Assembly: GCA_024763055.1 (NCBI GenBank)
Contig: JANTGH010000002.1
Span: 1-61,565, forward strand
Direction of reading: 5' to 3'
From: Desulfobulbaceae bacterium
Lineage (GTDB): Bacteria; Desulfobacterota; Desulfobulbia; Desulfobulbales; Desulfobulbaceae
DNA length: 61,565 bases
A model generated the notes under the pieces. It had not been told where the DNA came from. It saw nothing but the letters and a program-made list of their open reading frames with translations, and searched no databases. Of the stretch, positions 1 to 61,565 are shown in pieces (within the stretch, counting starts at the first letter, position 1; each line of letters opens with the position of its first letter). Position numbers and translations under genes: made by a program.

Positions 1-830
1 AATAATTTTCGCTTGCTCATGATCGTATAGTTGATATTCAGCCTGGCAAATTCAATTTGTCGAGGGTGGCAGGGCGTTTGCAGTGTGTCAAGCACCCAGT
101 CATACAGTGCCCTGTTATTTTCAAATTCAAGCGTACAGAGCGAATGAGTTATTTGCTCCAGCATGTCTGAAAGGCAGTGCGTAAAATCGTACATGGGATA
201 AATACACCATTTATCGCCTGTGCGATGATGGGAGGTTTTCATAATCCGGTAAATAACCGGGTCTCGCATTATGATATTGGGTGAAGCCATGTCGATTTTG
301 GCACGCAGCGCACAACTTCCCTCCTCAAATTCCCCATTTTTCATTTGCGCAAACAGGGTGAGGTTTTCCTCCACACTGCGGTTTCTGTATGGACTCTCTT
401 TGCCGGGCTCAGTCAGGGTACCCCGGTAGTTACGCATCTCTTCGCTGCTTAAATGGCAGACATACGCCTTGCCTTTTTGAATAAGTTCGATGGCAAAATC
501 GTGAAGTTTATCAAAATAATCAGAGGCATAGTAGAGATGTTTTCCCCAGTCAAACCCCAGCCAGTGTACATCTTCCTTGATTGACTCCACATATATTGTT
601 GATTCCTTGCCGGGGTTGGTGTCGTCAAAGCGCAGGTGGCAGCTTGATCCGTTTTCCAGGGCAATACCGAAATTCAAGCAGATGGATTTGGCATGACCAA
701 TGTGGAGGAATCCGTTTGGTTCCGGCGGAAAACGGGTAATAACCTGTTGATGTTTTCCTGTCTTCAAATCTTCGGCAATAATCTGGCGAATAAAATCCAC
801 GGGTTTATTTTTGGTCGATTTAATGCTCAT
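1..830 (-). CDS. glnS: glutaminyl-tRNA synthetase, N-terminal part (truncated by window start)
   Basis: Manual reverse-strand translation from ATG at 830: [57 protein letters not shown]...; [15 protein letters not shown] is the GlnRS HIGH motif. Not in the ORF track because it runs off the window. Confidence 0.93.
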
Positions 831-860
831 GGCTTTGTAAGAGGAAAAGTATATAAGGTT

Positions 861-2342
861 TTAATCGTTATACAGATGGTCAATGTTACCTAACCGGGCA
901 ACAACCTTGTCTTTGCCGAGTACGGGTAGAATGGCGAACATGGATGGACCGGCCAACTGACCGGTAAGCACGGTGCGCATACCGTTAATAAGAATGCCGG
1001 GCTTGATTTCCAGCTCGGCAGCCAGTTCACGACTCACCCGCTCTACCTCTTCTTCATTGAAATCTGTTAACTTAGCAAGACGCTTGCCTAACATGGGTAG
1101 CCAGGTCTTGAGATCAGGATGTTTGAGGATGTTTTTCTTTAAAGGTTTGGCCTGAATCTCATAGTCATCGGAAAAATACGCCCTGCCTGCAGAGGTAAAA
1201 TCCTTGAGCGTGTGAAACCGGTCACGGATCAAGTCCAGAGTGGCAAGATACCAGTCACGTTTATCATCATCATAGGTTTTATCCCATAAGTTTTCGGCGA
1301 TCAGTTCTTTTTTGACTAATGCACCGAGTCTGCTGATATCCATGGTTCGCAGGTAATGTTCATTCATGGCGATCAACTTGGGATCGGTAAAAAACTTGGC
1401 ATTACCCTTCTGGTAATTAAAGATCGAATTAACCTTGGAAATGCGCTCAAGGGTAAAGGCCTCAATCAATTCCTGTCGACTGAATATTTCCTGGTCCGTA
1501 CCTGGGTTCCAGCCAAGTAATACCAGAAAATTGCACAGTGCCCAGGGTAAAAAGCCTTTTTCCCGGTAAAACTGGACGGAAACAATTTCGCCGTGGCTGC
1601 GTTTGGATATTTTTTTCTTCTGCAGGTCCAGGGTGAGCGGCATGTGAGCAAAAACAGGAACCTGCGCTCCAAGGGCCTGATAAAGCAGGACCTGCCTTGT
1701 GGTGTTGGTCATATGGTCCTGGCCTCTGATGATATGACTGATTCGATCGCGGATATCATCAACTACATTGCAGAGCAGATACAGCGGTTTGCCGTTTGAG
1801 CGGACAATGACAAAATCCTCAATATCAGAATAGGCCCGTTCAATGGTACCAAGTACCTTGTCATCATAACTGACCACGCCTGTCTTTTCGGGGACTTTGA
1901 AGCGAATCACAGACGGAATGCCCTGAGCTTCTTTTTCCAGGATCTGTTCCGGGCTCAGGTTGCGGCAGGTTCCGTCATAGCGCACATCCTGCCTGGCGGC
2001 CAGGGCGGCTGCGCGTTTTTTATCAAGTTTTTCCTTGGTACAGAAACATTTGTAGGCATGTCCGGATTCGAGTAGCTGCCGGGCGGCCTGGATATGATTT
2101 TCAGAAAATTCAGTTTGAAAGTAAGGCCCCTCGTCCCAGTCAAGACCAAGCCAGGTCATGCCGTCTATAATACCTTCAATGGACGCATTTGTGGAGCGTT
2201 CAGCGTCGGTATCCTCTATGCGCAGGATAAGTTTGCCATTATTTTTTCTTGCCCACAGCCAGTTGAGAAGGGCGGTGCGAGCCCCGCCAATGTGAAGATA
2301 CCCGGTGGGACTGGGGGGAAAACGGACCCTGACTTCAGTCAT
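861..2342 (-). CDS. gltX: glutamyl-tRNA synthetase
   Basis: 493 aa; VRFPPSPTGYLHIGGARTALLNWLWARK and KKKISKRSHGE (KMSKS-like) motifs. Confidence 0.96.
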   Translation of the reverse strand: MTEVRVRFPPSPTGYLHIGGARTALLNWLWARKNNGKLILRIEDTDAERSTNASIEGIIDGMTWLGLDWDEGPYFQTEFSENHIQAARQLLESGHAYKCFCTKEKLDKKRAAALAARQDVRYDGTCRNLSPEQILEKEAQGIPSVIRFKVPEKTGVVSYDDKVLGTIERAYSDIEDFVIVRSNGKPLYLLCNVVDDIRDRISHIIRGQDHMTNTTRQVLLYQALGAQVPVFAHMPLTLDLQKKKISKRSHGEIVSVQFYREKGFLPWALCNFLVLLGWNPGTDQEIFSRQELIEAFTLERISKVNSIFNYQKGNAKFFTDPKLIAMNEHYLRTMDISRLGALVKKELIAENLWDKTYDDDKRDWYLATLDLIRDRFHTLKDFTSAGRAYFSDDYEIQAKPLKKNILKHPDLKTWLPMLGKRLAKLTDFNEEEVERVSRELAAELEIKPGILINGMRTVLTGQLAGPSMFAILPVLGKDKVVARLGNIDHLYND

Positions 2343-2485
2343 GTTGTTTGTTCCTCATTTTTGTGATTTAAAAAATCGGTGATAATGCGGTGGCATCCTC
2401 GTAGATTTTCAGGATTCATTGTGTTTGAATTTTGAAAATTGGTCCAGCCATGTCGGCTATAAAGTTCAGGTGTTTATAAAACGTT

Positions 2486-2663
2486 GACGGACTCGTAAAA
2501 AATCTGAACAATTCTTAAAGATGGCTAAGTAAAAAAAAGATATACAGGTAAGTGTAGACTCCGAGGAGTAGTGTTTCAGGGCGGATCTTATCTCTACATG
2601 CAGTATGTTGAGAATCGCCCTGGGACACACGACACAGTAGATCGAAGTTTTTACGACGCCATC
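2486..2663. repeat. MITE-like element with TIRs, 7-bp TSD and internal hairpin
   Basis: Ends GACGGACTCGTAAAAA / TTTTTACGACGCCATC; flanked by AAACGTT at 2479-2485 and 2664-2670; related copy at 61413-61565. Confidence 0.8.
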
Positions 2664-2880
2664 AAACGTTTATTCTTTGGAAAGTTATACAAAAATGATT
2701 TCTATAGCCATAAGTCACCAAAGATGCAAGACTGACATGGTGTATTTTCACCATTGGCCGAGCTCAAATGATGTTTTTAGTATTGTCTGGAAACATGAAT
2801 ACCGTTATACTTCCTGTTTCATAGTTAAAAATCAATAATTATTGCTTACATTGCAACATATTTTGTTTGAGGGGAAGAAG

Positions 2881-4479
2881 ATGAAAGTTTTGATCAGTGA
2901 CAACCTGGCGCCTGTTGGTGAGAAAATACTACGGGATGCAGGGCTTGAAGTGGATGTAAACACCGGTCTGCCGGCAGAAGAACTAAAGGCCATTATTCCA
3001 GAATATGATGGTCTGGTAATTCGTAGCGCTACCAAAGTCAGGGAAGACATTATTGAAGCAGCCACCAAACTGAAGGTTGTCGGCCGGGCCGGTATCGGTT
3101 TGGATAATGTTGATATTCCGGCTGCCGGTCAGAAAGGTATAGTGGTCATGAATGCTCCGGATGGCAACGCAACCACGGCTGCTGAACATGCCATCGCCAT
3201 GATGATGTCTCTTTCTCGAAATATTCCCCAGGCCACGGCGTCTATGAAGGCCGGTAAATGGGAAAAAAAGAGTTTTATGGGCAGGGAGGTGACCGGAAAA
3301 ACTCTTGGCATTGTCGGTATCGGCCGTATTGGCTCCATCGTCTGCAACAGGGCACAGGGGTTGCACATGAAAGTCATAGCTTACGATCCCTTTATGCCCC
3401 CTGATCTTGTTGAAAAATTAGGTGTTGAACTGGTTGAATTAAATGAACTGGCCAGGCGGGCTGATTATATTTCCGTGCATACACCGCTGACAAAAGGCAC
3501 CCATCATCTTCTGTCCACCGAGTTTTTTGCCAATATGAAAGAGGACGCCATGTTTATTGACTGTGCACGTGGCGGGGTCCTTGATGAACAGGCCCTTTAT
3601 GATGCCCTGACTGAGGGTCGCATTGCCGGAGCAGCCCTTGATGTTTATGAAAAAGAGCCGACCACTCTTGAAGGAACACCGCTTCTTGGCTTGAAAAATT
3701 TTATATGCACGCCGCATCTTGGGGCATCCACCAGTGAGGCCCAGGAGAATGTGGCCGTGGCTATTGCAGAGCAGGTGGCCGATTATCTCTTAAAAGGTGC
3801 TGTTCGAAATGCGGTCAATGTCCCCTCGGTCAGCGATGATGTTCTGGCCAAGATCGGGCCCTATATCAGTCTCGGTGAGATGCTCGGATCTCTGCACATG
3901 CAGATTGCTCAGGGGAGTGTTGAAGAGGTAACCCTTGAATTTTCCGGAGAGCTTGCCGAACAGGATACCGGCCCGGTGTCCGTTGCCTTTTTAAAAGGGT
4001 TGTTTACCCCTATTTTACAGGACGCTGTCAACTTTGTTAACGCACCGCTTATTGCCAAGGAACGAGGCATTCGGGTGGTTGAATCCAAGACGCAGCAGGC
4101 TGCTGATTTTACGAATCTCCTCAGGGTGAGAGTGACGACAAACAAGGGCGAAAATATGCTGGCAGGGACGGTGTTTGGCAAAAAAGAGCCACGTCTGGTC
4201 CGATTGAACTCTTTTCGACTTGAGGCGCTGCCGGCAGGGCCGATGCTGCTTGTATACAATAAAGACGTTCCCGGCGTTATCGGGGCTCTTGGCACAACGC
4301 TTGGTGCAAATGGCGTCAATATTTCCAGAATGACCGTTGGCCGGGAAGAATCCTCGAATCAGAATGTGATTCTTCTCAACACGGACACTGTGGTCGAAAA
4401 AGAATTACTGGCCAAGGTAACAGAGCTTGATGATATTGATGATGCCATGGCTCTGGAATTGCCGCCCTATGATAAGTAA
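2881..4479 (+). CDS. serA: D-3-phosphoglycerate dehydrogenase
   Basis: MKVLISDNLAPVGEKILRDAGLEVDV...; NAD-binding GIVGIGRIGS; C-terminal ACT-like part. Start at 2881 preferred over 2842 because of the preceding GAGGGGAAG. Confidence 0.95.
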   Translation: MKVLISDNLAPVGEKILRDAGLEVDVNTGLPAEELKAIIPEYDGLVIRSATKVREDIIEAATKLKVVGRAGIGLDNVDIPAAGQKGIVVMNAPDGNATTAAEHAIAMMMSLSRNIPQATASMKAGKWEKKSFMGREVTGKTLGIVGIGRIGSIVCNRAQGLHMKVIAYDPFMPPDLVEKLGVELVELNELARRADYISVHTPLTKGTHHLLSTEFFANMKEDAMFIDCARGGVLDEQALYDALTEGRIAGAALDVYEKEPTTLEGTPLLGLKNFICTPHLGASTSEAQENVAVAIAEQVADYLLKGAVRNAVNVPSVSDDVLAKIGPYISLGEMLGSLHMQIAQGSVEEVTLEFSGELAEQDTGPVSVAFLKGLFTPILQDAVNFVNAPLIAKERGIRVVESKTQQAADFTNLLRVRVTTNKGENMLAGTVFGKKEPRLVRLNSFRLEALPAGPMLLVYNKDVPGVIGALGTTLGANGVNISRMTVGREESSNQNVILLNTDTVVEKELLAKVTELDDIDDAMALELPPYDK

Positions 4480-4560
4480 CCAGTATGGCTGAATCAGTTG
4501 TCAGACCTCCAGTCACAACAAAATCATTAAAATTGTCCTGAAATTATGCTGATAAAGCGT
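4476..4560 (+). repeat. degenerate copy of dispersed ~100-bp intergenic repeat (family R2)
   Basis: GTAACCAGTATGGCTGAATCAG...CAGTCACAACAAAATCATTAAAATTGTCCTGAAATTA aligns with 13991-14091 and 34171-34270. Confidence 0.55.
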
Positions 4561-4665
4561 TCTTAGATAAAATATTGCCTGCATGAGAATGGATTTTAAA
4601 TTTTGGACCAATAATTTTTCACAGGATTATTTTTTTAATTTTACCAGAACAAATGGTGAGTAAAG

Positions 4666-4986
4666 ATGAGTGAACAGGATAAACAATGCGGGTGTCCGGA
4701 TGGCAAAGTGCGCAACAGTGAAGGAAAGTGCGTTATGCCTGATGTCACTTTTTCCTCCCTGGTATTGTCTTTGAACACTTCCGCTCTTTTTCATCTTGGA
4801 GAAATCGCACACCCTGAATCCGGGGAAAAAAGAGCGGATTTTGATCTGGCCAAAAATGCTATTGATACCTTGATCCTTCTGCAGAAAAAAACACAGGGAA
4901 ATCTCGACAGTAATGAAAATGAACTTTTAACCCGGATTGTCTACGAACTAAAAATGCGTTTTGTTCAATGCCGCGAGAGCAGTTGA
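4666..4986 (+). CDS. DUF1844-family protein
   Basis: 106 aa; FSSLVLSLNTSALFHLGEIAHPESGEKRADFDLAKNAIDTLILLQKKTQGNL resembles DUF1844 family. Confidence 0.75.
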   Translation: MSEQDKQCGCPDGKVRNSEGKCVMPDVTFSSLVLSLNTSALFHLGEIAHPESGEKRADFDLAKNAIDTLILLQKKTQGNLDSNENELLTRIVYELKMRFVQCRESS

Positions 4987-5016
4987 GTTTATATTCGGTA
5001 TAGTGGTTCTTTTATC

Positions 5017-5937
5017 ATGCATGCAAGGATTTGCCTCCGAGCACCGGCCAAGATTAATCTGTATCTTCGAGTTATCGGACGCAGGCCTGACGGCTATCAC
5101 CTGTTGGCAAGCCTCATGCAGAAGCTTGCTTTATTTGACAGGGTTGAGATAGAGCGTGTTCCCGGGCTAATGACTCTTGATTGTCCGGACAGTAATCTTC
5201 CACACAATCAGGACAACATTGCCTTGCGGGCAGCACATCTCTTTGGTGATACCTTTGTTGAACGGTTGCCTGAAGATTATGGTGCGCGGATCGTTCTCAG
5301 GAAAAAAATACCCATTGCCGCAGGACTTGGTGGTGGAAGCAGTGATGCTGCAGCTGTGCTTGTAGGGCTTGATAAAATATTTCAAACTGGATGCTCCAAA
5401 CAGGAACTTGCCAACCTTGGCGTGCAACTTGGAGCAGACGTTCCTCTTTTTATTTATGACTGGCCGGTTGCCTGGGCAACAGGTATTGGAGAGACATTAA
5501 TTGAGGCGGATGGACTGAACGACGCCAGTGTCCTCTTAGTAAATCCCGGTTTTCTGGTATCAACAAAATGGGTTTACGAGAATTTACCGTTGACATTGGA
5601 AGGAAAAATTTTTAACCTGACAAATTCGAATTCCAATAATGCATGGAGAATAGAAAATCCATTTATCGGGCGTTCCTTTTCAAAGAGTGATCTATACAAT
5701 GATCTTGAGCAGGTAACACAAAATTTTTTCAAGGAAATATGTATGATCAAGGAACAGCTCACTACCGGGGGTGCGTCCGGTGCCTTGATGAGCGGTTCCG
5801 GTCCGACTGTTTTTGCGGTGTTTGACAGAGCTCATCTCAAGCAGGCTAATGCCTGTTATCTGAGGATGCGTGATATGTACAGGCAGACGTTTCTTGTCAA
5901 GCCGTTACAGAAAGAGCAGAGTCGTTTTGAGCAGTGA
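5017..5937 (+). CDS. ispE: 4-diphosphocytidyl-2-C-methyl-D-erythritol kinase
   Basis: RAPAKINLYLRVIGRRPDGYHLL and IPIAAGLGGGSSDAAAVL (GHMP kinase motifs). Confidence 0.95.
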   Translation: MHARICLRAPAKINLYLRVIGRRPDGYHLLASLMQKLALFDRVEIERVPGLMTLDCPDSNLPHNQDNIALRAAHLFGDTFVERLPEDYGARIVLRKKIPIAAGLGGGSSDAAAVLVGLDKIFQTGCSKQELANLGVQLGADVPLFIYDWPVAWATGIGETLIEADGLNDASVLLVNPGFLVSTKWVYENLPLTLEGKIFNLTNSNSNNAWRIENPFIGRSFSKSDLYNDLEQVTQNFFKEICMIKEQLTTGGASGALMSGSGPTVFAVFDRAHLKQANACYLRMRDMYRQTFLVKPLQKEQSRFEQ

Positions 5938-5959
5938 TCAAAGAAACTATTAAAATATT

Positions 5960-6034
5960 TGGGGCGTCGTCAAGCGGTAAGACACAAGGTTTTGATCCTT
6001 GCATTCGGGGGTTCGAATCCCTCCGCCCCAGCCA
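5960..6034 (+). tRNA. tRNA-Gln (anticodon TTG), CCA encoded
   Basis: TGGGGCG...CGCCCCA acceptor stem, anticodon stem-loop CAAGG-TTTTGAT-CCTTG, T-arm GGGGGTTCGAATCCCTC, terminal GCCA. Confidence 0.96.
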
Positions 6035-6158
6035 TTGTTTATATTTCTCAGCCATATAAGATTGATATGAAGCCCCATGCTTCAGAGATTATTTTAACCC
6101 TTCAATGTGACCGGCAGCTACCTGTTATCCGGCCGGCAGGTCTATATGAGGCTCAGAT

Positions 6159-7097
6159 ATGCCCAACATTATGAAAGTTTTTTCCGGTAATGCAAATCCG
6201 GCCATTGCCGAAGAGATCTGTAATTATCTTGATTTGCCTCTTGCCGCCGCTGAGGTAAAACAATTTTCTGATGGTGAAATTTCAGTTGAAATTGGTGAAA
6301 ATGTTCGTGGAACTGATGTTTTTGTCATTCAGCCTACCTGTACTCCTGTTAATGATCACTTGATGGAATTGCTCATTATGGTTGACGCACTTCGCAGGGC
6401 ATCGGCCCGAAGGATAACGGCTGTGCTCCCCTATTACGGATATGCACGCCAGGACCGTAAGGTTCGTCCCCGGGTACCGATAACGGCAAAGGCTGTTGCC
6501 GAGATGCTCATGGCTGTTGGAACACGTCGTGTTCTCTGCATGGATCTTCATGCCGGACAGATTCAAGGTTTTTTCAATATTCCGGTTGATCATCTCTATG
6601 CCGCTCCTATAATGCTTAAATATATTCGTGACAGTTTTAATAATGTAGTGATGGTCTCTCCTGATGCGGGCGGTGTTGAGCGAACCAGGGCTTTTGCCAA
6701 ACGGTTGAATGCCGGTCTTGCCATTATTGATAAACGTCGTGAGCGGGCCAATGAATGTCAGGCCATGCATGTGATTGGTGATGTTGAAGGGAAAACGGCA
6801 GTCCTGCTTGATGATATGGTTGATACCGCCGGAACACTTTGCGGAGCAGCTGCAAAACTTAAGGAAAACGGGGCAAGTGAAGTGCATGCCTGTTGCTCAC
6901 ATGCGGTGCTTTCCGGTCCTGCCATCGAGCGACTTAATGATTCATGTATACGATCACTTGTTGTGACTAACTCTATTCCTTTGAGCGAAAAGGCCGGGAT
7001 GAGCGAAAAAATTACAGTGCTTTCCGTTGGGAAATTGCTCGGAGAGGCTATTAGGAGAATACATGCTGAGGACTCGGTTAGTTATCTTTTTGTTTAG
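6159..7097 (+). CDS. prs: ribose-phosphate pyrophosphokinase
   Basis: [65 protein letters not shown] motif. Confidence 0.96.
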
Positions 7098-7179
7098 ATT
7101 TCTTGTCTGCAGAGTTACTCATTCCTATTGAATATGATTTTTGTATACAGATAATTATCTGTAAAGAAGGAGGTTTGAT

Positions 7180-7737
7180 ATGTTACAGGTAACCATCCCA
7201 TCAGTTGTACGGACGGTTTTTGGAAAAGGACCCATGCGGCAGCTGAGAATGAATGGTAAAACACCGGCAGTCGTATACAGTGGCGGCAAGGATCCATTGG
7301 CGTTGGAATTTGATGCCACTTTGCTTTTTAAGGATCTTCTTTTTATTCATGGGTGTAACGCTGTGATTACACTTGAAATCGAGGGTGATAACAAAGGTAC
7401 ACGTCAAGTGCTTGTTCAGGAAATTCAAAAAGATCCTGTCACGGACCAGCTCCTGCATGTTGATTTTCTTGAAATAGAAATCGACAAAGCACTCGATTTC
7501 GTTGTCCCTGTTCAATTTACAGGTGTTGCCAGAGGCGTTGATATGGGTGGTGAATTACGGATTTTAAAAAATGAGGTACATCTTCATGGCTGTCCGTTAG
7601 ATATTCCCGATACCATTGTTGCAGATATTACGGAACTTGATCGTGGCGAGGCCGGATTGACCTTTGGTGACCTTTCTTTGCCGGATAAAGTTGAAATGCT
7701 TGATGATGCCAAGGTAACCTGTGTTCTCGTCCAGTAA
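7180..7737 (+). CDS. rplY: 50S ribosomal protein L25/general stress protein Ctc
   Basis: 185 aa, two-domain L25/TL5/Ctc type; upstream GAAGGAGG; follows prs and precedes pth as is common. Confidence 0.9.
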   Translation: MLQVTIPSVVRTVFGKGPMRQLRMNGKTPAVVYSGGKDPLALEFDATLLFKDLLFIHGCNAVITLEIEGDNKGTRQVLVQEIQKDPVTDQLLHVDFLEIEIDKALDFVVPVQFTGVARGVDMGGELRILKNEVHLHGCPLDIPDTIVADITELDRGEAGLTFGDLSLPDKVEMLDDAKVTCVLVQ

Positions 7738-7776
7738 TTTTTTTAGAATTTCCTGAATTTTCATAGGCGTTGTTTT

Positions 7777-7806
7777 AAAAAAGCCGGGAATTTCCCGGCT
7801 TTTTTA
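7777..7806 (+). terminator. intrinsic terminator after rplY
   Basis: AAAAAAGCCGGGAATTTCCCGGCTTTTTTA: GC-rich stem plus U tract. Confidence 0.85.
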
Positions 7807-7928
7807 TTTGATCACAGTGGCTTGTTATTGAGTTATGGCCACCTTGTATCTTGAAAAGATATTTTTTTATTCAAGTAGTTGCAGTTCAGCAGGTTCGTTT
7901 ATCTGTTTCGTTACCGTTGGTTGAATGC

Positions 7929-8519
7929 ATGGCAGAATCTAATTATCTGATTGTCGGATTAGGCAATCCTGAGCCGCAATATGAGGGCACTCGACATAAC
8001 GTCGGCTTTTTGGCTCTTGATCATTTTGCCTCACGCATGGATTGTCTGCCCCTTAACACAAAGTTTGAAGGAAGATACTGTAGAAAACGACTTTTCGGCC
8101 GCCCGGCATTCCTGGTCAAACCCATGACCTATATGAATCGTTCCGGTCGTTGTGTTGCTGCTTTTGTTCGATTTTTCAAGATTCCTTTAAGCAATATATT
8201 AATTCTTCATGATGATCTGGATCTTTCTCTTGGACGGGTAAAGATCGTGGCAAGGGGCGGAAGTGGCGGCCATAATGGAATACGTTCCCTGGCTCAGCAT
8301 TTAGGAAACAGTAATTTCGCCCGGATCAAAATAGGTATTGGTCGGCCGGCAAGAGATGAGAAGGGGAGAGGAGTGCCGGTTGATCGTTATGTACTGGCCA
8401 GGTTTACTCTTGAGGAAACAAAGATACTATCTGGCCTGTTTGGTAAAACGGACCAGGCCATTGAACTTTTTTTAAGCAAAGATATTGATACCTGCATGAA
8501 CAAAATCAATCGGGGATAG
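7929..8519 (+). CDS. pth: peptidyl-tRNA hydrolase
   Basis: YLIVGLGNPEPQYEGTRHNVGFLALDHFA; HDDLDLSLGRVKIVARGGSGGHNGIRSL. Start at 7929 chosen over the 7851 ORF start. Confidence 0.95.
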   Translation: MAESNYLIVGLGNPEPQYEGTRHNVGFLALDHFASRMDCLPLNTKFEGRYCRKRLFGRPAFLVKPMTYMNRSGRCVAAFVRFFKIPLSNILILHDDLDLSLGRVKIVARGGSGGHNGIRSLAQHLGNSNFARIKIGIGRPARDEKGRGVPVDRYVLARFTLEETKILSGLFGKTDQAIELFLSKDIDTCMNKINRG

Positions 8520-8693
8520 CCCCATGTACAGGGCATTGTAAACAGGCGGAACGGAGTTTTTTGCTTTTTTTGAAAAAATTTGTTATTCTCTATGTTCTTT
8601 AACGTTGTTTTATTACGAATAAAATGTGTTAACGGGCAATTTGTGCTTTTTAGTACACTTTTGTTATCTATACCTTGAGAACAGGAGGAACGA

Positions 8694-9173
8694 GTGTTTT
8701 CAGCAGGAGATATGGCCGTATATCCAGCCCATGGCGTCGGCCGCATTCAAGCGATTGAATCCCAGACTATCGGTGGTGTTGACCAGTCCTTTTATGTGAT
8801 GAAAATATTGGACAATGACATGACTATTATGATCCCGACGATGAACAGTGACAATGTCGGGCTTCGGGCGATTATCTCTAACGAGGAAGTGGATAAGGTT
8901 ATAGAAATCCTTAAAGAGCGTGATATTAAAATAAGCTCACAAACCTGGAACCGTCGCTACCGCGATTATATGGAAAAAATAAAAACCGGTTCCGTGTACG
9001 AGGTCGCCGCTGTTTTGCGGGATCTTTTTATCCTGCGTGTGGATAAAGAGCTTTCCTATGGCGAGAGGAAGATGATGGAGACCGCTAAAAATTTACTGGT
9101 CAAGGAACTCTCTCTCGCACGAAAGATTGATGAGGAAAAAATTGAACAACAGATTGAGGAACTTTTTCATTAA
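8694..9173 (+). CDS. CarD/CdnL-family transcriptional regulator
   Basis: MFSAGDMAVYPAHGVGRIQAIE... RNAP-interacting CarD/Mfd-type N-terminus; GTG start after AGGAGGAACGA. Confidence 0.92.
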   Translation: MFSAGDMAVYPAHGVGRIQAIESQTIGGVDQSFYVMKILDNDMTIMIPTMNSDNVGLRAIISNEEVDKVIEILKERDIKISSQTWNRRYRDYMEKIKTGSVYEVAAVLRDLFILRVDKELSYGERKMMETAKNLLVKELSLARKIDEEKIEQQIEELFH

Positions 9174-9271
9174 TCCACAACTTTTTCATTAACCAGCGCA
9201 GCCTTCTTTTAAAATCCTTTACGCCTTAACTCGAGTTAATCATCAAAGAGCAGGCGGTCTACATATACACT

Positions 9272-10195
9272 TTGCCTGAACATCTTGTCGTTACACCAGT
9301 GCAGTCCGGTCAGCGTCTGGATCATTTTCTCGTCCAGCAATTTTCCAATTTCTCCCGGGCTGTTCTTGGTCGTTTGATTCTTTCAGGGGATATTCGTGTA
9401 AATAATCGTCTCGTCAAAACCGGATACCGGCTGAAAAAAAATGACGATATTTCAGTATGTTTTCCAAGGCAGGAATCTCCTTCGCTTCTCGCCCAGCCAA
9501 TAGATTTCGGTATTCTTTATGAAGACAATGCGTTATTGGTAATTGATAAACCTGCGGGTTTGGTTGTCCATCCCGGTGATGGTCACAGGCAGGGGACCCT
9601 GGCCAATGGGCTTCTTTATTACTGCGGCTCCCTTCCCGGCACGGATAACTTACGCCCTGGAATTGTTCACAGGCTGGATAAAGATACCTCAGGTATCATG
9701 CTTGTTGCTAAAACTGAAAATGCCTTGAAAACACTTGGGGAAAGTTTTAAAAATCGCAGGGTTTCCAAAACTTATCATACAATTTTGCTCAGGAATCTCA
9801 ATCAGGAAAACGGGCGTATAGTGGCTCCAATTGGTCGACATCCGGTAAACCGGAAGAAAATGGCAATCCGCTGGAATAAGGGCCGCTATGCTGCTACCAA
9901 GTGGAGGGTACTGAAGCAATGGCCAGGTTTTTGTTTTGCAGAAATCGATCTTGAAACAGGTCGTACTCATCAGATACGTGTCCATATGGCCTCTCTTGGT
10001 TCGCCTGTTGCCGGTGATCGTTTATATGGAGGAACTCTTCGTGCCGAGGTTGGCCTGCCGATTACCCGTCAACTCCTGCACGCATCGACTCTCTGTTTTC
10101 ATCATCCTTTTTCGGACAAAAAGCTGCAGTTTACAGCGCCTCTGCCTGAAGATATGCAAAGGGTCCTCTCGCTGCTTGATGACCGTTTTTCTTGA
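9272..10195 (+). CDS. rluD: RluA/RluD-family 23S rRNA pseudouridine synthase
   Basis: S4 domain then PGIVHRLDKDTSGIMLVAKTENA and GRTHQIRVHMASLG. Confidence 0.9.
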   Translation: MPEHLVVTPVQSGQRLDHFLVQQFSNFSRAVLGRLILSGDIRVNNRLVKTGYRLKKNDDISVCFPRQESPSLLAQPIDFGILYEDNALLVIDKPAGLVVHPGDGHRQGTLANGLLYYCGSLPGTDNLRPGIVHRLDKDTSGIMLVAKTENALKTLGESFKNRRVSKTYHTILLRNLNQENGRIVAPIGRHPVNRKKMAIRWNKGRYAATKWRVLKQWPGFCFAEIDLETGRTHQIRVHMASLGSPVAGDRLYGGTLRAEVGLPITRQLLHASTLCFHHPFSDKKLQFTAPLPEDMQRVLSLLDDRFS

Positions 10196-10198
10196 AAT

Positions 10199-10780
10199 AT
10201 GATTATCGGCATAACAGGAGGAATCGGTTCCGGTAAAAGCAGAGTGGCAAACTATTGGTCACGTGTTTTTGATCTTTCATTGATTAATCTTGATACTATT
10301 TGCAGACAGTTGCTGACCAAGGGTCAGCCAGGCTGGTTAGCCTTGAAAAAACAATTCGGTTCCCGTTTTTTTCAATTGGGTAACCATCTGGACCGGCCTG
10401 CTTTTCGTCAGGCTCTTTTTTGTGAAGAAAGTTTGCGTAATACAGTGGATAATTTATTGCATCCTCTGGCAAAATCATGCATGAAAAAAGAGCTTCAGCG
10501 TTATGCTGATACAGTTGTTCTTGTTGAGATACCACTTCTTTTTGAGGCAGGATGGCAGCAGGAAGTAGATAAAATTGTAGTTGTTTTTGCTGACCGGGAA
10601 ACCAGGTGCGCACGGCTTATGGTTAGAGACGGGGTGACCAGGAAAGAAGCTTATCAGGCCTTGCGAATTCAGTTGTTTTTTGAAGAAAAAATTATGGCAG
10701 CTGATAATGTTGTTGACAATAGCGGTTTTTGGAGCGATACATGCCTGCAAATTTTACATCTCGGGCGACTGTATATTTAA
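10199..10780 (+). CDS. coaE: dephospho-CoA kinase
   Basis: MIIGITGGIGSGKSRVANYW (P-loop), VVLVEIPLLFEAGW. Confidence 0.93.
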   Translation: MIIGITGGIGSGKSRVANYWSRVFDLSLINLDTICRQLLTKGQPGWLALKKQFGSRFFQLGNHLDRPAFRQALFCEESLRNTVDNLLHPLAKSCMKKELQRYADTVVLVEIPLLFEAGWQQEVDKIVVVFADRETRCARLMVRDGVTRKEAYQALRIQLFFEEKIMAADNVVDNSGFWSDTCLQILHLGRLYI

Positions 10781-11149
10781 AGTGGTTGGCCATCTATTTT
10801 TAGCAGAAAACACTTGACATGCAACTGTTAAACAAATATTTAACAATATAGAAATCCAATCGTATCAAAGGCGGTTCTCAACTGTATACTCTGATTTTTC
10901 ATAAATCATAAACATTAATACATCTCAAGAATTGAGCCTTTTTATTTTCTCAAGTGTTACAAATTCAAGGCATTTTCTGCCGTAATTATTCTATAAATAA
11001 CTGCAATTGACATATTGTATCAGCAGCGGATAGTTGCTGTACGTAATGATAAAGCCTGCCGGATTTCAAGGAATTGTTTTTTACGATTTTTTGTTCCGAA
11101 GCAGTTTTTATTTTAATTTTAATGGCCTTACCGGAGGAAGACCTGGTCA

Positions 11150-12397
11150 ATGAATCCGACTGAACTGAAACATAAAAAAATTAAGGAACTGGTTAGTCTT
11201 GCTGCATCCCTCAAGATTGAAGGATACAGTACCATGCGTAAACAGGAGCTCATTTTTGCGATTTTAAAGGCACAGGCAAACGAAGCCGGGAAGCTCAGGG
11301 GGAGCGGAGTGCTTGAGGTCCTTCAGGATGGATTCGGATTTCTACGGGCTCCGGACTATAATTATCTGCCTGGGCCTGACGATATCTATGTGTCTCCTTC
11401 ACAGATTCGCAGGCTTAATCTGCGCACCGGTGATACCATAGAAGGTGAAGTGCGGGCCCCTAAGGAAAATGAACGTTATTTTGCGCTGCTTAAAGTCGAC
11501 AGTATCAACTTTGAGCCACCTGAGGCGGCAAGAAACAAGACGGCTTTTGTCAATCTGACGCCGTTATATCCTGAGGAGCCGATTAATCTTGAGCTTGAGT
11601 CGGATAATTATTCCATGCGCGTGCTCAATATTGCCGCGCCGCTTGGCAAAGGGCAACGTGGTTTGATTGTGGCGCCTCCGCGGACCGGCAAAACAGTGCT
11701 TATGCAGAAAATCGCTAATTCCATTGTCCATAATCATAAGGAAATCAAGCTTATTGTGCTGTTGATCGACGAGCGGCCTGAAGAAGTGACTGACATGAAA
11801 CGCAATGTCGCTGCAGAGGTTGTCAGTTCCACCTTTGATGAGCCTCCGCAACGCCACATTCAGGTGGCGGAGATGGTCATTGAAAAGGCTAAACGCCTTG
11901 TTGAACATAAGAACGATGTCGTTATACTTCTTGATTCCATAACCAGGCTTGCTCGAGCCTATAATACCGTTACTCCTGCTTCAGGAAAAATTCTGTCTGG
12001 TGGGGTGGAGGCAAATGCCCTGCACAGGCCTAAACGTTTTTTTGGTGCTGCCAGAAATGTTGAGGAAGGAGGAAGCCTGACGATTCTCGCCACTGCGCTC
12101 ATTGATACCGGCAGTCGCATGGATGAGGTTATTTTTGAGGAATTTAAAGGTACCGGAAATATGGAAATTGTCCTTGATCGTAAGATGGCAAATCGACGAA
12201 TCTATCCGACTGTCGATCTGCAGAAATCCGGTACCCGTAAGGAAGACCTGCTCCTGCCCGCCGATGAGATGAACAGGATCTGGATTTTACGTAAAATTCT
12301 TTCTTCTATGAATCCGGCCGATGCCATGGAGTTTTTGCTTGATCGAATGCGTCAGACGCAGTCAAATGAAGAGTTTTTTGCCTCCATGAATCAGTAG
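11150..12397 (+). CDS. rho: transcription termination factor Rho
   Basis: [64 protein letters not shown]. Confidence 0.98.
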
Positions 12398-12500
12398 GAC
12401 TTTTTTTTTCTTTTAAAATTAGTGTAGTCCGATTATATTTCCTCTTTTTATTTAAATTATGGCCCTGTATTTAGGGCGGACAATATGTGGAGGTACACCC

Positions 12501-12719
12501 ATGAAACCAAATATTCATCCAGAATATCATAAAATAACAGCTGTCTGCGCATGCGGCAATGAAGTTGAACTGGGCTCTGTGAACAAGGAGATGAAGGTTG
12601 AAATCTGTTCTGCCTGCCACCCCTTTTTTACCGGTAAACAGAAATTGATTGACACTGCAGGCCGGATTGAGAAATTTAAGAAAAAATACGCCAAGTTTAA
12701 CAAGAAAGACGACAAGTAG
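12501..12719 (+). CDS. rpmE: 50S ribosomal protein L31
   Basis: [27 protein letters not shown]...[30 protein letters not shown]; start at 12501 inside the longer ORF. Confidence 0.95.
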
Positions 12720-12734
12720 ATTTTCCTTTTTTCC

Positions 12735-12770
12735 CCACATGACGACGGTTGTTGTCATGTGGTTTTTTTA
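12735..12770 (+). terminator. intrinsic terminator after rpmE
   Basis: CCACATGACgacggttgttGTCATGTGG followed by TTTTTTT. Confidence 0.8.
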
Positions 12771-12865
12771 TTTTCCATCCAGCCATGACGCCGGCAATGC
12801 GTGGATAGTGACGTTTCAGCATCTTGGTCAATCTGTTTTGAATCCTTCCCAAACCATCAATTTAC

Positions 12866-13936
12866 ATGTTTGCGAACCTGTCTGATATTACTGAAAAACG
12901 TGAAACGCTTGAAATGCAGCTGTCTGATCCTGCTGTTGTCGGCGATCAGGAAAGGTATCAGAAACTGGTGCGTGAACATGCGCACGTGGCCAGGTTGGAT
13001 GAATTGTATACGGCTTATCAAACCGTTTGCCACGACCTTAAGGAACATACCGATATTCTTCGTAATGAGGCTGAGGATCCGGAGCTGGCTGAACTGGCCG
13101 GCAGTGAGATTGAAGAGCTTAACGAGAGAAAAGCCGCCCTTGAACAGGAAATTCGTGTTCTTTTATTGCCCCGTGATCCGAATGATGAAAAAAATACCCT
13201 GCTTGAGATAAGAGCAGGTACCGGTGGAGATGAAGCTGCCCTTTTTGTTGCGGATTTATTTCGTATGTACAGCCGTTATGCCGAAAATAAAGGTTGGAAA
13301 GTCGAAATCATGAGTTCAAATCCCATCGGGATTGGCGGATTCAAGGAAATTATTGCTCTGATCAGCGGTCATCAGGTTTATTCAAGATTAAAATATGAAT
13401 CCGGCGTGCACCGGGTGCAACGGGTGCCCGAAACCGAAACCCAGGGGCGGATACACACATCGGCTGTGACGGTAGCAATTATTCCCGAGGCCGAAGAAGT
13501 GGACTTGCATATTGAACCCGGTGAACTTAAATTTGATGTATACCGTTCTTCCGGCCCTGGTGGCCAGTCTGTCAACACCACTGATTCCGCTGTCAGAATA
13601 ACACACCTGCCTACCGGATTGGTGGTAACCTGCCAGGATGAAAAGTCTCAGCATAAGAACAAGGCCAAAGCACTTCAGGTCCTGCGTGCGCGCCTGCTTG
13701 ATCAAATTCAGCAGGAACAGCATGATAAGATTTCCCAGGAGCGTAAAAGCCAGGTGGGCAGCGGTGATAGAAGCGAGAGGATTCGAACCTATAATTTTCC
13801 TCAGGGCCGAATCACCGATCATCGTATTAACCTGACCCTGTACAAACTTGAACAGATTCTTTCCGGTAATCTTGATGAGGTTATACTCCCGCTGGTTACT
13901 CATTACCAGACTGAAGCACTCAATCTCCTGCAGTAA
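12866..13936 (+). CDS. prfA: peptide chain release factor 1
   Basis: Class [28 protein letters not shown]; 356 aa. Confidence 0.96.
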
Positions 13937-13990
13937 CAACAGGTTCGATGCTGGTCGCTCCAGTCTCCTGTATTCGGCTGTTTATTGCTC

Positions 13991-14091
13991 ACGTAACCAG
14001 AATAGCTGAATAAAATTTTAAGGACTCAGCCACAACGAATAATAAAAATGTCCCGGAAGTTAAAGCCTCAAGGACCCACTTTCATATAAAC
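13991..14091 (+). repeat. dispersed ~100-bp intergenic repeat, family R2, copy 1
   Basis: ACGTAACCAGAATAGCTGAATAAAATTTTAAGGACTCAGCCACAACGAATAATAAAAATGTCCCGGAAGTTAAAGCCTCAAGGACCCACTTTCATATAAAC; near-identical to 34171-34270. Confidence 0.85.
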
Positions 14092-14119
14092 CCTCCCTTC
14101 CCTGGTTTTGACCAATATT

Positions 14120-15001
14120 ATGATTGAGCTTGCTGCCAAGACCGGTACATTGACTGTCGGCGAGCTACTTGCAGAAGCAATCTCCGTGTTTCAGAATACC
14201 GGGTGCGTGCGTCCTCGATTTGAGGCTGAATATCTTTTACAGGCAGCTCTTGGTCTAAATAAGGTCACCTTGTTTTTATCCTCCAAAAAAATAGTCGCTC
14301 CAGAAGATATTGTCTGCTATCAAGGTATGCTTGACAGACGACTTGCCTGCGAACCCCTGCAATATATTGCTGGAGAAGTCGAGTTCTGGTCCAGAAATTT
14401 TCTGGTGACGCCCGATGTATTGATTCCGAGGCAGGAGACGGAATTTGTCCTTGAGCAGGTTCTTTTCCTTGCTGGACAGCAACCCGACGTTTGTCGACGA
14501 GTGTTGGATATGGGAACCGGCAGCGGTATCATAGCCGCGGTTCTGGCTGATGAACTCTCCTGTCAAGTGATAGCTGTAGATTCATCACCCTCCGCACTTA
14601 AAGTAGCCAGCACAAATATCAATGCCCATCATCTGCAAACCAGGGTAAGTTTTGTTTGCTCTGATCTGTTTACAGCCGTTTCCCGGTCGCAACAGTTCGA
14701 TATTATAGTCTCTAATCCGCCCTATGTGGCCGAGGCTGAAAAAGATAACCTGCATCCTGAAGTTACCGTTTACGAGCCGTTTTCCGCCTTGTTTGCTGGT
14801 CCGGACGGCCTTGACTGCTACCGACACCTTATCCCTGGGAGTTATGAATATCTACGGCCTGGAGGTTGGTTATGTCTTGAAATCGGAGCGCATCAGGGGC
14901 CGGCTATTATAAAAATGCTCGAGGGTAATGGATATCTTGATGTGGCTATCCTTTCCGACTATGCTGGTCAGCCTCGATTTGCACAAGGAAAAAAAGAATA
15001 G
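14120..15001 (+). CDS. prmC: peptide chain release factor N5-glutamine methyltransferase
   Basis: VLDMGTGSGIIAAVLADEL and DIIVSNPPYVAEAE (NPPY); adjacent to prfA. Confidence 0.95.
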   Translation: MIELAAKTGTLTVGELLAEAISVFQNTGCVRPRFEAEYLLQAALGLNKVTLFLSSKKIVAPEDIVCYQGMLDRRLACEPLQYIAGEVEFWSRNFLVTPDVLIPRQETEFVLEQVLFLAGQQPDVCRRVLDMGTGSGIIAAVLADELSCQVIAVDSSPSALKVASTNINAHHLQTRVSFVCSDLFTAVSRSQQFDIIVSNPPYVAEAEKDNLHPEVTVYEPFSALFAGPDGLDCYRHLIPGSYEYLRPGGWLCLEIGAHQGPAIIKMLEGNGYLDVAILSDYAGQPRFAQGKKE

Positions 15002-15020
15002 CATATAACGTATAAAAAAC

Positions 15021-16313
15021 ATGGATACTATAATTATACGAGGGGGAAAACCCCTGCATGGAACCGTTAAAATAAGTGGTGCTAAGAATGCTGCTCTGCC
15101 GATTCTTGCGGCAACGCTTCTCGTTGCCGGCACACATATTGTCCGGAACGTGCCTGATCTTCGGGATACCCGCACCATGCTGCAGCTTCTCGAAACCCTT
15201 GGCGCAACACATCGGCGTGAGGGGACAACAGTGTATGTTGACACCTGCGAGCTTTCCGGTGCTGAGGCTCCGTATGAACTGGTCAAGACCATGCGGGCTT
15301 CCGTTCTTGTGCTTGGGCCGTTGCTCACCCGTGCAGGTTATGCCAGAGTTTCACTGCCGGGTGGCTGTGCCATTGGAGCACGGCCGATCAATTATCATTT
15401 AAAGGGATTTGAACAACTCGGAGTGCGGACAATCCTTGCTCAGGGGTATGTAGAGGCACGTTGTAAGGATGTACTGACAGGCAGCACCGTATATTTTGAT
15501 ACGCCAACAGTGACTGGTACGGAAAACCTGCTCATGGCATCTGTTATGGCCACGGGAACGACGATCATAAAAAACGCCGCCCGTGAACCGGAGGTAGGCA
15601 ATCTTGTTGACATGCTCATGACCATGGGCGCAGATATTGAAGGTAAAGACACCGACCGGTTGACTGTTCATGGGGTTCGATCCCTGCAACCGGCAACAAT
15701 TGATATTATCCCTGACCGGATTGAAACCGGAACCTATTTAATTGCCGTTGCCGCTACTGGTGGACGGGTGCGGGTTGAACAGTGCAATCCGACGCACCTT
15801 CCGGCTCTGACCGAGAAACTTCGGTCAGCCGGAATAGCTGTTGAAGAGGAGGAGGGGGCATTTACTGTTTCCTGCTCGGAACAGGTAGAGAGAAATCAAT
15901 GCCGCCTGCGAAGCGTTGATGTGAAGACTCTTGTTTATCCCGGGTTTCCAACCGATTTGCAGGCACAGTTTATGGCGCTTGTTATCCAGGCGGAAGGTAC
16001 CTCTATCATTCACGAGACGATTTTTGAAAACAGGTTTATGCATGTGGCGGAACTGCAACGGTTGGGAGCTGACATTACTATAGACGGGGCGAGCGCCGTG
16101 GTACGGGGAATTTCTCTGGAAAAAATATGCGGTGCCCCTGTTATGGCAACCGACCTGCGTGCGTCAGCCTCTCTTGTGATAGCCGGGCTTGTCGCCAGCG
16201 GTATCACCGAAATTTCACGTATTTACCATCTCGAACGGGGGTATGAAAATATGATAGAAAAGTTACAGGCTCTTGGCGCCGATATCCACCGGAGCTCATC
16301 AACCATCGTATGA
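15021..16313 (+). CDS. murA: UDP-N-acetylglucosamine 1-carboxyvinyltransferase
   Basis: [56 protein letters not shown]. Confidence 0.97.
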
Positions 16314-18035
16314 AGGCAGGGGAAGAAAAATTCGAAAAGTGCACCCTTTTCCCGGGCGGGTGTCTACGTCAATATTGCCCTTGTGAAGTTCAATGATTTG
16401 TTGAACTATGGCCAGGCCGAGTCCGGTGCCGTTTTCTCTCGTCGAAAAGAATGGCTGAAATATTTTTTGTTTGATTTCGGGATTGATCCCCGGGCCCCTG
16501 TCGCTCACCTCAAGGCAGAGAGTATTTTGATTATTTTTCTTTTCTTCGTGGGCCGATATAGTAATCGGCCCATCTTCTCTTTGTGAAAATGTCAGACTGT
16601 TTTCCAACAGATGGCTGAGAACGGTCTGCAACTGCTGGCGGTCACCAAAGACATCAAGGTTTTCCTGAATTTCAGTTCGGATGGTGCCATCCATATACCC
16701 AGCCTGAAGATTATCTGATGCGGTGATGGTTTCATCAACGACCCTTTTCAGGGCAAACCATTCTTCCTGCATGGGTGCGGGCCGTGCAAATTGCAAAAAT
16801 TCGGTAATTGTTTTTGCCATTCGTTTTGATTCACGAAAAATAATATTACTGAGCGTTTTTCCTCTTCCGTTTTTTCCCGCCTCTTCCACGGCAAGTAACT
16901 GCGCGGAACCGGAAATTGCGGCCAGCGGATTTCTGAAATCATGTGCTATGGAGGCGCTGAGTTCACCGATTGCAGCCATTTTTTCAGCTTCATGGACTCT
17001 TTTTTCCATTTTTTCAACAGCGCTGATATCCTGCAGGGTAATGACCTTGCAGTCGTCATGACCTGCTTCGGCAACATCGGGAGGAGCTGGCAGGTTGAGG
17101 CGTGAAAATGAGTAGCCTGCTCGAATCATGGTTCCGTTTTTCTTCTTGAGATCTAAAACCAGGCGGGTGAATGTGTGGTCAAGTTTGAGGCCTGGAATAA
17201 AATCTTCAATAGGGTGTCCCAAAACCTCTTTGGCTGGATATCCGGTAATTCGTCCTGCCGCGGCATTATAGGAGGTGATCTCTCCCCGTTCATCCACTGT
17301 TATAATGCCTGTTGCAATATCATCAAAGATCTGTTTGTACAAAAGGGAAAGACGGTCAAATTCAAAGGAAGTCCTGGTCAGCGCTTCTTCCGTTGATCGT
17401 AAACGGGCGGCCAGTGTCCCACTGAGCAATGCTGTTATGAAAAAAGTTACCCCGTAGATGGCAAAAAGATTGGTGGATTTAAGCAGGTCATGAACGGGAA
17501 TATAACCGGCACTGGTCATGTAGCCGGGAACAATCCCCATGTACTCAAGGAAAAGCACGATCCCATACAGTAGCGTTGCCGCGGCGGCAGACATAAACCC
17601 ACCAATACGATACATGATTAAACCGCCTGCGATTACAGGCATGATAAAGACCGGCGTAAAAATGGACTGGCTGCAGCCGGTTCCGTAGACGAGAAGAGCG
17701 GCAAAGACTGTATCACTGAGGAACTGGATCAAACTGAATCGTTTCAAATGCAGGTCACTTTTCTGCACCGTTGCCGATGAACCGACTGAAAAAATAAAGA
17801 GTATGGAGAGAAAGGCCAGGATCACCGTGTCCGACGGCAGGATAACCTGGGTGCCGAGTGAGCCTAAGACAACCGTAACGCCTATCAGCAGCGTGAAAAA
17901 AATAACACGGATCAGGAGCAGCCAGAGGATGTGGCGGCGAAATTGATCGTTGTTGCTCGATATCGGGGCTAATGCCCGCAGGAGACGACCGGCTTTGGTT
18001 CCATGCTTGTGCGGGTGTTTATTATCAGAGGCCAC
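16299..18035 (-). CDS. membrane PAS-domain sensor histidine kinase
   Basis: Six or so N-terminal TM segments, PAS, H-box [22 protein letters not shown]-box [18 protein letters not shown]. PilS/NtrB-like. Confidence 0.92.
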
Positions 18036-18037
18036 GG

Positions 18038-19417
18038 TTAATCTATGTTGTATTTTTTTGTTTTATAGCGAAGAGATCTGAAGCTTATTCTTAACAGATC
18101 AGCAGCGCGCATTTTTGAATTTCCGGCCTTTTTCAGGGCATGTTTGATCATTTCCTTTTCAACACTCAAAAGCACCTCTTCCATTCCACGTTCAAAGAGT
18201 TCCTGTTCATCCTCGGCCGCAGTAAAGAGAGGCCTGTTATTTTGTTTTTCAGGGGACTTGTTTTGTTTGTGCAACGAGAGGATAAGACTTTCCGGGAGAA
18301 TAATATTTGAAGATTCAAGGGCCACACCGCGTTCAATGATATTTTCCAGCTCACGCACATTACCGGGGAAATCATACTCCATCAGTACCTCAAGCCCATA
18401 GGACGAGATAGTTTGCACTTTTTTTCCCATGATTTTTGAATACTTTTCAAGAAAATGTTCCACAAGCAACGGTACATCTTCTTTTCGTTCACGTAACGGC
18501 GGCACCCGGATGGGAACAACGGCAAGGCGATAATAGAGGTCCTCTCGAAAGTTTTCCTGAATAATCTCATCTTCAAGGTTTCTATTGGTTGCGGCAATGA
18601 TGCGTACATTGATCTGTTTTGTTTTGGTTGAACCAACCGGCATGAATTCACGTTCTTGCAGTACCCGTAAAAGTTTGGTTTGAATAATGGGGGTCAGTTC
18701 GCCGATTTCGTCTAAAAAGGCTGTGCCGCCATCAGCCTGTTGAAAAAGACCGGCCTTATTGTTAATGGCTCCAGTGAACGAGCCTTTCATGTGTCCGAAA
18801 AGTTCACTCTCGAGCAGACTTTCAGGAATCGCGCTGCAGGTAATGGGAATAAAGGGATGGTCAACAACTCGTGAGTGTCGATGGATAGCTTTTGCGACCA
18901 GCTCCTTGCCGGTTCCGGATTCACCGTAAATCAAAACGTTGGCCGGCGTTGGCGCAATGCGTTTAATCAGGTCGAATATTTTGACCATCTCTGATCCCCG
19001 GCCGATTATCTCGGGAAAATCATCCCTGGAGGCGGCAGGAAGAGGGTCAGGAGTTTTGGAAGTTGCGGATGCAATGACCTCTTTAATCTCATCGACATTA
19101 AAGGGCTTGGTAATATAATCAAACGCACCGTTTTTCATGGCGGTAACGGCGTCGTCAGGAGAGGCAAAAGCGGTGATCATGATGACCGGCAGGGTATTGT
19201 TTTTGCTTTTGAGTGCGGACAGAAGTTCCAGGCCGCCCATGCCGGGCATGCGGATATCCGAGACAACGAGATCAAGGGTATTGCTGCCGGCGAGTTCCAG
19301 AGCCTCGGCGCCGTTGGCGGCAGTCAGAATGCGGTAGCCTTCTTTCTCAAGTAAAATCGTGAGAAATTCACGCATACTGAGTTCGTCATCAACAACAAGA
19401 ATCGTCTGCATGGTCAA
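18038..19417 (-). CDS. sigma54-dependent response regulator
   Basis: Receiver VVDDELSMREFLTILLEKEGY, AAA+ GESGTGKELVAKAIH, GSFTGA, C-terminal Fis HTH. Pairs with the kinase just downstream. Confidence 0.94.
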   Translation of the reverse strand: MTMQTILVVDDELSMREFLTILLEKEGYRILTAANGAEALELAGSNTLDLVVSDIRMPGMGGLELLSALKSKNNTLPVIMITAFASPDDAVTAMKNGAFDYITKPFNVDEIKEVIASATSKTPDPLPAASRDDFPEIIGRGSEMVKIFDLIKRIAPTPANVLIYGESGTGKELVAKAIHRHSRVVDHPFIPITCSAIPESLLESELFGHMKGSFTGAINNKAGLFQQADGGTAFLDEIGELTPIIQTKLLRVLQEREFMPVGSTKTKQINVRIIAATNRNLEDEIIQENFREDLYYRLAVVPIRVPPLRERKEDVPLLVEHFLEKYSKIMGKKVQTISSYGLEVLMEYDFPGNVRELENIIERGVALESSNIILPESLILSLHKQNKSPEKQNNRPLFTAAEDEQELFERGMEEVLLSVEKEMIKHALKKAGNSKMRAADLLRISFRSLRYKTKKYNID

Positions 19418-19606
19418 GGGGAAACAGTCTGTAAATACTTTAAAAGGTGAACTGCTTTAGTTTATCTGCTGAAAAGAAAAGAGTCAAATATTTACCCGCA
19501 TGCATAACGCTAAGCCGTTTACAATGGCAATGGAATAGGGTACATTAAGTGCAATTGTACACTTGTATAAAAACGAGATTGAAAAATACGCGCCAAAGCC
19601 TATCCC

Positions 19607-20376
19607 ATGGACAATACTTCCCTTATGGATAAACAGAGCCTGACCGAACATCTTACCGAATTGCGCTCCTGTCTCATATATTCTCTTGCTGCTGTGGCTG
19701 TCGGTTTTGCCGTGGCCTACGGATTTATCCGGCCTATAGCCGATTGGTTTTTTCGCCCTCTAATCAAGGTGCTTCCCGAGGGGAAAAATCTCATCTTTAT
19801 CTCGTACCAGGAAGGGTTTTTTTTTATCTAAAACTTGCCCTTGTATGTGGAATTCTTTTTGCTGCCCCAGTTATTTTTCTTCAAATCTGGCGTTTTATTG
19901 CCCCTGGGCTTTATCAGCATGAAAAGCGGCTTCTGTTTCCCTTCACTCTTGTTTCCACTATCTGTTTCCTTGGCGGGGCGGCATTCGGTTATTTTGTGGT
20001 TTTTCCACCGGCCTTTCGATTCCTTGTTGGATATTCCAGTGAAATACTTGATCCCATGCCGGGAGTCAGTGAATATTTTTCCCTGGCACTTCGACTTCTC
20101 ATCGCTTTTGGTGTTGTTTTTGAATTGCCGGTTCTCATGGTCTTTTTAGCCAAAATGGGGATTGTCAATAGTCCGTTTTTAAAAAAATACAGAAAATATG
20201 CTATCCTTATCTCCTTTATTATAGCTGCTATTCTGACCCCGACACCGGATGTGGTTAATCAGTTCCTTATGGCTGCGCCGCTGATTATTTTATATGAAGT
20301 AAGTATTGTTGCAGTTTCCATTTTTGCAAGAACTACGTTTTTTGGTTTTGAGGAAAAAGAAAAAACGGACCCCTGA
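19607..20376 (+). CDS. tatC: Sec-independent protein translocase TatC, frameshifted at a T9 run
   Basis: 19607-19831 gives LTEHLTELRSCLIYSLAAVAVGFAVAY...ISYQEGFFFI*; the +1 shifted frame continues YLKLALVCGILFAAPVIFLQIWRFIAPGLYQHEKR to 20376. Confidence 0.9.
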
Positions 20377-20538
20377 TTAACGGTGGTTCGAAGTATCACC
20401 TAAACCCTGTAATCGTCATATGGTCAATTCGCATTACTATAATGCCTTGAGATCGTCGAGGCCGACCCGGAATACGTGGTTGTATCGATGACTGTATGTC
20501 AGTCAATTACAGAGGTGCCAAGTAACAGGAGGAATATC

Positions 20539-21819
20539 ATGTCATACGCTGTAGATTTTTTTCGCGCACTGGAAATTGGACGTCCCCCCAACATTACCTC
20601 GTTGTTTCCTCATTCCAGAGCACTGCTTGTCAGCGGCAAGGTGATTGATCGTGCCCTGATTGGCAAGGGTAAGGCCATGACAATGGCTGCCAACGGCAGG
20701 AATCATCTTGTGATCCGTGGAGCTTTACGCGCAGCCCAGCGTGCCCGCGCTGCTCTTATCATTGAGATTGCCCGTTCAGAAGGAGGAGCCTCGGCGTACT
20801 GTGCTACAAATTACTGGAATATTGCCCGCCAGGTGGATGCAATCTGCAATGAGCTTGGCATTACTGTTCCTGTCGCCATCCATGCCGATCACTATGGCAT
20901 CAAAAATCCAGAAGATGTTCCTTTTGCAAAACAGGAAATACCCTCTCTTTTTGATGCCGGGATGACCTCTATAGCCATTGATGCCTCGCATATGGTTGAT
21001 GAGGATAACCTGCTGGCATCCATTGAGCTTGCCAGGTATGTTCCCTCTTGGGCAGGACATGAAACAGAAGTTGGTGAAATAAAAGGAAAATATGGTCTTT
21101 CGACCAAGGATGAGGCCCTGTTTATCATAAGGGGACTGAACGCCTATAATATTTTTCCGGACTGGATCGCCTTAAATAACGGAACCACCCACGGTATCGA
21201 GGCCTCGGCCCAGGGGATTCAAGTAGAACTGACCACGGAAATCCATGATGTTCTGGCCGGATTTGCTCTTTCAGGGGCACAGCACGGGACTTCGGGGAAT
21301 AATTCCGACCGGCTTCGCGCCATTGCTGCAAAAACCAAGACAACCAAGGCCAATGTGGCTACTGCCCTGCAGATGATATCCTGGGGAGTACGGGTAAATG
21401 ATTACGGAAATGCCGTTCTTGATGATAAAGGTGAATTTATCAAGGTCCCTGGAGAAGGAGTGTCCGAAGAACTCTGGCAGGAAATGAAGAACTATGCACA
21501 AGAGCATGGCCTTTCCGGAGGTAACTATAAAAAGCTTAACATTGTTTTTGAAAACAGAATTATGGGTCAACCGGCAGCCATCCGTGAGCGTATGACAAGG
21601 CGGGTCGAGGATTTTGTTTATACCATGCTGGTTGAGGTCTTCAATGCCGGAGATACTGCAAGATACGGTGTTGAGGCAATACTTGATGCCGGTTCCTACG
21701 ATATGGGACCCAAAACCGGACGGATTGAATCTCCTGAAGAGTGGACCAGGGAAAAAATCCATGTGCGGGCGACGGAACTCGATTCCGATAAAGGCCCGGC
21801 AGGTGATTTTGACGATTAG
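20539..21819 (+). CDS. class II fructose-bisphosphate aldolase family protein
   Basis: VPVAIHADHYGIK, SIAIDASHM, LNNGTTHG, SGAQHGTSG metal/substrate motifs; start at 20539 after AGGAGGAAT. Confidence 0.85.
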   Translation: MSYAVDFFRALEIGRPPNITSLFPHSRALLVSGKVIDRALIGKGKAMTMAANGRNHLVIRGALRAAQRARAALIIEIARSEGGASAYCATNYWNIARQVDAICNELGITVPVAIHADHYGIKNPEDVPFAKQEIPSLFDAGMTSIAIDASHMVDEDNLLASIELARYVPSWAGHETEVGEIKGKYGLSTKDEALFIIRGLNAYNIFPDWIALNNGTTHGIEASAQGIQVELTTEIHDVLAGFALSGAQHGTSGNNSDRLRAIAAKTKTTKANVATALQMISWGVRVNDYGNAVLDDKGEFIKVPGEGVSEELWQEMKNYAQEHGLSGGNYKKLNIVFENRIMGQPAAIRERMTRRVEDFVYTMLVEVFNAGDTARYGVEAILDAGSYDMGPKTGRIESPEEWTREKIHVRATELDSDKGPAGDFDD

Positions 21820-21931
21820 TTCGCCTTGGTTGGAATTTTTTTTATTTTAGCTGTTAACACATATTATTATAATCGGATGATCCCTTTTTCCAATGGCTGA
21901 AAATGGTTAATCAGGTTCTGAAAGGAAAAAA

Positions 21932-22945
21932 TTGATGAAAAAAATATTAATCACCGGGGCAGCCGGTTTTATAGGACATAATTTATCAAAACGGCTTCTT
22001 GATGATGGAAGAACAGTTGTCGGTCTTGATAATCTTAACAACTATTATGATCCGGAATTAAAAAAGGCACGGCTTGCCGAACTGCTCGTGTATGAAGGTT
22101 TTACCCATGCTGAGTTTGATATGGCTGACCGGGAAAAAATGGCTAAGCTCTTTGAAAAAGAGCAGTTTGACGGCGTGGTCAACCTTGCGGCTCAAGCAGG
22201 TGTACGTTACTCACTGATTAACCCGCATTCGTATGTGGATACCAATCTGGTCGGTTTTGTTAATGTCCTTGAAGGCTGCCGTCATACCAGGGTTAAGCAC
22301 TTGCTTTACGCTTCCTCCAGTTCGGTATATGGAGCGAACACCAAAATGCCGTTTTCCGTACACGACAATGTGGATCATCCGGTTTCTCTTTATGCGGCAT
22401 CAAAAAAAGCAAATGAACTGATGGCCCACAGTTACAGCCATTTGTTTGGGTTGAACACCACCGGTTTGCGGTTTTTTACGGTTTACGGCCCATGGGGCAG
22501 GCCGGATATGGCTCTGTTTCTGTTTACAAAAGCTATTCTTGAGGGAAGGCCCATCGATGTTTTTAATAACGGCAATATGGAGCGTGATTTTACCTATATT
22601 GATGATATCGTCGAAGGCGTGGTTCGTCTTATTGACAACCTTCCCGTGGCTAATCCCAGTTGGAGCGGAGAGGCTCCTGACCCGGCTTCGAGTTATTGTC
22701 CCTGGCGGGTATATAATATCGGCAATAACAGTAAGGAAAAATTGATGCGCTATATTGAGGTGCTTGAAGATTGTCTCGGGAAAAAGGCGGAAAAGAATTT
22801 TCTGCCCATGCAGGATGGTGATGTGCCGGCAACCTATGCCGATGTCTCCGATCTTGTCCGGGAGATCGATTTTAAGCCGGCGACCACTATCGAAGAGGGA
22901 GTGAAGAATTTTGTTGACTGGTACCGTGGATATTACAAAATATGA
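21932..22945 (+). CDS. NAD-dependent epimerase, UDP-glucuronate 4-epimerase-like
   Basis: [51 protein letters not shown]. Real start may be ATG at 21935. Confidence 0.88.
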
Positions 22946-22977
22946 TTCGGAGGATACGGTCCGGTCAATCATTGATC

Positions 22978-23010
22978 GGGTCTGATGGTTCAACAGACCC
23001 CGGTGATTTT
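22978..23010 (+). terminator. possible terminator after the epimerase
   Basis: GGGTCTGatggttcaaCAGACCC followed by CGGTGATTTTTT. Confidence 0.5.
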
Positions 23011-23147
23011 TTACCATGATATTTCTGTAAAAGAGAGTTGACAAATCGCCTGATACAACCTTATGTTGTGTTCAAATGAACAAAACCTTTCGGGGTCTGT
23101 CGGTGAAGTTGCCCGGTCGAAACCCGGAAGGATAACACAAGGAGGGT

Positions 23148-24785
23148 TTGATGATGAATAGCCGGCAATCTAAAGTTAAGTGGTTCATGCTGCTGGCAGG
23201 TACCTGCTTATTCATGTCGGCAGGGCAGGTCGGGGCAGTTGGCGCAAAGGATACCGTCAGTATGGACGGTTCGGCCTCTCGGAATACACTGAGTTCAAAA
23301 CATATTTCAACGGCGGACCATTCCAAATTTAAAGCGCTTGATCAGGAGTTTGCAACTGGCCAGGAGGTCACTAAGGCCTGTCTGAGTTGTCATAACGAGG
23401 CCGGCAAACAGTTCCATAAAACCTATCACTGGACCTGGGAGTCCACAGGCGGAGTTCAAAAGGGGGTCGGCAAGAAAAACGTTCTCAACAATTTCTGAAT
23501 TGCTGTTCAATCGAACTGGTGCAGGTGCACCAGCTGCCACGCAGGATATGGATGGAAAGATGATTCCTTTGATTTTTCTTCGGAAGAGAATATAGACTGT
23601 CTGATCTGTCATGATACGACGGGCACTTATAAAAAGTTTCCGACAAGTTGCGGAAATCCACCCTATAAAGAAAAAAAATTCGGAAAAAAAGTCTTTAAGC
23701 CGGTTAACCTGAAAAAGGTTGCCTTGCATGTCGGTGCAAGTTCCAGGGCTACATGCGGGGCTTGTCATTTTAAAGGTGGGGGTGGTGACGGCGTCAAGCA
23801 TGGTGATCTTGATTCCTCTTTAATCAAACCCGATCATGGACTTGATGTCCATATGGATGCCAAGGGATTGAATTTTTCCTGTACGAAGTGCCATACCTCA
23901 AACGGACATCAGATTGAGGGTCGTTTTTATTCCATGCCGGCCACAAAAAATCATAAACTGGCCATGCCCATGGACAATCCCTCGCGGATTGCCTGTGAAT
24001 CGTGCCATGGCCTGCATCCACACAATAATACACCCAAACTCAATGATCATACCGCCAGGGTTGCCTGTGAGACCTGCCATGTTCCTGTGTTTGCGAAGAA
24101 AAAACCGACGCTTGTCTGGTGGGATTGGTCAACGGCCGGCAAATTTAAAGAGGACCACAAGTTTATTGTCAAGAAGGATAAACTGGGTAAGGTTTCCTAT
24201 CATACGAAAAAGGGGGATCTTGGTTGGGCAAAAAACGTTGTGCCCGAGTACAACTGGTTCAATGGTGTTGTCACCCATGTCCTTGCCAAGGATACCATTG
24301 ATGATAGCCGTCCCGTGCGGATGACCATTCTTCATGGTGACCGGAATGATCCCAAATCTCGAATCACTCCGTTTAAGATGCTTCGAGGCAAGCAGGTTTA
24401 CGATGCCGGTAACAAAACCCTGGTTGTTCCAAAGCTTTTTGGGCCCAAGGGATCAGGTGCCTACTGGAAGGACTTTGACTGGCAGAAATCCGTAGCAGCT
24501 GGACAAGAAGCTGCCGGGTATCAATTCAGCGGCAAGGTTGGTTTTATCGAAACCGAATACCTCCGCCCTGTTGCCCATATGATTGCCCCTAAGGAAGAGG
24601 CGTTGAGTTGCGCAAGTTGTCACAGCAGGGACGGCAGACTGAAAAAACTGGCCGGTTTTTATATGCCGGGCCGGGATCGTAGTATCAATATTGACCGGAT
24701 CGGCTGGCTGTCTTGCTTGGCGTTACTCGTACTTGTTGGCTTGCATGGGGCTGTACGATTCATAACCTCAAAGGGGAGGAAGTAA
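23148..24785 (+). CDS. octaheme c-type cytochrome (OTR/octaheme tetrathionate reductase type) with an in-frame TGA, candidate selenoprotein
   Basis: 23148-23498 and 23724-24785 are in the same frame with no other stop between; the only interruption is TGA at 23496-23498. Signal peptide plus exactly eight CXXCH motifs (CLSCH, CTSCH, CLICH, CGACH, CTKCH, CESCH, CETCH, CASCH). Confidence 0.88.
23516..23533 (+). promoter_or_regulatory. candidate bacterial SECIS hairpin
   Basis: CTGGTGC-AGGT-GCACCAG: perfect 7-bp stem, 4-nt loop with G at position 2, loop starting 24 nt after the TGA. Confidence 0.75.
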
Positions 24786-24787
24786 TT

Positions 24788-25399
24788 ATGAAAGAGCGAA
24801 AGCTATTTTACACCCGCTTTGAACGATTTTGGCACTGGGCTCAGGCATTACTGATCATCCTGTTGCTGATTACCGGATTTACCATTCATGGCAGCCTGAA
24901 TATTATTTCTTTTGGCAAGGCCGTGACCTTTCATAACCAGCTCGCCTGGTTGCTTTTGGGCCTGACTGCCTTTGCCATTTTCTGGCATTTCACGACCGGT
25001 CAATGGAAACAGTACACGCCCACCCTTGAGAAGGCCGCGGAAGTAGTCTGCTATTACTCACGTGATATTTTCAAGGGATGCGAACACCCGATAAAAAAAG
25101 ATGTGGACAGGAAGCTCAATCCACTTCAGCGGATCGCTTATTTTTTGCTGAAAGTGGTGCTTTTCCCTTTCCAGGTGATTACCGGACTTCTGTATCTGTA
25201 TTCCAGTCAACTCGGAACCTCCATGGAGATAAGCACTGTTGCCCTGCTTCATACCATTGGCGCGTTTGCCTTTCTTGGGTTTCTTATCATTCACGTCTAT
25301 CTCGCCACAACCGGTGAGACTGTCTCGGCTCATTTTAAAGCCATGGTTACCGGCTGGGAAGAAATTGAAGTGGAGGAGGAGCCGAATCGTTCTGTATAG
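24788..25399 (+). CDS. cytochrome b561-type membrane cytochrome
   Basis: FYTRFERFWHWAQALLIILLLITGFTIHG, histidine-bearing TM helices (HNQLAWLLLGLTAFAIFWHF, LLHTIGAFAFLGFLIIHVYL); three bases after the octaheme cytochrome. Confidence 0.85.
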   Translation: MKERKLFYTRFERFWHWAQALLIILLLITGFTIHGSLNIISFGKAVTFHNQLAWLLLGLTAFAIFWHFTTGQWKQYTPTLEKAAEVVCYYSRDIFKGCEHPIKKDVDRKLNPLQRIAYFLLKVVLFPFQVITGLLYLYSSQLGTSMEISTVALLHTIGAFAFLGFLIIHVYLATTGETVSAHFKAMVTGWEEIEVEEEPNRSV

Positions 25400-25473
25400 T
25401 ATTCCATAAGCATGATTATTGCATTCTGAGGATACTTTTATTTTAAATGGCTGCGTTTTTCGTTTTTTATTGA

Positions 25474-25515
25474 GGGTGCCTTGAAAATATATTTTTTCAA
25501 GGCACCCCTTTTTTT
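25474..25515 (+). terminator. hairpin/terminator; arms match the ends of the 52496-52637 element
   Basis: GGGTGCCTTGAAAA-tatatt-TTTTCAAGGCACCC then TTTTTTTG. Confidence 0.75.
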
Positions 25516-25555
25516 GTTTATAAATGCAAGGCCTTTTGTGAAAAGTGGAGATATA

Positions 25556-26395
25556 ATGTTTCTGTATTTGGTGGTTGTTCTTTTTATCCTGTTGCCTCCA
25601 TATCCTCTGTATGCTGACGATACGGTGATAGTACCGGTACGGGTTGACAACAATATAATGGCAACCATATTTTCCGGTCATGAATTTATGCATTTCTCGG
25701 TTTCATGGTCAGGCGGTATTAAGATCGGCGATCTTTTTCTTACAGTTGAAAAGGCCGAGAACAGTCAAGGCTTTGTTATAAAGGCCACGGTAAAGGATTA
25801 TGGCCTGTTTCGTCTTTTTTACCCTGTGGATGACATCTTTACCACTCTTGTCCTCGGGCCGCTGATGTTGCCTTATCGTTATGAAGTGTTGCAGAAAGAG
25901 GGACACGGGTCTGCCACAACCCACCGGCTGACTGTCTATGACCAGCAGAACCTGAAGGTCAGTTACCGTAAAAACGAGGGAAAAGTTAAAGAATATTCCA
26001 TTGCCGGGACTGTCTATAATGAATTTTCCTCATTTTTTATTACCCGGGCTTTGAATTTTCAGCAAGGGCAGCAGATTGTGCCCACTTTTGTTGATGAAAA
26101 ACGTCATGAGGTTGCGGTTGTTCTGCTTGGTCGCGAAAAAATAAGAAGGACATTGTTCGGTGAGGTAGACACGTTGAAGGTGATGCCGAAAATGGATTTT
26201 AAGGGACTTTATGATAAGGATGGGGACACGATTTTCTGGCTGACCGATGATAGTTGCCGAATACCGGTTGTCATTAACTCAAAAATTATGATTGGTTCGT
26301 TGACGGCAAAACTTATGGAATATACAAATCCCGCCTGCCGCATATGGGCCGGCGGGAAAAAATTACAACGACAGGAAATCGAGTTGGGTGATTAG
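25556..26395 (+). CDS. exported DUF3108-like protein
   Basis: Signal peptide MFLYLVVVLFILLPPYPLYA; FEFMHFSVSWSGGIKIGDLFLTVEK-like opening as in DUF3108 proteins; start after GTGGAGATATA. Confidence 0.65.
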   Translation: MFLYLVVVLFILLPPYPLYADDTVIVPVRVDNNIMATIFSGHEFMHFSVSWSGGIKIGDLFLTVEKAENSQGFVIKATVKDYGLFRLFYPVDDIFTTLVLGPLMLPYRYEVLQKEGHGSATTHRLTVYDQQNLKVSYRKNEGKVKEYSIAGTVYNEFSSFFITRALNFQQGQQIVPTFVDEKRHEVAVVLLGREKIRRTLFGEVDTLKVMPKMDFKGLYDKDGDTIFWLTDDSCRIPVVINSKIMIGSLTAKLMEYTNPACRIWAGGKKLQRQEIELGD

Positions 26396-26401
26396 ATCAC
26401 C

Positions 26402-26800
26402 TTAACCGGCCTGTACCTCAATTTTGCGAGGCTGTGCCGGAGCTGCTTTGGGCAGCTCAACTTTGAGCAGGCCATTGGTCATGGCGGCCCGGATATTGTC
26501 CTGATCAATGGTCTCGGCCACTGTAAAGCGCCGAAGATAACTGCCGCTTTCATATTCCTGCAGAAGCGGACGCCCTTCCAGGGTCACTTCCTCCCGATTA
26601 CCCCGTATGGTCAGCACATCGTCTTCGAGAGAGACATCCACACCGGTATTTTTTACTCCCGGCATCTCAGCCATGACAGTTACCTTTTCCTCATCCTCAA
26701 AAATATCTACGGCCGGAATAAAATACTTTTCCGGTTTAGTTGTTTCGCTGTCCTGTTGGACCATCTGTTTTTCCTGTACCTGAAGTTCCTTTTCTCTCAT
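26402..26800 (-). CDS. small heat shock protein (Hsp20/alpha-crystallin)
   Basis: YFIPAVDIFEDEEKVTVMAEMPGV...GLLKVELPKA. Confidence 0.93.
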   Translation of the reverse strand: MREKELQVQEKQMVQQDSETTKPEKYFIPAVDIFEDEEKVTVMAEMPGVKNTGVDVSLEDDVLTIRGNREEVTLEGRPLLQEYESGSYLRRFTVAETIDQDNIRAAMTNGLLKVELPKAAPAQPRKIEVQAG

Positions 26801-26872
26801 GGCGTCCTCCTTTTATCCCTTGTCAATATGGCCATACTATCTAAGAAGTCAAGAAAACATGCCGGTAGCCGG

Positions 26873-27334
26873 TCAGTGATCAGTGGTAATCTTTACCTGT
26901 CTCGGTTTGACCTCATCAGCCTTTTGCAGAGTTATTGTCAGAATACCGTTTGAGAGTCCGGCCATTATATTGTCAAGGTCAATTTTGGTAGGGAGGGCAA
27001 GAGCGCGACTGAAGTTTCCTGTTTCAATCTCCCGACGATGATAAGAAATATTTTCCTTTGCCTGGTTACGCTTACGTGTTCCCTGCATACTCAGTGTATC
27101 TCCTTCAACGGAGATTTCGAGATCTTCCGCCTTGACACCTGGAAGTTCGGCTTTAAGAATCAGAGCATCTTTGGTTTCATACATGTTTAACGGTGGATAG
27201 ACCGTGGCCTGCATATGTGATTTTCCTTCACTGACCAGGTTTTGAGACAGCTCATCGAGTCCTTGCCGGATGCGTTCAAATTCAGCCCATGGATTCCTGA
27301 AATGGGGCCGTTCCGCAAATCGTATCAGTGCCAT
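26873..27334 (-). CDS. small heat shock protein (Hsp20/alpha-crystallin)
   Basis: VYPPLNMYETKDALILKAELPGVKAEDLEISVEGDTLSMQGTRK...GLSNGILTITLQKA. Confidence 0.93.
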   Translation of the reverse strand: MALIRFAERPHFRNPWAEFERIRQGLDELSQNLVSEGKSHMQATVYPPLNMYETKDALILKAELPGVKAEDLEISVEGDTLSMQGTRKRNQAKENISYHRREIETGNFSRALALPTKIDLDNIMAGLSNGILTITLQKADEVKPRQVKITTDH

Positions 27335-27590
27335 AATATCCTCCTTTCAGGTATTCTTTTACTTTTTTACTCTGCCCCTCTGTAATTTTCAGAGAAGCAC
27401 CCTGCATACTGCCCAAAAAATAAGGTCCGTTTGGTTCTTGTCAAGGGATGAAAAAGAGTCTCTATCCATAGCGTGAGCTTTCTGTAGAACGCATTTTTGG
27501 CTACCAACTCTTTTTTAAATGGGATATAGTTTAAAGTTCTTGAGCGAATTCTTTTAAAGGCCACCTTGAAAAAAATATGAGGAGAAAAGA

Positions 27591-28238
27591 ATGAAATTGA
27601 TTTTACTCGGCGCGCCCGGCGCAGGCAAAGGAACTGTAGCTAAACTGTTGACCGCCATTGACGGGTCCGTGCAGATTTCCACGGGAGATATCCTTCGTGG
27701 TGCTGTTCAAGCCGGTTCAGAATTAGGTAAAGAGGCTGAAGGATATATGAAACGAGGTGATCTGGTCCCGGATTCATTAATCATGGGTATTATGGAGAAA
27801 CGTTTGCAGGAACCTGATTGTGAAAAGGGGTTCCTCCTTGACGGTTTTCCTCGCACCATTCCCCAGGCCGAGGCATTGAAAAACCTTTTAACCAAGTTGG
27901 GTATTACCCTTGATAAGGCGGTGAATATCGATGTGCCCAAGGACATCATTCTTGATCGGCTTTGTACCCGCAGGACATGTGAAAATCCCGACTGTCAGGC
28001 TATTTACAATGTAAAATCAAACCCACCCAAGCAGGAAGGTCTTTGTGATAAATGCGGGTCCAGGGTTGTCCAGCGTGAAGATGAGACCGAAGAAGCCATC
28101 AGTCACCGTCTTGCCACTTATAATGAAAAAACCGCTCCTCTGATTGGTTTTTATGAAAAGGAAGGATTGCTTCTTTCCGTTGAGGCAGTAACCAGTGATG
28201 CGGTTATTGAGGCTGTAAAAAAAGAACTGAATCTGTAG
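27591..28238 (+). CDS. adk: adenylate kinase (zinc-lid type)
   Basis: LILLGAPGAGKGTVAKLL; GFLLDGFPRT; lid CENPDC...CDKCG. Confidence 0.96.
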   Translation: MKLILLGAPGAGKGTVAKLLTAIDGSVQISTGDILRGAVQAGSELGKEAEGYMKRGDLVPDSLIMGIMEKRLQEPDCEKGFLLDGFPRTIPQAEALKNLLTKLGITLDKAVNIDVPKDIILDRLCTRRTCENPDCQAIYNVKSNPPKQEGLCDKCGSRVVQREDETEEAISHRLATYNEKTAPLIGFYEKEGLLLSVEAVTSDAVIEAVKKELNL

Positions 28239-28253
28239 TCCGTTCTATTGTCT

Positions 28254-28281
28254 GAGATCCGGGACGCTCTTCCCGGATCTC
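28254..28281. other. perfect 10-bp hairpin between adk and purC
   Basis: GAGATCCGGG-acgctctt-CCCGGATCTC; no T tract follows. Confidence 0.6.
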
Positions 28282-28307
28282 GAATTCTTGTTTAGGAGGC
28301 TTTTGCC

Positions 28308-29198
28308 GTGATCAACGCTGTTATTCGTACCAAGTGCCCTGATCTCAATCTGCTGCACCGTGGTAAAGTCCGTGATATGTATGCAGTACCCGGCCATGAT
28401 GATAAACTGCTCATGATTGCCACCGACAGGATATCAGCCTATGACGTGGTCATGGATGATCCTATTCCGGGAAAAGGGAAAATATTAACCAGAATTTCTC
28501 TGTTCTGGTTCAATTTGCTTGGTGATATCGTTGCCAACCATCTTCTTTCCTCTGAGGTGAACGAATACCCTGAAGTCTGTCATCAGTACCGTGATCAGCT
28601 TGAAGGGCGTTCCATGCTGGTGAGAAAGACCAGGGTCCAGCCCATAGAATGTATTGTCCGCGGCTATATCTCCGGTTCCTTCTGGGCGGCCTATCAAAGA
28701 AATACTACAGTGTGCGGATTTGAGCTTCCAAAGGGACTGCAGGAATCAGACAAGTTTCCGCAACCGCTTTTTACACCCTCAACCAAAGCGGAACAGGGGC
28801 TCCATGACGAAAATATTTCACTGGATCGAATGAAGGAGATTGTCGGCAGGGAATTGACGGAGAAGATGGAGCAAATCAGTCTCGCTCTGTATAAAAAGGC
28901 GGCGGATTATGCCCTTGGCAAGGGAATTATTATCGCTGATACCAAGTTTGAACTTGGTCTGGATGGAGGGGAACTCATTTTGATTGATGAGGTGCTGACC
29001 CCTGACTCCTCACGGTTCTGGCCGCTTGATGCCTACAGTCCGGGTAAAGGACAGCCCAGTTTTGATAAGCAGTTCCTGCGGGATTATCTCTCCTCCCTTG
29101 ACTGGAACAAGCAACCGCCACCACCACCACTTTCCCCTGAAATACTGGAAAAAACCAGGGCAAGGTATGAAGAGGCACAGCAAAAGCTGCTATTTTAA
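28308..29198 (+). CDS. purC: phosphoribosylaminoimidazole-succinocarboxamide synthase
   Basis: LLHRGKVRDMYAVPGHDDKLLMIATDRISAYDVVM; IADTKFELGLDGG. Confidence 0.95.
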   Translation: MINAVIRTKCPDLNLLHRGKVRDMYAVPGHDDKLLMIATDRISAYDVVMDDPIPGKGKILTRISLFWFNLLGDIVANHLLSSEVNEYPEVCHQYRDQLEGRSMLVRKTRVQPIECIVRGYISGSFWAAYQRNTTVCGFELPKGLQESDKFPQPLFTPSTKAEQGLHDENISLDRMKEIVGRELTEKMEQISLALYKKAADYALGKGIIIADTKFELGLDGGELILIDEVLTPDSSRFWPLDAYSPGKGQPSFDKQFLRDYLSSLDWNKQPPPPPLSPEILEKTRARYEEAQQKLLF

Positions 29199-29212
29199 CA
29201 GGAGGTCTCTTT

Positions 29213-29437
29213 TTATGGTTTACTGGTAATGAGTATTTGTTCGCCGTTATATTCCACAATGTCTCCCGGCACTGTTTTGCGGCGTTTCCTGGTTTCCACT
29301 TCACCGTTTACCAGAACAAGTCCCTTGCTGATGAGATACTTGGCCTCACCACCGCTTGCAACCATATTCTCGATCTTCAAAATTTTATACAATTCAATGT
29401 AGGCGTCACGAATGGTACAAGTGGGTAAAGGATCCAT
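29213..29437 (-). CDS. S4-domain RNA-binding protein (YbcJ-like)
   Basis: ELYKILKIENMVASGGEAKYLISKGLVLVNGEVETRKRRKTVPGDIV; start placed at 29437. Confidence 0.85.
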   Translation of the reverse strand: MDPLPTCTIRDAYIELYKILKIENMVASGGEAKYLISKGLVLVNGEVETRKRRKTVPGDIVEYNGEQILITSKP

Positions 29438-29441
29438 CACA

Positions 29442-29978
29442 TCAGCTATTGTTCGTCGGCCCGGCGAAGTTGAGCCGGATAGAGTTACGTTCCGGCCGGA
29501 ATTGCCGAAAGGTAGTATTTGATTTCTCCAGCATGATTTTTGAAGCGCGAACCGAGTCTGTTTCTTTGTATTTGTCAGAGAGATAGACAATTTCCCGAAT
29601 ACCGGACTGTATAATTACCTTGGTGCATTCATTGCATGGAAACAGGGCAACATAGATACGACAGTCACGAAGGTCATAGGAAATCGTGTTGAGTACGGCA
29701 TTGAGTTCAGCGTGGCAGACATAGGGATATTTGGTGTCTAAAAAACTGCCCTCCCTGGACCAGGGGAGATCGTCATCGGAGCAGCCCCAGGGAAAACCAT
29801 TATAGCCAACCCCGACAATCTTGTTCTGTGAATTAGCCACACAGGCACCGACCTGGGTGTTGGGATCTTTTGATCGCAGACCGGAGAGCAGGGCAACGGC
29901 CATGAAATATTCATCCCAGGAAAGATAATCGGTGCGTTTACCGGCCATTCGTATCCTCTTGTTTTTTTTGTCGCCCAT
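29442..29978 (-). CDS. dCMP deaminase family protein
   Basis: YPYVCHAELNAVLN and ALFPCNECTKVIIQSGI zinc/deaminase motifs. Confidence 0.92.
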   Translation of the reverse strand: MGDKKNKRIRMAGKRTDYLSWDEYFMAVALLSGLRSKDPNTQVGACVANSQNKIVGVGYNGFPWGCSDDDLPWSREGSFLDTKYPYVCHAELNAVLNTISYDLRDCRIYVALFPCNECTKVIIQSGIREIVYLSDKYKETDSVRASKIMLEKSNTTFRQFRPERNSIRLNFAGPTNNS

Positions 29979-30900
29979 CCTTAAATGCCTTGCGCCGGCG
30001 CCGCCAGTCGCTCACACCTTCAACTTTGTCGATAAATTTTTTGATAGCCTGAAAGTAAAGCATGCCGCCGACAGCAATGAGAGAATTGTGATCGGCCCCG
30101 GGTATAACCTGGAATTCCTTTGACCGGGCACCACTTGCAACCATGAGTTTCTCTCCTTCGACAAGTGGAATCAGCTGATCCTCACGGCCATGAAGAAGAA
30201 AGGTGGGTTTGGTAACAGTAGCTATTTTGCCGCTATTATTAAAGGCCGATTCCTCGGTAATGCCTAATCGCTCCGGATCAAGGCCTAAGGAGCGGGCAAG
30301 GGGTATGGTTTCGGCAAACCCGGAATCTATGATCAAGCCATGGATTTCGTCATTATGGAGCGCGGCCAGGTCTATGGCGCATGTGCAGCCAAGGGAGCGT
30401 CCCATGATAAATATTGAACCGTTATTGCCGGAAACACGGAGACGTTTTTTAAGCTGTTCATAGAGGATACGGGCATCGGCAAGCAGGGTGGAAGCGGCAG
30501 GGGAGCCGGTACTCCAGCCATATCCACGAAAATCAGTGATGAGAAAGTTCAGGTCCAGTTGCTGGTAAAAAGGTCCAATAGTATCATAGTCTGCGACAAT
30601 CTCACCGTTGCCGTGGAAAAAAATGATTATGGGTGCCTCTTTGCCGGCCATGAACATACGGCAGCCAATGGTGACTTCCGGAGTAATTTTAATATCGATA
30701 TCCCGGGCTTTTCGAGGCAGTGGTGTTCGAGTTATGGTCCTGGGATGAAACAGGACTTGGAGAATATCCGGTCGGTCCAGGATGTTTGGTTTCATAATGT
30801 TCTCCGTTTCAGATTTCTGATTCCTGCAGGCAGAACAATAAAGCGAGAAAATGAAAAGCAGGAGTAATGCCCCAAGGGCTTTGTTTTTTTGAAGTGCCAT
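29938..30900 (-). CDS. alpha/beta hydrolase (exported or lipoprotein-like)
   Basis: IIFFHGNGEIVADY, IMGRSLGCTCAIDLA nucleophile elbow, GREDQLIPLVEG, AGADHNSL; N-terminal LLLFIFSLYCSAC lipobox-like. Confidence 0.85.
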   Translation of the reverse strand: MALQKNKALGALLLLFIFSLYCSACRNQKSETENIMKPNILDRPDILQVLFHPRTITRTPLPRKARDIDIKITPEVTIGCRMFMAGKEAPIIIFFHGNGEIVADYDTIGPFYQQLDLNFLITDFRGYGWSTGSPAASTLLADARILYEQLKKRLRVSGNNGSIFIMGRSLGCTCAIDLAALHNDEIHGLIIDSGFAETIPLARSLGLDPERLGITEESAFNNSGKIATVTKPTFLLHGREDQLIPLVEGEKLMVASGARSKEFQVIPGADHNSLIAVGGMLYFQAIKKFIDKVEGVSDWRRRRKAFKDGRQKKQEDTNGR

Positions 30901-30966
30901 CTTAGCTTAATTGCTGGCATAGGTCAAATTCGGTAAGAATATTCTTTTTTATTTTTGACCGAACCC

Positions 30967-31929
30967 TTAGTCGAGCAGGATATGGGCGAGGCGTTCTACG
31001 GAAAGATTGCCGCCGCTGACCACCAGCACGATTTTTTTACCGACAAGCTGTTTTTTTAAATTCAGGGCTGCTGCCAAGGGAGCCGCACCGGCTTCTTCCA
31101 CCAGATTATGGCTATGCATGATCAATAACCGTACCGCCTCCTCCAGAGCCTTGTCCTCAACCAGAACAAAATCATCAAGATACCTGGCCATGATGGCCTG
31201 GGTATTGGCAAAGGGTATTCTGGTGGCAAGTCCTTCGGCTATGGTCTTCATCTGGGCTTCAACAGGCTGGCCCTGTTGCCAGCTATGCTGCATTGTCGGG
31301 GCCTGGGCGGACTGCACACCGATAATCTGAATTTTCGGGTTGATTGATTTTGCAACAATGGCCGTCCCGCAGACCCCGCTGCCGGCCCCGACCGGGACAA
31401 TAATACTGTCGACATCGGGGTGATCTTCTAAAATTTCCAACGCGTAGGTGCCGACACCATGAATGAGCGGCTCATCGGTCGGCCCGACAAAAGTGCCGCC
31501 ACGCTCGCGGGCCAATTCGGTAATCCACAGTCGGGCAGCGTCAAAATCCGTGCCATGAAAGACCACTTCTGCGCCAAGCCCACGCATGGCCGACACCTTG
31601 CCGGGATTTGCTCCTTCGGGAACTGCAATTGTTGCTTTAATTCCATGAGCCCTGGCCGCAAAGGCGATTGACTGACCGTGATTGCCTGTTGAGGCGGTAA
31701 ACAGGCCGCCCCTTTTTTGTCTGTTGTCAAGGTTGGCAACAAGATTTAATCCGCCCCGGACCTTAAACGCACCAACCGGCTGATGGTTTTCATGCTTGAG
31801 AAAAATTTCACCACCCACAAGCTCACTTAAACCTCGGTAATGATACAGAGGAGTAGGGCGAAGATGTCGATACACATTGGGTCTTGCCTTGTAGATATCA
31901 TTGATGGTGGGTGAGGGTAAGGTAGTCAC
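30967..31929 (-). CDS. PLP-dependent threonine/serine dehydratase family protein
   Basis: IFLKHENHQPVGAFKVRGG (PLP Lys), TASTGNHGQSIAFAARAHG, VPVGAGSGVCG. Confidence 0.88.
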   Translation of the reverse strand: MTTLPSPTINDIYKARPNVYRHLRPTPLYHYRGLSELVGGEIFLKHENHQPVGAFKVRGGLNLVANLDNRQKRGGLFTASTGNHGQSIAFAARAHGIKATIAVPEGANPGKVSAMRGLGAEVVFHGTDFDAARLWITELARERGGTFVGPTDEPLIHGVGTYALEILEDHPDVDSIIVPVGAGSGVCGTAIVAKSINPKIQIIGVQSAQAPTMQHSWQQGQPVEAQMKTIAEGLATRIPFANTQAIMARYLDDFVLVEDKALEEAVRLLIMHSHNLVEEAGAAPLAAALNLKKQLVGKKIVLVVSGGNLSVERLAHILLD

Positions 31930-32756
31930 GGATTGTATCCTTTTCGTCGTTTTTTCGATAGTCCGAGCAACTGGGTAGCCTGGACGGCAATTTCCTCAAT
32001 GGATTTTCCTTCGGTATTTAATGTTTTGATTGAATGTTGCAGGCAAAGCTGCTCTGCCTGATGAATTTCATCGGCACAGGTGGACAGTTTTGCGTAGCTG
32101 CTGCCCGCATAACGTTTTTCCCTGATTTTATGGAGATACCGAGGGGAAGTGGTCAGGCCTATGGTATACTGGCGATTGCGGACAATATCGACGGGTAGCT
32201 CGTAGTTGCTTAAGTGATCAGAGGTGAGGGGAAAATTTGCGGCTTTAAAACCCATATGGGTAGCAAGATAGACGCTGACCGGAGTCTTGCCGGACCTTGA
32301 TACCCCGATCAGGATTATGTCCGCCTCACTATAGCCCCTGGTATTTTTTCCGTCATCATGTTCAATGGAGTAATGGATTGCCTCAACCCGCTGGTCACTT
32401 TGTGATGAATCACCATGTCTGAAATAGCCGGGTTCCCGAAGCGCCTTTGCCTCAAGCGCCATTTCCAAGGTGTTGAGAAAACCGGCATACAGGTCAAGTA
32501 TTTCAACCTCGGCCACATCAAAGACCGATCTAACTTCCTTGTCCATGATGGTGCAGAAAAGCAGAGGCTGCAGAACGCTTGACCGCTTGAGAATTTTTTT
32601 AAGCGCTTTTTGAGCATCGTTTACTGTACGGATAAAGGGAATTTTTTCTTCGTTAAAATTGATCTCCGGAAATTGACAAAGCAACGACCTGCCCATTTCT
32701 TCTGTTAATAATGCTGTTGAATCAGATATATAGTACACATCTTTAATCTTCCACAT
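31926..32756 (-). CDS. PEP synthase/PPDK regulatory kinase-phosphorylase (DUF299)
   Basis: VYYISDSTALLTEEMGRSLL; ADIILIGVSRSGKTPVSVYLATHMGFKAANFPL. Confidence 0.92.
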   Translation of the reverse strand: MWKIKDVYYISDSTALLTEEMGRSLLCQFPEINFNEEKIPFIRTVNDAQKALKKILKRSSVLQPLLFCTIMDKEVRSVFDVAEVEILDLYAGFLNTLEMALEAKALREPGYFRHGDSSQSDQRVEAIHYSIEHDDGKNTRGYSEADIILIGVSRSGKTPVSVYLATHMGFKAANFPLTSDHLSNYELPVDIVRNRQYTIGLTTSPRYLHKIREKRYAGSSYAKLSTCADEIHQAEQLCLQHSIKTLNTEGKSIEEIAVQATQLLGLSKKRRKGYNP

Positions 32757-33028
32757 TATTCTTTCTCCTTGATTCGTTTATGGCAAAACAGGCACCGGTA
32801 TTTTGGGGGATGGTCTTTGGGCAGCGGGGCCATTGCATCTTTGGCATGGCATTTGTTACAGTGTCGTTCCGCCTCTTTCTTTTTCATGGTCATAAATTGC
32901 GCGTGGTCATCGTTATTTGGCAGGTGGGCGGTCGTTTCCGGAGGCGCATTCCAGAGGAAGAGGAAAAGTCCGGCGCAGACAGCAAGAAAGAGAAGGTTGT
33001 AAACGAATGTTTTTTTAGTTTTTTGCAT
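32756..33028 (-). CDS. small membrane-anchored or exported diheme c-type cytochrome
   Basis: N-terminal hydrophobic segment; HCNKCHAKD and RCLFCHKR motifs. Confidence 0.75.
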   Translation of the reverse strand: MQKTKKTFVYNLLFLAVCAGLFLFLWNAPPETTAHLPNNDDHAQFMTMKKKEAERHCNKCHAKDAMAPLPKDHPPKYRCLFCHKRIKEKE

Positions 33029-33119
33029 GGATATGTTCTTGTCTTAAATTTTATGTCGCATTATTAAGTTACCCTGACTACAAGGGGCAAGTTATGAGAA
33101 CGCTGTGGAATCCAGGATG

Positions 33120-34154
33120 TCACTCTGCCATTTCCAGGATATGAAAATCAAGGATTTTTATGCGCAGCAGAACAACGAGCCATTCCATGAGCAGACTGCT
33201 GAGCAAGGGGTACTTTGCTGCAAGTTGTATAACCTTATAATGCTGTTGTTGTTTTTTTTTCATGGCAAATATTTCGTCGGCAGGATAGGCAGGGTCAATA
33301 ATTTTTTTTGCCACGGCTTCTCCGGAAATAATTGCAGGATAAATGCCCTCGCCGGTCAGACCCGAGGCAAGACCAGCCGCATCACCTATCAGATATATAT
33401 TGTTAAAAAAACAACCCTGAAAATCGGAATTGACCAAAGCCGCGGCCGCCTTTTTTCCGGACAGGTCATATCCCCTGGTTTTCGCCCAGGTCAAAAGTCG
33501 TTTTTTCAGCACAGCAGCGGACAGGTTCCGTTGATCGGTAAACGCGCCAATGGATAGGGTCTGCCGGTGCGGAAATATCCAGCCATACCCTGATCCAAAG
33601 AGTTTGCTGTTCAGGTGCCACTCCATTTTTTGGTATTGTTCGTCAATAATGTAATTGATGCCGATGCCCATTTTTTTCGTCGGTATTCCAAGGAACCTGC
33701 GCACCATGGAAGTTGCACCATCGGCACCAATGAGATAACGGTAGGATATATCATGGACATTCCCGTCAGGCCCCTTGACCAGAATATTACGGTTGGTAAT
33801 TTTTTTAACTGTGGATCCGATTGTCAGGGTAGCCCCTGCATGTTTTGCCGCCCTTGCCATCCACCTGCCAAGGTTTTTTCTGTTAATGGTGGCTACCATA
33901 GGCTTTTTTTCTCTCAATCGGATATGCTGCAGATTGGAAAAAATATATTGATCATAAAAAGTACGTTCCAGTAACTCTTCCGGCACATGGCAGAGTAATC
34001 CATTCCAGGTGATGCCACCGGCACAGATCTTGGGGCCGATACGGTCCTTTCTCTCAAGGACAAGAACATCCCGTCCGTTTTCAGCAAGTTTTTTGGCACA
34101 GGCCAGACCGCCCGGACCTGCGCCAATGATGATAATTTCAGCCGAAGTCTTCAT
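33120..34154 (-). CDS. geranylgeranyl reductase family FAD-dependent oxidoreductase
   Basis: EIIIIGAGPGGLACAKKLAENGRDVLVLER; YLIGADGATSMVRRFLG; YLIGDAAGLASGLTGEGIYPAIISGE. Confidence 0.9.
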   Translation of the reverse strand: MKTSAEIIIIGAGPGGLACAKKLAENGRDVLVLERKDRIGPKICAGGITWNGLLCHVPEELLERTFYDQYIFSNLQHIRLREKKPMVATINRKNLGRWMARAAKHAGATLTIGSTVKKITNRNILVKGPDGNVHDISYRYLIGADGATSMVRRFLGIPTKKMGIGINYIIDEQYQKMEWHLNSKLFGSGYGWIFPHRQTLSIGAFTDQRNLSAAVLKKRLLTWAKTRGYDLSGKKAAAALVNSDFQGCFFNNIYLIGDAAGLASGLTGEGIYPAIISGEAVAKKIIDPAYPADEIFAMKKKQQQHYKVIQLAAKYPLLSSLLMEWLVVLLRIKILDFHILEMAE

Positions 34155-34170
34155 TTTTTTTTGTTCTTTG

Positions 34171-34270
34171 CGTAACCAGGTTGGCTGGACAAAATTTTAA
34201 GGACGCAGCCACAACGAAGAATAAAAATGTCCCGAAAGTTAAAGCATCAAGGACCCACTTTCAAATAAAC
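34171..34270 (+). repeat. dispersed ~100-bp intergenic repeat, family R2, copy 2
   Basis: CGTAACCAGGTTGGCTGGACAAAATTTTAAGGACGCAGCCACAACGAAGAATAAAAATGTCCCGAAAGTTAAAGCATCAAGGACCCACTTTCAAATAAAC. Confidence 0.85.
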
Positions 34271-34433
34271 ATTAAGTCTCTTCTTTCTTCCACGTTCTAC
34301 GGTGCAGGCAGAAAACCCATTCTCGCTGCGAAATGCAATAACAATACATAGACTGTGTCTTTTGGTTATAGATAGTGTCAAGGTGTAATAAACCATTATG
34401 AAGGGGTTCAAGTGGAAGGAAAACCTGAAAAGA

Positions 34434-35849
34434 TCAAGGGGAAGAATTTCTATAATCACTGGATAGAATAGTATGCCTTCGCATGATTTTCTGGAGGGCG
34501 GCCCTGGTTAGCCCCGAAACCTCAGCGGCTCTGGAGACGTTACCTCCTGTTTCTTTAAGAAGCATGGTGACATAACTTCTGGTAAATGAAGAAATGGCCT
34601 GTTCTTTGGCCTCTTTATACGCTTCAATCCCCGTCTTTTGGCCGGTATTTAGTTTGCCGGAAAAAAAGCCTGTCCCTTCAGGTTTACGTAGATAATTGCT
34701 GGTTATAACTTCATCGGGACAGAACAGCACTGCCCCGCGTACAACATTTTGCAGTTCTCTGACATTACCGGGCCAGGGCCGGTTTACAAGTTCCTCTACT
34801 GCTTCGAGGGAAAAATGTTTTTCCGGAAGGTCCAGCTCGCAGCAGACCTGCCTTGTGAAATGGTCTGTCAACAGCGGAATATCCTCCTTGATTTCCATAA
34901 GGGTCGGTGTCTGCAGGACCACGACATTAAGGCGGTAAAATAGATCCTCCCGAAATGAATGATCCTTGATTTTTTCTTCAAGGTTTCGATTGGTGGAGGC
35001 AATAATTCGGACGTCGACCGACCTGGTCTTAGCGCTGCCAAGGGGTTTAATTTCCTGTTCCTGAAGAACGCGCAGCAGTTTGGTCTGTACTGCTACGGGA
35101 ATATCACCGATTTCATCAAGACACAGAGTGGCCTTGTCCGCCTCAACGAACAGGCCGGCCTGATCTCTATGGGCGCCGGTAAAAGCACCTTTACGGTGGC
35201 CGAAGAGTTCGCTCTCCAGCAGATGTTCGGGAATGGCGGGACAGTTGACCATGTACAGCGGCTGATCGCGTCTTTTACTGAGACTGTGGATAGCCCGGGC
35301 CGTTAATTCTTTTCCTGTTCCGCTTTCTCCGGTGATAAGTACCGTGTAATCCGTGCGGGCCGTTGTTCGTATGCCGTGATATAAACGCTGCATCGATTTG
35401 GATTGTCCGACAAAATTGGCAAAGGGCTCTTTTTCACAGACGCGTTGCCTGAGGTTTATATTTTCACGCAGCAGCCGGTTATGTTCCAGTCCCTTGCCGA
35501 TTGTTCGAAAAAGGGCCGTTTTATCAAAAGGTTTGGTAATAAAGTCATACGCACCGTTTTTCATGGCTTCCACGGCAATTTCAATGGTACCGTATCCCGT
35601 CATCATGATGATGGTCAGGTGCTGGTCGAACCGGCGCAATTTTTTCAACAGTTCAAGGCCGTTGATTTCCGGCATCTGGATATCTAACAGCACCAGATCA
35701 ACCGGGGACTTCTCGACAAACTCAAGGGCAAGAGATGGATCAGGTTGAATACTTATATCCAGTTCTTCGAATTCCCTGGCAAGCATTCGCTGCAGCCCCT
35801 GCAGTAAATCTGTTTCGTCATCAACGATTAAAAGTTGCGCCTGTCGCAT
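34434..35849 (-). CDS. sigma54-dependent response regulator (NtrC family)
   Basis: Receiver LLIVDDETDLLQGLQRML, GESGTGKELTARAIHS, GAFTGA, C-terminal HTH. Confidence 0.95.
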   Translation of the reverse strand: MRQAQLLIVDDETDLLQGLQRMLAREFEELDISIQPDPSLALEFVEKSPVDLVLLDIQMPEINGLELLKKLRRFDQHLTIIMMTGYGTIEIAVEAMKNGAYDFITKPFDKTALFRTIGKGLEHNRLLRENINLRQRVCEKEPFANFVGQSKSMQRLYHGIRTTARTDYTVLITGESGTGKELTARAIHSLSKRRDQPLYMVNCPAIPEHLLESELFGHRKGAFTGAHRDQAGLFVEADKATLCLDEIGDIPVAVQTKLLRVLQEQEIKPLGSAKTRSVDVRIIASTNRNLEEKIKDHSFREDLFYRLNVVVLQTPTLMEIKEDIPLLTDHFTRQVCCELDLPEKHFSLEAVEELVNRPWPGNVRELQNVVRGAVLFCPDEVITSNYLRKPEGTGFFSGKLNTGQKTGIEAYKEAKEQAISSFTRSYVTMLLKETGGNVSRAAEVSGLTRAALQKIMRRHTILSSDYRNSSP

Positions 35850-35852
35850 AAT

Positions 35853-38435
35853 TTATGCTTCCTCTTGAGGATTATTCCCGGCAATCATGTCGGATTTGAC
35901 CGGCAGAGTGATGGTAAATGTTGTCTCAACGCCTGGTTTTGATTTTGCCTGGATATCACCATCATGATCGCGGATAATGCCGTAACTGACCGAAAGACCA
36001 AGTCCTGTGCCGGCGCCCTGGGGTTTGGTGGTGAAAAAAGGATCAAAGATTTTTGTCAGAACATCCTCTGCAATTCCATCGCCATTGTCTTTGAAAAGAA
36101 TTGCTACCGTTTGCTCTTTATTCTGATAGACGGATTGAATCTGAATGGTTCCGTTCTCTTTAATGGCATGGGAACTGTTCATCAGTAAATTGAGGAAGAC
36201 CTGACGCATCCGGTCTCTGCTTATTAAAAGTTCAGGTAGATCCGGGGCAAGCTGCAGGTCAAGAGTAATTCTATTTTTAAGAAACTGCTGTTTCACCATG
36301 GCCACCACCTCTTCAATGACCGGATTCAGGCCGCAAAGACTTTTATCGGCCTTGCGGCTGCGGGCAAAATTAAGAAGATCGCTGACAATATGCTGGCAGG
36401 ATCTTGCGTGTTTTTCTATGACCTCGATATCATCACAATGTTGGCCTGAAAGAGCTTCCAGATCCGATTTCAGAATATCGGTATAACAGAGAATGACTCC
36501 AAGGGGATTGTTGATTTCATGGGCAACTCCGGCAGCAAGCTGGCCAAGCGCAAAAAGCTTTTCAGTCTGCTGAATCCTCTGTTCGACCTGTTTCTGCTCT
36601 GTAATGTCTTTGGCATAGCAGACAATATTGAGGACCGTGTCCTGTTCAGAGACGATGGGATACAGGCTGACCTCGTAAATGGATCCTGCCTCTGTCCGGA
36701 TCCGCTCGACTGTAACCCTGCGCGAGGGCAGGGAAAGACTGGTTGCGCAAAAGGTGAAAGGGCAGTTTTTTTTCAGCGGCAGCTCGCTGAGTTGATGGTT
36801 AAGGACCTGCTTCAGCGTAACCTCATTACGGTCTAAAAAGGCCTGATTGACCATTTTTACCTGCCGGTCGTGATCAAGCAGGACCACCACATCGGTTATG
36901 CCGTCAAAAACGGACTGCAAGAGCTCTTTGCTTTGCATGAGGCGGGTAATGTTCTGTAGACTCTCAATTGTAATGCCGATCTGATGGCCGATGGAAAAGA
37001 GGAGCTCGTGCTGCTGGGCATCGACCTCCTCAATATCCGTGCCTAAAAAGGTCATCACCCCTAAAACCTGACTGCGGCAACAGAGCGGCACATTTAAATT
37101 TTTCAGCATGGCGGGTTCGCTGCCGATTTGATTGAGATGACTGCATGCGGCTTCAGTAATAAAACCATCGAAATCACGGGATTGCTCTTCAAGCATGGGC
37201 AGGCAGAGCGTGGGTTCAAATGGAATCGTCTCGTCAAGCTCATCCGCATTTTCCCGGCACTGCAGCCGAAGCACTGCCTGTTCACGGTCAAGCAGGTAAA
37301 TACCGGCACCGTCGGCCGAAACGACTTTTAAGGTTTGCTGCAGCACCTTTGGCAGGATATCCGCCAGGTGAACAGATTGGGTGATCAGCTCGGTAATAGT
37401 GTTTAAGGTACGCAGTTCAAGTCCGCGCTCCGCGACCTTTTGCCGTAATCTATTTTCGGAATCCTGTAAAGCCCTGGTCCGCTCGGCCACCTTGTTTTCA
37501 AGGTTTTCCGCATAATCCTCAAGTTTTTTATGTGTTTCATGTACATGCCGTGCCACACTTTGTACCGCAACCGACATCTCATCGATCTCATCTTTTGACC
37601 TGGCCTGTTGGTACAGTCTGGCACCCTTTTCATCACGCAGATTATCGCGGAAAATGTCAAGCAGTTGCTGCAGGTTCTGGACCACGACCCTGTTAAAGAA
37701 AAACCAGATAATACCATAGAGCAGGAACATGACAAGAAAGGCTGCGAAAAAAAATGTCCAGGCCACATTCATGATCTGCCGGAGACTGAAATCAACAGGG
37801 ATACCGACACTTTGCACTCCGCTGACACCATTGGGCTTTCTGTGGAAACCGTGCAAAGGCCCATAGCTTGCAAGGATGGCGCGGGGAGCGGATTCAGGAT
37901 TGCCATGGCAACGAAGGCATGAGCCGGTAAAGCGCACAGGACGAAAGCTCATGTACAGGCGACCATTCTCGGTCTTCACCATGCCGTGCCACTGTGTTTT
38001 CTCAGGATTTTCGTTAAACAGCCGGATCATCTTCAGCTCCAGCGCATTGGCTTCATACTTGGGATTCCGTGCGTTTACTGCAACCCGGCGGTATTCAAAT
38101 TCAGGGAGGTTCTTTTTAAAGCGATCCATGACCACCCGGCTGATATAGGAGGTGGACATTGCCTCAAGAACGAAGATGTCCTCACCAAAAAGTGTATACA
38201 TCCTGGGTCTGAGCACATCACGGACATACCCTCTTGTCGATTCCACGGCCGCGGCAACCAGTTCGGTTTTCCTGAATGTTTCCTCCTCTAATGCCTTTTT
38301 TTGATGAAAGTAAATAAGCACCGAGGCGAATGCGCAAAAGAGAAGAAAAATACAGGCAAGACCAAGGAGAAATTTTAACTGCAGGCCAAAGGTAGCTCGT
38401 TTTTTATCAGGTTTCTTTTCAGAATTCCGTATCAT
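35853..38435 (-). CDS. heme-sensor (DUF3365-like) hybrid GAF/PAS sensor histidine kinase
   Basis: Periplasmic domain with [23 protein letters not shown]-box [40 protein letters not shown]. Confidence 0.92.
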
Positions 38436-38528
38436 GGCTTCAGCTTTTCAATTTAATTTATAGTATAATCCTGATTAGATACAGGTCATATTACCGGGAT
38501 TATTCCGCCATATGCTTCCTGGTGATCG

Positions 38529-38552
38529 CACTGCTTCCATAAGGAGGCAGTG
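38529..38552. promoter_or_regulatory. palindromic enhancer-like site 1
   Basis: CACTGCTTCC-ATAA-GGAGGCAGTG, arms 9/10 complementary. Confidence 0.6.
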
Positions 38553-38591
38553 TGGCTTTTCCTGTTTGTTTCCGGCTTTCCATCAATTTAA

Positions 38592-38609
38592 TGCCTCCTT
38601 AAGGAAGCA
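38592..38609. promoter_or_regulatory. palindromic enhancer-like site 2
   Basis: TGCCTCCTTAAGGAAGCA, same TGCTTCC/GGAGGCA arms as site 1 in the opposite orientation. Confidence 0.6.
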
Positions 38610-38724
38610 CCTTACCTCACTCTTAGTCTATTTCCTCCTGAAATATTTTAATATATAAAAGAAGAAAGCGTGTAACATTCTGAAATATAGATAAAAGTAT
38701 TAAGTGATAATTTTCAGTACAAAT

Positions 38725-38743
38725 TTGGTCTATACATTGCAAA
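38725..38743 (+). promoter_or_regulatory. sigma54 (-24/-12) promoter candidate
   Basis: TTGGTCTATACATTGCAAA: GG-N10-GC with TTGG and TTGCA. Confidence 0.65.
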
Positions 38744-38805
38744 GTATGGACCAATGAAAACCAGAATTGAAACTGTATGCTGTTTCCTACAATGAGGATT
38801 GCTTC

Positions 38806-39069
38806 GTGCGGAAAAAAAATCATTTCATACCCTGGCTGATGTTAAGCGGGCTGCTTGTTCTTCTTGCCGTAATTGCCGGCACCGACATTATGAATCCCGT
38901 CATCCGCTTTATTCATTCAGACCAGGGAAACAATTATCAGCTCATAGCTACAATTCTTATTGGGATACTTGGTTTGAGACTCGCCTATGTATTGCTTGAT
39001 GTGATCTGCGGTTATTATTCAGGTCGATTTGACGATAGAATTAACAGGGAAAATCAGAAGAAATTATGA
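38806..39069 (+). CDS. small membrane protein, unknown function
   Basis: GTG start after GAGGA; FIPWLMLSGLLVLLAVIAGTDIMNPVIRFIHSDQGNNYQLIATILIGILGLRLAYVLLDV, two TM segments. Confidence 0.65.
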   Translation: MRKKNHFIPWLMLSGLLVLLAVIAGTDIMNPVIRFIHSDQGNNYQLIATILIGILGLRLAYVLLDVICGYYSGRFDDRINRENQKKL

Positions 39070-39266
39070 CACGAGGAGGTGCATCAATTATCAACCTGAC
39101 CCCAATGTAATGAATCGGCAAAACCGATTGAATGAAGGCAGGCCGCCTTGCAAAATTCTATCGTTTCAAGGTGCCTGGTAAGGAACAATTAGTGAAAGTT
39201 CAGATTGCAGGCATACGCCTGAATAAAAACAATAACTTTCATCCAATTTAAAAAGGAGGAGTGACT

Positions 39267-40895
39267 ATGCCTCAGGCCCAAGAGAACAAGCCGCTGTTTA
39301 TTCTCAGCGGACTTATGATCATTTACGCATTGATTGCCAGCAGCGGTATCCTGCATCCGTTAATGAAATACCTCCATACCGCGAAAACCGCTGATCTTCA
39401 GGTGACCATGGGGATTGTTTTAGGCGGGATCGGCATACTCGGCGCGCTCATCAATACCGTACGTAAACCTGGAAACACCATCATTGACCGCTTTATCCTG
39501 CAACCGCTGCCCGGCATTCTGCTCATTATATTAATGGCAATGGCCATCCGCTGGTATGTAGAGCCGGTTGTCAAGATTATCAGCCATAATTTAAAACCGA
39601 TTCTTGGCTTTAAGATCTACAAAGTCCTTAACTTGAACTATGTTATTCTCGGTCTGTTGGCAGGTGTTCTTCTGACCAATACTTACGGTATTCCGAAGTT
39701 TGCCGCGGCCGGAGTTAAATGTGCCCGGTTTGTCCTGAAAATGGGTGTTATCATGCTGGGTGCCCGATACAGTTTTGCCGAACTGGCAAAATTAGGGACC
39801 TATAGTATTTTCCTGGTTGGCGGCTTTGTTCTGGGAACGGTATTTTTTGTTCTCTGGCTTGGCAACCTATTTAAACAACCAAAAACCATGACCGGTGTTC
39901 TCTCCGCCGGCATGGGTGTTTGCGGTGTTTCCGCCACGGTAGCCGTTGCTCCAGTCGTTAAGGCAAAAAGTGAGGAAATGGCCTATACCATCGGTACCAT
40001 TCTCTCTTTTGGTATTATCTGTATGTTTGTCTTTCCCACCATCGGCCACATGGCAGGCATGAACCCGGTGCAGTTCGGCGCCTGGGCCGGAACCGGCATT
40101 CTGAACTCCGCCCAGGTCGCGGCCGCAGCGCTCGCGTTCAACGCGGTTGATATCAAGACCCTGAAAGTAGCGGAAATTTTCAACATCACCCGCGTACTCT
40201 TCCTGCCGATCATCGTCCTGGTCCTGGCTACCTGGTTCGGCAAATCAAGTGGGAAGAAATTGACATTTAAGGAAGTGGTCATTGACAAGTTTCCGATTTT
40301 TATCCTTGGTTTTCTCCTTCTTTTTGCCATGTCTTCTCTTGGGCTCTTTTCACCGCCAACCCATTATAAGGGTAAATTTATTGATTTTACGTATAATGAT
40401 CGTACCCAGGTTACTGACAAAGAATGGGAAACCTTGAATACGGCACTCCAGACCAATGCATTCCAAGGGCTTACCGAGGAACAGTTGGCCGCAGTCAAAG
40501 ATCTTGTCGCCCAGCGGCAGATTGCCGGTAATTTCGAGAGCCGGACGGATAAAAAGGCTTTCCAAAAGCAGGGCGAGGCACGGATGTTCCAGCTGGAATC
40601 CGTACTGGCAGCCGCCAAAGGAAAAACTATTACCCTGACTAAAGATGTTAAACATGCCATCAAGCATGCCATCAAGCAGGTCCATAAGAAATCAAAGACC
40701 GTTACCACATTGACCGACTGCATGATCTGGTTCTTTGCCTTCGGCCTGATCGGACTTGGCATGCAGATCACCAAAAAGGCCATCTTTCAGGCCGGCGGCT
40801 GGCCCCTTGTTATCGGTGTCATCTCCGGTATAACCAAGGCGACGTTGTCGTTCTTTGTCGTTCTGTGGCTGGTAAAAGATGTGGTGCTGAAATAA
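39267..40895 (+). CDS. YeiH/UPF0324 (COG2855-like) family transporter with extra hydrophilic insert
   Basis: FAAAGVKCARFVLKMGVIMLGARYSFAELAKLG, MGVCGVSATVAVAPVVKAKSEEMAYTIGTILSFG; AAGGAGGAGTGACTATG start. Confidence 0.82.
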   Translation: MPQAQENKPLFILSGLMIIYALIASSGILHPLMKYLHTAKTADLQVTMGIVLGGIGILGALINTVRKPGNTIIDRFILQPLPGILLIILMAMAIRWYVEPVVKIISHNLKPILGFKIYKVLNLNYVILGLLAGVLLTNTYGIPKFAAAGVKCARFVLKMGVIMLGARYSFAELAKLGTYSIFLVGGFVLGTVFFVLWLGNLFKQPKTMTGVLSAGMGVCGVSATVAVAPVVKAKSEEMAYTIGTILSFGIICMFVFPTIGHMAGMNPVQFGAWAGTGILNSAQVAAAALAFNAVDIKTLKVAEIFNITRVLFLPIIVLVLATWFGKSSGKKLTFKEVVIDKFPIFILGFLLLFAMSSLGLFSPPTHYKGKFIDFTYNDRTQVTDKEWETLNTALQTNAFQGLTEEQLAAVKDLVAQRQIAGNFESRTDKKAFQKQGEARMFQLESVLAAAKGKTITLTKDVKHAIKHAIKQVHKKSKTVTTLTDCMIWFFAFGLIGLGMQITKKAIFQAGGWPLVIGVISGITKATLSFFVVLWLVKDVVLK

Positions 40896-40915
40896 GAATT
40901 CAGGAGGTTAAAGAC

Positions 40916-41113
40916 ATGAGTGAAGAAAAAATTACCATTGAAACCGGCGATGCCGGCAAGGGCACCTCGACCCTAGACAAGGATGCCAACACGGAAGAGC
41001 TTGAAGAGCGGGCACTGTCTGTTTTTTCAAGCGAACGCAATGAGGATATGACAGCTTTGATTTTGTCATTGATCACAACCTTTATTGTCCTGATTTTTAC
41101 CAAATGGACGTAA
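40916..41113 (+). CDS. small C-tail-anchored membrane protein, unknown function
   Basis: ATG after AGGAGG; acidic 45 aa then MTALILSLITTFIVLIFTKWT. Confidence 0.65.
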   Translation: MSEEKITIETGDAGKGTSTLDKDANTEELEERALSVFSSERNEDMTALILSLITTFIVLIFTKWT

Positions 41114-41140
41114 GCAACAGGCTGTAACCATGTGAATTCA

Positions 41141-41178
41141 ACCTTCCCGGCATGGATATGTCGGGAAGGTCTTTTTTT
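41141..41178 (+). terminator. intrinsic terminator closing the YeiH-like operon
   Basis: ACCTTCCCGgcatggatatgtCGGGAAGGTCTTTTTTT. Confidence 0.85.
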
Positions 41179-41235
41179 ATATCCTTTTTTTCTCCGTCTT
41201 CCCATACGGATATTTTTTTGCTATTCTCCCTGATT

Positions 41236-41730
41236 ATGTTTACATCCCTTCTTCTCTGTACTCACGGAACAGCCGGTGCCGCCCAGGCCGAGCGTCTTGT
41301 CTTTGCCGATCTTTGCGCGAAAAATCCAGACTTGCGCGTCACTGTGTTGACCATTATTGATAAGGACTGGCAGTCCATGACCGGTGATGACTGGCTCAAC
41401 TCCAGTAAAACCCACACAACCTTTCTTGACCATGTAGAGCAGCAGATGAAGGAGGAAAATGAAGAAGACTGGCAACGTATTAAAAAAACGTATCCTCTTG
41501 CTGCCGAAGCAACATTTGCCGGCGTGGTCGGCTCGATCGAGGAAACTATTGCCGGTGAGGCAAAAAAACGAAAATGCGATCTGATTGTGATCGGACCGTA
41601 TCGTGAGAGCCGCAGGCTTTTTAATTTGAAGATGGAAAAAGGCTTGAGATCGCGTATCGATGCCATAAAATTACATGAAATTCTTCCCTGTCCACTGCTT
41701 ATCGCCCCAAAGGTAACGCCGGTGGCTTGA
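41236..41730 (+). CDS. universal stress protein-like protein
   Basis: MFTSLLLCTHGTAGAAQAERLVFADLCAKNPDLRVTVLTIID...CDLIVIGPYRESRRLFNLKMEKGLRSRIDAIKLHEILPCPLLIAP. Confidence 0.7.
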   Translation: MFTSLLLCTHGTAGAAQAERLVFADLCAKNPDLRVTVLTIIDKDWQSMTGDDWLNSSKTHTTFLDHVEQQMKEENEEDWQRIKKTYPLAAEATFAGVVGSIEETIAGEAKKRKCDLIVIGPYRESRRLFNLKMEKGLRSRIDAIKLHEILPCPLLIAPKVTPVA

Positions 41731-41731
41731 T

Positions 41732-42304
41732 ATGGACCGCCTTTTTGATCTGAACCTGCCGCCTGCGGCAGCGACGACACTCAATATTGAAAATATTCTT
41801 GATGAAAACAAACTGATTCGTCTTCATCCCCACTGGTTTATTGACGAGGCCGCACAGCGTGATTCCGGTCTTTTTGCAGAATTACACGATTATGCCACTG
41901 AAAAGGTTTTTTCATTTGGTATCCATCTTGACATCACTTCTAAAGAAGATGATCCAGAAGGCGCTGAGATCATTATGCGGATCACTCTTTTTGATTACCT
42001 TGCAACAGAGTTGCTTTTTTTTGTCGATCAGGAAAAAACACGGGTGCGGGTGCGCTTTATTGAGGAGCACCCCGAAGAAGAGGTGGAAGCTGATGTATTG
42101 CTGTGGATACGTTCCATCCATGAATACCTCAGGATGTATGCGACAACTACGTTCCGCACCCTTTTTTTTCGTGCACTTATGAACAAGATGATTCTGAAGA
42201 TGAATCCTTCGCAGCGAAAAATCTGTATAATGATCACCAAAATAACAATTGTCGAGTTGATCGTTATTCTTATTCTTGTGGTAGGATATGTGTATTTTAC
42301 CTAA
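41732..42304 (+). CDS. unknown protein with C-terminal TM segment
   Basis: 190 aa, 1 nt after the Usp gene; ends KITIVELIVILILVVGYVYFT. Confidence 0.65.
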   Translation: MDRLFDLNLPPAAATTLNIENILDENKLIRLHPHWFIDEAAQRDSGLFAELHDYATEKVFSFGIHLDITSKEDDPEGAEIIMRITLFDYLATELLFFVDQEKTRVRVRFIEEHPEEEVEADVLLWIRSIHEYLRMYATTTFRTLFFRALMNKMILKMNPSQRKICIMITKITIVELIVILILVVGYVYFT

Positions 42305-42401
42305 GATATAACGGATATGGCCTGATTGCATTGACCGGGCACAATATCAGCTCAGTGGAAAGAAAACGGTACTATCCCGGAGGAAGAGCACCGGAGGAGC
42401 C

Positions 42402-43502
42402 TTGGCCACATCCGACACACCCAAATATGGCCTGATTCAGATTGAACCGACCAGCTATTGTAATTTACGCTGTATTACCTGTCTTCGTTCTTCTCACCCC
42501 GACCTGTGGCAGGATCGTGATTTTCCCCCCTCTCTTTTTGCAGACCTACAAGGCGTTTTTCAACAGACAAGGGCCGTACATCTCCAGGGCTGGGGAGAAC
42601 CGCTTCTTTTTGACCATTTCATCTCGTTAATCAAGAGTGCGAGGAAGTCGGGATGCACGGTCAGTTTTACCAGTAACGGCTCCATTATGGATAAAGAGCT
42701 GGCAATGCGTCTTATCAACTCCGGTGTGGATGGAATTACCTTTTCCATGGCAGGAGCAACTGCCGAAACTCAGGACCAATTGCGAGGAAAACATTCCTTT
42801 CGGCGATTAGATGTTACGCTGTCTACCCTGGTTGCAGCCAAAAAGAAATTACGCAGCTCCACTCCAGCCATTGCCGTCAGTTATTTGCTGACGCCTGCTA
42901 CTGTTAAAGAATTGCCCCGGGCCATCAGCTGGTGTGGAAAAAGGGGAGTAGGATTGCTTGCAGGCGTTCATCTTACCCATGCCGGCTGCAGCAGGCAGCA
43001 ATCGTTGCAGCTTTTTCCAGTAGCAAACCGTAAAATTACAACGTTAATCAGATGGGCCCATCTACGGGCGTTGTTTGCCGGGATACGATTAGAGCTGCCT
43101 CCCATGACCTCAACCTTAACGCCGATTTGTTCAAAAAATCCAGTACATAATCTGTCCATTGCCGCAGATGGTTCTGTAGCACCCTGTGTGTTTCTCAATG
43201 CGCCAATGGCCGAATCGGTCAATTGGCTCAATAATGACCGAATTGTCGGCTCCACCCCTTTTATCTTTGGAAATATTACTAACGAACCCTTAGAGGAAAT
43301 CTGGAACCGACAACACTATAGAAAATTTCGTCAATGTTTTGCCGACAGAACGGTAGAATACCAAAAAGCCCTTGCCCGGGTTGGGTATGATATGGACGGT
43401 ATTGAACAGTTGGAAAAGGCAAGGGAGCATATTCGTCAGGCATTTATTGACAATCCGGTGCCCGAAGCATGTCTGGGCTGCGCCAAATTAAAAGGATACT
43501 GA
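42402..43502 (+). CDS. radical SAM/SPASM-like protein
   Basis: EPTSYCNLRCITCLRS (CX3CX2C), TSNGSIMDKELAMRLINSGVDGITFSMAG; C-terminal Cys set ending CLGCAKLKGY. TTG start after GGAGGAGCC. Confidence 0.85.
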   Translation: MATSDTPKYGLIQIEPTSYCNLRCITCLRSSHPDLWQDRDFPPSLFADLQGVFQQTRAVHLQGWGEPLLFDHFISLIKSARKSGCTVSFTSNGSIMDKELAMRLINSGVDGITFSMAGATAETQDQLRGKHSFRRLDVTLSTLVAAKKKLRSSTPAIAVSYLLTPATVKELPRAISWCGKRGVGLLAGVHLTHAGCSRQQSLQLFPVANRKITTLIRWAHLRALFAGIRLELPPMTSTLTPICSKNPVHNLSIAADGSVAPCVFLNAPMAESVNWLNNDRIVGSTPFIFGNITNEPLEEIWNRQHYRKFRQCFADRTVEYQKALARVGYDMDGIEQLEKAREHIRQAFIDNPVPEACLGCAKLKGY

Positions 43503-43503
43503 C

Positions 43504-45435
43504 ATGGAACCCCTGACAGCCGGCGCTGAACTTGATGGTTTTGTTATTAAAGAAGAATTATACAACGGCGCCATGGCCAGAATTTACCGGGCAAGAGACC
43601 TGCTCACCGATGAAGTGGTCGCCCTCAAGGTTCCTTTTGGCGATATTATTAATAATCCGGTTCTTTACTATCATTATCAGAACGAGGAGCGTATCGGCAG
43701 GCTTCTGAATCACCCATATATCGTTCGCTTTTTCTATCGCAACCGTTCACGTCAATATATCATTCAAGAGTATGTTCCCGGGGTCGATCTTCGTCAGTAT
43801 GTGGGAAGGGGAAAAAAAATGACTTTTTCCAAGGTCAGGCCCATTATTCTCCAGATTGCAGGCGCCCTGACCTATCTTCATGATACAGGGGTTATTCATC
43901 TTGATCTCAAGCCGGAAAATATTATTATTTGTCATGAGCAGGTAAAGCTTATTGATTTTGGTCTGGCAGTCAAATCGGATTTACCGGACCTGCTGGCGGA
44001 AGATTTCAGTTCCCCTCACGGCACGCCCTTTTATATAGCGCCGGAACAGATTACAGGCATCCGCGATGAACCGCGCAGTGATATCTACAGCCTGGGGGTT
44101 ATTTTTTATGAGATGATGACCGGTCATCTCCCATTTCCCCGTTCTCGAAAACTGTCACAAACCCGATTACGCCTGAAGACCGATCCTGTTCCGCCAAGGT
44201 ATTATGCGCCGGGATTTGACCCACGAGTACAGGAAATTATTTTAAAATCCTTGGCCAGGCAACCTGAAGACCGGTATAAAAACGCATCGATGTTGATTTA
44301 TGATCTAAAAAATATCGAACAGGTGCAGGTAACGGAACTCGGCCTCAAAAAAAAGAAACCATGGTGGTTTTTTGCACAATTTCGGCCGACATCTACCTTC
44401 TCCGGTCCCCGAAAGCGTCATTTTTTTTCTGCGTTGAATAAGCCGCAGCTCCTTGGCGCAGTTATTAACCATGTCAGTGCGGATCAAGTTATTGAAGAAT
44501 TGCGACGCCGAGCCCTGATACTCGGTGCCGAGGTTACGTTGCTCACTGTTATTGAGGAAGAAGATGACTCTCATTTTCTGAAATACGGTCTTGAAGTCGC
44601 AGGAGAACAACTCAGAAGTCGCCTGGAACATTTTGTGCAAAGATTCCGGCGATACAATATCGATCCAACCATCAGGCTTATCCGGGGCGAAGCCACAAAT
44701 GTTATTTTATCTGTAGCACAGCAATTACAGGCAGTTTGTATTGTTCTGGGGCCTTCACGCAAACCGGGTTTATTCGGCGCTTCGGTGGTGGAAAAGATCA
44801 CCTCCAAAAGCAAAACCGAAGTGCTGGTTGCCATGAGCAAACCCCATACCCTTGTCTGGACCGCGCAGGGACTGCCCATTGACCGGCTGAGCGAGGAACA
44901 GGTTATTGCCATTGATATTTTTCTTGTTGACGGCTGGTTCAATCATGTGAGCTGGCTGGCTGAGCTGGCACTTTCCCTTTTGCGAAATTCAGGGAAGCAG
45001 GTGGACCTGGCTCCTGATCACTGTGCTGTCGGCAGGTGGCTGGCAGAATTACACACGGATCCCTACTGGGCAAAAATTGCCCATAGGATTGATCCTGTGC
45101 ATAGCCAATTACACAAGGTGGCGGAAGGGATGACCTCTCTTGCCCGGGCAGGTGACCTGCAGGGTATGAAAAATATCTACCAGACAAAGGCGCTGCCGCT
45201 TTCCTGCGGGTTACGGGAGCGGTTTGCAGAGGTGAGCAGATTGATCAGGGAATGGTCCGGCTACCATGAAGTCAGACAGATTCCGGCACTTCGTGCAGCC
45301 GATTGCCCTCTTTTTCATGGGGATGCACCGGTCGGTGGTCCTCTGCTGGAATTGCATACAATCAGAAATTATCTTGAGACCCATGTTGTGGATTCCGGGA
45401 GTGCACCCCGCCACGAAACCGATAGAAAGGAATAA
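43504..45435 (+). CDS. Ser/Thr protein kinase fused to Usp and CZB-like zinc-binding domains
   Basis: Kinase: VVALKVP, GVIHLDLKPENIIIC, KLIDFGLA, GTPFYIAPEQ; Usp-like 44450-44840; CZB-like HVSWLAELALSLL...CAVGRWL...HRIDPVHSQLHKVA. Confidence 0.82.
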   Translation: MEPLTAGAELDGFVIKEELYNGAMARIYRARDLLTDEVVALKVPFGDIINNPVLYYHYQNEERIGRLLNHPYIVRFFYRNRSRQYIIQEYVPGVDLRQYVGRGKKMTFSKVRPIILQIAGALTYLHDTGVIHLDLKPENIIICHEQVKLIDFGLAVKSDLPDLLAEDFSSPHGTPFYIAPEQITGIRDEPRSDIYSLGVIFYEMMTGHLPFPRSRKLSQTRLRLKTDPVPPRYYAPGFDPRVQEIILKSLARQPEDRYKNASMLIYDLKNIEQVQVTELGLKKKKPWWFFAQFRPTSTFSGPRKRHFFSALNKPQLLGAVINHVSADQVIEELRRRALILGAEVTLLTVIEEEDDSHFLKYGLEVAGEQLRSRLEHFVQRFRRYNIDPTIRLIRGEATNVILSVAQQLQAVCIVLGPSRKPGLFGASVVEKITSKSKTEVLVAMSKPHTLVWTAQGLPIDRLSEEQVIAIDIFLVDGWFNHVSWLAELALSLLRNSGKQVDLAPDHCAVGRWLAELHTDPYWAKIAHRIDPVHSQLHKVAEGMTSLARAGDLQGMKNIYQTKALPLSCGLRERFAEVSRLIREWSGYHEVRQIPALRAADCPLFHGDAPVGGPLLELHTIRNYLETHVVDSGSAPRHETDRKE

Positions 45436-45449
45436 ATAGAAAAAGTGTA

Positions 45450-46190
45450 ATGCGATTAGCCATTTTTTCAGATATTCACGGGAATTTAGAGGCGCTGCAG
45501 GCCTTTATTCAGGACGTTAGACACAGGCGGGTGCATCGTTACATGTGTCTTGGTGATATAGTGGGTTATGGCGCAAACCCCAATGAATGTATAGAACGGA
45601 TCAGGACATTGCCGAAAATGAATTGCGTGCTCGGCAATCATGATGCCGCTGCAATCTGGCGTTATTCTCCGTATTCAATGACAAAGGATGCAAAAGAGGT
45701 CATCCTGTGGACTATTGATCAGCTAATTAGAGACAACAGCGTATTTCTCAAACAACTTCGACCAAAGCTGATCATGGGTGGTCTATGCTTTGTGCATGCC
45801 AATCCATACAACCCGGAAGCCTACCGGTACGTAATCAATAGAAAATACGCTATGCGCTCCTTTGCCGCGGCCAGGCAAAGGCTGACCTTTATTGGGCACA
45901 GCCATAGACCGGTGATTATAACCAAAAAGAATTTTTTCCAGATTACCTTTGAATCGCCCAAGGGATCAATTGCCTATTCTCTTGAAAAAGTCAAAAAACA
46001 AATCATTAATTGCGGCAGTATCGGTCAGCCGCGAGATGGTGACCCGCGAGCCTGCTACTGTATATTTGATACCCGGGAAAATGAAGTGGAATTTCACCGC
46101 ATCGCCTATGATTTTCAGTCTGCAGCTTCCAAAATCACTTCCGCCGGTCTTCCGGATTTTTTAGGTAGCCGACTTGCTCGTGGCCGGTAA
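45450..46190 (+). CDS. metallophosphoesterase
   Basis: RLAIFSDIHGNLEALQAF, GDIVGYGANPNECI, VLGNHDAAA, FIGHSHRPVI, INCGSIGQPRDGDPRA. Confidence 0.92.
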   Translation: MRLAIFSDIHGNLEALQAFIQDVRHRRVHRYMCLGDIVGYGANPNECIERIRTLPKMNCVLGNHDAAAIWRYSPYSMTKDAKEVILWTIDQLIRDNSVFLKQLRPKLIMGGLCFVHANPYNPEAYRYVINRKYAMRSFAAARQRLTFIGHSHRPVIITKKNFFQITFESPKGSIAYSLEKVKKQIINCGSIGQPRDGDPRACYCIFDTRENEVEFHRIAYDFQSAASKITSAGLPDFLGSRLARGR

Positions 46191-46208
46191 TGAGGAAAAT
46201 TAAAAAAA

Positions 46209-47918
46209 ATGATTATTCCATCCATAAGCAGCATGAATCTTCGCCATAAATTTTTTGTCTGGTCCGGATTGATTCTGGCAGCTTTCAGTCTTCTGCTGTC
46301 CCTGTTGTATTACCAACATATGAAATCGATTCTGATGCAGGAAGCACTGGATAAATCCGAGGTGATTCTGCAGGAGGTGGAGGCTATCAGGGAATATGTG
46401 AAAGAGGTGCTGCGTCCGAAGATGCGGGCAATGCACAGGGATGACACCTTTATTGTTGAGGCCATGTCGACCACCCATGTCAGCTTAAATATCATGAAAC
46501 GGTTTGGCCGTAGAATGAAAGGCTATGTCTTTCGCCGGGTTTCTCTAAATCCGCTTAATCCTGATAACCTGGCCAATGATTTTGAAGAGGAAATGTTTGA
46601 CTGGTTTGAAGAAAATCCCGACAGCAGACTATGGCAGGGCATTGTCCGCAGAGATGGTAAGGCCTTTTTTATAAGTATGTTGCCGGATTATTTCGAGGCA
46701 AGCTGTCTGACCTGTCACGGTGACTATCATGACGCACCACAATCTCTTATTGAGCTCTACGGGACCAAGGGAGGATTTCGTTTTAAAGAAGGTGAACTCG
46801 GCGGCATTGATTCGGTTTCTGTTCCGGTCACCGGGTCACTTGCCCGGATAACGAGAGACAGTGTTCTTGTTTTTCTTGTTATATTCGGGGCAGCGATGCT
46901 GGCCCTGTTTTTACTCAATTTGTTATTTGCCAGACTGGTTATTACCCGGCTCAACCGGGTCAGTTCATCACTGCTGCAGGAGGACGGTCCCGGCGTCGAT
47001 ACGGATACAGGAAAAACGCGGGAGAGACCGGATGTTGATGAACTCGACAGCCTGCACCTCTCCCTCGACACCTTGACCAGATACGTAAAGACAGCTCGTA
47101 AGGGGGCAGGGCTGCAGCCTGATTTTGTCGGTCCATACACTCTTGGAGCTCCACTTGCTCCAGGAACCCTTTCCTGGCTTTACGATGGGCTGGATACTCG
47201 CACAGACCAACGGGTCTCACTCAAACTTGGTTTTGAAGAGGTTATGATCAATCCGCTGTACGCGGCCTGTTTTCATGCTGAATTAAAAATTCTGCAGAGT
47301 GTCAGGCATGACAACCTGTTGACTCCTGAGAAGAGGGAAGGGGAGACCCTGGTTCTTGAACCGGCTTTGGGTATGGATTTTGAACAATGGATTAGAAGGC
47401 AAAAAGAAACGGTAAGATTCTTGCCTCTTTTGGTTGAACAACTTTGTGATCTCGTCGCCACCCTGCATTCAAGGGGTGTGGTACACCATGATCTCCGTCC
47501 CGGCGTATTTATGATTACCGATGACAAGGTGTTGAAGCTTTTTGATATGGGCCATGCCTTTCAAAGGGACATACCCGATGTCATTCTTTCTTCGGGGCTG
47601 GGACCCCAGGGAGACTTGAGATACATGGCTCCGGAATTGATACAAGGCCGTCGCGGTGACCCCCGTAGTGACATTTACAGCCTTGGCATAATACTCCATC
47701 TTCTGCACACAAAGTCGCTACCGTTTAGGCATAAAAAAGCGTCAATTTCGAACTGGCTGAACATGAAAAAAGAGGTTCCACCTCCACATACCTTCCAGGA
47801 AAACATACCCGACGATATTGAAGATATAATTCTTAAGGCCATGGCCTGGGATGTGGAACATCGCTATCAATGGGTGGAAGATCTTTGGGAGGACCTGCAC
47901 CAAGCAGGGAAAATCTGA
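46209..47918 (+). CDS. DUF3365-like heme sensor fused to a Ser/Thr kinase-like domain
   Basis: TM, LRPKMRAMHRDDTFIVEAMSTTHVS, ASCLTCHGDYHDAPQSLIELYG, TM, then VSLKLG, GVVHHDLRPGVFMI, LKLFDMGHA, LRYMAPELIQG. Confidence 0.82.
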   Translation: MIIPSISSMNLRHKFFVWSGLILAAFSLLLSLLYYQHMKSILMQEALDKSEVILQEVEAIREYVKEVLRPKMRAMHRDDTFIVEAMSTTHVSLNIMKRFGRRMKGYVFRRVSLNPLNPDNLANDFEEEMFDWFEENPDSRLWQGIVRRDGKAFFISMLPDYFEASCLTCHGDYHDAPQSLIELYGTKGGFRFKEGELGGIDSVSVPVTGSLARITRDSVLVFLVIFGAAMLALFLLNLLFARLVITRLNRVSSSLLQEDGPGVDTDTGKTRERPDVDELDSLHLSLDTLTRYVKTARKGAGLQPDFVGPYTLGAPLAPGTLSWLYDGLDTRTDQRVSLKLGFEEVMINPLYAACFHAELKILQSVRHDNLLTPEKREGETLVLEPALGMDFEQWIRRQKETVRFLPLLVEQLCDLVATLHSRGVVHHDLRPGVFMITDDKVLKLFDMGHAFQRDIPDVILSSGLGPQGDLRYMAPELIQGRRGDPRSDIYSLGIILHLLHTKSLPFRHKKASISNWLNMKKEVPPPHTFQENIPDDIEDIILKAMAWDVEHRYQWVEDLWEDLHQAGKI

Positions 47919-47921
47919 AAA

Positions 47922-48033
47922 TTTATATGAACGGGAACACTGAGAATTCAACTTCCGGCCTGCTTTCATAACAGCGTAGCGGTGTCATCATTGTGGCTGT
48001 GGCCTGAAATTCTGGTCCAGCAATGATGGTTAC
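47922..48033 (-). repeat. degenerate reverse-orientation copy of repeat family R2
   Basis: TTTATATGAACGGGAACACTGAGAATTCAACTTCCGG...ATTGTGGCTGTGGCCTGAAATTCTGGTCCAGCAATGATGGTTAC matches the reverse complement of 13991-14091. Confidence 0.55.
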
Positions 48034-48203
48034 ATAGGTATCTTGTATCTGTTGCACGTTGTTTTACACCGTTGGCAGTCCCGGTGTTGGCGGTTCCAAT
48101 GGCAGTTTATTCTCAACAATCAAGAAAATTACGACTCGTGCCAGACAGGTTAGTTGTGAAAAGTGAAAGTGGACGATTTTTTTTCTCAGCTATACTGAAA
48201 ATA

Positions 48204-48395
48204 TCACTTCAATACATTTCCCACAGTTACAAATAACCCACCGATTAGACACGAAAACGCCCATATACCGAGAAGGGAAACCGACACAATAAAAAAGGTC
48301 CTCGTAAATTTAAGCAGATCGATGGTATTATTTGATTTCGAGTCACTTTTTGTTACTGCTTTTTCTACGGTTGTGTTCCATTGAACCTGTTCCAT
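48204..48395 (-). CDS. small single-TM protein, unknown
   Basis: 63 aa; hydrophobic segment TFFIVSVSLLGIWAFSCLIGGLFVTVG. Confidence 0.4.
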   Translation of the reverse strand: MEQVQWNTTVEKAVTKSDSKSNNTIDLLKFTRTFFIVSVSLLGIWAFSCLIGGLFVTVGNVLK

Positions 48396-48775
48396 TGTTG
48401 GCTACTCCATTGTTTTGATTTTTTTAGAGTTCCTTTATTTTTCACTGCATCCAAAAACCATGCCAGTATATTTTATATAGATAACAGCATGATACAGATA
48501 TTGTTAGAGCAGGAGAAACACTTTTGCTGCCACAGTTGTGTGGCAAACAGAAGAATTGCCACATAACCGTGGTGCATTGATCCGGAATTCTACGTTAAAG
48601 ATTTCTACGATCTACAAGGTAAAGGTGTTTTTGCCTAACGGTACCTGACAGCCATCCTGTCGTATCCCTGTTTTCATTCCTGTAGAAATAGTTTATACAA
48701 CCTCAGGTATTTTTACTTTTTAATCCACATCTATACTGCAGACCTCTCTATTTTCTCCTTTTTGGGAAATAGCTC

Positions 48776-49684
48776 ATGTCACATAACGCAAATTCACTAA
48801 AAAGTATTTTCTTTGCCCTTGGCGCCAATGCCGCAATCGCAGTGGCAAAATTTATTGCCGCCTTTTATACCGGATCCGGAGCAATGATGGCTGAGGCTAT
48901 TCATTCCGTTGCAGACACCGGCAATCAACTTCTACTTCTGCTTGGAATTCGCATGGCGAAAAAACCGCCGTCGCCTGATTTTCCTCTCGGCCATGGCAAA
49001 GAAGTATATTTCTGGTCCTTTATTGTTGCCTTGATGCTTTTCAGCATGGGAGGATTATTTTCCATCTATGAAGGCATTCATAAGCTTCATGCTCCGGAAC
49101 CGCTTAACGCTCCATTTATCGCACTGACGGTTTTGCTGTTTTCCATGGCCGCCGAAGGTGTTTCACTCTGGGGATGCATGCGTGAGGTGAACAAAGAACG
49201 ACAAGGCATGAGGATACGGCAGTGGTTTCGTGAAACCAGAAAATCCGAATTGCTGGTTGTTTTTGGCGAGGATTCAGCCGCGTTGCTTGGCCTGAGCTTT
49301 GCCACCCTTGCCGTTGTGGCAACCATGGTCACCGGTAATCCCACTTATGATGCCCTTGGATCAATAACCATTGGAGTACTTCTTGTTGTGATTGCCCTTT
49401 TTATCGGTATTGAGGTAAAATCCCTTTTGGTTGGTCAGGGGGTTGACCCTGCAGTAAAAAAGGAAATAATGGATTGTCTTTGCAAACAACCCGAAATTGA
49501 TTCGGTTTTGAATCTTTTGACCCTGCAGCTTGGTGAGGATGTAATGGTAGCGGTCAAGGCTAAAATGGAACCGGCGGAAACCTGTGATGCCTTTGTTGAA
49601 AATATCAATCGCTGCGAGTCAGCACTCAGAGAGCAATTCCCGCAAATACTCTGGCTCTTTTTTGAACCGGATAATAAAAAATAA
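48776..49684 (+). CDS. cation diffusion facilitator family transporter
   Basis: GSGAMMAEAIHSVADTGNQLLLLLGIRMAKKPPSPDFPLGHGKEVYFWSF. Confidence 0.92.
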   Translation: MSHNANSLKSIFFALGANAAIAVAKFIAAFYTGSGAMMAEAIHSVADTGNQLLLLLGIRMAKKPPSPDFPLGHGKEVYFWSFIVALMLFSMGGLFSIYEGIHKLHAPEPLNAPFIALTVLLFSMAAEGVSLWGCMREVNKERQGMRIRQWFRETRKSELLVVFGEDSAALLGLSFATLAVVATMVTGNPTYDALGSITIGVLLVVIALFIGIEVKSLLVGQGVDPAVKKEIMDCLCKQPEIDSVLNLLTLQLGEDVMVAVKAKMEPAETCDAFVENINRCESALREQFPQILWLFFEPDNKK

Positions 49685-49886
49685 CCAGGGTCCAGGAAAA
49701 CAATAATTATCCCGTAACGCGACGGATTCGGTTTTGGTTAACAGCATGAAAAGGGGGTATACTGATGATAAGTAATCCTTTTCACAACGCAAAAGCTGGA
49801 GAAAAAGACAAGCAAGATGGAATAATTATTTTTTTCCGGGGCACTTATCTTATCATCTGAGAAAAATTTCAAATGTAGGGCACACG

Positions 49887-52496
49887 ATGACGACCAAAAA
49901 AATAATTTATCGTAAAGACTATACTCCTCCTTCGTATCTCGTTGATACTGTCGATCTTCAGGTTGAACTTGACCCCTCCGCCACTCTGGTTACGGCAACA
50001 ATGCGGATGCGGGCAAATGGAGATAATCCGGGGCCGCTTGTGCTGGATGGTGAACAGTTCGAACTCCTGACTGTGCGTATCGACGGTAAAGAGCTGTCTC
50101 AACATGACTATAATTTTGCAGGTGGCGCCCTGCGTATTGATGCGGTGCCTGATCATTTTGAACTGCAGGTAATCAATCGGATTAATCCGCAAGAAAATAC
50201 GGCCCTTGAGGGGCTGTATCGTTCTTCCGGTAATTACTGCACCCAATGCGAGGCCGAAGGTTTCAGGCGAATTACCTGTTACCCTGACAGACCTGATATC
50301 ATGGCCGTGTTCACCACCACGGTTATTGGAGACAAAAAAGACTGCCCGGTTCTGCTGGCAAACGGCAACCTGGTGGAAGAGGGTGAGCTTGTGAATGGCC
50401 GTCATTTTGCGCGCTGGCATGATCCCTTTAAAAAACCCTCCTATCTCTTTGCTCTGGTCGCCGGCGATCTTGTGGCCATACAGGATATGTTTATCACGAT
50501 GTCCGGCCGAAAGGTCGACCTGTACATTTATGTGCAGGAACGGAACAGGGAGAAATGTGGCCATGCCATGGAATCTCTACAAAAGGCCATGCGCTGGGAT
50601 GAGGAAAAATTTGGCCGTGAATACGATCTTGACCGCTATATGATTGTGGCGGTGGATGATTTTAATATGGGCGCCATGGAAAACAAGGGACTGAATGTTT
50701 TTAATTCCAAGTACGTGCTGGCCCGCCCGGAAACAGCGACCGACATGGACTATGAAGGCATAGAGGGGGTCATTGCCCACGAATATTTCCATAACTGGAC
50801 CGGTAATCGCATTACATGCCGCGACTGGTTCCAGCTCAGCCTCAAGGAAGGATTGACCGTTTTTCGGGATCAGGAATTCACCAGTGATATGACCTCTCGC
50901 CCGGTGAAACGAATTCATGATGTCAATGTGATCCGCAGCTTTCAATTTCGGGAAGACAGCGGCCCCATGGCCCATCCGGTCAGGCCTGATTCCTTTGTCG
51001 AAATAAATAATTTTTATACCCTGACAGTGTACAACAAGGGCGCCGAAGTGATTCGGATGATCCACACCCTGCTTGGAGATAAGGGATTTTGCAGAGGCAT
51101 GGACCTGTACTTTGAACGTCATGACGGCCAGGCAGTGACCTGTGATGATTTTGTCCAGGCCATGCAGGATGCCAACGGCTTTGATCTTCATCAATTCACA
51201 CGCTGGTATTCCCAGGCAGGAACTCCTGAACTGACACTAAAAACCAAATATGAGCAGGAAAAAAACCGATACCGGCTTACTATCAGGCAAACCTGTCCGC
51301 CGACCCCGGGTCAGGAGAACAAAAAACCGTTTTTCATGCCGGTCAACATCGGTCTATTGGACAGTACCGGCAAAACGTTCTTTGAACAAACGCTCATCCT
51401 TCAGGATGAAGAACAGAACTTTTACTTTAATCACATTGAACACGAGCCGGTCTGCTCCATACTGAGGAATTTTTCTGCCCCGGTGAAAATCAATATGGAA
51501 CGTAGTGATCAGGAACTGGCCTTTCTCATGGCCCATGACTCGGACCCCTTTAACCGCTGGGACGCAGGCCAACAGCTTGCCATGAAGGTGCTGCTTGATG
51601 GAATTGAATCCTTCCAGCAGGGAAAACCTCTTGCGGTGCCCGACTATTTTCACCATGCCTTTGCCGGGCTGCTTGTTGATGAACACTCCGAACCCGCATT
51701 CCTGGCTCAGGCACTGACCCTGCCAAGCGAAAATTGGATAGGACAGCAGCTTCCCATAGTTGATCCTGAAGCTATTTTTTATACTCGTCAGAGCTTGCGG
51801 CGGCAGCTCTCCGAAGAACATCGGGACATACTCTGGGAGAATTATCATCAGCTCGGGACAGAGGACGCTTATGTCTATTCGGCTGCAGAAGCAGGCCGGA
51901 GAAGCCTGAGAAATGTCATGCTCGGCTATCTGCTGGTTGTTGACCAGGATGGTGAAATCGAAGAGGAAGTATTAACTGCCGGTGAGGAGCAATACCTGCA
52001 AAGTGACAACATGACCGAAATCATGGCCGCTTTGTCGGCAGTGGTCAATGCCGATCGAGAACGCGGCAATACGTTACTTGACGATTTTTATTTGAAATGG
52101 CAAAATGATCCACTGGTGGTTGATAAATGGTTGACCCTGCAGGCAACCTGCGTGTTGCCCGGTACGCTCAATCGTGTACAGGCCTTAACAACTCATCCGG
52201 CCTTTTCCCTGAAAAATCCCAACAAGGTTCGTTCTCTTATCGGCGCGTTCTGCTCGGGCAATCATTGGCAGTTTCATAACCCGGATGGTTCAGGCTATCT
52301 TTTTCTTACTGACCATGTTCTGACTCTTGATCCTCTGAATCCGCAAATAGCAGCCCGGTTGTTAACTCCGCTTACCCTTCGGCGCCGGTATGATGAAGTG
52401 AGACGGCACCTCATGAAAAAACAGCTGCAACGCATCAGTGATTCAGAAAACCTGTCCAATGATGTGCGCGAAATTGTTACCAGGAGTCTGGCTTAG
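49887..52496 (+). CDS. pepN: aminopeptidase N
   Basis: MGAMENKGLN (GAMEN) and VIAHEYFHNWTGNRITCRDWFQLSLKEGLTVFRDQEF; 869 aa. Confidence 0.97.
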   Translation: MTTKKIIYRKDYTPPSYLVDTVDLQVELDPSATLVTATMRMRANGDNPGPLVLDGEQFELLTVRIDGKELSQHDYNFAGGALRIDAVPDHFELQVINRINPQENTALEGLYRSSGNYCTQCEAEGFRRITCYPDRPDIMAVFTTTVIGDKKDCPVLLANGNLVEEGELVNGRHFARWHDPFKKPSYLFALVAGDLVAIQDMFITMSGRKVDLYIYVQERNREKCGHAMESLQKAMRWDEEKFGREYDLDRYMIVAVDDFNMGAMENKGLNVFNSKYVLARPETATDMDYEGIEGVIAHEYFHNWTGNRITCRDWFQLSLKEGLTVFRDQEFTSDMTSRPVKRIHDVNVIRSFQFREDSGPMAHPVRPDSFVEINNFYTLTVYNKGAEVIRMIHTLLGDKGFCRGMDLYFERHDGQAVTCDDFVQAMQDANGFDLHQFTRWYSQAGTPELTLKTKYEQEKNRYRLTIRQTCPPTPGQENKKPFFMPVNIGLLDSTGKTFFEQTLILQDEEQNFYFNHIEHEPVCSILRNFSAPVKINMERSDQELAFLMAHDSDPFNRWDAGQQLAMKVLLDGIESFQQGKPLAVPDYFHHAFAGLLVDEHSEPAFLAQALTLPSENWIGQQLPIVDPEAIFYTRQSLRRQLSEEHRDILWENYHQLGTEDAYVYSAAEAGRRSLRNVMLGYLLVVDQDGEIEEEVLTAGEEQYLQSDNMTEIMAALSAVVNADRERGNTLLDDFYLKWQNDPLVVDKWLTLQATCVLPGTLNRVQALTTHPAFSLKNPNKVRSLIGAFCSGNHWQFHNPDGSGYLFLTDHVLTLDPLNPQIAARLLTPLTLRRRYDEVRRHLMKKQLQRISDSENLSNDVREIVTRSLA

Positions 52497-52637
52497 GGCT
52501 ACCTTGAAAAATTGCTCTTTTGCCCGATCACTGCGTCACAGTGAAAAGAAAAATACTCACGTACGACCAATATGCAGCGCCTTTTCTTTTCACTGTTTCT
52601 TGTCCCCGAACAAAATATCTAATTTTTCAAAGCACCC
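52496..52637. repeat. foldback (MITE-like) element
   Basis: Ends GGGCTACCTTGAAAAATT / AATTTTTCAAAGCACCC; internal perfect 14-bp inverted repeat CAGTGAAAAGAAAA (52539-52552) / TTTTCTTTTCACTG (52582-52595). Confidence 0.75.
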
Positions 52638-52966
52638 TTGGGAGAAGCGCGGTCTATTTCCCGGACGAAAATCATTCCATTTGGGCTTGGAATAAAACCA
52701 TATACATTCGTATTTTTTTCCAATCCCTCTCCTGTTCAGCGTTTATTTTTGTACAATACGATGAAGAGCAAGGGAAAATATCGACTATATTTCTTGTTGT
52801 CGATATATATCCTCATGTTATTCCGTTGTTTTGTCTAAATATTGCTTAGTTGAGCAAAATTTCTTGTTGATGGCATGCTGGTTTGATATACCAATATATA
52901 AGGATAATTAAATGAAATCGAAGGCGATAGCACTGAAGCCTGAAACTTTAACCTGGGAATATAAGT

Positions 52967-54706
52967 ATGAATTACACTCTGATTGCAGCAATTGTCGTTG
53001 CATTGCTTATCCTTTGTTTTTTTCTGCTGCGCAAGTCCTCAAAAAATGAAAAGGATTCCACTATTGAGGCTCCACCGCCAAGTGCCGGGGAAGGCACAGG
53101 CGATGAAGTTGTTGAAGAACAGGATGAGTCGATCGAGAATATCTTAGAGCAGGAAATTGAACCTGGATCAGAAGTAGAACGGACTGAGACTGAACCTGAG
53201 GAAATCACATTCGAGCAGGCTGGGGATGAAGAGGAAACCGAGATCATATCGGCTGCCGCTGATGAGGAGAGGACAGCCGGCGAGGTTAGTGAAGAACAGG
53301 ATGAGTCGATCGAGGATATCTTAGAGCAGGAAATTAAAGCTGAACCTGAAGAAGAACAGGTTGAGACTGAACCTGAGGAAATTGAATCCGAGTCCATATC
53401 TGAATCAAGTCAGGCGAAAAAAGGTGCTGATGAGATCATTGAAGAGGTGGTTGCGGCTGCAATTGATGAGGAGGCATCCATCCCCACGTTGACGATTGAG
53501 ATTTATGAAACAAGACTTCGTCAAAAAGAAAAACAGCAGCAGAAGGCCCTGGCCGCTGCAATCAGTGAACAGGATGATATCAGGCGTGATCATCTCCAGA
53601 TAGAGCTTGTGGCCATTACCGACAAACTCGCATTACTTTCGGATAGTTACAACGAGGATATTCAATGGCGCAAGGAGGCGCTGGCCGCTCTGGAGCAGTT
53701 CCGGGAAGAAGTGGATCCCTCCGAGTATGTACAGGCCAGGGAAAGTCTGCTCAGCGGTGAAACAGAAACAGCGGAGCAGGTTTTCTCGACTCTCATAGAA
53801 AAGAACGGCCCCTTTGCGGCTCAAGCGGCATTCCATAGCGGACGGCTTGCTGAGGGGAGAGTTGACCTGTACCTGGCCATGGAACGATATCGTACTGCCG
53901 TTGACCTGGATACGGAACGTTGTGATTATCTGCGGGCTGCCGGCGTCATGGCCCGCAAGCTCTATCGCTATCGGGATGCGACTCCCTGGCTTGAAAAGCT
54001 TGTGCAGTTATTGCAGGAAACAGGAAAAGATGATGTAGAGCTTGCCCTTGCCAGACGCGAGCTTGGATATATTTATGCCTTAAATAGTCAGGTTAAAAAG
54101 GCTGGACCACTATATAAACAGGCGATGAAGGCCCTGTCCGGAACACTGGGTCAGGACCATTTGGAAATGGGGTTGAGCTGGTATCAGATAGCTGAACTGC
54201 AGGAGGCCAAGGGCCAGTATGAACAGGCTGAACCGACCTACAGCACAGCCCTTGCCATCATGGAAAAGCAACTTGGACCAGAGCATCCCGGCCTGGACCA
54301 TATTCTGGAAAAACTTGCAGGACTGAATGCTGAGATTGAAGAGGATGATAAGGCTGCGGCACTGTATCAACGGCTCTGTTCCATCCGGGAGAAATCACTG
54401 GGACCGACGCATCCTAAACTTGCCATGGCCTTGCAGCACCTGGCCGAGGCGTACAGGCTGCAGGGCCGGTATGACGTCTCCGAACAGAATTACAGGCAGG
54501 CGCTTACCATCACCGAGGAGAACCACGGCAAGGACCATCCGGCCGTTGCCGCAATACTGCAGGAGATTGCCAAACTCTGCATCAGGCAGAAAAGAAATGA
54601 TGAAGCTGAGAGTCTGCAGCAAAGGGCGACTGAAATTTTTCAGCAGTCCATGCAGGGGCGGGAAGAAAATCTTAACGAGGATGATTTGAACCTGCAGGGT
54701 AAGTAA
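52967..54706 (+). CDS. membrane-anchored acidic-linker TPR protein
   Basis: N-terminal TM LIAAIVVALLILCFFLL; duplicated EEQDESIE[N/D]ILEQEI; kinesin-light-chain-like TPRs (LGPEHPGLDHILEKLAGL, LGPTHPKLAMALQHLAEAY). Confidence 0.85.
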   Translation: MNYTLIAAIVVALLILCFFLLRKSSKNEKDSTIEAPPPSAGEGTGDEVVEEQDESIENILEQEIEPGSEVERTETEPEEITFEQAGDEEETEIISAAADEERTAGEVSEEQDESIEDILEQEIKAEPEEEQVETEPEEIESESISESSQAKKGADEIIEEVVAAAIDEEASIPTLTIEIYETRLRQKEKQQQKALAAAISEQDDIRRDHLQIELVAITDKLALLSDSYNEDIQWRKEALAALEQFREEVDPSEYVQARESLLSGETETAEQVFSTLIEKNGPFAAQAAFHSGRLAEGRVDLYLAMERYRTAVDLDTERCDYLRAAGVMARKLYRYRDATPWLEKLVQLLQETGKDDVELALARRELGYIYALNSQVKKAGPLYKQAMKALSGTLGQDHLEMGLSWYQIAELQEAKGQYEQAEPTYSTALAIMEKQLGPEHPGLDHILEKLAGLNAEIEEDDKAAALYQRLCSIREKSLGPTHPKLAMALQHLAEAYRLQGRYDVSEQNYRQALTITEENHGKDHPAVAAILQEIAKLCIRQKRNDEAESLQQRATEIFQQSMQGREENLNEDDLNLQGK

Positions 54707-57700
54707 CGCGCTTCCCTCTTATGGACACGGACGCGACATGATCTACTCGCAGGGTCAGCGCTTCGAAATCCTGCTCCATGATACCTGACAGCACAAGAGG
54801 CGCTTTCCTGTGCAACAGATGGCAGTAGCGATGGTATGTCTCGGGGAAAACCGTACACTCCACCTGTCCTGTTTCATCCTCAAAGGTGAGAAATTCCATG
54901 GGTTGTCCGGTTTTCGTGCCCACGATTTTGGCGGTGATGGGCCAGCCCAGAAAGGATATTTTTTCCCTGTGACCGGCAAATTTGTTGAAATCCTGTGCCA
55001 AAACCATCCCATAACGCCGCCGGTGCTGGTTAAACAGGCAGATGGGGTGGCTGTGGCAGAGAAAACCCAGTACCCGATATTCGTTGCGCAGTTGCTCCAG
55101 CGGATGCCGGCCAGGCAGGTCCGGCAGGGAAGGGGCAGGGGGCGGAAAGAGCCGGTTGACCGCTGAGGCGCGACTCTGCCGCCATTGGGCGAGCTGGTAA
55201 TGCATCCTGCTCCTGTTTGCTGGTTTTTCGACCAATCCATCCAGGGCTCCGGCATGGATAAGCGCCCTGGCCTCATCGTCCGCCGGTCGCACCCGTTGCA
55301 GAAAGTCGAGCATTGAGGCAAATTTTTTTGTATCGCCCTCCATATGCCGCTCCTGCAGGATGCGGTTGCGGGTTGTCTCACTAAGCCCTGCGATTGCCAT
55401 CAGGCCGACCTGGAGCTCTCTTCCGTGTCCGCTCCACGAAATTTTACTGGTATTGACATCCGGCGGCACTATGTGCAACCCCATCCGGCGCGCTTCGGAC
55501 ACATAGGCAAAGGTTGAGTAAAATCCTCCCTGATTGGAGATCACTGCGGCCATGAACTCAGCCGGGTGATGGGCTTTCAAATATGCGGCCTGAAACGATA
55601 CCCGGGCATAGCTTGCCGAATGCGGTTTGCAGAAGGAATACCCGGCAAAACTGAGCATCATCTGCCAGATACTTTCCGCGTCCCGTTCAGAGAGATTCTT
55701 TTCAGCAGCGGCACGGAAAAATCGGTCCCGGAAGTCGGCAAGTTGTCCTTTTTTGTCTTTTTTCGACATGATCTTCCGCAGCCTGTCCCCCTGGGCCGGG
55801 GAAAAGCCAAGCTGGACCGCAACCCGGGCAACATCCTCCTGGTAGACCATGATGCCGTAGGTCTCGCTCAGGATATCCGCTATCAGCGGATGCAGGGGCC
55901 GCCACTCTTCACCATGCAGCCGCTGCAGGTATGTACGGATACAGTCGTTGGCCGCCGGTCGGATAATGGAGGAATGGATGATAAGATGCTCAAAATCACC
56001 ACGCCCTGCCTTTTTCTGCAGAAGCCGCATGGCCGGGCTCTCAATGTAAAAACAGCCCATGGTCCGGCCGGTTTTTATCAGGTGTCTGGCTTCGGTATCC
56101 TCTTCGGGCTGCCATCTGTTTTCATCAAGGTGCACCCCTTTTGCCCGCACTTCGGCCAGGGCATCCCGGATGACGCCAAGACTTCGATTGCCTAACAGAT
56201 CAATCTTGACCAGCCCGGCCTGTTCAGCGCCGTCTTTGTCCCACTGGATAACCGGCACACCTTTGGCTGCCCGCTGCACCGGCACATAATCGGTAACCGG
56301 TTGCGGGGTAATGATAACACCACCCGGGTGGACGGACAGGGTTGTCGGTGTGTTGATCAGGTCCTGAGCCAGGTCGAGGATTTCCGGCCAGGGAGGGGCA
56401 AAGGAGCAGTTGCGCAGACGGGCTGAGGCCAGCAACTGGTCAAGGAGAGTATTCCCCGGCTCCGGGTGAAAACGAAAACCGGAAAGCCTGTTGGTGATTG
56501 TGTTGATTTCGGCAGCCGGAAGGCCAAAGACCTTGGCAATCTCACGAATGGCCTTACGCGGCTGCATGGTGATCATATTGGAGACCATGGCGCAGCGATT
56601 GCCGTATTTCTGGAAGACCGCGTGCAGCACCTGGTCCCGTTCATCCCAGGCAAAGTCGATATCAATATCCGGGGCATCCGTGCGTCCCGGGTTGAGAAAG
56701 CGCTCAAAGTAAAGATTATGGCGGATGGGACAGACATTGGTAATAGAGAGGCAGTAACTGACAAGGGAGGCAGCGCCTGATCCGCGACCACAGGTGCGGG
56801 ACACGGGCCGAACAATATCGCGCACCACAAGAAAGTAGCTTGAAAATCCCATGGAAGCAATGATCTGCAACTCATAGTTCAACCTTTTTATTACCTTCTT
56901 CGGCAGAGGTGATCCATAACGCTGCCTTGCCCCGTCCAGGGCTGCCCGTTGGAGCAGGTCATCAGCTTCCCGGGGAGAACAATTTTTGTAGGGCGGCAGG
57001 ACAAGACCGAATTCAGGCCCGCGAAATGCGCACCGCTCGCCAATGGCACGGGTATTGTGGAGCACTTCCGGCCAGATCTGATATCTGCGTTCATATTCCC
57101 TGGTGCTGAGCAATCGTTTTTCCGCATTCACTTGCTGCTCGGCAGGCAGCCGCGAAACCTGGCAGTTACCGGCAACGGCCCGCAGGATCTGTTGTTTTTT
57201 TGCCTCGCCTTGCGCAAGAATAGAGGTATCGGCCACGGCCACGGACGGGACGTCCAGGCAGTGGGCATGCTTGCGCAGTTCACTGCCCTGTTGATCTGGT
57301 CGACGGGTAATGGCGGCAGCCGTATCCAACTCCATCTCCCGCCACCTGGTCAGCAGGTTTTTGTGGTCGGTCAGGAGGACGAGTCCCTGCAACCGGTTTT
57401 CGGGAAAGGAAGGGAGCGGGGTGTTGCTCAGGTGGATGTCTGTGATCAGGCGGCAGAGATTGGTATATCCCGCCGAGGTCTTGACCAGGAAAAAGGCCCG
57501 TTCATCATTGCTGCGCACTTCAGCCCCGATAATGGGCCGGATATCATAGCGGGCGCAACCATTCACAAAATCCCACAGGCCGTAGAGGTTGTTGATGTCG
57601 GTGAGGCCGATGGAGCTATGGCCGAGTTCTTTTGCCCGCCTGCACAGGGAATCGCAGGACGTCGGCGACTGGAGCAGGGAGTAATGGGAGTGCAGGCCCA

Positions 57701-57710
57701 GGGGAATCAT
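54672..57710 (-). CDS. dnaE2: error-prone DNA polymerase DnaE2/ImuC type
   Basis: PHP opening MIPLGLHSHYSLLQSPTSCDSLCRRAKELGHSSIGLTDINNLYG; C-family polymerase GRGSGAASLVSYCLSITNVCPIRHNLYFERFLNPGRTDAPDIDIDF. Confidence 0.93.
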   Translation of the reverse strand: MIPLGLHSHYSLLQSPTSCDSLCRRAKELGHSSIGLTDINNLYGLWDFVNGCARYDIRPIIGAEVRSNDERAFFLVKTSAGYTNLCRLITDIHLSNTPLPSFPENRLQGLVLLTDHKNLLTRWREMELDTAAAITRRPDQQGSELRKHAHCLDVPSVAVADTSILAQGEAKKQQILRAVAGNCQVSRLPAEQQVNAEKRLLSTREYERRYQIWPEVLHNTRAIGERCAFRGPEFGLVLPPYKNCSPREADDLLQRAALDGARQRYGSPLPKKVIKRLNYELQIIASMGFSSYFLVVRDIVRPVSRTCGRGSGAASLVSYCLSITNVCPIRHNLYFERFLNPGRTDAPDIDIDFAWDERDQVLHAVFQKYGNRCAMVSNMITMQPRKAIREIAKVFGLPAAEINTITNRLSGFRFHPEPGNTLLDQLLASARLRNCSFAPPWPEILDLAQDLINTPTTLSVHPGGVIITPQPVTDYVPVQRAAKGVPVIQWDKDGAEQAGLVKIDLLGNRSLGVIRDALAEVRAKGVHLDENRWQPEEDTEARHLIKTGRTMGCFYIESPAMRLLQKKAGRGDFEHLIIHSSIIRPAANDCIRTYLQRLHGEEWRPLHPLIADILSETYGIMVYQEDVARVAVQLGFSPAQGDRLRKIMSKKDKKGQLADFRDRFFRAAAEKNLSERDAESIWQMMLSFAGYSFCKPHSASYARVSFQAAYLKAHHPAEFMAAVISNQGGFYSTFAYVSEARRMGLHIVPPDVNTSKISWSGHGRELQVGLMAIAGLSETTRNRILQERHMEGDTKKFASMLDFLQRVRPADDEARALIHAGALDGLVEKPANRSRMHYQLAQWRQSRASAVNRLFPPPAPSLPDLPGRHPLEQLRNEYRVLGFLCHSHPICLFNQHRRRYGMVLAQDFNKFAGHREKISFLGWPITAKIVGTKTGQPMEFLTFEDETGQVECTVFPETYHRYCHLLHRKAPLVLSGIMEQDFEALTLRVDHVASVSIRGKRVTYPAGSNHPR

Positions 57711-58873
57711 TGCATGCGTCCCCGGCAGAGCTTTTCCCTGCCGAATAGTTCATGTATTTTATCAATAGTTTTATTCAACGCATTATTTTTACGATTATTT
57801 TTATTTACATCATGAAAAAGTGAAAGTTGATGTACCTGCGGAAAGATATCCCTGCAGCAAAGACTGATACTGCGGATCCGCACCCGTCGCCGCCAGCAGC
57901 GAAACAATGCGGTTATTGCCGCCTGTTCCAGGTCCTGGTCCAGAAAAACGGGAATCTTGCAGGCAGACTGGCGCTCGCACGACATGCCGTCACTGTAGAG
58001 CAGTTGTATTGTGATTTTGCGACAGGACAATTTTTGTCTGCGCAGTCCATACCCTGCCTGCCTGGCCAACGACAACACCGCCGGGCGGATTATTTGTTCG
58101 CTATTGCTGTCCTGTGCCAGATGATGCCGGAAAAAAAACCGTCTTTTATTGTTTGCCGGGGCCTGAACCGGAGTCTGGTCAATGCCGTGCAGGGAATTGT
58201 ACAGAATGTCGGCCCGCCTGCCGCAGAGGACGCGCAACTCCTGCCGGGACAGGGCCGCTGCCTGGCCGATCCGCGCAAGGCCGACTTCACGGAGACGGTT
58301 GTACTGCCGAGGCTGCAAAGTCGGCAGCAGGGCAAGGGGCAGGGGGGCAAGAAATGCGCGTTCTTCACCCTGGGCAACAATATATTCGCCGCAGGGTTTG
58401 ACAAGACGGCTGGCCACCTTGGCGATAAGTTTATTGGGGCCGATCGACCAGATGGGGTCAAGCCCCAGGTCTTTGCGCAGGGTCTTGCGGATGCGCCAGC
58501 CGATATCCGGCGGCGGCCCGAAAAGTCTGTGGCTGCCGGTCACGTCCAGGTACAGGTGCCCCTGGCCTTCGGCACGCTCCACCCGGGGGCTGAAGGGGAG
58601 CACGCGGCGGATACAGCACTGGATGGCCTTTTCATACTGTTCGGGGCGTGGCAATAAAACGTGCGCTTTGCGGCACCGCCTACGGGCGTTAATAAGCGAC
58701 ATGCCCTTGCGCACCCCGTCCCGGTAGGCTTCCTCGCTCATGTCATAGACCGTGGCCCTGGCTGCCTGCGGCGCAATAATCAGGGGCCTGTCCTGCAGGC
58801 TGTTGTCCTTCAGTCGTTCCACGGCCACGCTGAAATCGGCAATGTTCAGGTGGATTATTGTTCTTTCACGCAT
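57707..58873 (-). CDS. imuB: ImuB-like Y-family polymerase homologue lacking the usual catalytic DE pair
   Basis: MRERTIIHLNIADFSVAVERLKD..., GHLYLDVTGSHRLFG; overlaps the dnaE2 start by 4 nt. Confidence 0.85.
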   Translation of the reverse strand: MRERTIIHLNIADFSVAVERLKDNSLQDRPLIIAPQAARATVYDMSEEAYRDGVRKGMSLINARRRCRKAHVLLPRPEQYEKAIQCCIRRVLPFSPRVERAEGQGHLYLDVTGSHRLFGPPPDIGWRIRKTLRKDLGLDPIWSIGPNKLIAKVASRLVKPCGEYIVAQGEERAFLAPLPLALLPTLQPRQYNRLREVGLARIGQAAALSRQELRVLCGRRADILYNSLHGIDQTPVQAPANNKRRFFFRHHLAQDSNSEQIIRPAVLSLARQAGYGLRRQKLSCRKITIQLLYSDGMSCERQSACKIPVFLDQDLEQAAITALFRCWRRRVRIRSISLCCRDIFPQVHQLSLFHDVNKNNRKNNALNKTIDKIHELFGREKLCRGRMQ

Positions 58874-58876
58874 AAA

Positions 58877-58891
58877 TGTATAGGAAATGTA
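58877..58891 (-). promoter_or_regulatory. candidate LexA-type direct-repeat site upstream of imuB
   Basis: Plus strand TGTA-TAGGAAA-TGTA; same arrangement as 61052-61066. Confidence 0.5.
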
Positions 58892-58964
58892 AAGTTGCAG
58901 CTCGCAGAAAGTCCGGCAGGAGAGTGGAAAAAATACATAAAACAGGGAATTATTTAATCGCAGA

Positions 58965-59205
58965 GTTCTGTTTACCCGCAAAGCGGGTATGCAACCCCAT
59001 CGAATCACCAAGGGTTACTGTGTTTGTTACACCGCAAAGCAGTGTAACAAGAAAAAAACGTAGCCCACGACGCATTGCGTGATGCTGCGGGAACTCCGTG
59101 GTGCCTGCTGCCCTGGGCCTCGTAACACCGCTCTGCGGTGTTACGCGACAACGTTTGCCGAGCGAAAAACTTGCCCACCCGCTCTGCGGGTAAACGGAGT
59201 TCCCT
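58965..59205. repeat. cluster of four short palindromes with CCGC-RAAG/TCT-GCGG cores
   Basis: TTTACCCGCAAAGCGGGT, GTTACACCGCAAAGCAGTGTAAC, CGTAACACCGCTCTGCGGTGTTACG, ACCCGCTCTGCGGGTAAA. Confidence 0.7.
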
Positions 59206-59226
59206 GGTTACAAAAAAAAATCATAA

Positions 59227-59290
59227 CCGTAGGGGCGAATTTATTCGCCTGAACAGGGTGCCATGCAGGCGAATAAATTCGCCCCTACGG
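59227..59290. repeat. perfect 24-bp inverted repeat
   Basis: CCGTAGGGGCGAATTTATTCGCCT-16 nt-AGGCGAATAAATTCGCCCCTACGG. Confidence 0.95.
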
Positions 59291-59365
59291 AATGATGCTT
59301 AACCAGAGAGAGTGACTATATTGTTCTCCGTTGTAATCGTGTAATTCCATAGCAGTGGATCAATG

Positions 59366-60199
59366 TCATTGTTGTGTTTGACCTTGCCGGACAAGGCGGG
59401 TCATGGAGCGGGCGTTGTTTACGGCCTGACCGGCAACATGATTATTGAAAAAAAGAACGCCCCGGCGGCACTGTTCGGCCATGGCCGGTATTTTTTGCTC
59501 CGTCCAGTCGCGCAGTTCCTGCTCGCTGTAGGTGTAATCAAACTGTTTCTGCATGTGGCCGGAAAACCAGCCGTCACGGTTGCGGCCATGCAGGCGCACA
59601 TAGAAAAGATCGGGCGAGGTCACCACGTCAAGTGTGGGAAAAAGATTTGCCAGGGCCGGGGCGTCAACCGTTACCAGGCTAACCCTGCGTTCCCGCAGGC
59701 CTGCAAATACCGCATCCACGGCCCAGGAGCGGTGACGAAATTCCACGGCCAGGGGCAGCTTGTGCAGGCTGTCAAGCAGCCGGGCAAGGTACTGCCGGTT
59801 CTCTCTGGTTCGGTGGAAGGAAGTCGGAAACTGAATGAGCACGGCCAGCAGCCGTCCGCTGGTCAGCAGCGGTGTTATACCCTGAATATAGCTCCTTGCG
59901 TGCTCCAGCCAGTTATCGCTGATTTCATGGGTCATGGTCCGGGTCAGTTTGGCGGTGAAATAAAAAAAAATTCTTTTTTCCACCCGCTCCAGCATCCGCT
60001 CCATGATTTCAGCCCGCGCCATCTGGTACCAGGTATAATTCAACTCAACCACGCTGAAGGCACGGCTGTACAGGTCCAGCATCCGGCCCGAGGGCGTTTT
60101 CTTTGGATAAAAACCGGCGTCAATCCATTCGGGATAGGAATAGCCGCTGGTGCCGATGAACAGCTCGCAGCCGTTTATGGTCAGGGTTTTGCCGGTCAT
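59366..60199 (-). CDS. DUF72 (YecE-like) protein
   Basis: LFIGTSGYSYPEWIDAGFYPKKTPSGRMLDLYSRAFSVVELNYTWYQM; LAVEFRHRSWAVDAV; YVRLHGRNRDGWFSG. Confidence 0.9.
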   Translation of the reverse strand: MTGKTLTINGCELFIGTSGYSYPEWIDAGFYPKKTPSGRMLDLYSRAFSVVELNYTWYQMARAEIMERMLERVEKRIFFYFTAKLTRTMTHEISDNWLEHARSYIQGITPLLTSGRLLAVLIQFPTSFHRTRENRQYLARLLDSLHKLPLAVEFRHRSWAVDAVFAGLRERRVSLVTVDAPALANLFPTLDVVTSPDLFYVRLHGRNRDGWFSGHMQKQFDYTYSEQELRDWTEQKIPAMAEQCRRGVLFFNNHVAGQAVNNARSMTRLVRQGQTQQ

Positions 60200-60201
60200 T
60201 A

Positions 60202-60369
60202 GGGGCTGTAAAGAAATAAGTGTAACAATTTTGCGCAGAAATTTTGTTCATTTTCAAGGCGCGTAATGAGTTGCATAGTCTCTTCTATTCAGCTCCTTAC
60301 GCAACGTAGAAAATGGGCAAAAGGGCAAGCAGGATGTTACAGTTATTTTTGCACAGTCCCTTACAGCCC
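60202..60369. repeat. foldback (MITE-like) element between lexA and the DUF72 gene
   Basis: GGGGCTGTAA...TGTAACA pairs with TGTTACAG...TTACAGCCC; internal TTTTGTTCATTTTCAAGGCGCGTAATGAG vs CTCCTTACGCAACGTAGAAAATGGGCAAAA. Confidence 0.7.
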
Positions 60370-61005
60370 TGTCATTTGTTTTGGCCCGCGCTGCAGACCG
60401 ATAACCCGGCCCTGGATCAGCACCTGGCCCAGGCCGTAGCGCATGGGCAAATATTTTTTATTTTCCGGCCGCAGTTCAATGTGATCGCCCTGGTAGAAAA
60501 AACGCTTTACCGTGGCATCGTCTCCATCGATCAGGGCAACGACGATCTCACCGTTTTCGGCAAACTGCCGGGGTTCGCAAATGGCCAGGTCATTGTGGAG
60601 GATACCTGCATCCTGCATGGAATCACCCTGCACCCGCAGGGCAAAGAGGTTGTCGCCCCGGTAGATGCGCCCATCCACGACAATATCTCCCGCCCATTCC
60701 TGTTGTGCGTACAGGGGCAAACCAGCGGCGACCCGGCCGACAATGGGGACCCTGCGTGCGGCAGTATTTTTCCGTTTACTTTCATGATTCTTCGGGGCGA
60801 GCTGAATAATGCGGCTGTACCGGCCCTGGCGTTGCAGCCATCCCTTATGCTCAAGTACGCGCAGCAGCTCAGCCACGGCCGTATGGCTGACGCCAAGGTC
60901 TGCGGCCGCCTGCCTGAGGCTTGGCGCCCGGCCGGTATCATCAATCCTGTCCTTGAGATACTCAAAAACCCGTTGCTGTTTTTCGGTCAATGGTACAGGG
61001 GACAT
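60361..61005 (-). CDS. lexA: LexA-type SOS repressor
   Basis: LTEKQQRVFEYLKDRIDDTGRAPSLRQAAADLGVSHTAVAELLRVLEHKGW; VAAGLPLYA (Ala-Gly), VQGDSMQDAGI (Ser), DATVKRFF (Lys). Start at 61005 preferred because of the upstream AGGAACAAGC. Confidence 0.93.
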   Translation of the reverse strand: MSPVPLTEKQQRVFEYLKDRIDDTGRAPSLRQAAADLGVSHTAVAELLRVLEHKGWLQRQGRYSRIIQLAPKNHESKRKNTAARRVPIVGRVAAGLPLYAQQEWAGDIVVDGRIYRGDNLFALRVQGDSMQDAGILHNDLAICEPRQFAENGEIVVALIDGDDATVKRFFYQGDHIELRPENKKYLPMRYGLGQVLIQGRVIGLQRGPKQMTGL

Positions 61006-61051
61006 GCTTGTTCCTGGTTGTTTTTCCGTCTCGTGCCGGTGCAACAATAAA

Positions 61052-61066
61052 TGTAAAGGTATTGTA
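61052..61066 (-). promoter_or_regulatory. candidate LexA-type direct-repeat site upstream of lexA
   Basis: Plus strand TGTA-AAGGTAT-TGTA; flanked by ATAAA as at imuB. Confidence 0.5.
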
Positions 61067-61256
61067 CAGGCTGCAGGGCCGTCATGTCAAGGAAATATAT
61101 AATCCGTCTTCCTTGGTGCCGGTTCCTGCACGCTGCGGGGAAATGAATATCGGCAAGAAAGAACTTGCCACCTTTCAGGACAAGCGTTATAGCGGGCAGA
61201 ATAATGACATAGTAGTAAAAAGTCTTCAAATCCGTAATGCTGCATTCTACCAATCT

Positions 61257-61363
61257 CGTCATTCCCGCGGTCTGTTAGGCGGGAATCCAGTTGTTTCAAT
61301 GCGTTATGGATCCCCGTCCCCGACTAAAGATCTCGAGGATGACGCACTACTTCGGGGATGACG
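61257..61363. repeat. REP-like/ATTCCCGC palindromic repeat
   Basis: CGTCATTCCCGCGGTCTGTTAGGCGGGAATCCAG ... GGATCCCCG...TTCGGGGATGACG. Confidence 0.75.
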
Positions 61364-61412
61364 AATTTGAAGATTTTAACTGCCTTGGCCCTTTTTACGG
61401 TCCATCAATAAT

Positions 61413-61565
61413 GATGAACTCGTAAAAAGTACAGACAGTGCTTAAAGATGGCTAAGTAAAAACACAGGTATACAAGGAGTAGTGTTCTGTGGCGGGTCTT
61501 AACTATACATGTAGTATGTTGAGAATCGCCACAGGACACACGACGCAGTAGATCGAAGTTTTTAC
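61413..61565. repeat. second copy of the 2486-2663 element, truncated by window end
   Basis: GATGAACTCGTAAAAAG...CTTAAAGATGGCTAAGTAAAAA...GTATGTTGAGAATCGCC...GACACACGACGCAGTAGATCGAAGTTTTTAC. Confidence 0.85.

Follow-up and report, generated by a model that had tools for sequence, protein, structure and literature searches.

Evidence for a selenocysteine-containing octaheme cytochrome c of the OTR family with a predicted SECIS hairpin overlapping its heme II codons

In the present study, we analyzed a 61,565-nt stretch of DNA from a Desulfobulbaceae bacterium (hereafter, the window), in which a gene for an octaheme cytochrome c is interrupted by an in-frame TGA. Selenocysteine (Sec) is the rare 21st amino acid, and the original prediction had proposed that it occupies this position. 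The following features were found at the locus:

23151..24785, + strand: coding sequence of the putative Sec octaheme cytochrome (OTR family, TIGR04315), with a likely signal peptide, eight CXXCH motifs and a C-terminal membrane helix
23496..23498, + strand: in-frame TGA, read as Sec and equivalent to Cys64 of S. oneidensis OTR (PDB 1sp3) by homologue comparison
23516..23533, + strand: predicted bacterial SECIS hairpin CUGGUGC-AGGU-GCACCAG, 7 bp, from conservation and the criteria of PMC13188914
23526..23540, + strand: heme II attachment motif CTSCH, the first codons of which are part of the SECIS hairpin, from sequence and the 1sp3 alignment (catalytic role from PMC4484225)
24788..25399, + strand: cytochrome b561-type membrane subunit (Ni_hydr_CYTB, PF01292), separated from the cytochrome gene by a 2-nt gap

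When TGA was translated as U, positions 23148-24785 (+) formed one frame of 545 aa, in which the TGA at 23496-23498 was the sole internal stop, with the surrounding residues NNF-U-IAVQSNWCRCTSCHAGYGWKDD. Translation confirmed that the two ORFs proposed originally, 23148-23498 and 23724-24785, share one frame broken by this TGA alone. Both pieces matched the mechanical ORF list, but the second actually runs on directly from the TGA and not from 23724. Similarly, the proposed gene at 23148-24785 held as one frame up to the TAA stop codon (24783-24785) but not in its start, since the TTG at 23148 is an unlikely start codon; the ATG at 23151 or 23154, preceded by aggagg at 23140-23145, is the likely one. 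The joined product contained exactly eight CXXCH motifs (residues 77, 126, 150, 202, 244, 282, 306 and 487, numbered from the ATG at 23151), and its N-terminal sequence looks like a signal peptide, both as had been claimed. The membrane helix at the C-terminus (residues about 512-542) and the cytochrome b561-type gene on the 3' side were absent from the original prediction.

The TIGR04315 profile match spanned the TGA and covered profile positions 1-440 of 440 with 615.9 bits, against a curated cut-off of 375 bits. The window protein matched PDB 1sp3, the octaheme cytochrome of S. oneidensis, at E=1e-122. The AlphaFold model of the protein (pLDDT 81) contained the C-terminal helix, which is membrane-spanning according to the sequence. 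In a Foldseek search with this model, 1sp3 alone among PDB folds gave a significant match (E 4.8e-48), with a TM of 0.72 by query length and 0.89 by target length. The profile score, the eight CXXCH motifs and the predicted 1sp3 fold placed the protein in the TIGR04315 OTR family. More distant OTR-like multiheme paralogues were also observed in the same genus (L105-L111 and L112-L116), including on contigs C116 and C46 of the same genome (G000).

Homologues were compared by tblastn at 80 loci taken from GTDB genomes, to which a phylum-wide search added further loci. It was observed that the TGA column held TGA in 38 distinct sequences, TGC in 47 and TGT in 26 (73 Cys genes); neither a different stop nor a different residue occurred in this set. 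Thus, the pairing of an in-frame TGA with a Cys in homologues, by which bacterial selenoproteins are recognized, was found here, and relatives with TGA at the same column were numerous. The column corresponds to Cys64 (1sp3 numbering), ten residues ahead of Cys74 of the CTSCH motif, so the Cys that the original prediction placed after NNF in OTR was correct. The CTSCH motif after Cys64 binds heme II in OTR (PMC3769277), which has been termed the catalytic heme (PMC4484225). Gly or Ala (RFGIAA/RFAIAA) occupied the column only in very distant paralogues, e.g., L105-L111 at 26-29% identity; the thiol is therefore not universal across the wider family.

The frame is interrupted by a stop codon, which speaks for a pseudogene, a sequencing error or two proteins split by a real stop. 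However, the same TGA recurred in the 38 distinct sequences, which came from many assemblies and included an isolate, and the part 3' of the TGA was under purifying selection (dN 0.11-0.12 with dS saturated, versus same-genus orthologues), while the second half alone would carry no signal peptide. The shared TGA and the purifying selection ruled out a pseudogene or a sequencing error, and we assign this whole explanation a negligible probability.

A search of the genome for selA, selB, selC and selD had been proposed as a check. All four were found, each over its cut-off (614, 374, 72 and 364 bits, respectively). Among 17 other OTR genomes, selB was over the cut-off in 11 of the 11 with a TGA-OTR versus 2 of the 6 with a Cys-OTR. 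The selD gene of the same genome (G000:C7:41519-42451, L154) itself contained an in-frame TGA and is thus probably a selenoprotein gene too. Unspecific readthrough, or an altered code in which TGA specifies another amino acid, would formally yield a protein of the same length. Nevertheless, the non-TGA homologues have Cys rather than Trp or Gly, the full Sec machinery is present, and SECIS-type hairpins are confined to the TGA genes. Another amino acid at the TGA was ruled out by the column content and the machinery, leaving this second explanation very improbable. Taken together, the comparisons strongly supported the reading of the TGA at 23496-23498 as Sec at the active-site Cys position.

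The predicted SECIS hairpin of the window has its loop, AGGU, at 23523-23526, 24 nt past the TGA, and its stem begins 17 nt downstream of the UGA. In the Sec genes of this type, here called NWC, all 7 pairs of CUGGUGC-AGKU-GCACCAG were kept (35/35), and pairing was preserved through a double change (C-G to U-A) in one case and through G-C to G-U changes in three. The remaining three Sec genes, called NEA (L146, L147 and L148), all kept 7/7 pairs of a different stem, GCAACGA-GGC-UCGUUGC, with a loop 20 nt after the TGA, four bases closer than the NWC loop. None of the 73 Cys genes reached 6 pairs of either hairpin. Both hairpins, including that of the window, agreed with the published bSECIS criteria (PMC13188914), and the energies were -12.2 kcal/mol for the window NWC hairpin and -10.2 for NEA. 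In a comparison with dinucleotide shuffles, the window hairpin did not stand out in stability (z -0.69); therefore, its stability was not used as evidence, and the SECIS assignment is based on conservation. For the WCRC residues at ordinary codon usage, the NWC stem would arise by chance in 26% of sequences, and the corresponding figure for the NEA stem was 1%; the WCRC residues themselves go together with the TGA. Within the NWC hairpin, Arg was encoded by AGG in 31/31 genes, although AGG makes up 13% of the Arg codons in these genes, and the first Cys by TGC and Thr by ACC in 35/35 each; these counts are not independent because the genes are related.

The NWC type takes its name from a Cys at position +8 from Sec, which was found in 35/38 Sec genes and 0/73 Cys genes. 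From this association with the TGA, we suspected a catalytic Sec-Cys motif, which was dropped because the NEA Sec genes lack the +8 Cys and form a different hairpin. The same association could also reflect a functional partner that forms a selenenylsulfide with Sec. We consider such a partner unlikely: three Sec genes carry Ala at +8 and make their hairpin from other codons, the nucleotide sequence of the NWC codons is itself frozen (TGC, AGG and ACC, as above), and the +8 residue sits two positions ahead of the heme II attachment Cys. Since the NEA group has Sec without the +8 Cys and the codons are frozen as nucleotides, the +8 Cys was read as RNA-imposed, and the Trp-Cys pair is best explained mainly as a by-product of the hairpin.

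To describe the distribution of the Sec form, we sampled 395 genomes of the phylum, of which 68 had an OTR-family gene (E<=1e-80) and 30 had an OTR gene with one TGA. The isolate Thermodesulfatator autotrophicus S606 (L010) also carries a TGA-OTR, in which Sec would lie in the context NNY-U-ISVVSNWCR. We masked the Sec column and built a maximum-likelihood tree from 110 sequences, in which the Sec genes fell into three groups and the starred branches forced at least four label changes; the root of this tree is unknown and some of its branches are long. A single Sec clade was rejected (p-AU 0.0018). The TIGR04315 assignment held for the tested members of all three Sec groups, including a second, distant clade of Sec-OTR genes (about 40% identity) at the following positions:

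L149, 4400-5900
L150, 4900-6300
L151, 4830-6326
L152, 3400-4749

The hairpin sequence of this clade was nearly that of the main group, and these two groups may therefore share a single old Sec origin, followed by losses, or may have exchanged the segment. Its proteins are soluble, and no cytochrome b gene lies downstream. A family 5 solute-binding protein (SBP_bac_5) was encoded next to the Sec-OTR in L149, L150 and L152; judging from the gene content, this neighbor and the missing cytochrome b suggest that electrons are supplied differently or that an uptake function is linked. Cys- and Sec-OTR paralogues occurred in one genome in two cases (L142/L149 in G208 and L143/L150 in G355), and genome G158 held two Sec types (L147/L151) along with a third OTR copy whose frame has no internal stop.

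In contrast to the second clade, a downstream cytochrome b gene accompanied 33/33 of the Sec genes that could be assessed in the two anchored groups, as it did 69/73 Cys genes. These results suggested that the cytochrome b561-type subunit is the probable quinol-oxidizing partner of the octaheme cytochrome. The same pairing of cytochrome b and OTR was proposed, together with tetrathionate reduction, in the genome paper of Thermosulfurimonas dismutans (PMC4911364). A DUF3108 protein (25481-26395, +) follows the cytochrome b gene in the window, but among the fetched loci a homologue was present in only 3, so it is not a conserved partner. Elsewhere in the window (32756-33028, -), the sequence encodes a small protein with a membrane anchor and two CXXCH motifs, probably a diheme cytochrome c.

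As a whole, the locus is very probably a genuine selenoprotein gene, encoding a membrane-anchored octaheme cytochrome c of the OTR family in which the invariant active-site Cys64 is replaced by Sec. In the proposed mechanism, SelB and Sec-tRNA would read the UGA owing to the hairpin 17 nt downstream, which overlaps the heme II codons. Menaquinol would be oxidized by the cytochrome b561 subunit, and the electrons would reach heme II, on the periplasmic side, by way of the eight hemes. There, the selenolate could attack tetrathionate or a related sulfur compound at its S-S bond, and the transient Se-S adduct would then be cleaved by electrons from heme II. Selenium would be expected to speed the thiol step or make it reversible.

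Besides tetrathionate, S. oneidensis OTR can reduce both nitrite and hydroxylamine (PMC4484225), so the Sec-OTR might instead serve chiefly for these nitrogen substrates or as an electron conduit, with a structural or protective Sec rather than an S-S nucleophile. The Cys/Sec lies close in sequence to the heme motif, and its catalytic role is putative, which leaves room for such a function. On the other hand, the column was strictly invariant, with no substitution other than Cys/Sec, and Cys and Sec changed repeatedly on the tree, which together points to selection on nucleophilicity or redox reactivity. A chiefly nitrogen-directed or conduit function is therefore possible but doubtful. A broader reading appears to us evenly balanced: Sec may have entered the OTR family at the thiol of the catalytic heme on two or more occasions, with a separate SECIS evolving each time within the codons of the heme II motif. 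An RNA element would then dictate residues beside the active-site heme, and the Sec forms would make up a separate respiratory S-S reductase of Thermodesulfobacteriota that uses selenolate chemistry at a heme.

Sec adjoining a catalytic c-type heme would represent unusual chemistry, and the two different hairpins would provide a clear case of a SECIS shaping the protein sequence near an active site. Because natural Cys/Sec pairs exist, including the paralogues within G208 and G355, what selenium contributes to a sulfur-respiring cytochrome is directly testable. In addition, standard gene finders cut Sec-OTR genes in two at the TGA, and sulfate reducers and sulfur disproportionators may therefore have OTR activity that escapes notice.

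The original prediction knew of no described Sec-containing member of the family. This has to be corrected, since Table 1 of a May 2026 review (PMC13188914) lists a Sec-containing "tetrathionate reductase family octaheme c-type cytochrome" (TIGR04315, WP_331457571.1) as "GenBank annotated"; the existence of a Sec-OTR is thus not new. Our literature search, with most subscription journals outside its coverage, returned no other mention of a Sec-OTR, nor did we find a description of the Cys64 position, the breadth of occurrence, the two SECIS types, the several origins or the soluble second Sec clade. The main text of a 2025 selenoprotein-prediction paper (PMC12013277) named no cytochrome.

WP_331457571.1 is probably the same kind of protein as the window cytochrome: it belongs to the same NCBI family and has one Sec. 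Its row gives no Sec motif, and the available passages of the review give no position, SECIS, distribution or function. The same table lists a Sec-containing ExtKL multiheme cytochrome and a GSU2204-type CXXCH protein, which also combine Sec with c-type heme or CXXCH but belong to families other than OTR. Compared with the SECIS of E. coli fdhF (GGUUGCAGGUCUGCACC), the window hairpin (GGUGCAGGUGCACC) shares the AGGU loop start and the GC-ACC arm; its loop, however, starts 24 nt past the UGA instead of about 17, and its stem is a straight 7 bp without the bulged U of fdhF. The letters of the fdhF element were confirmed in E. coli. The closest comparison is with S. oneidensis OTR (SO4144, PDB 1sp3), to which the window protein is homologous over the whole length, with eight CXXCH motifs in each and the equivalents of Lys56, Asp150 and Lys153 conserved. 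We had taken Lys153 to be the lysine ligand of heme II, which differs from the published assignment; residues matched to 1sp3 indicated that both Lys56 and Lys153 were conserved. In that publication, Lys56 is named as the heme II lysine ligand of OTR (PMC3769277). The window protein differs from S. oneidensis OTR in the predicted Sec in place of Cys64, in the additional C-terminal membrane helix and in the cytochrome b561-type gene that follows it.
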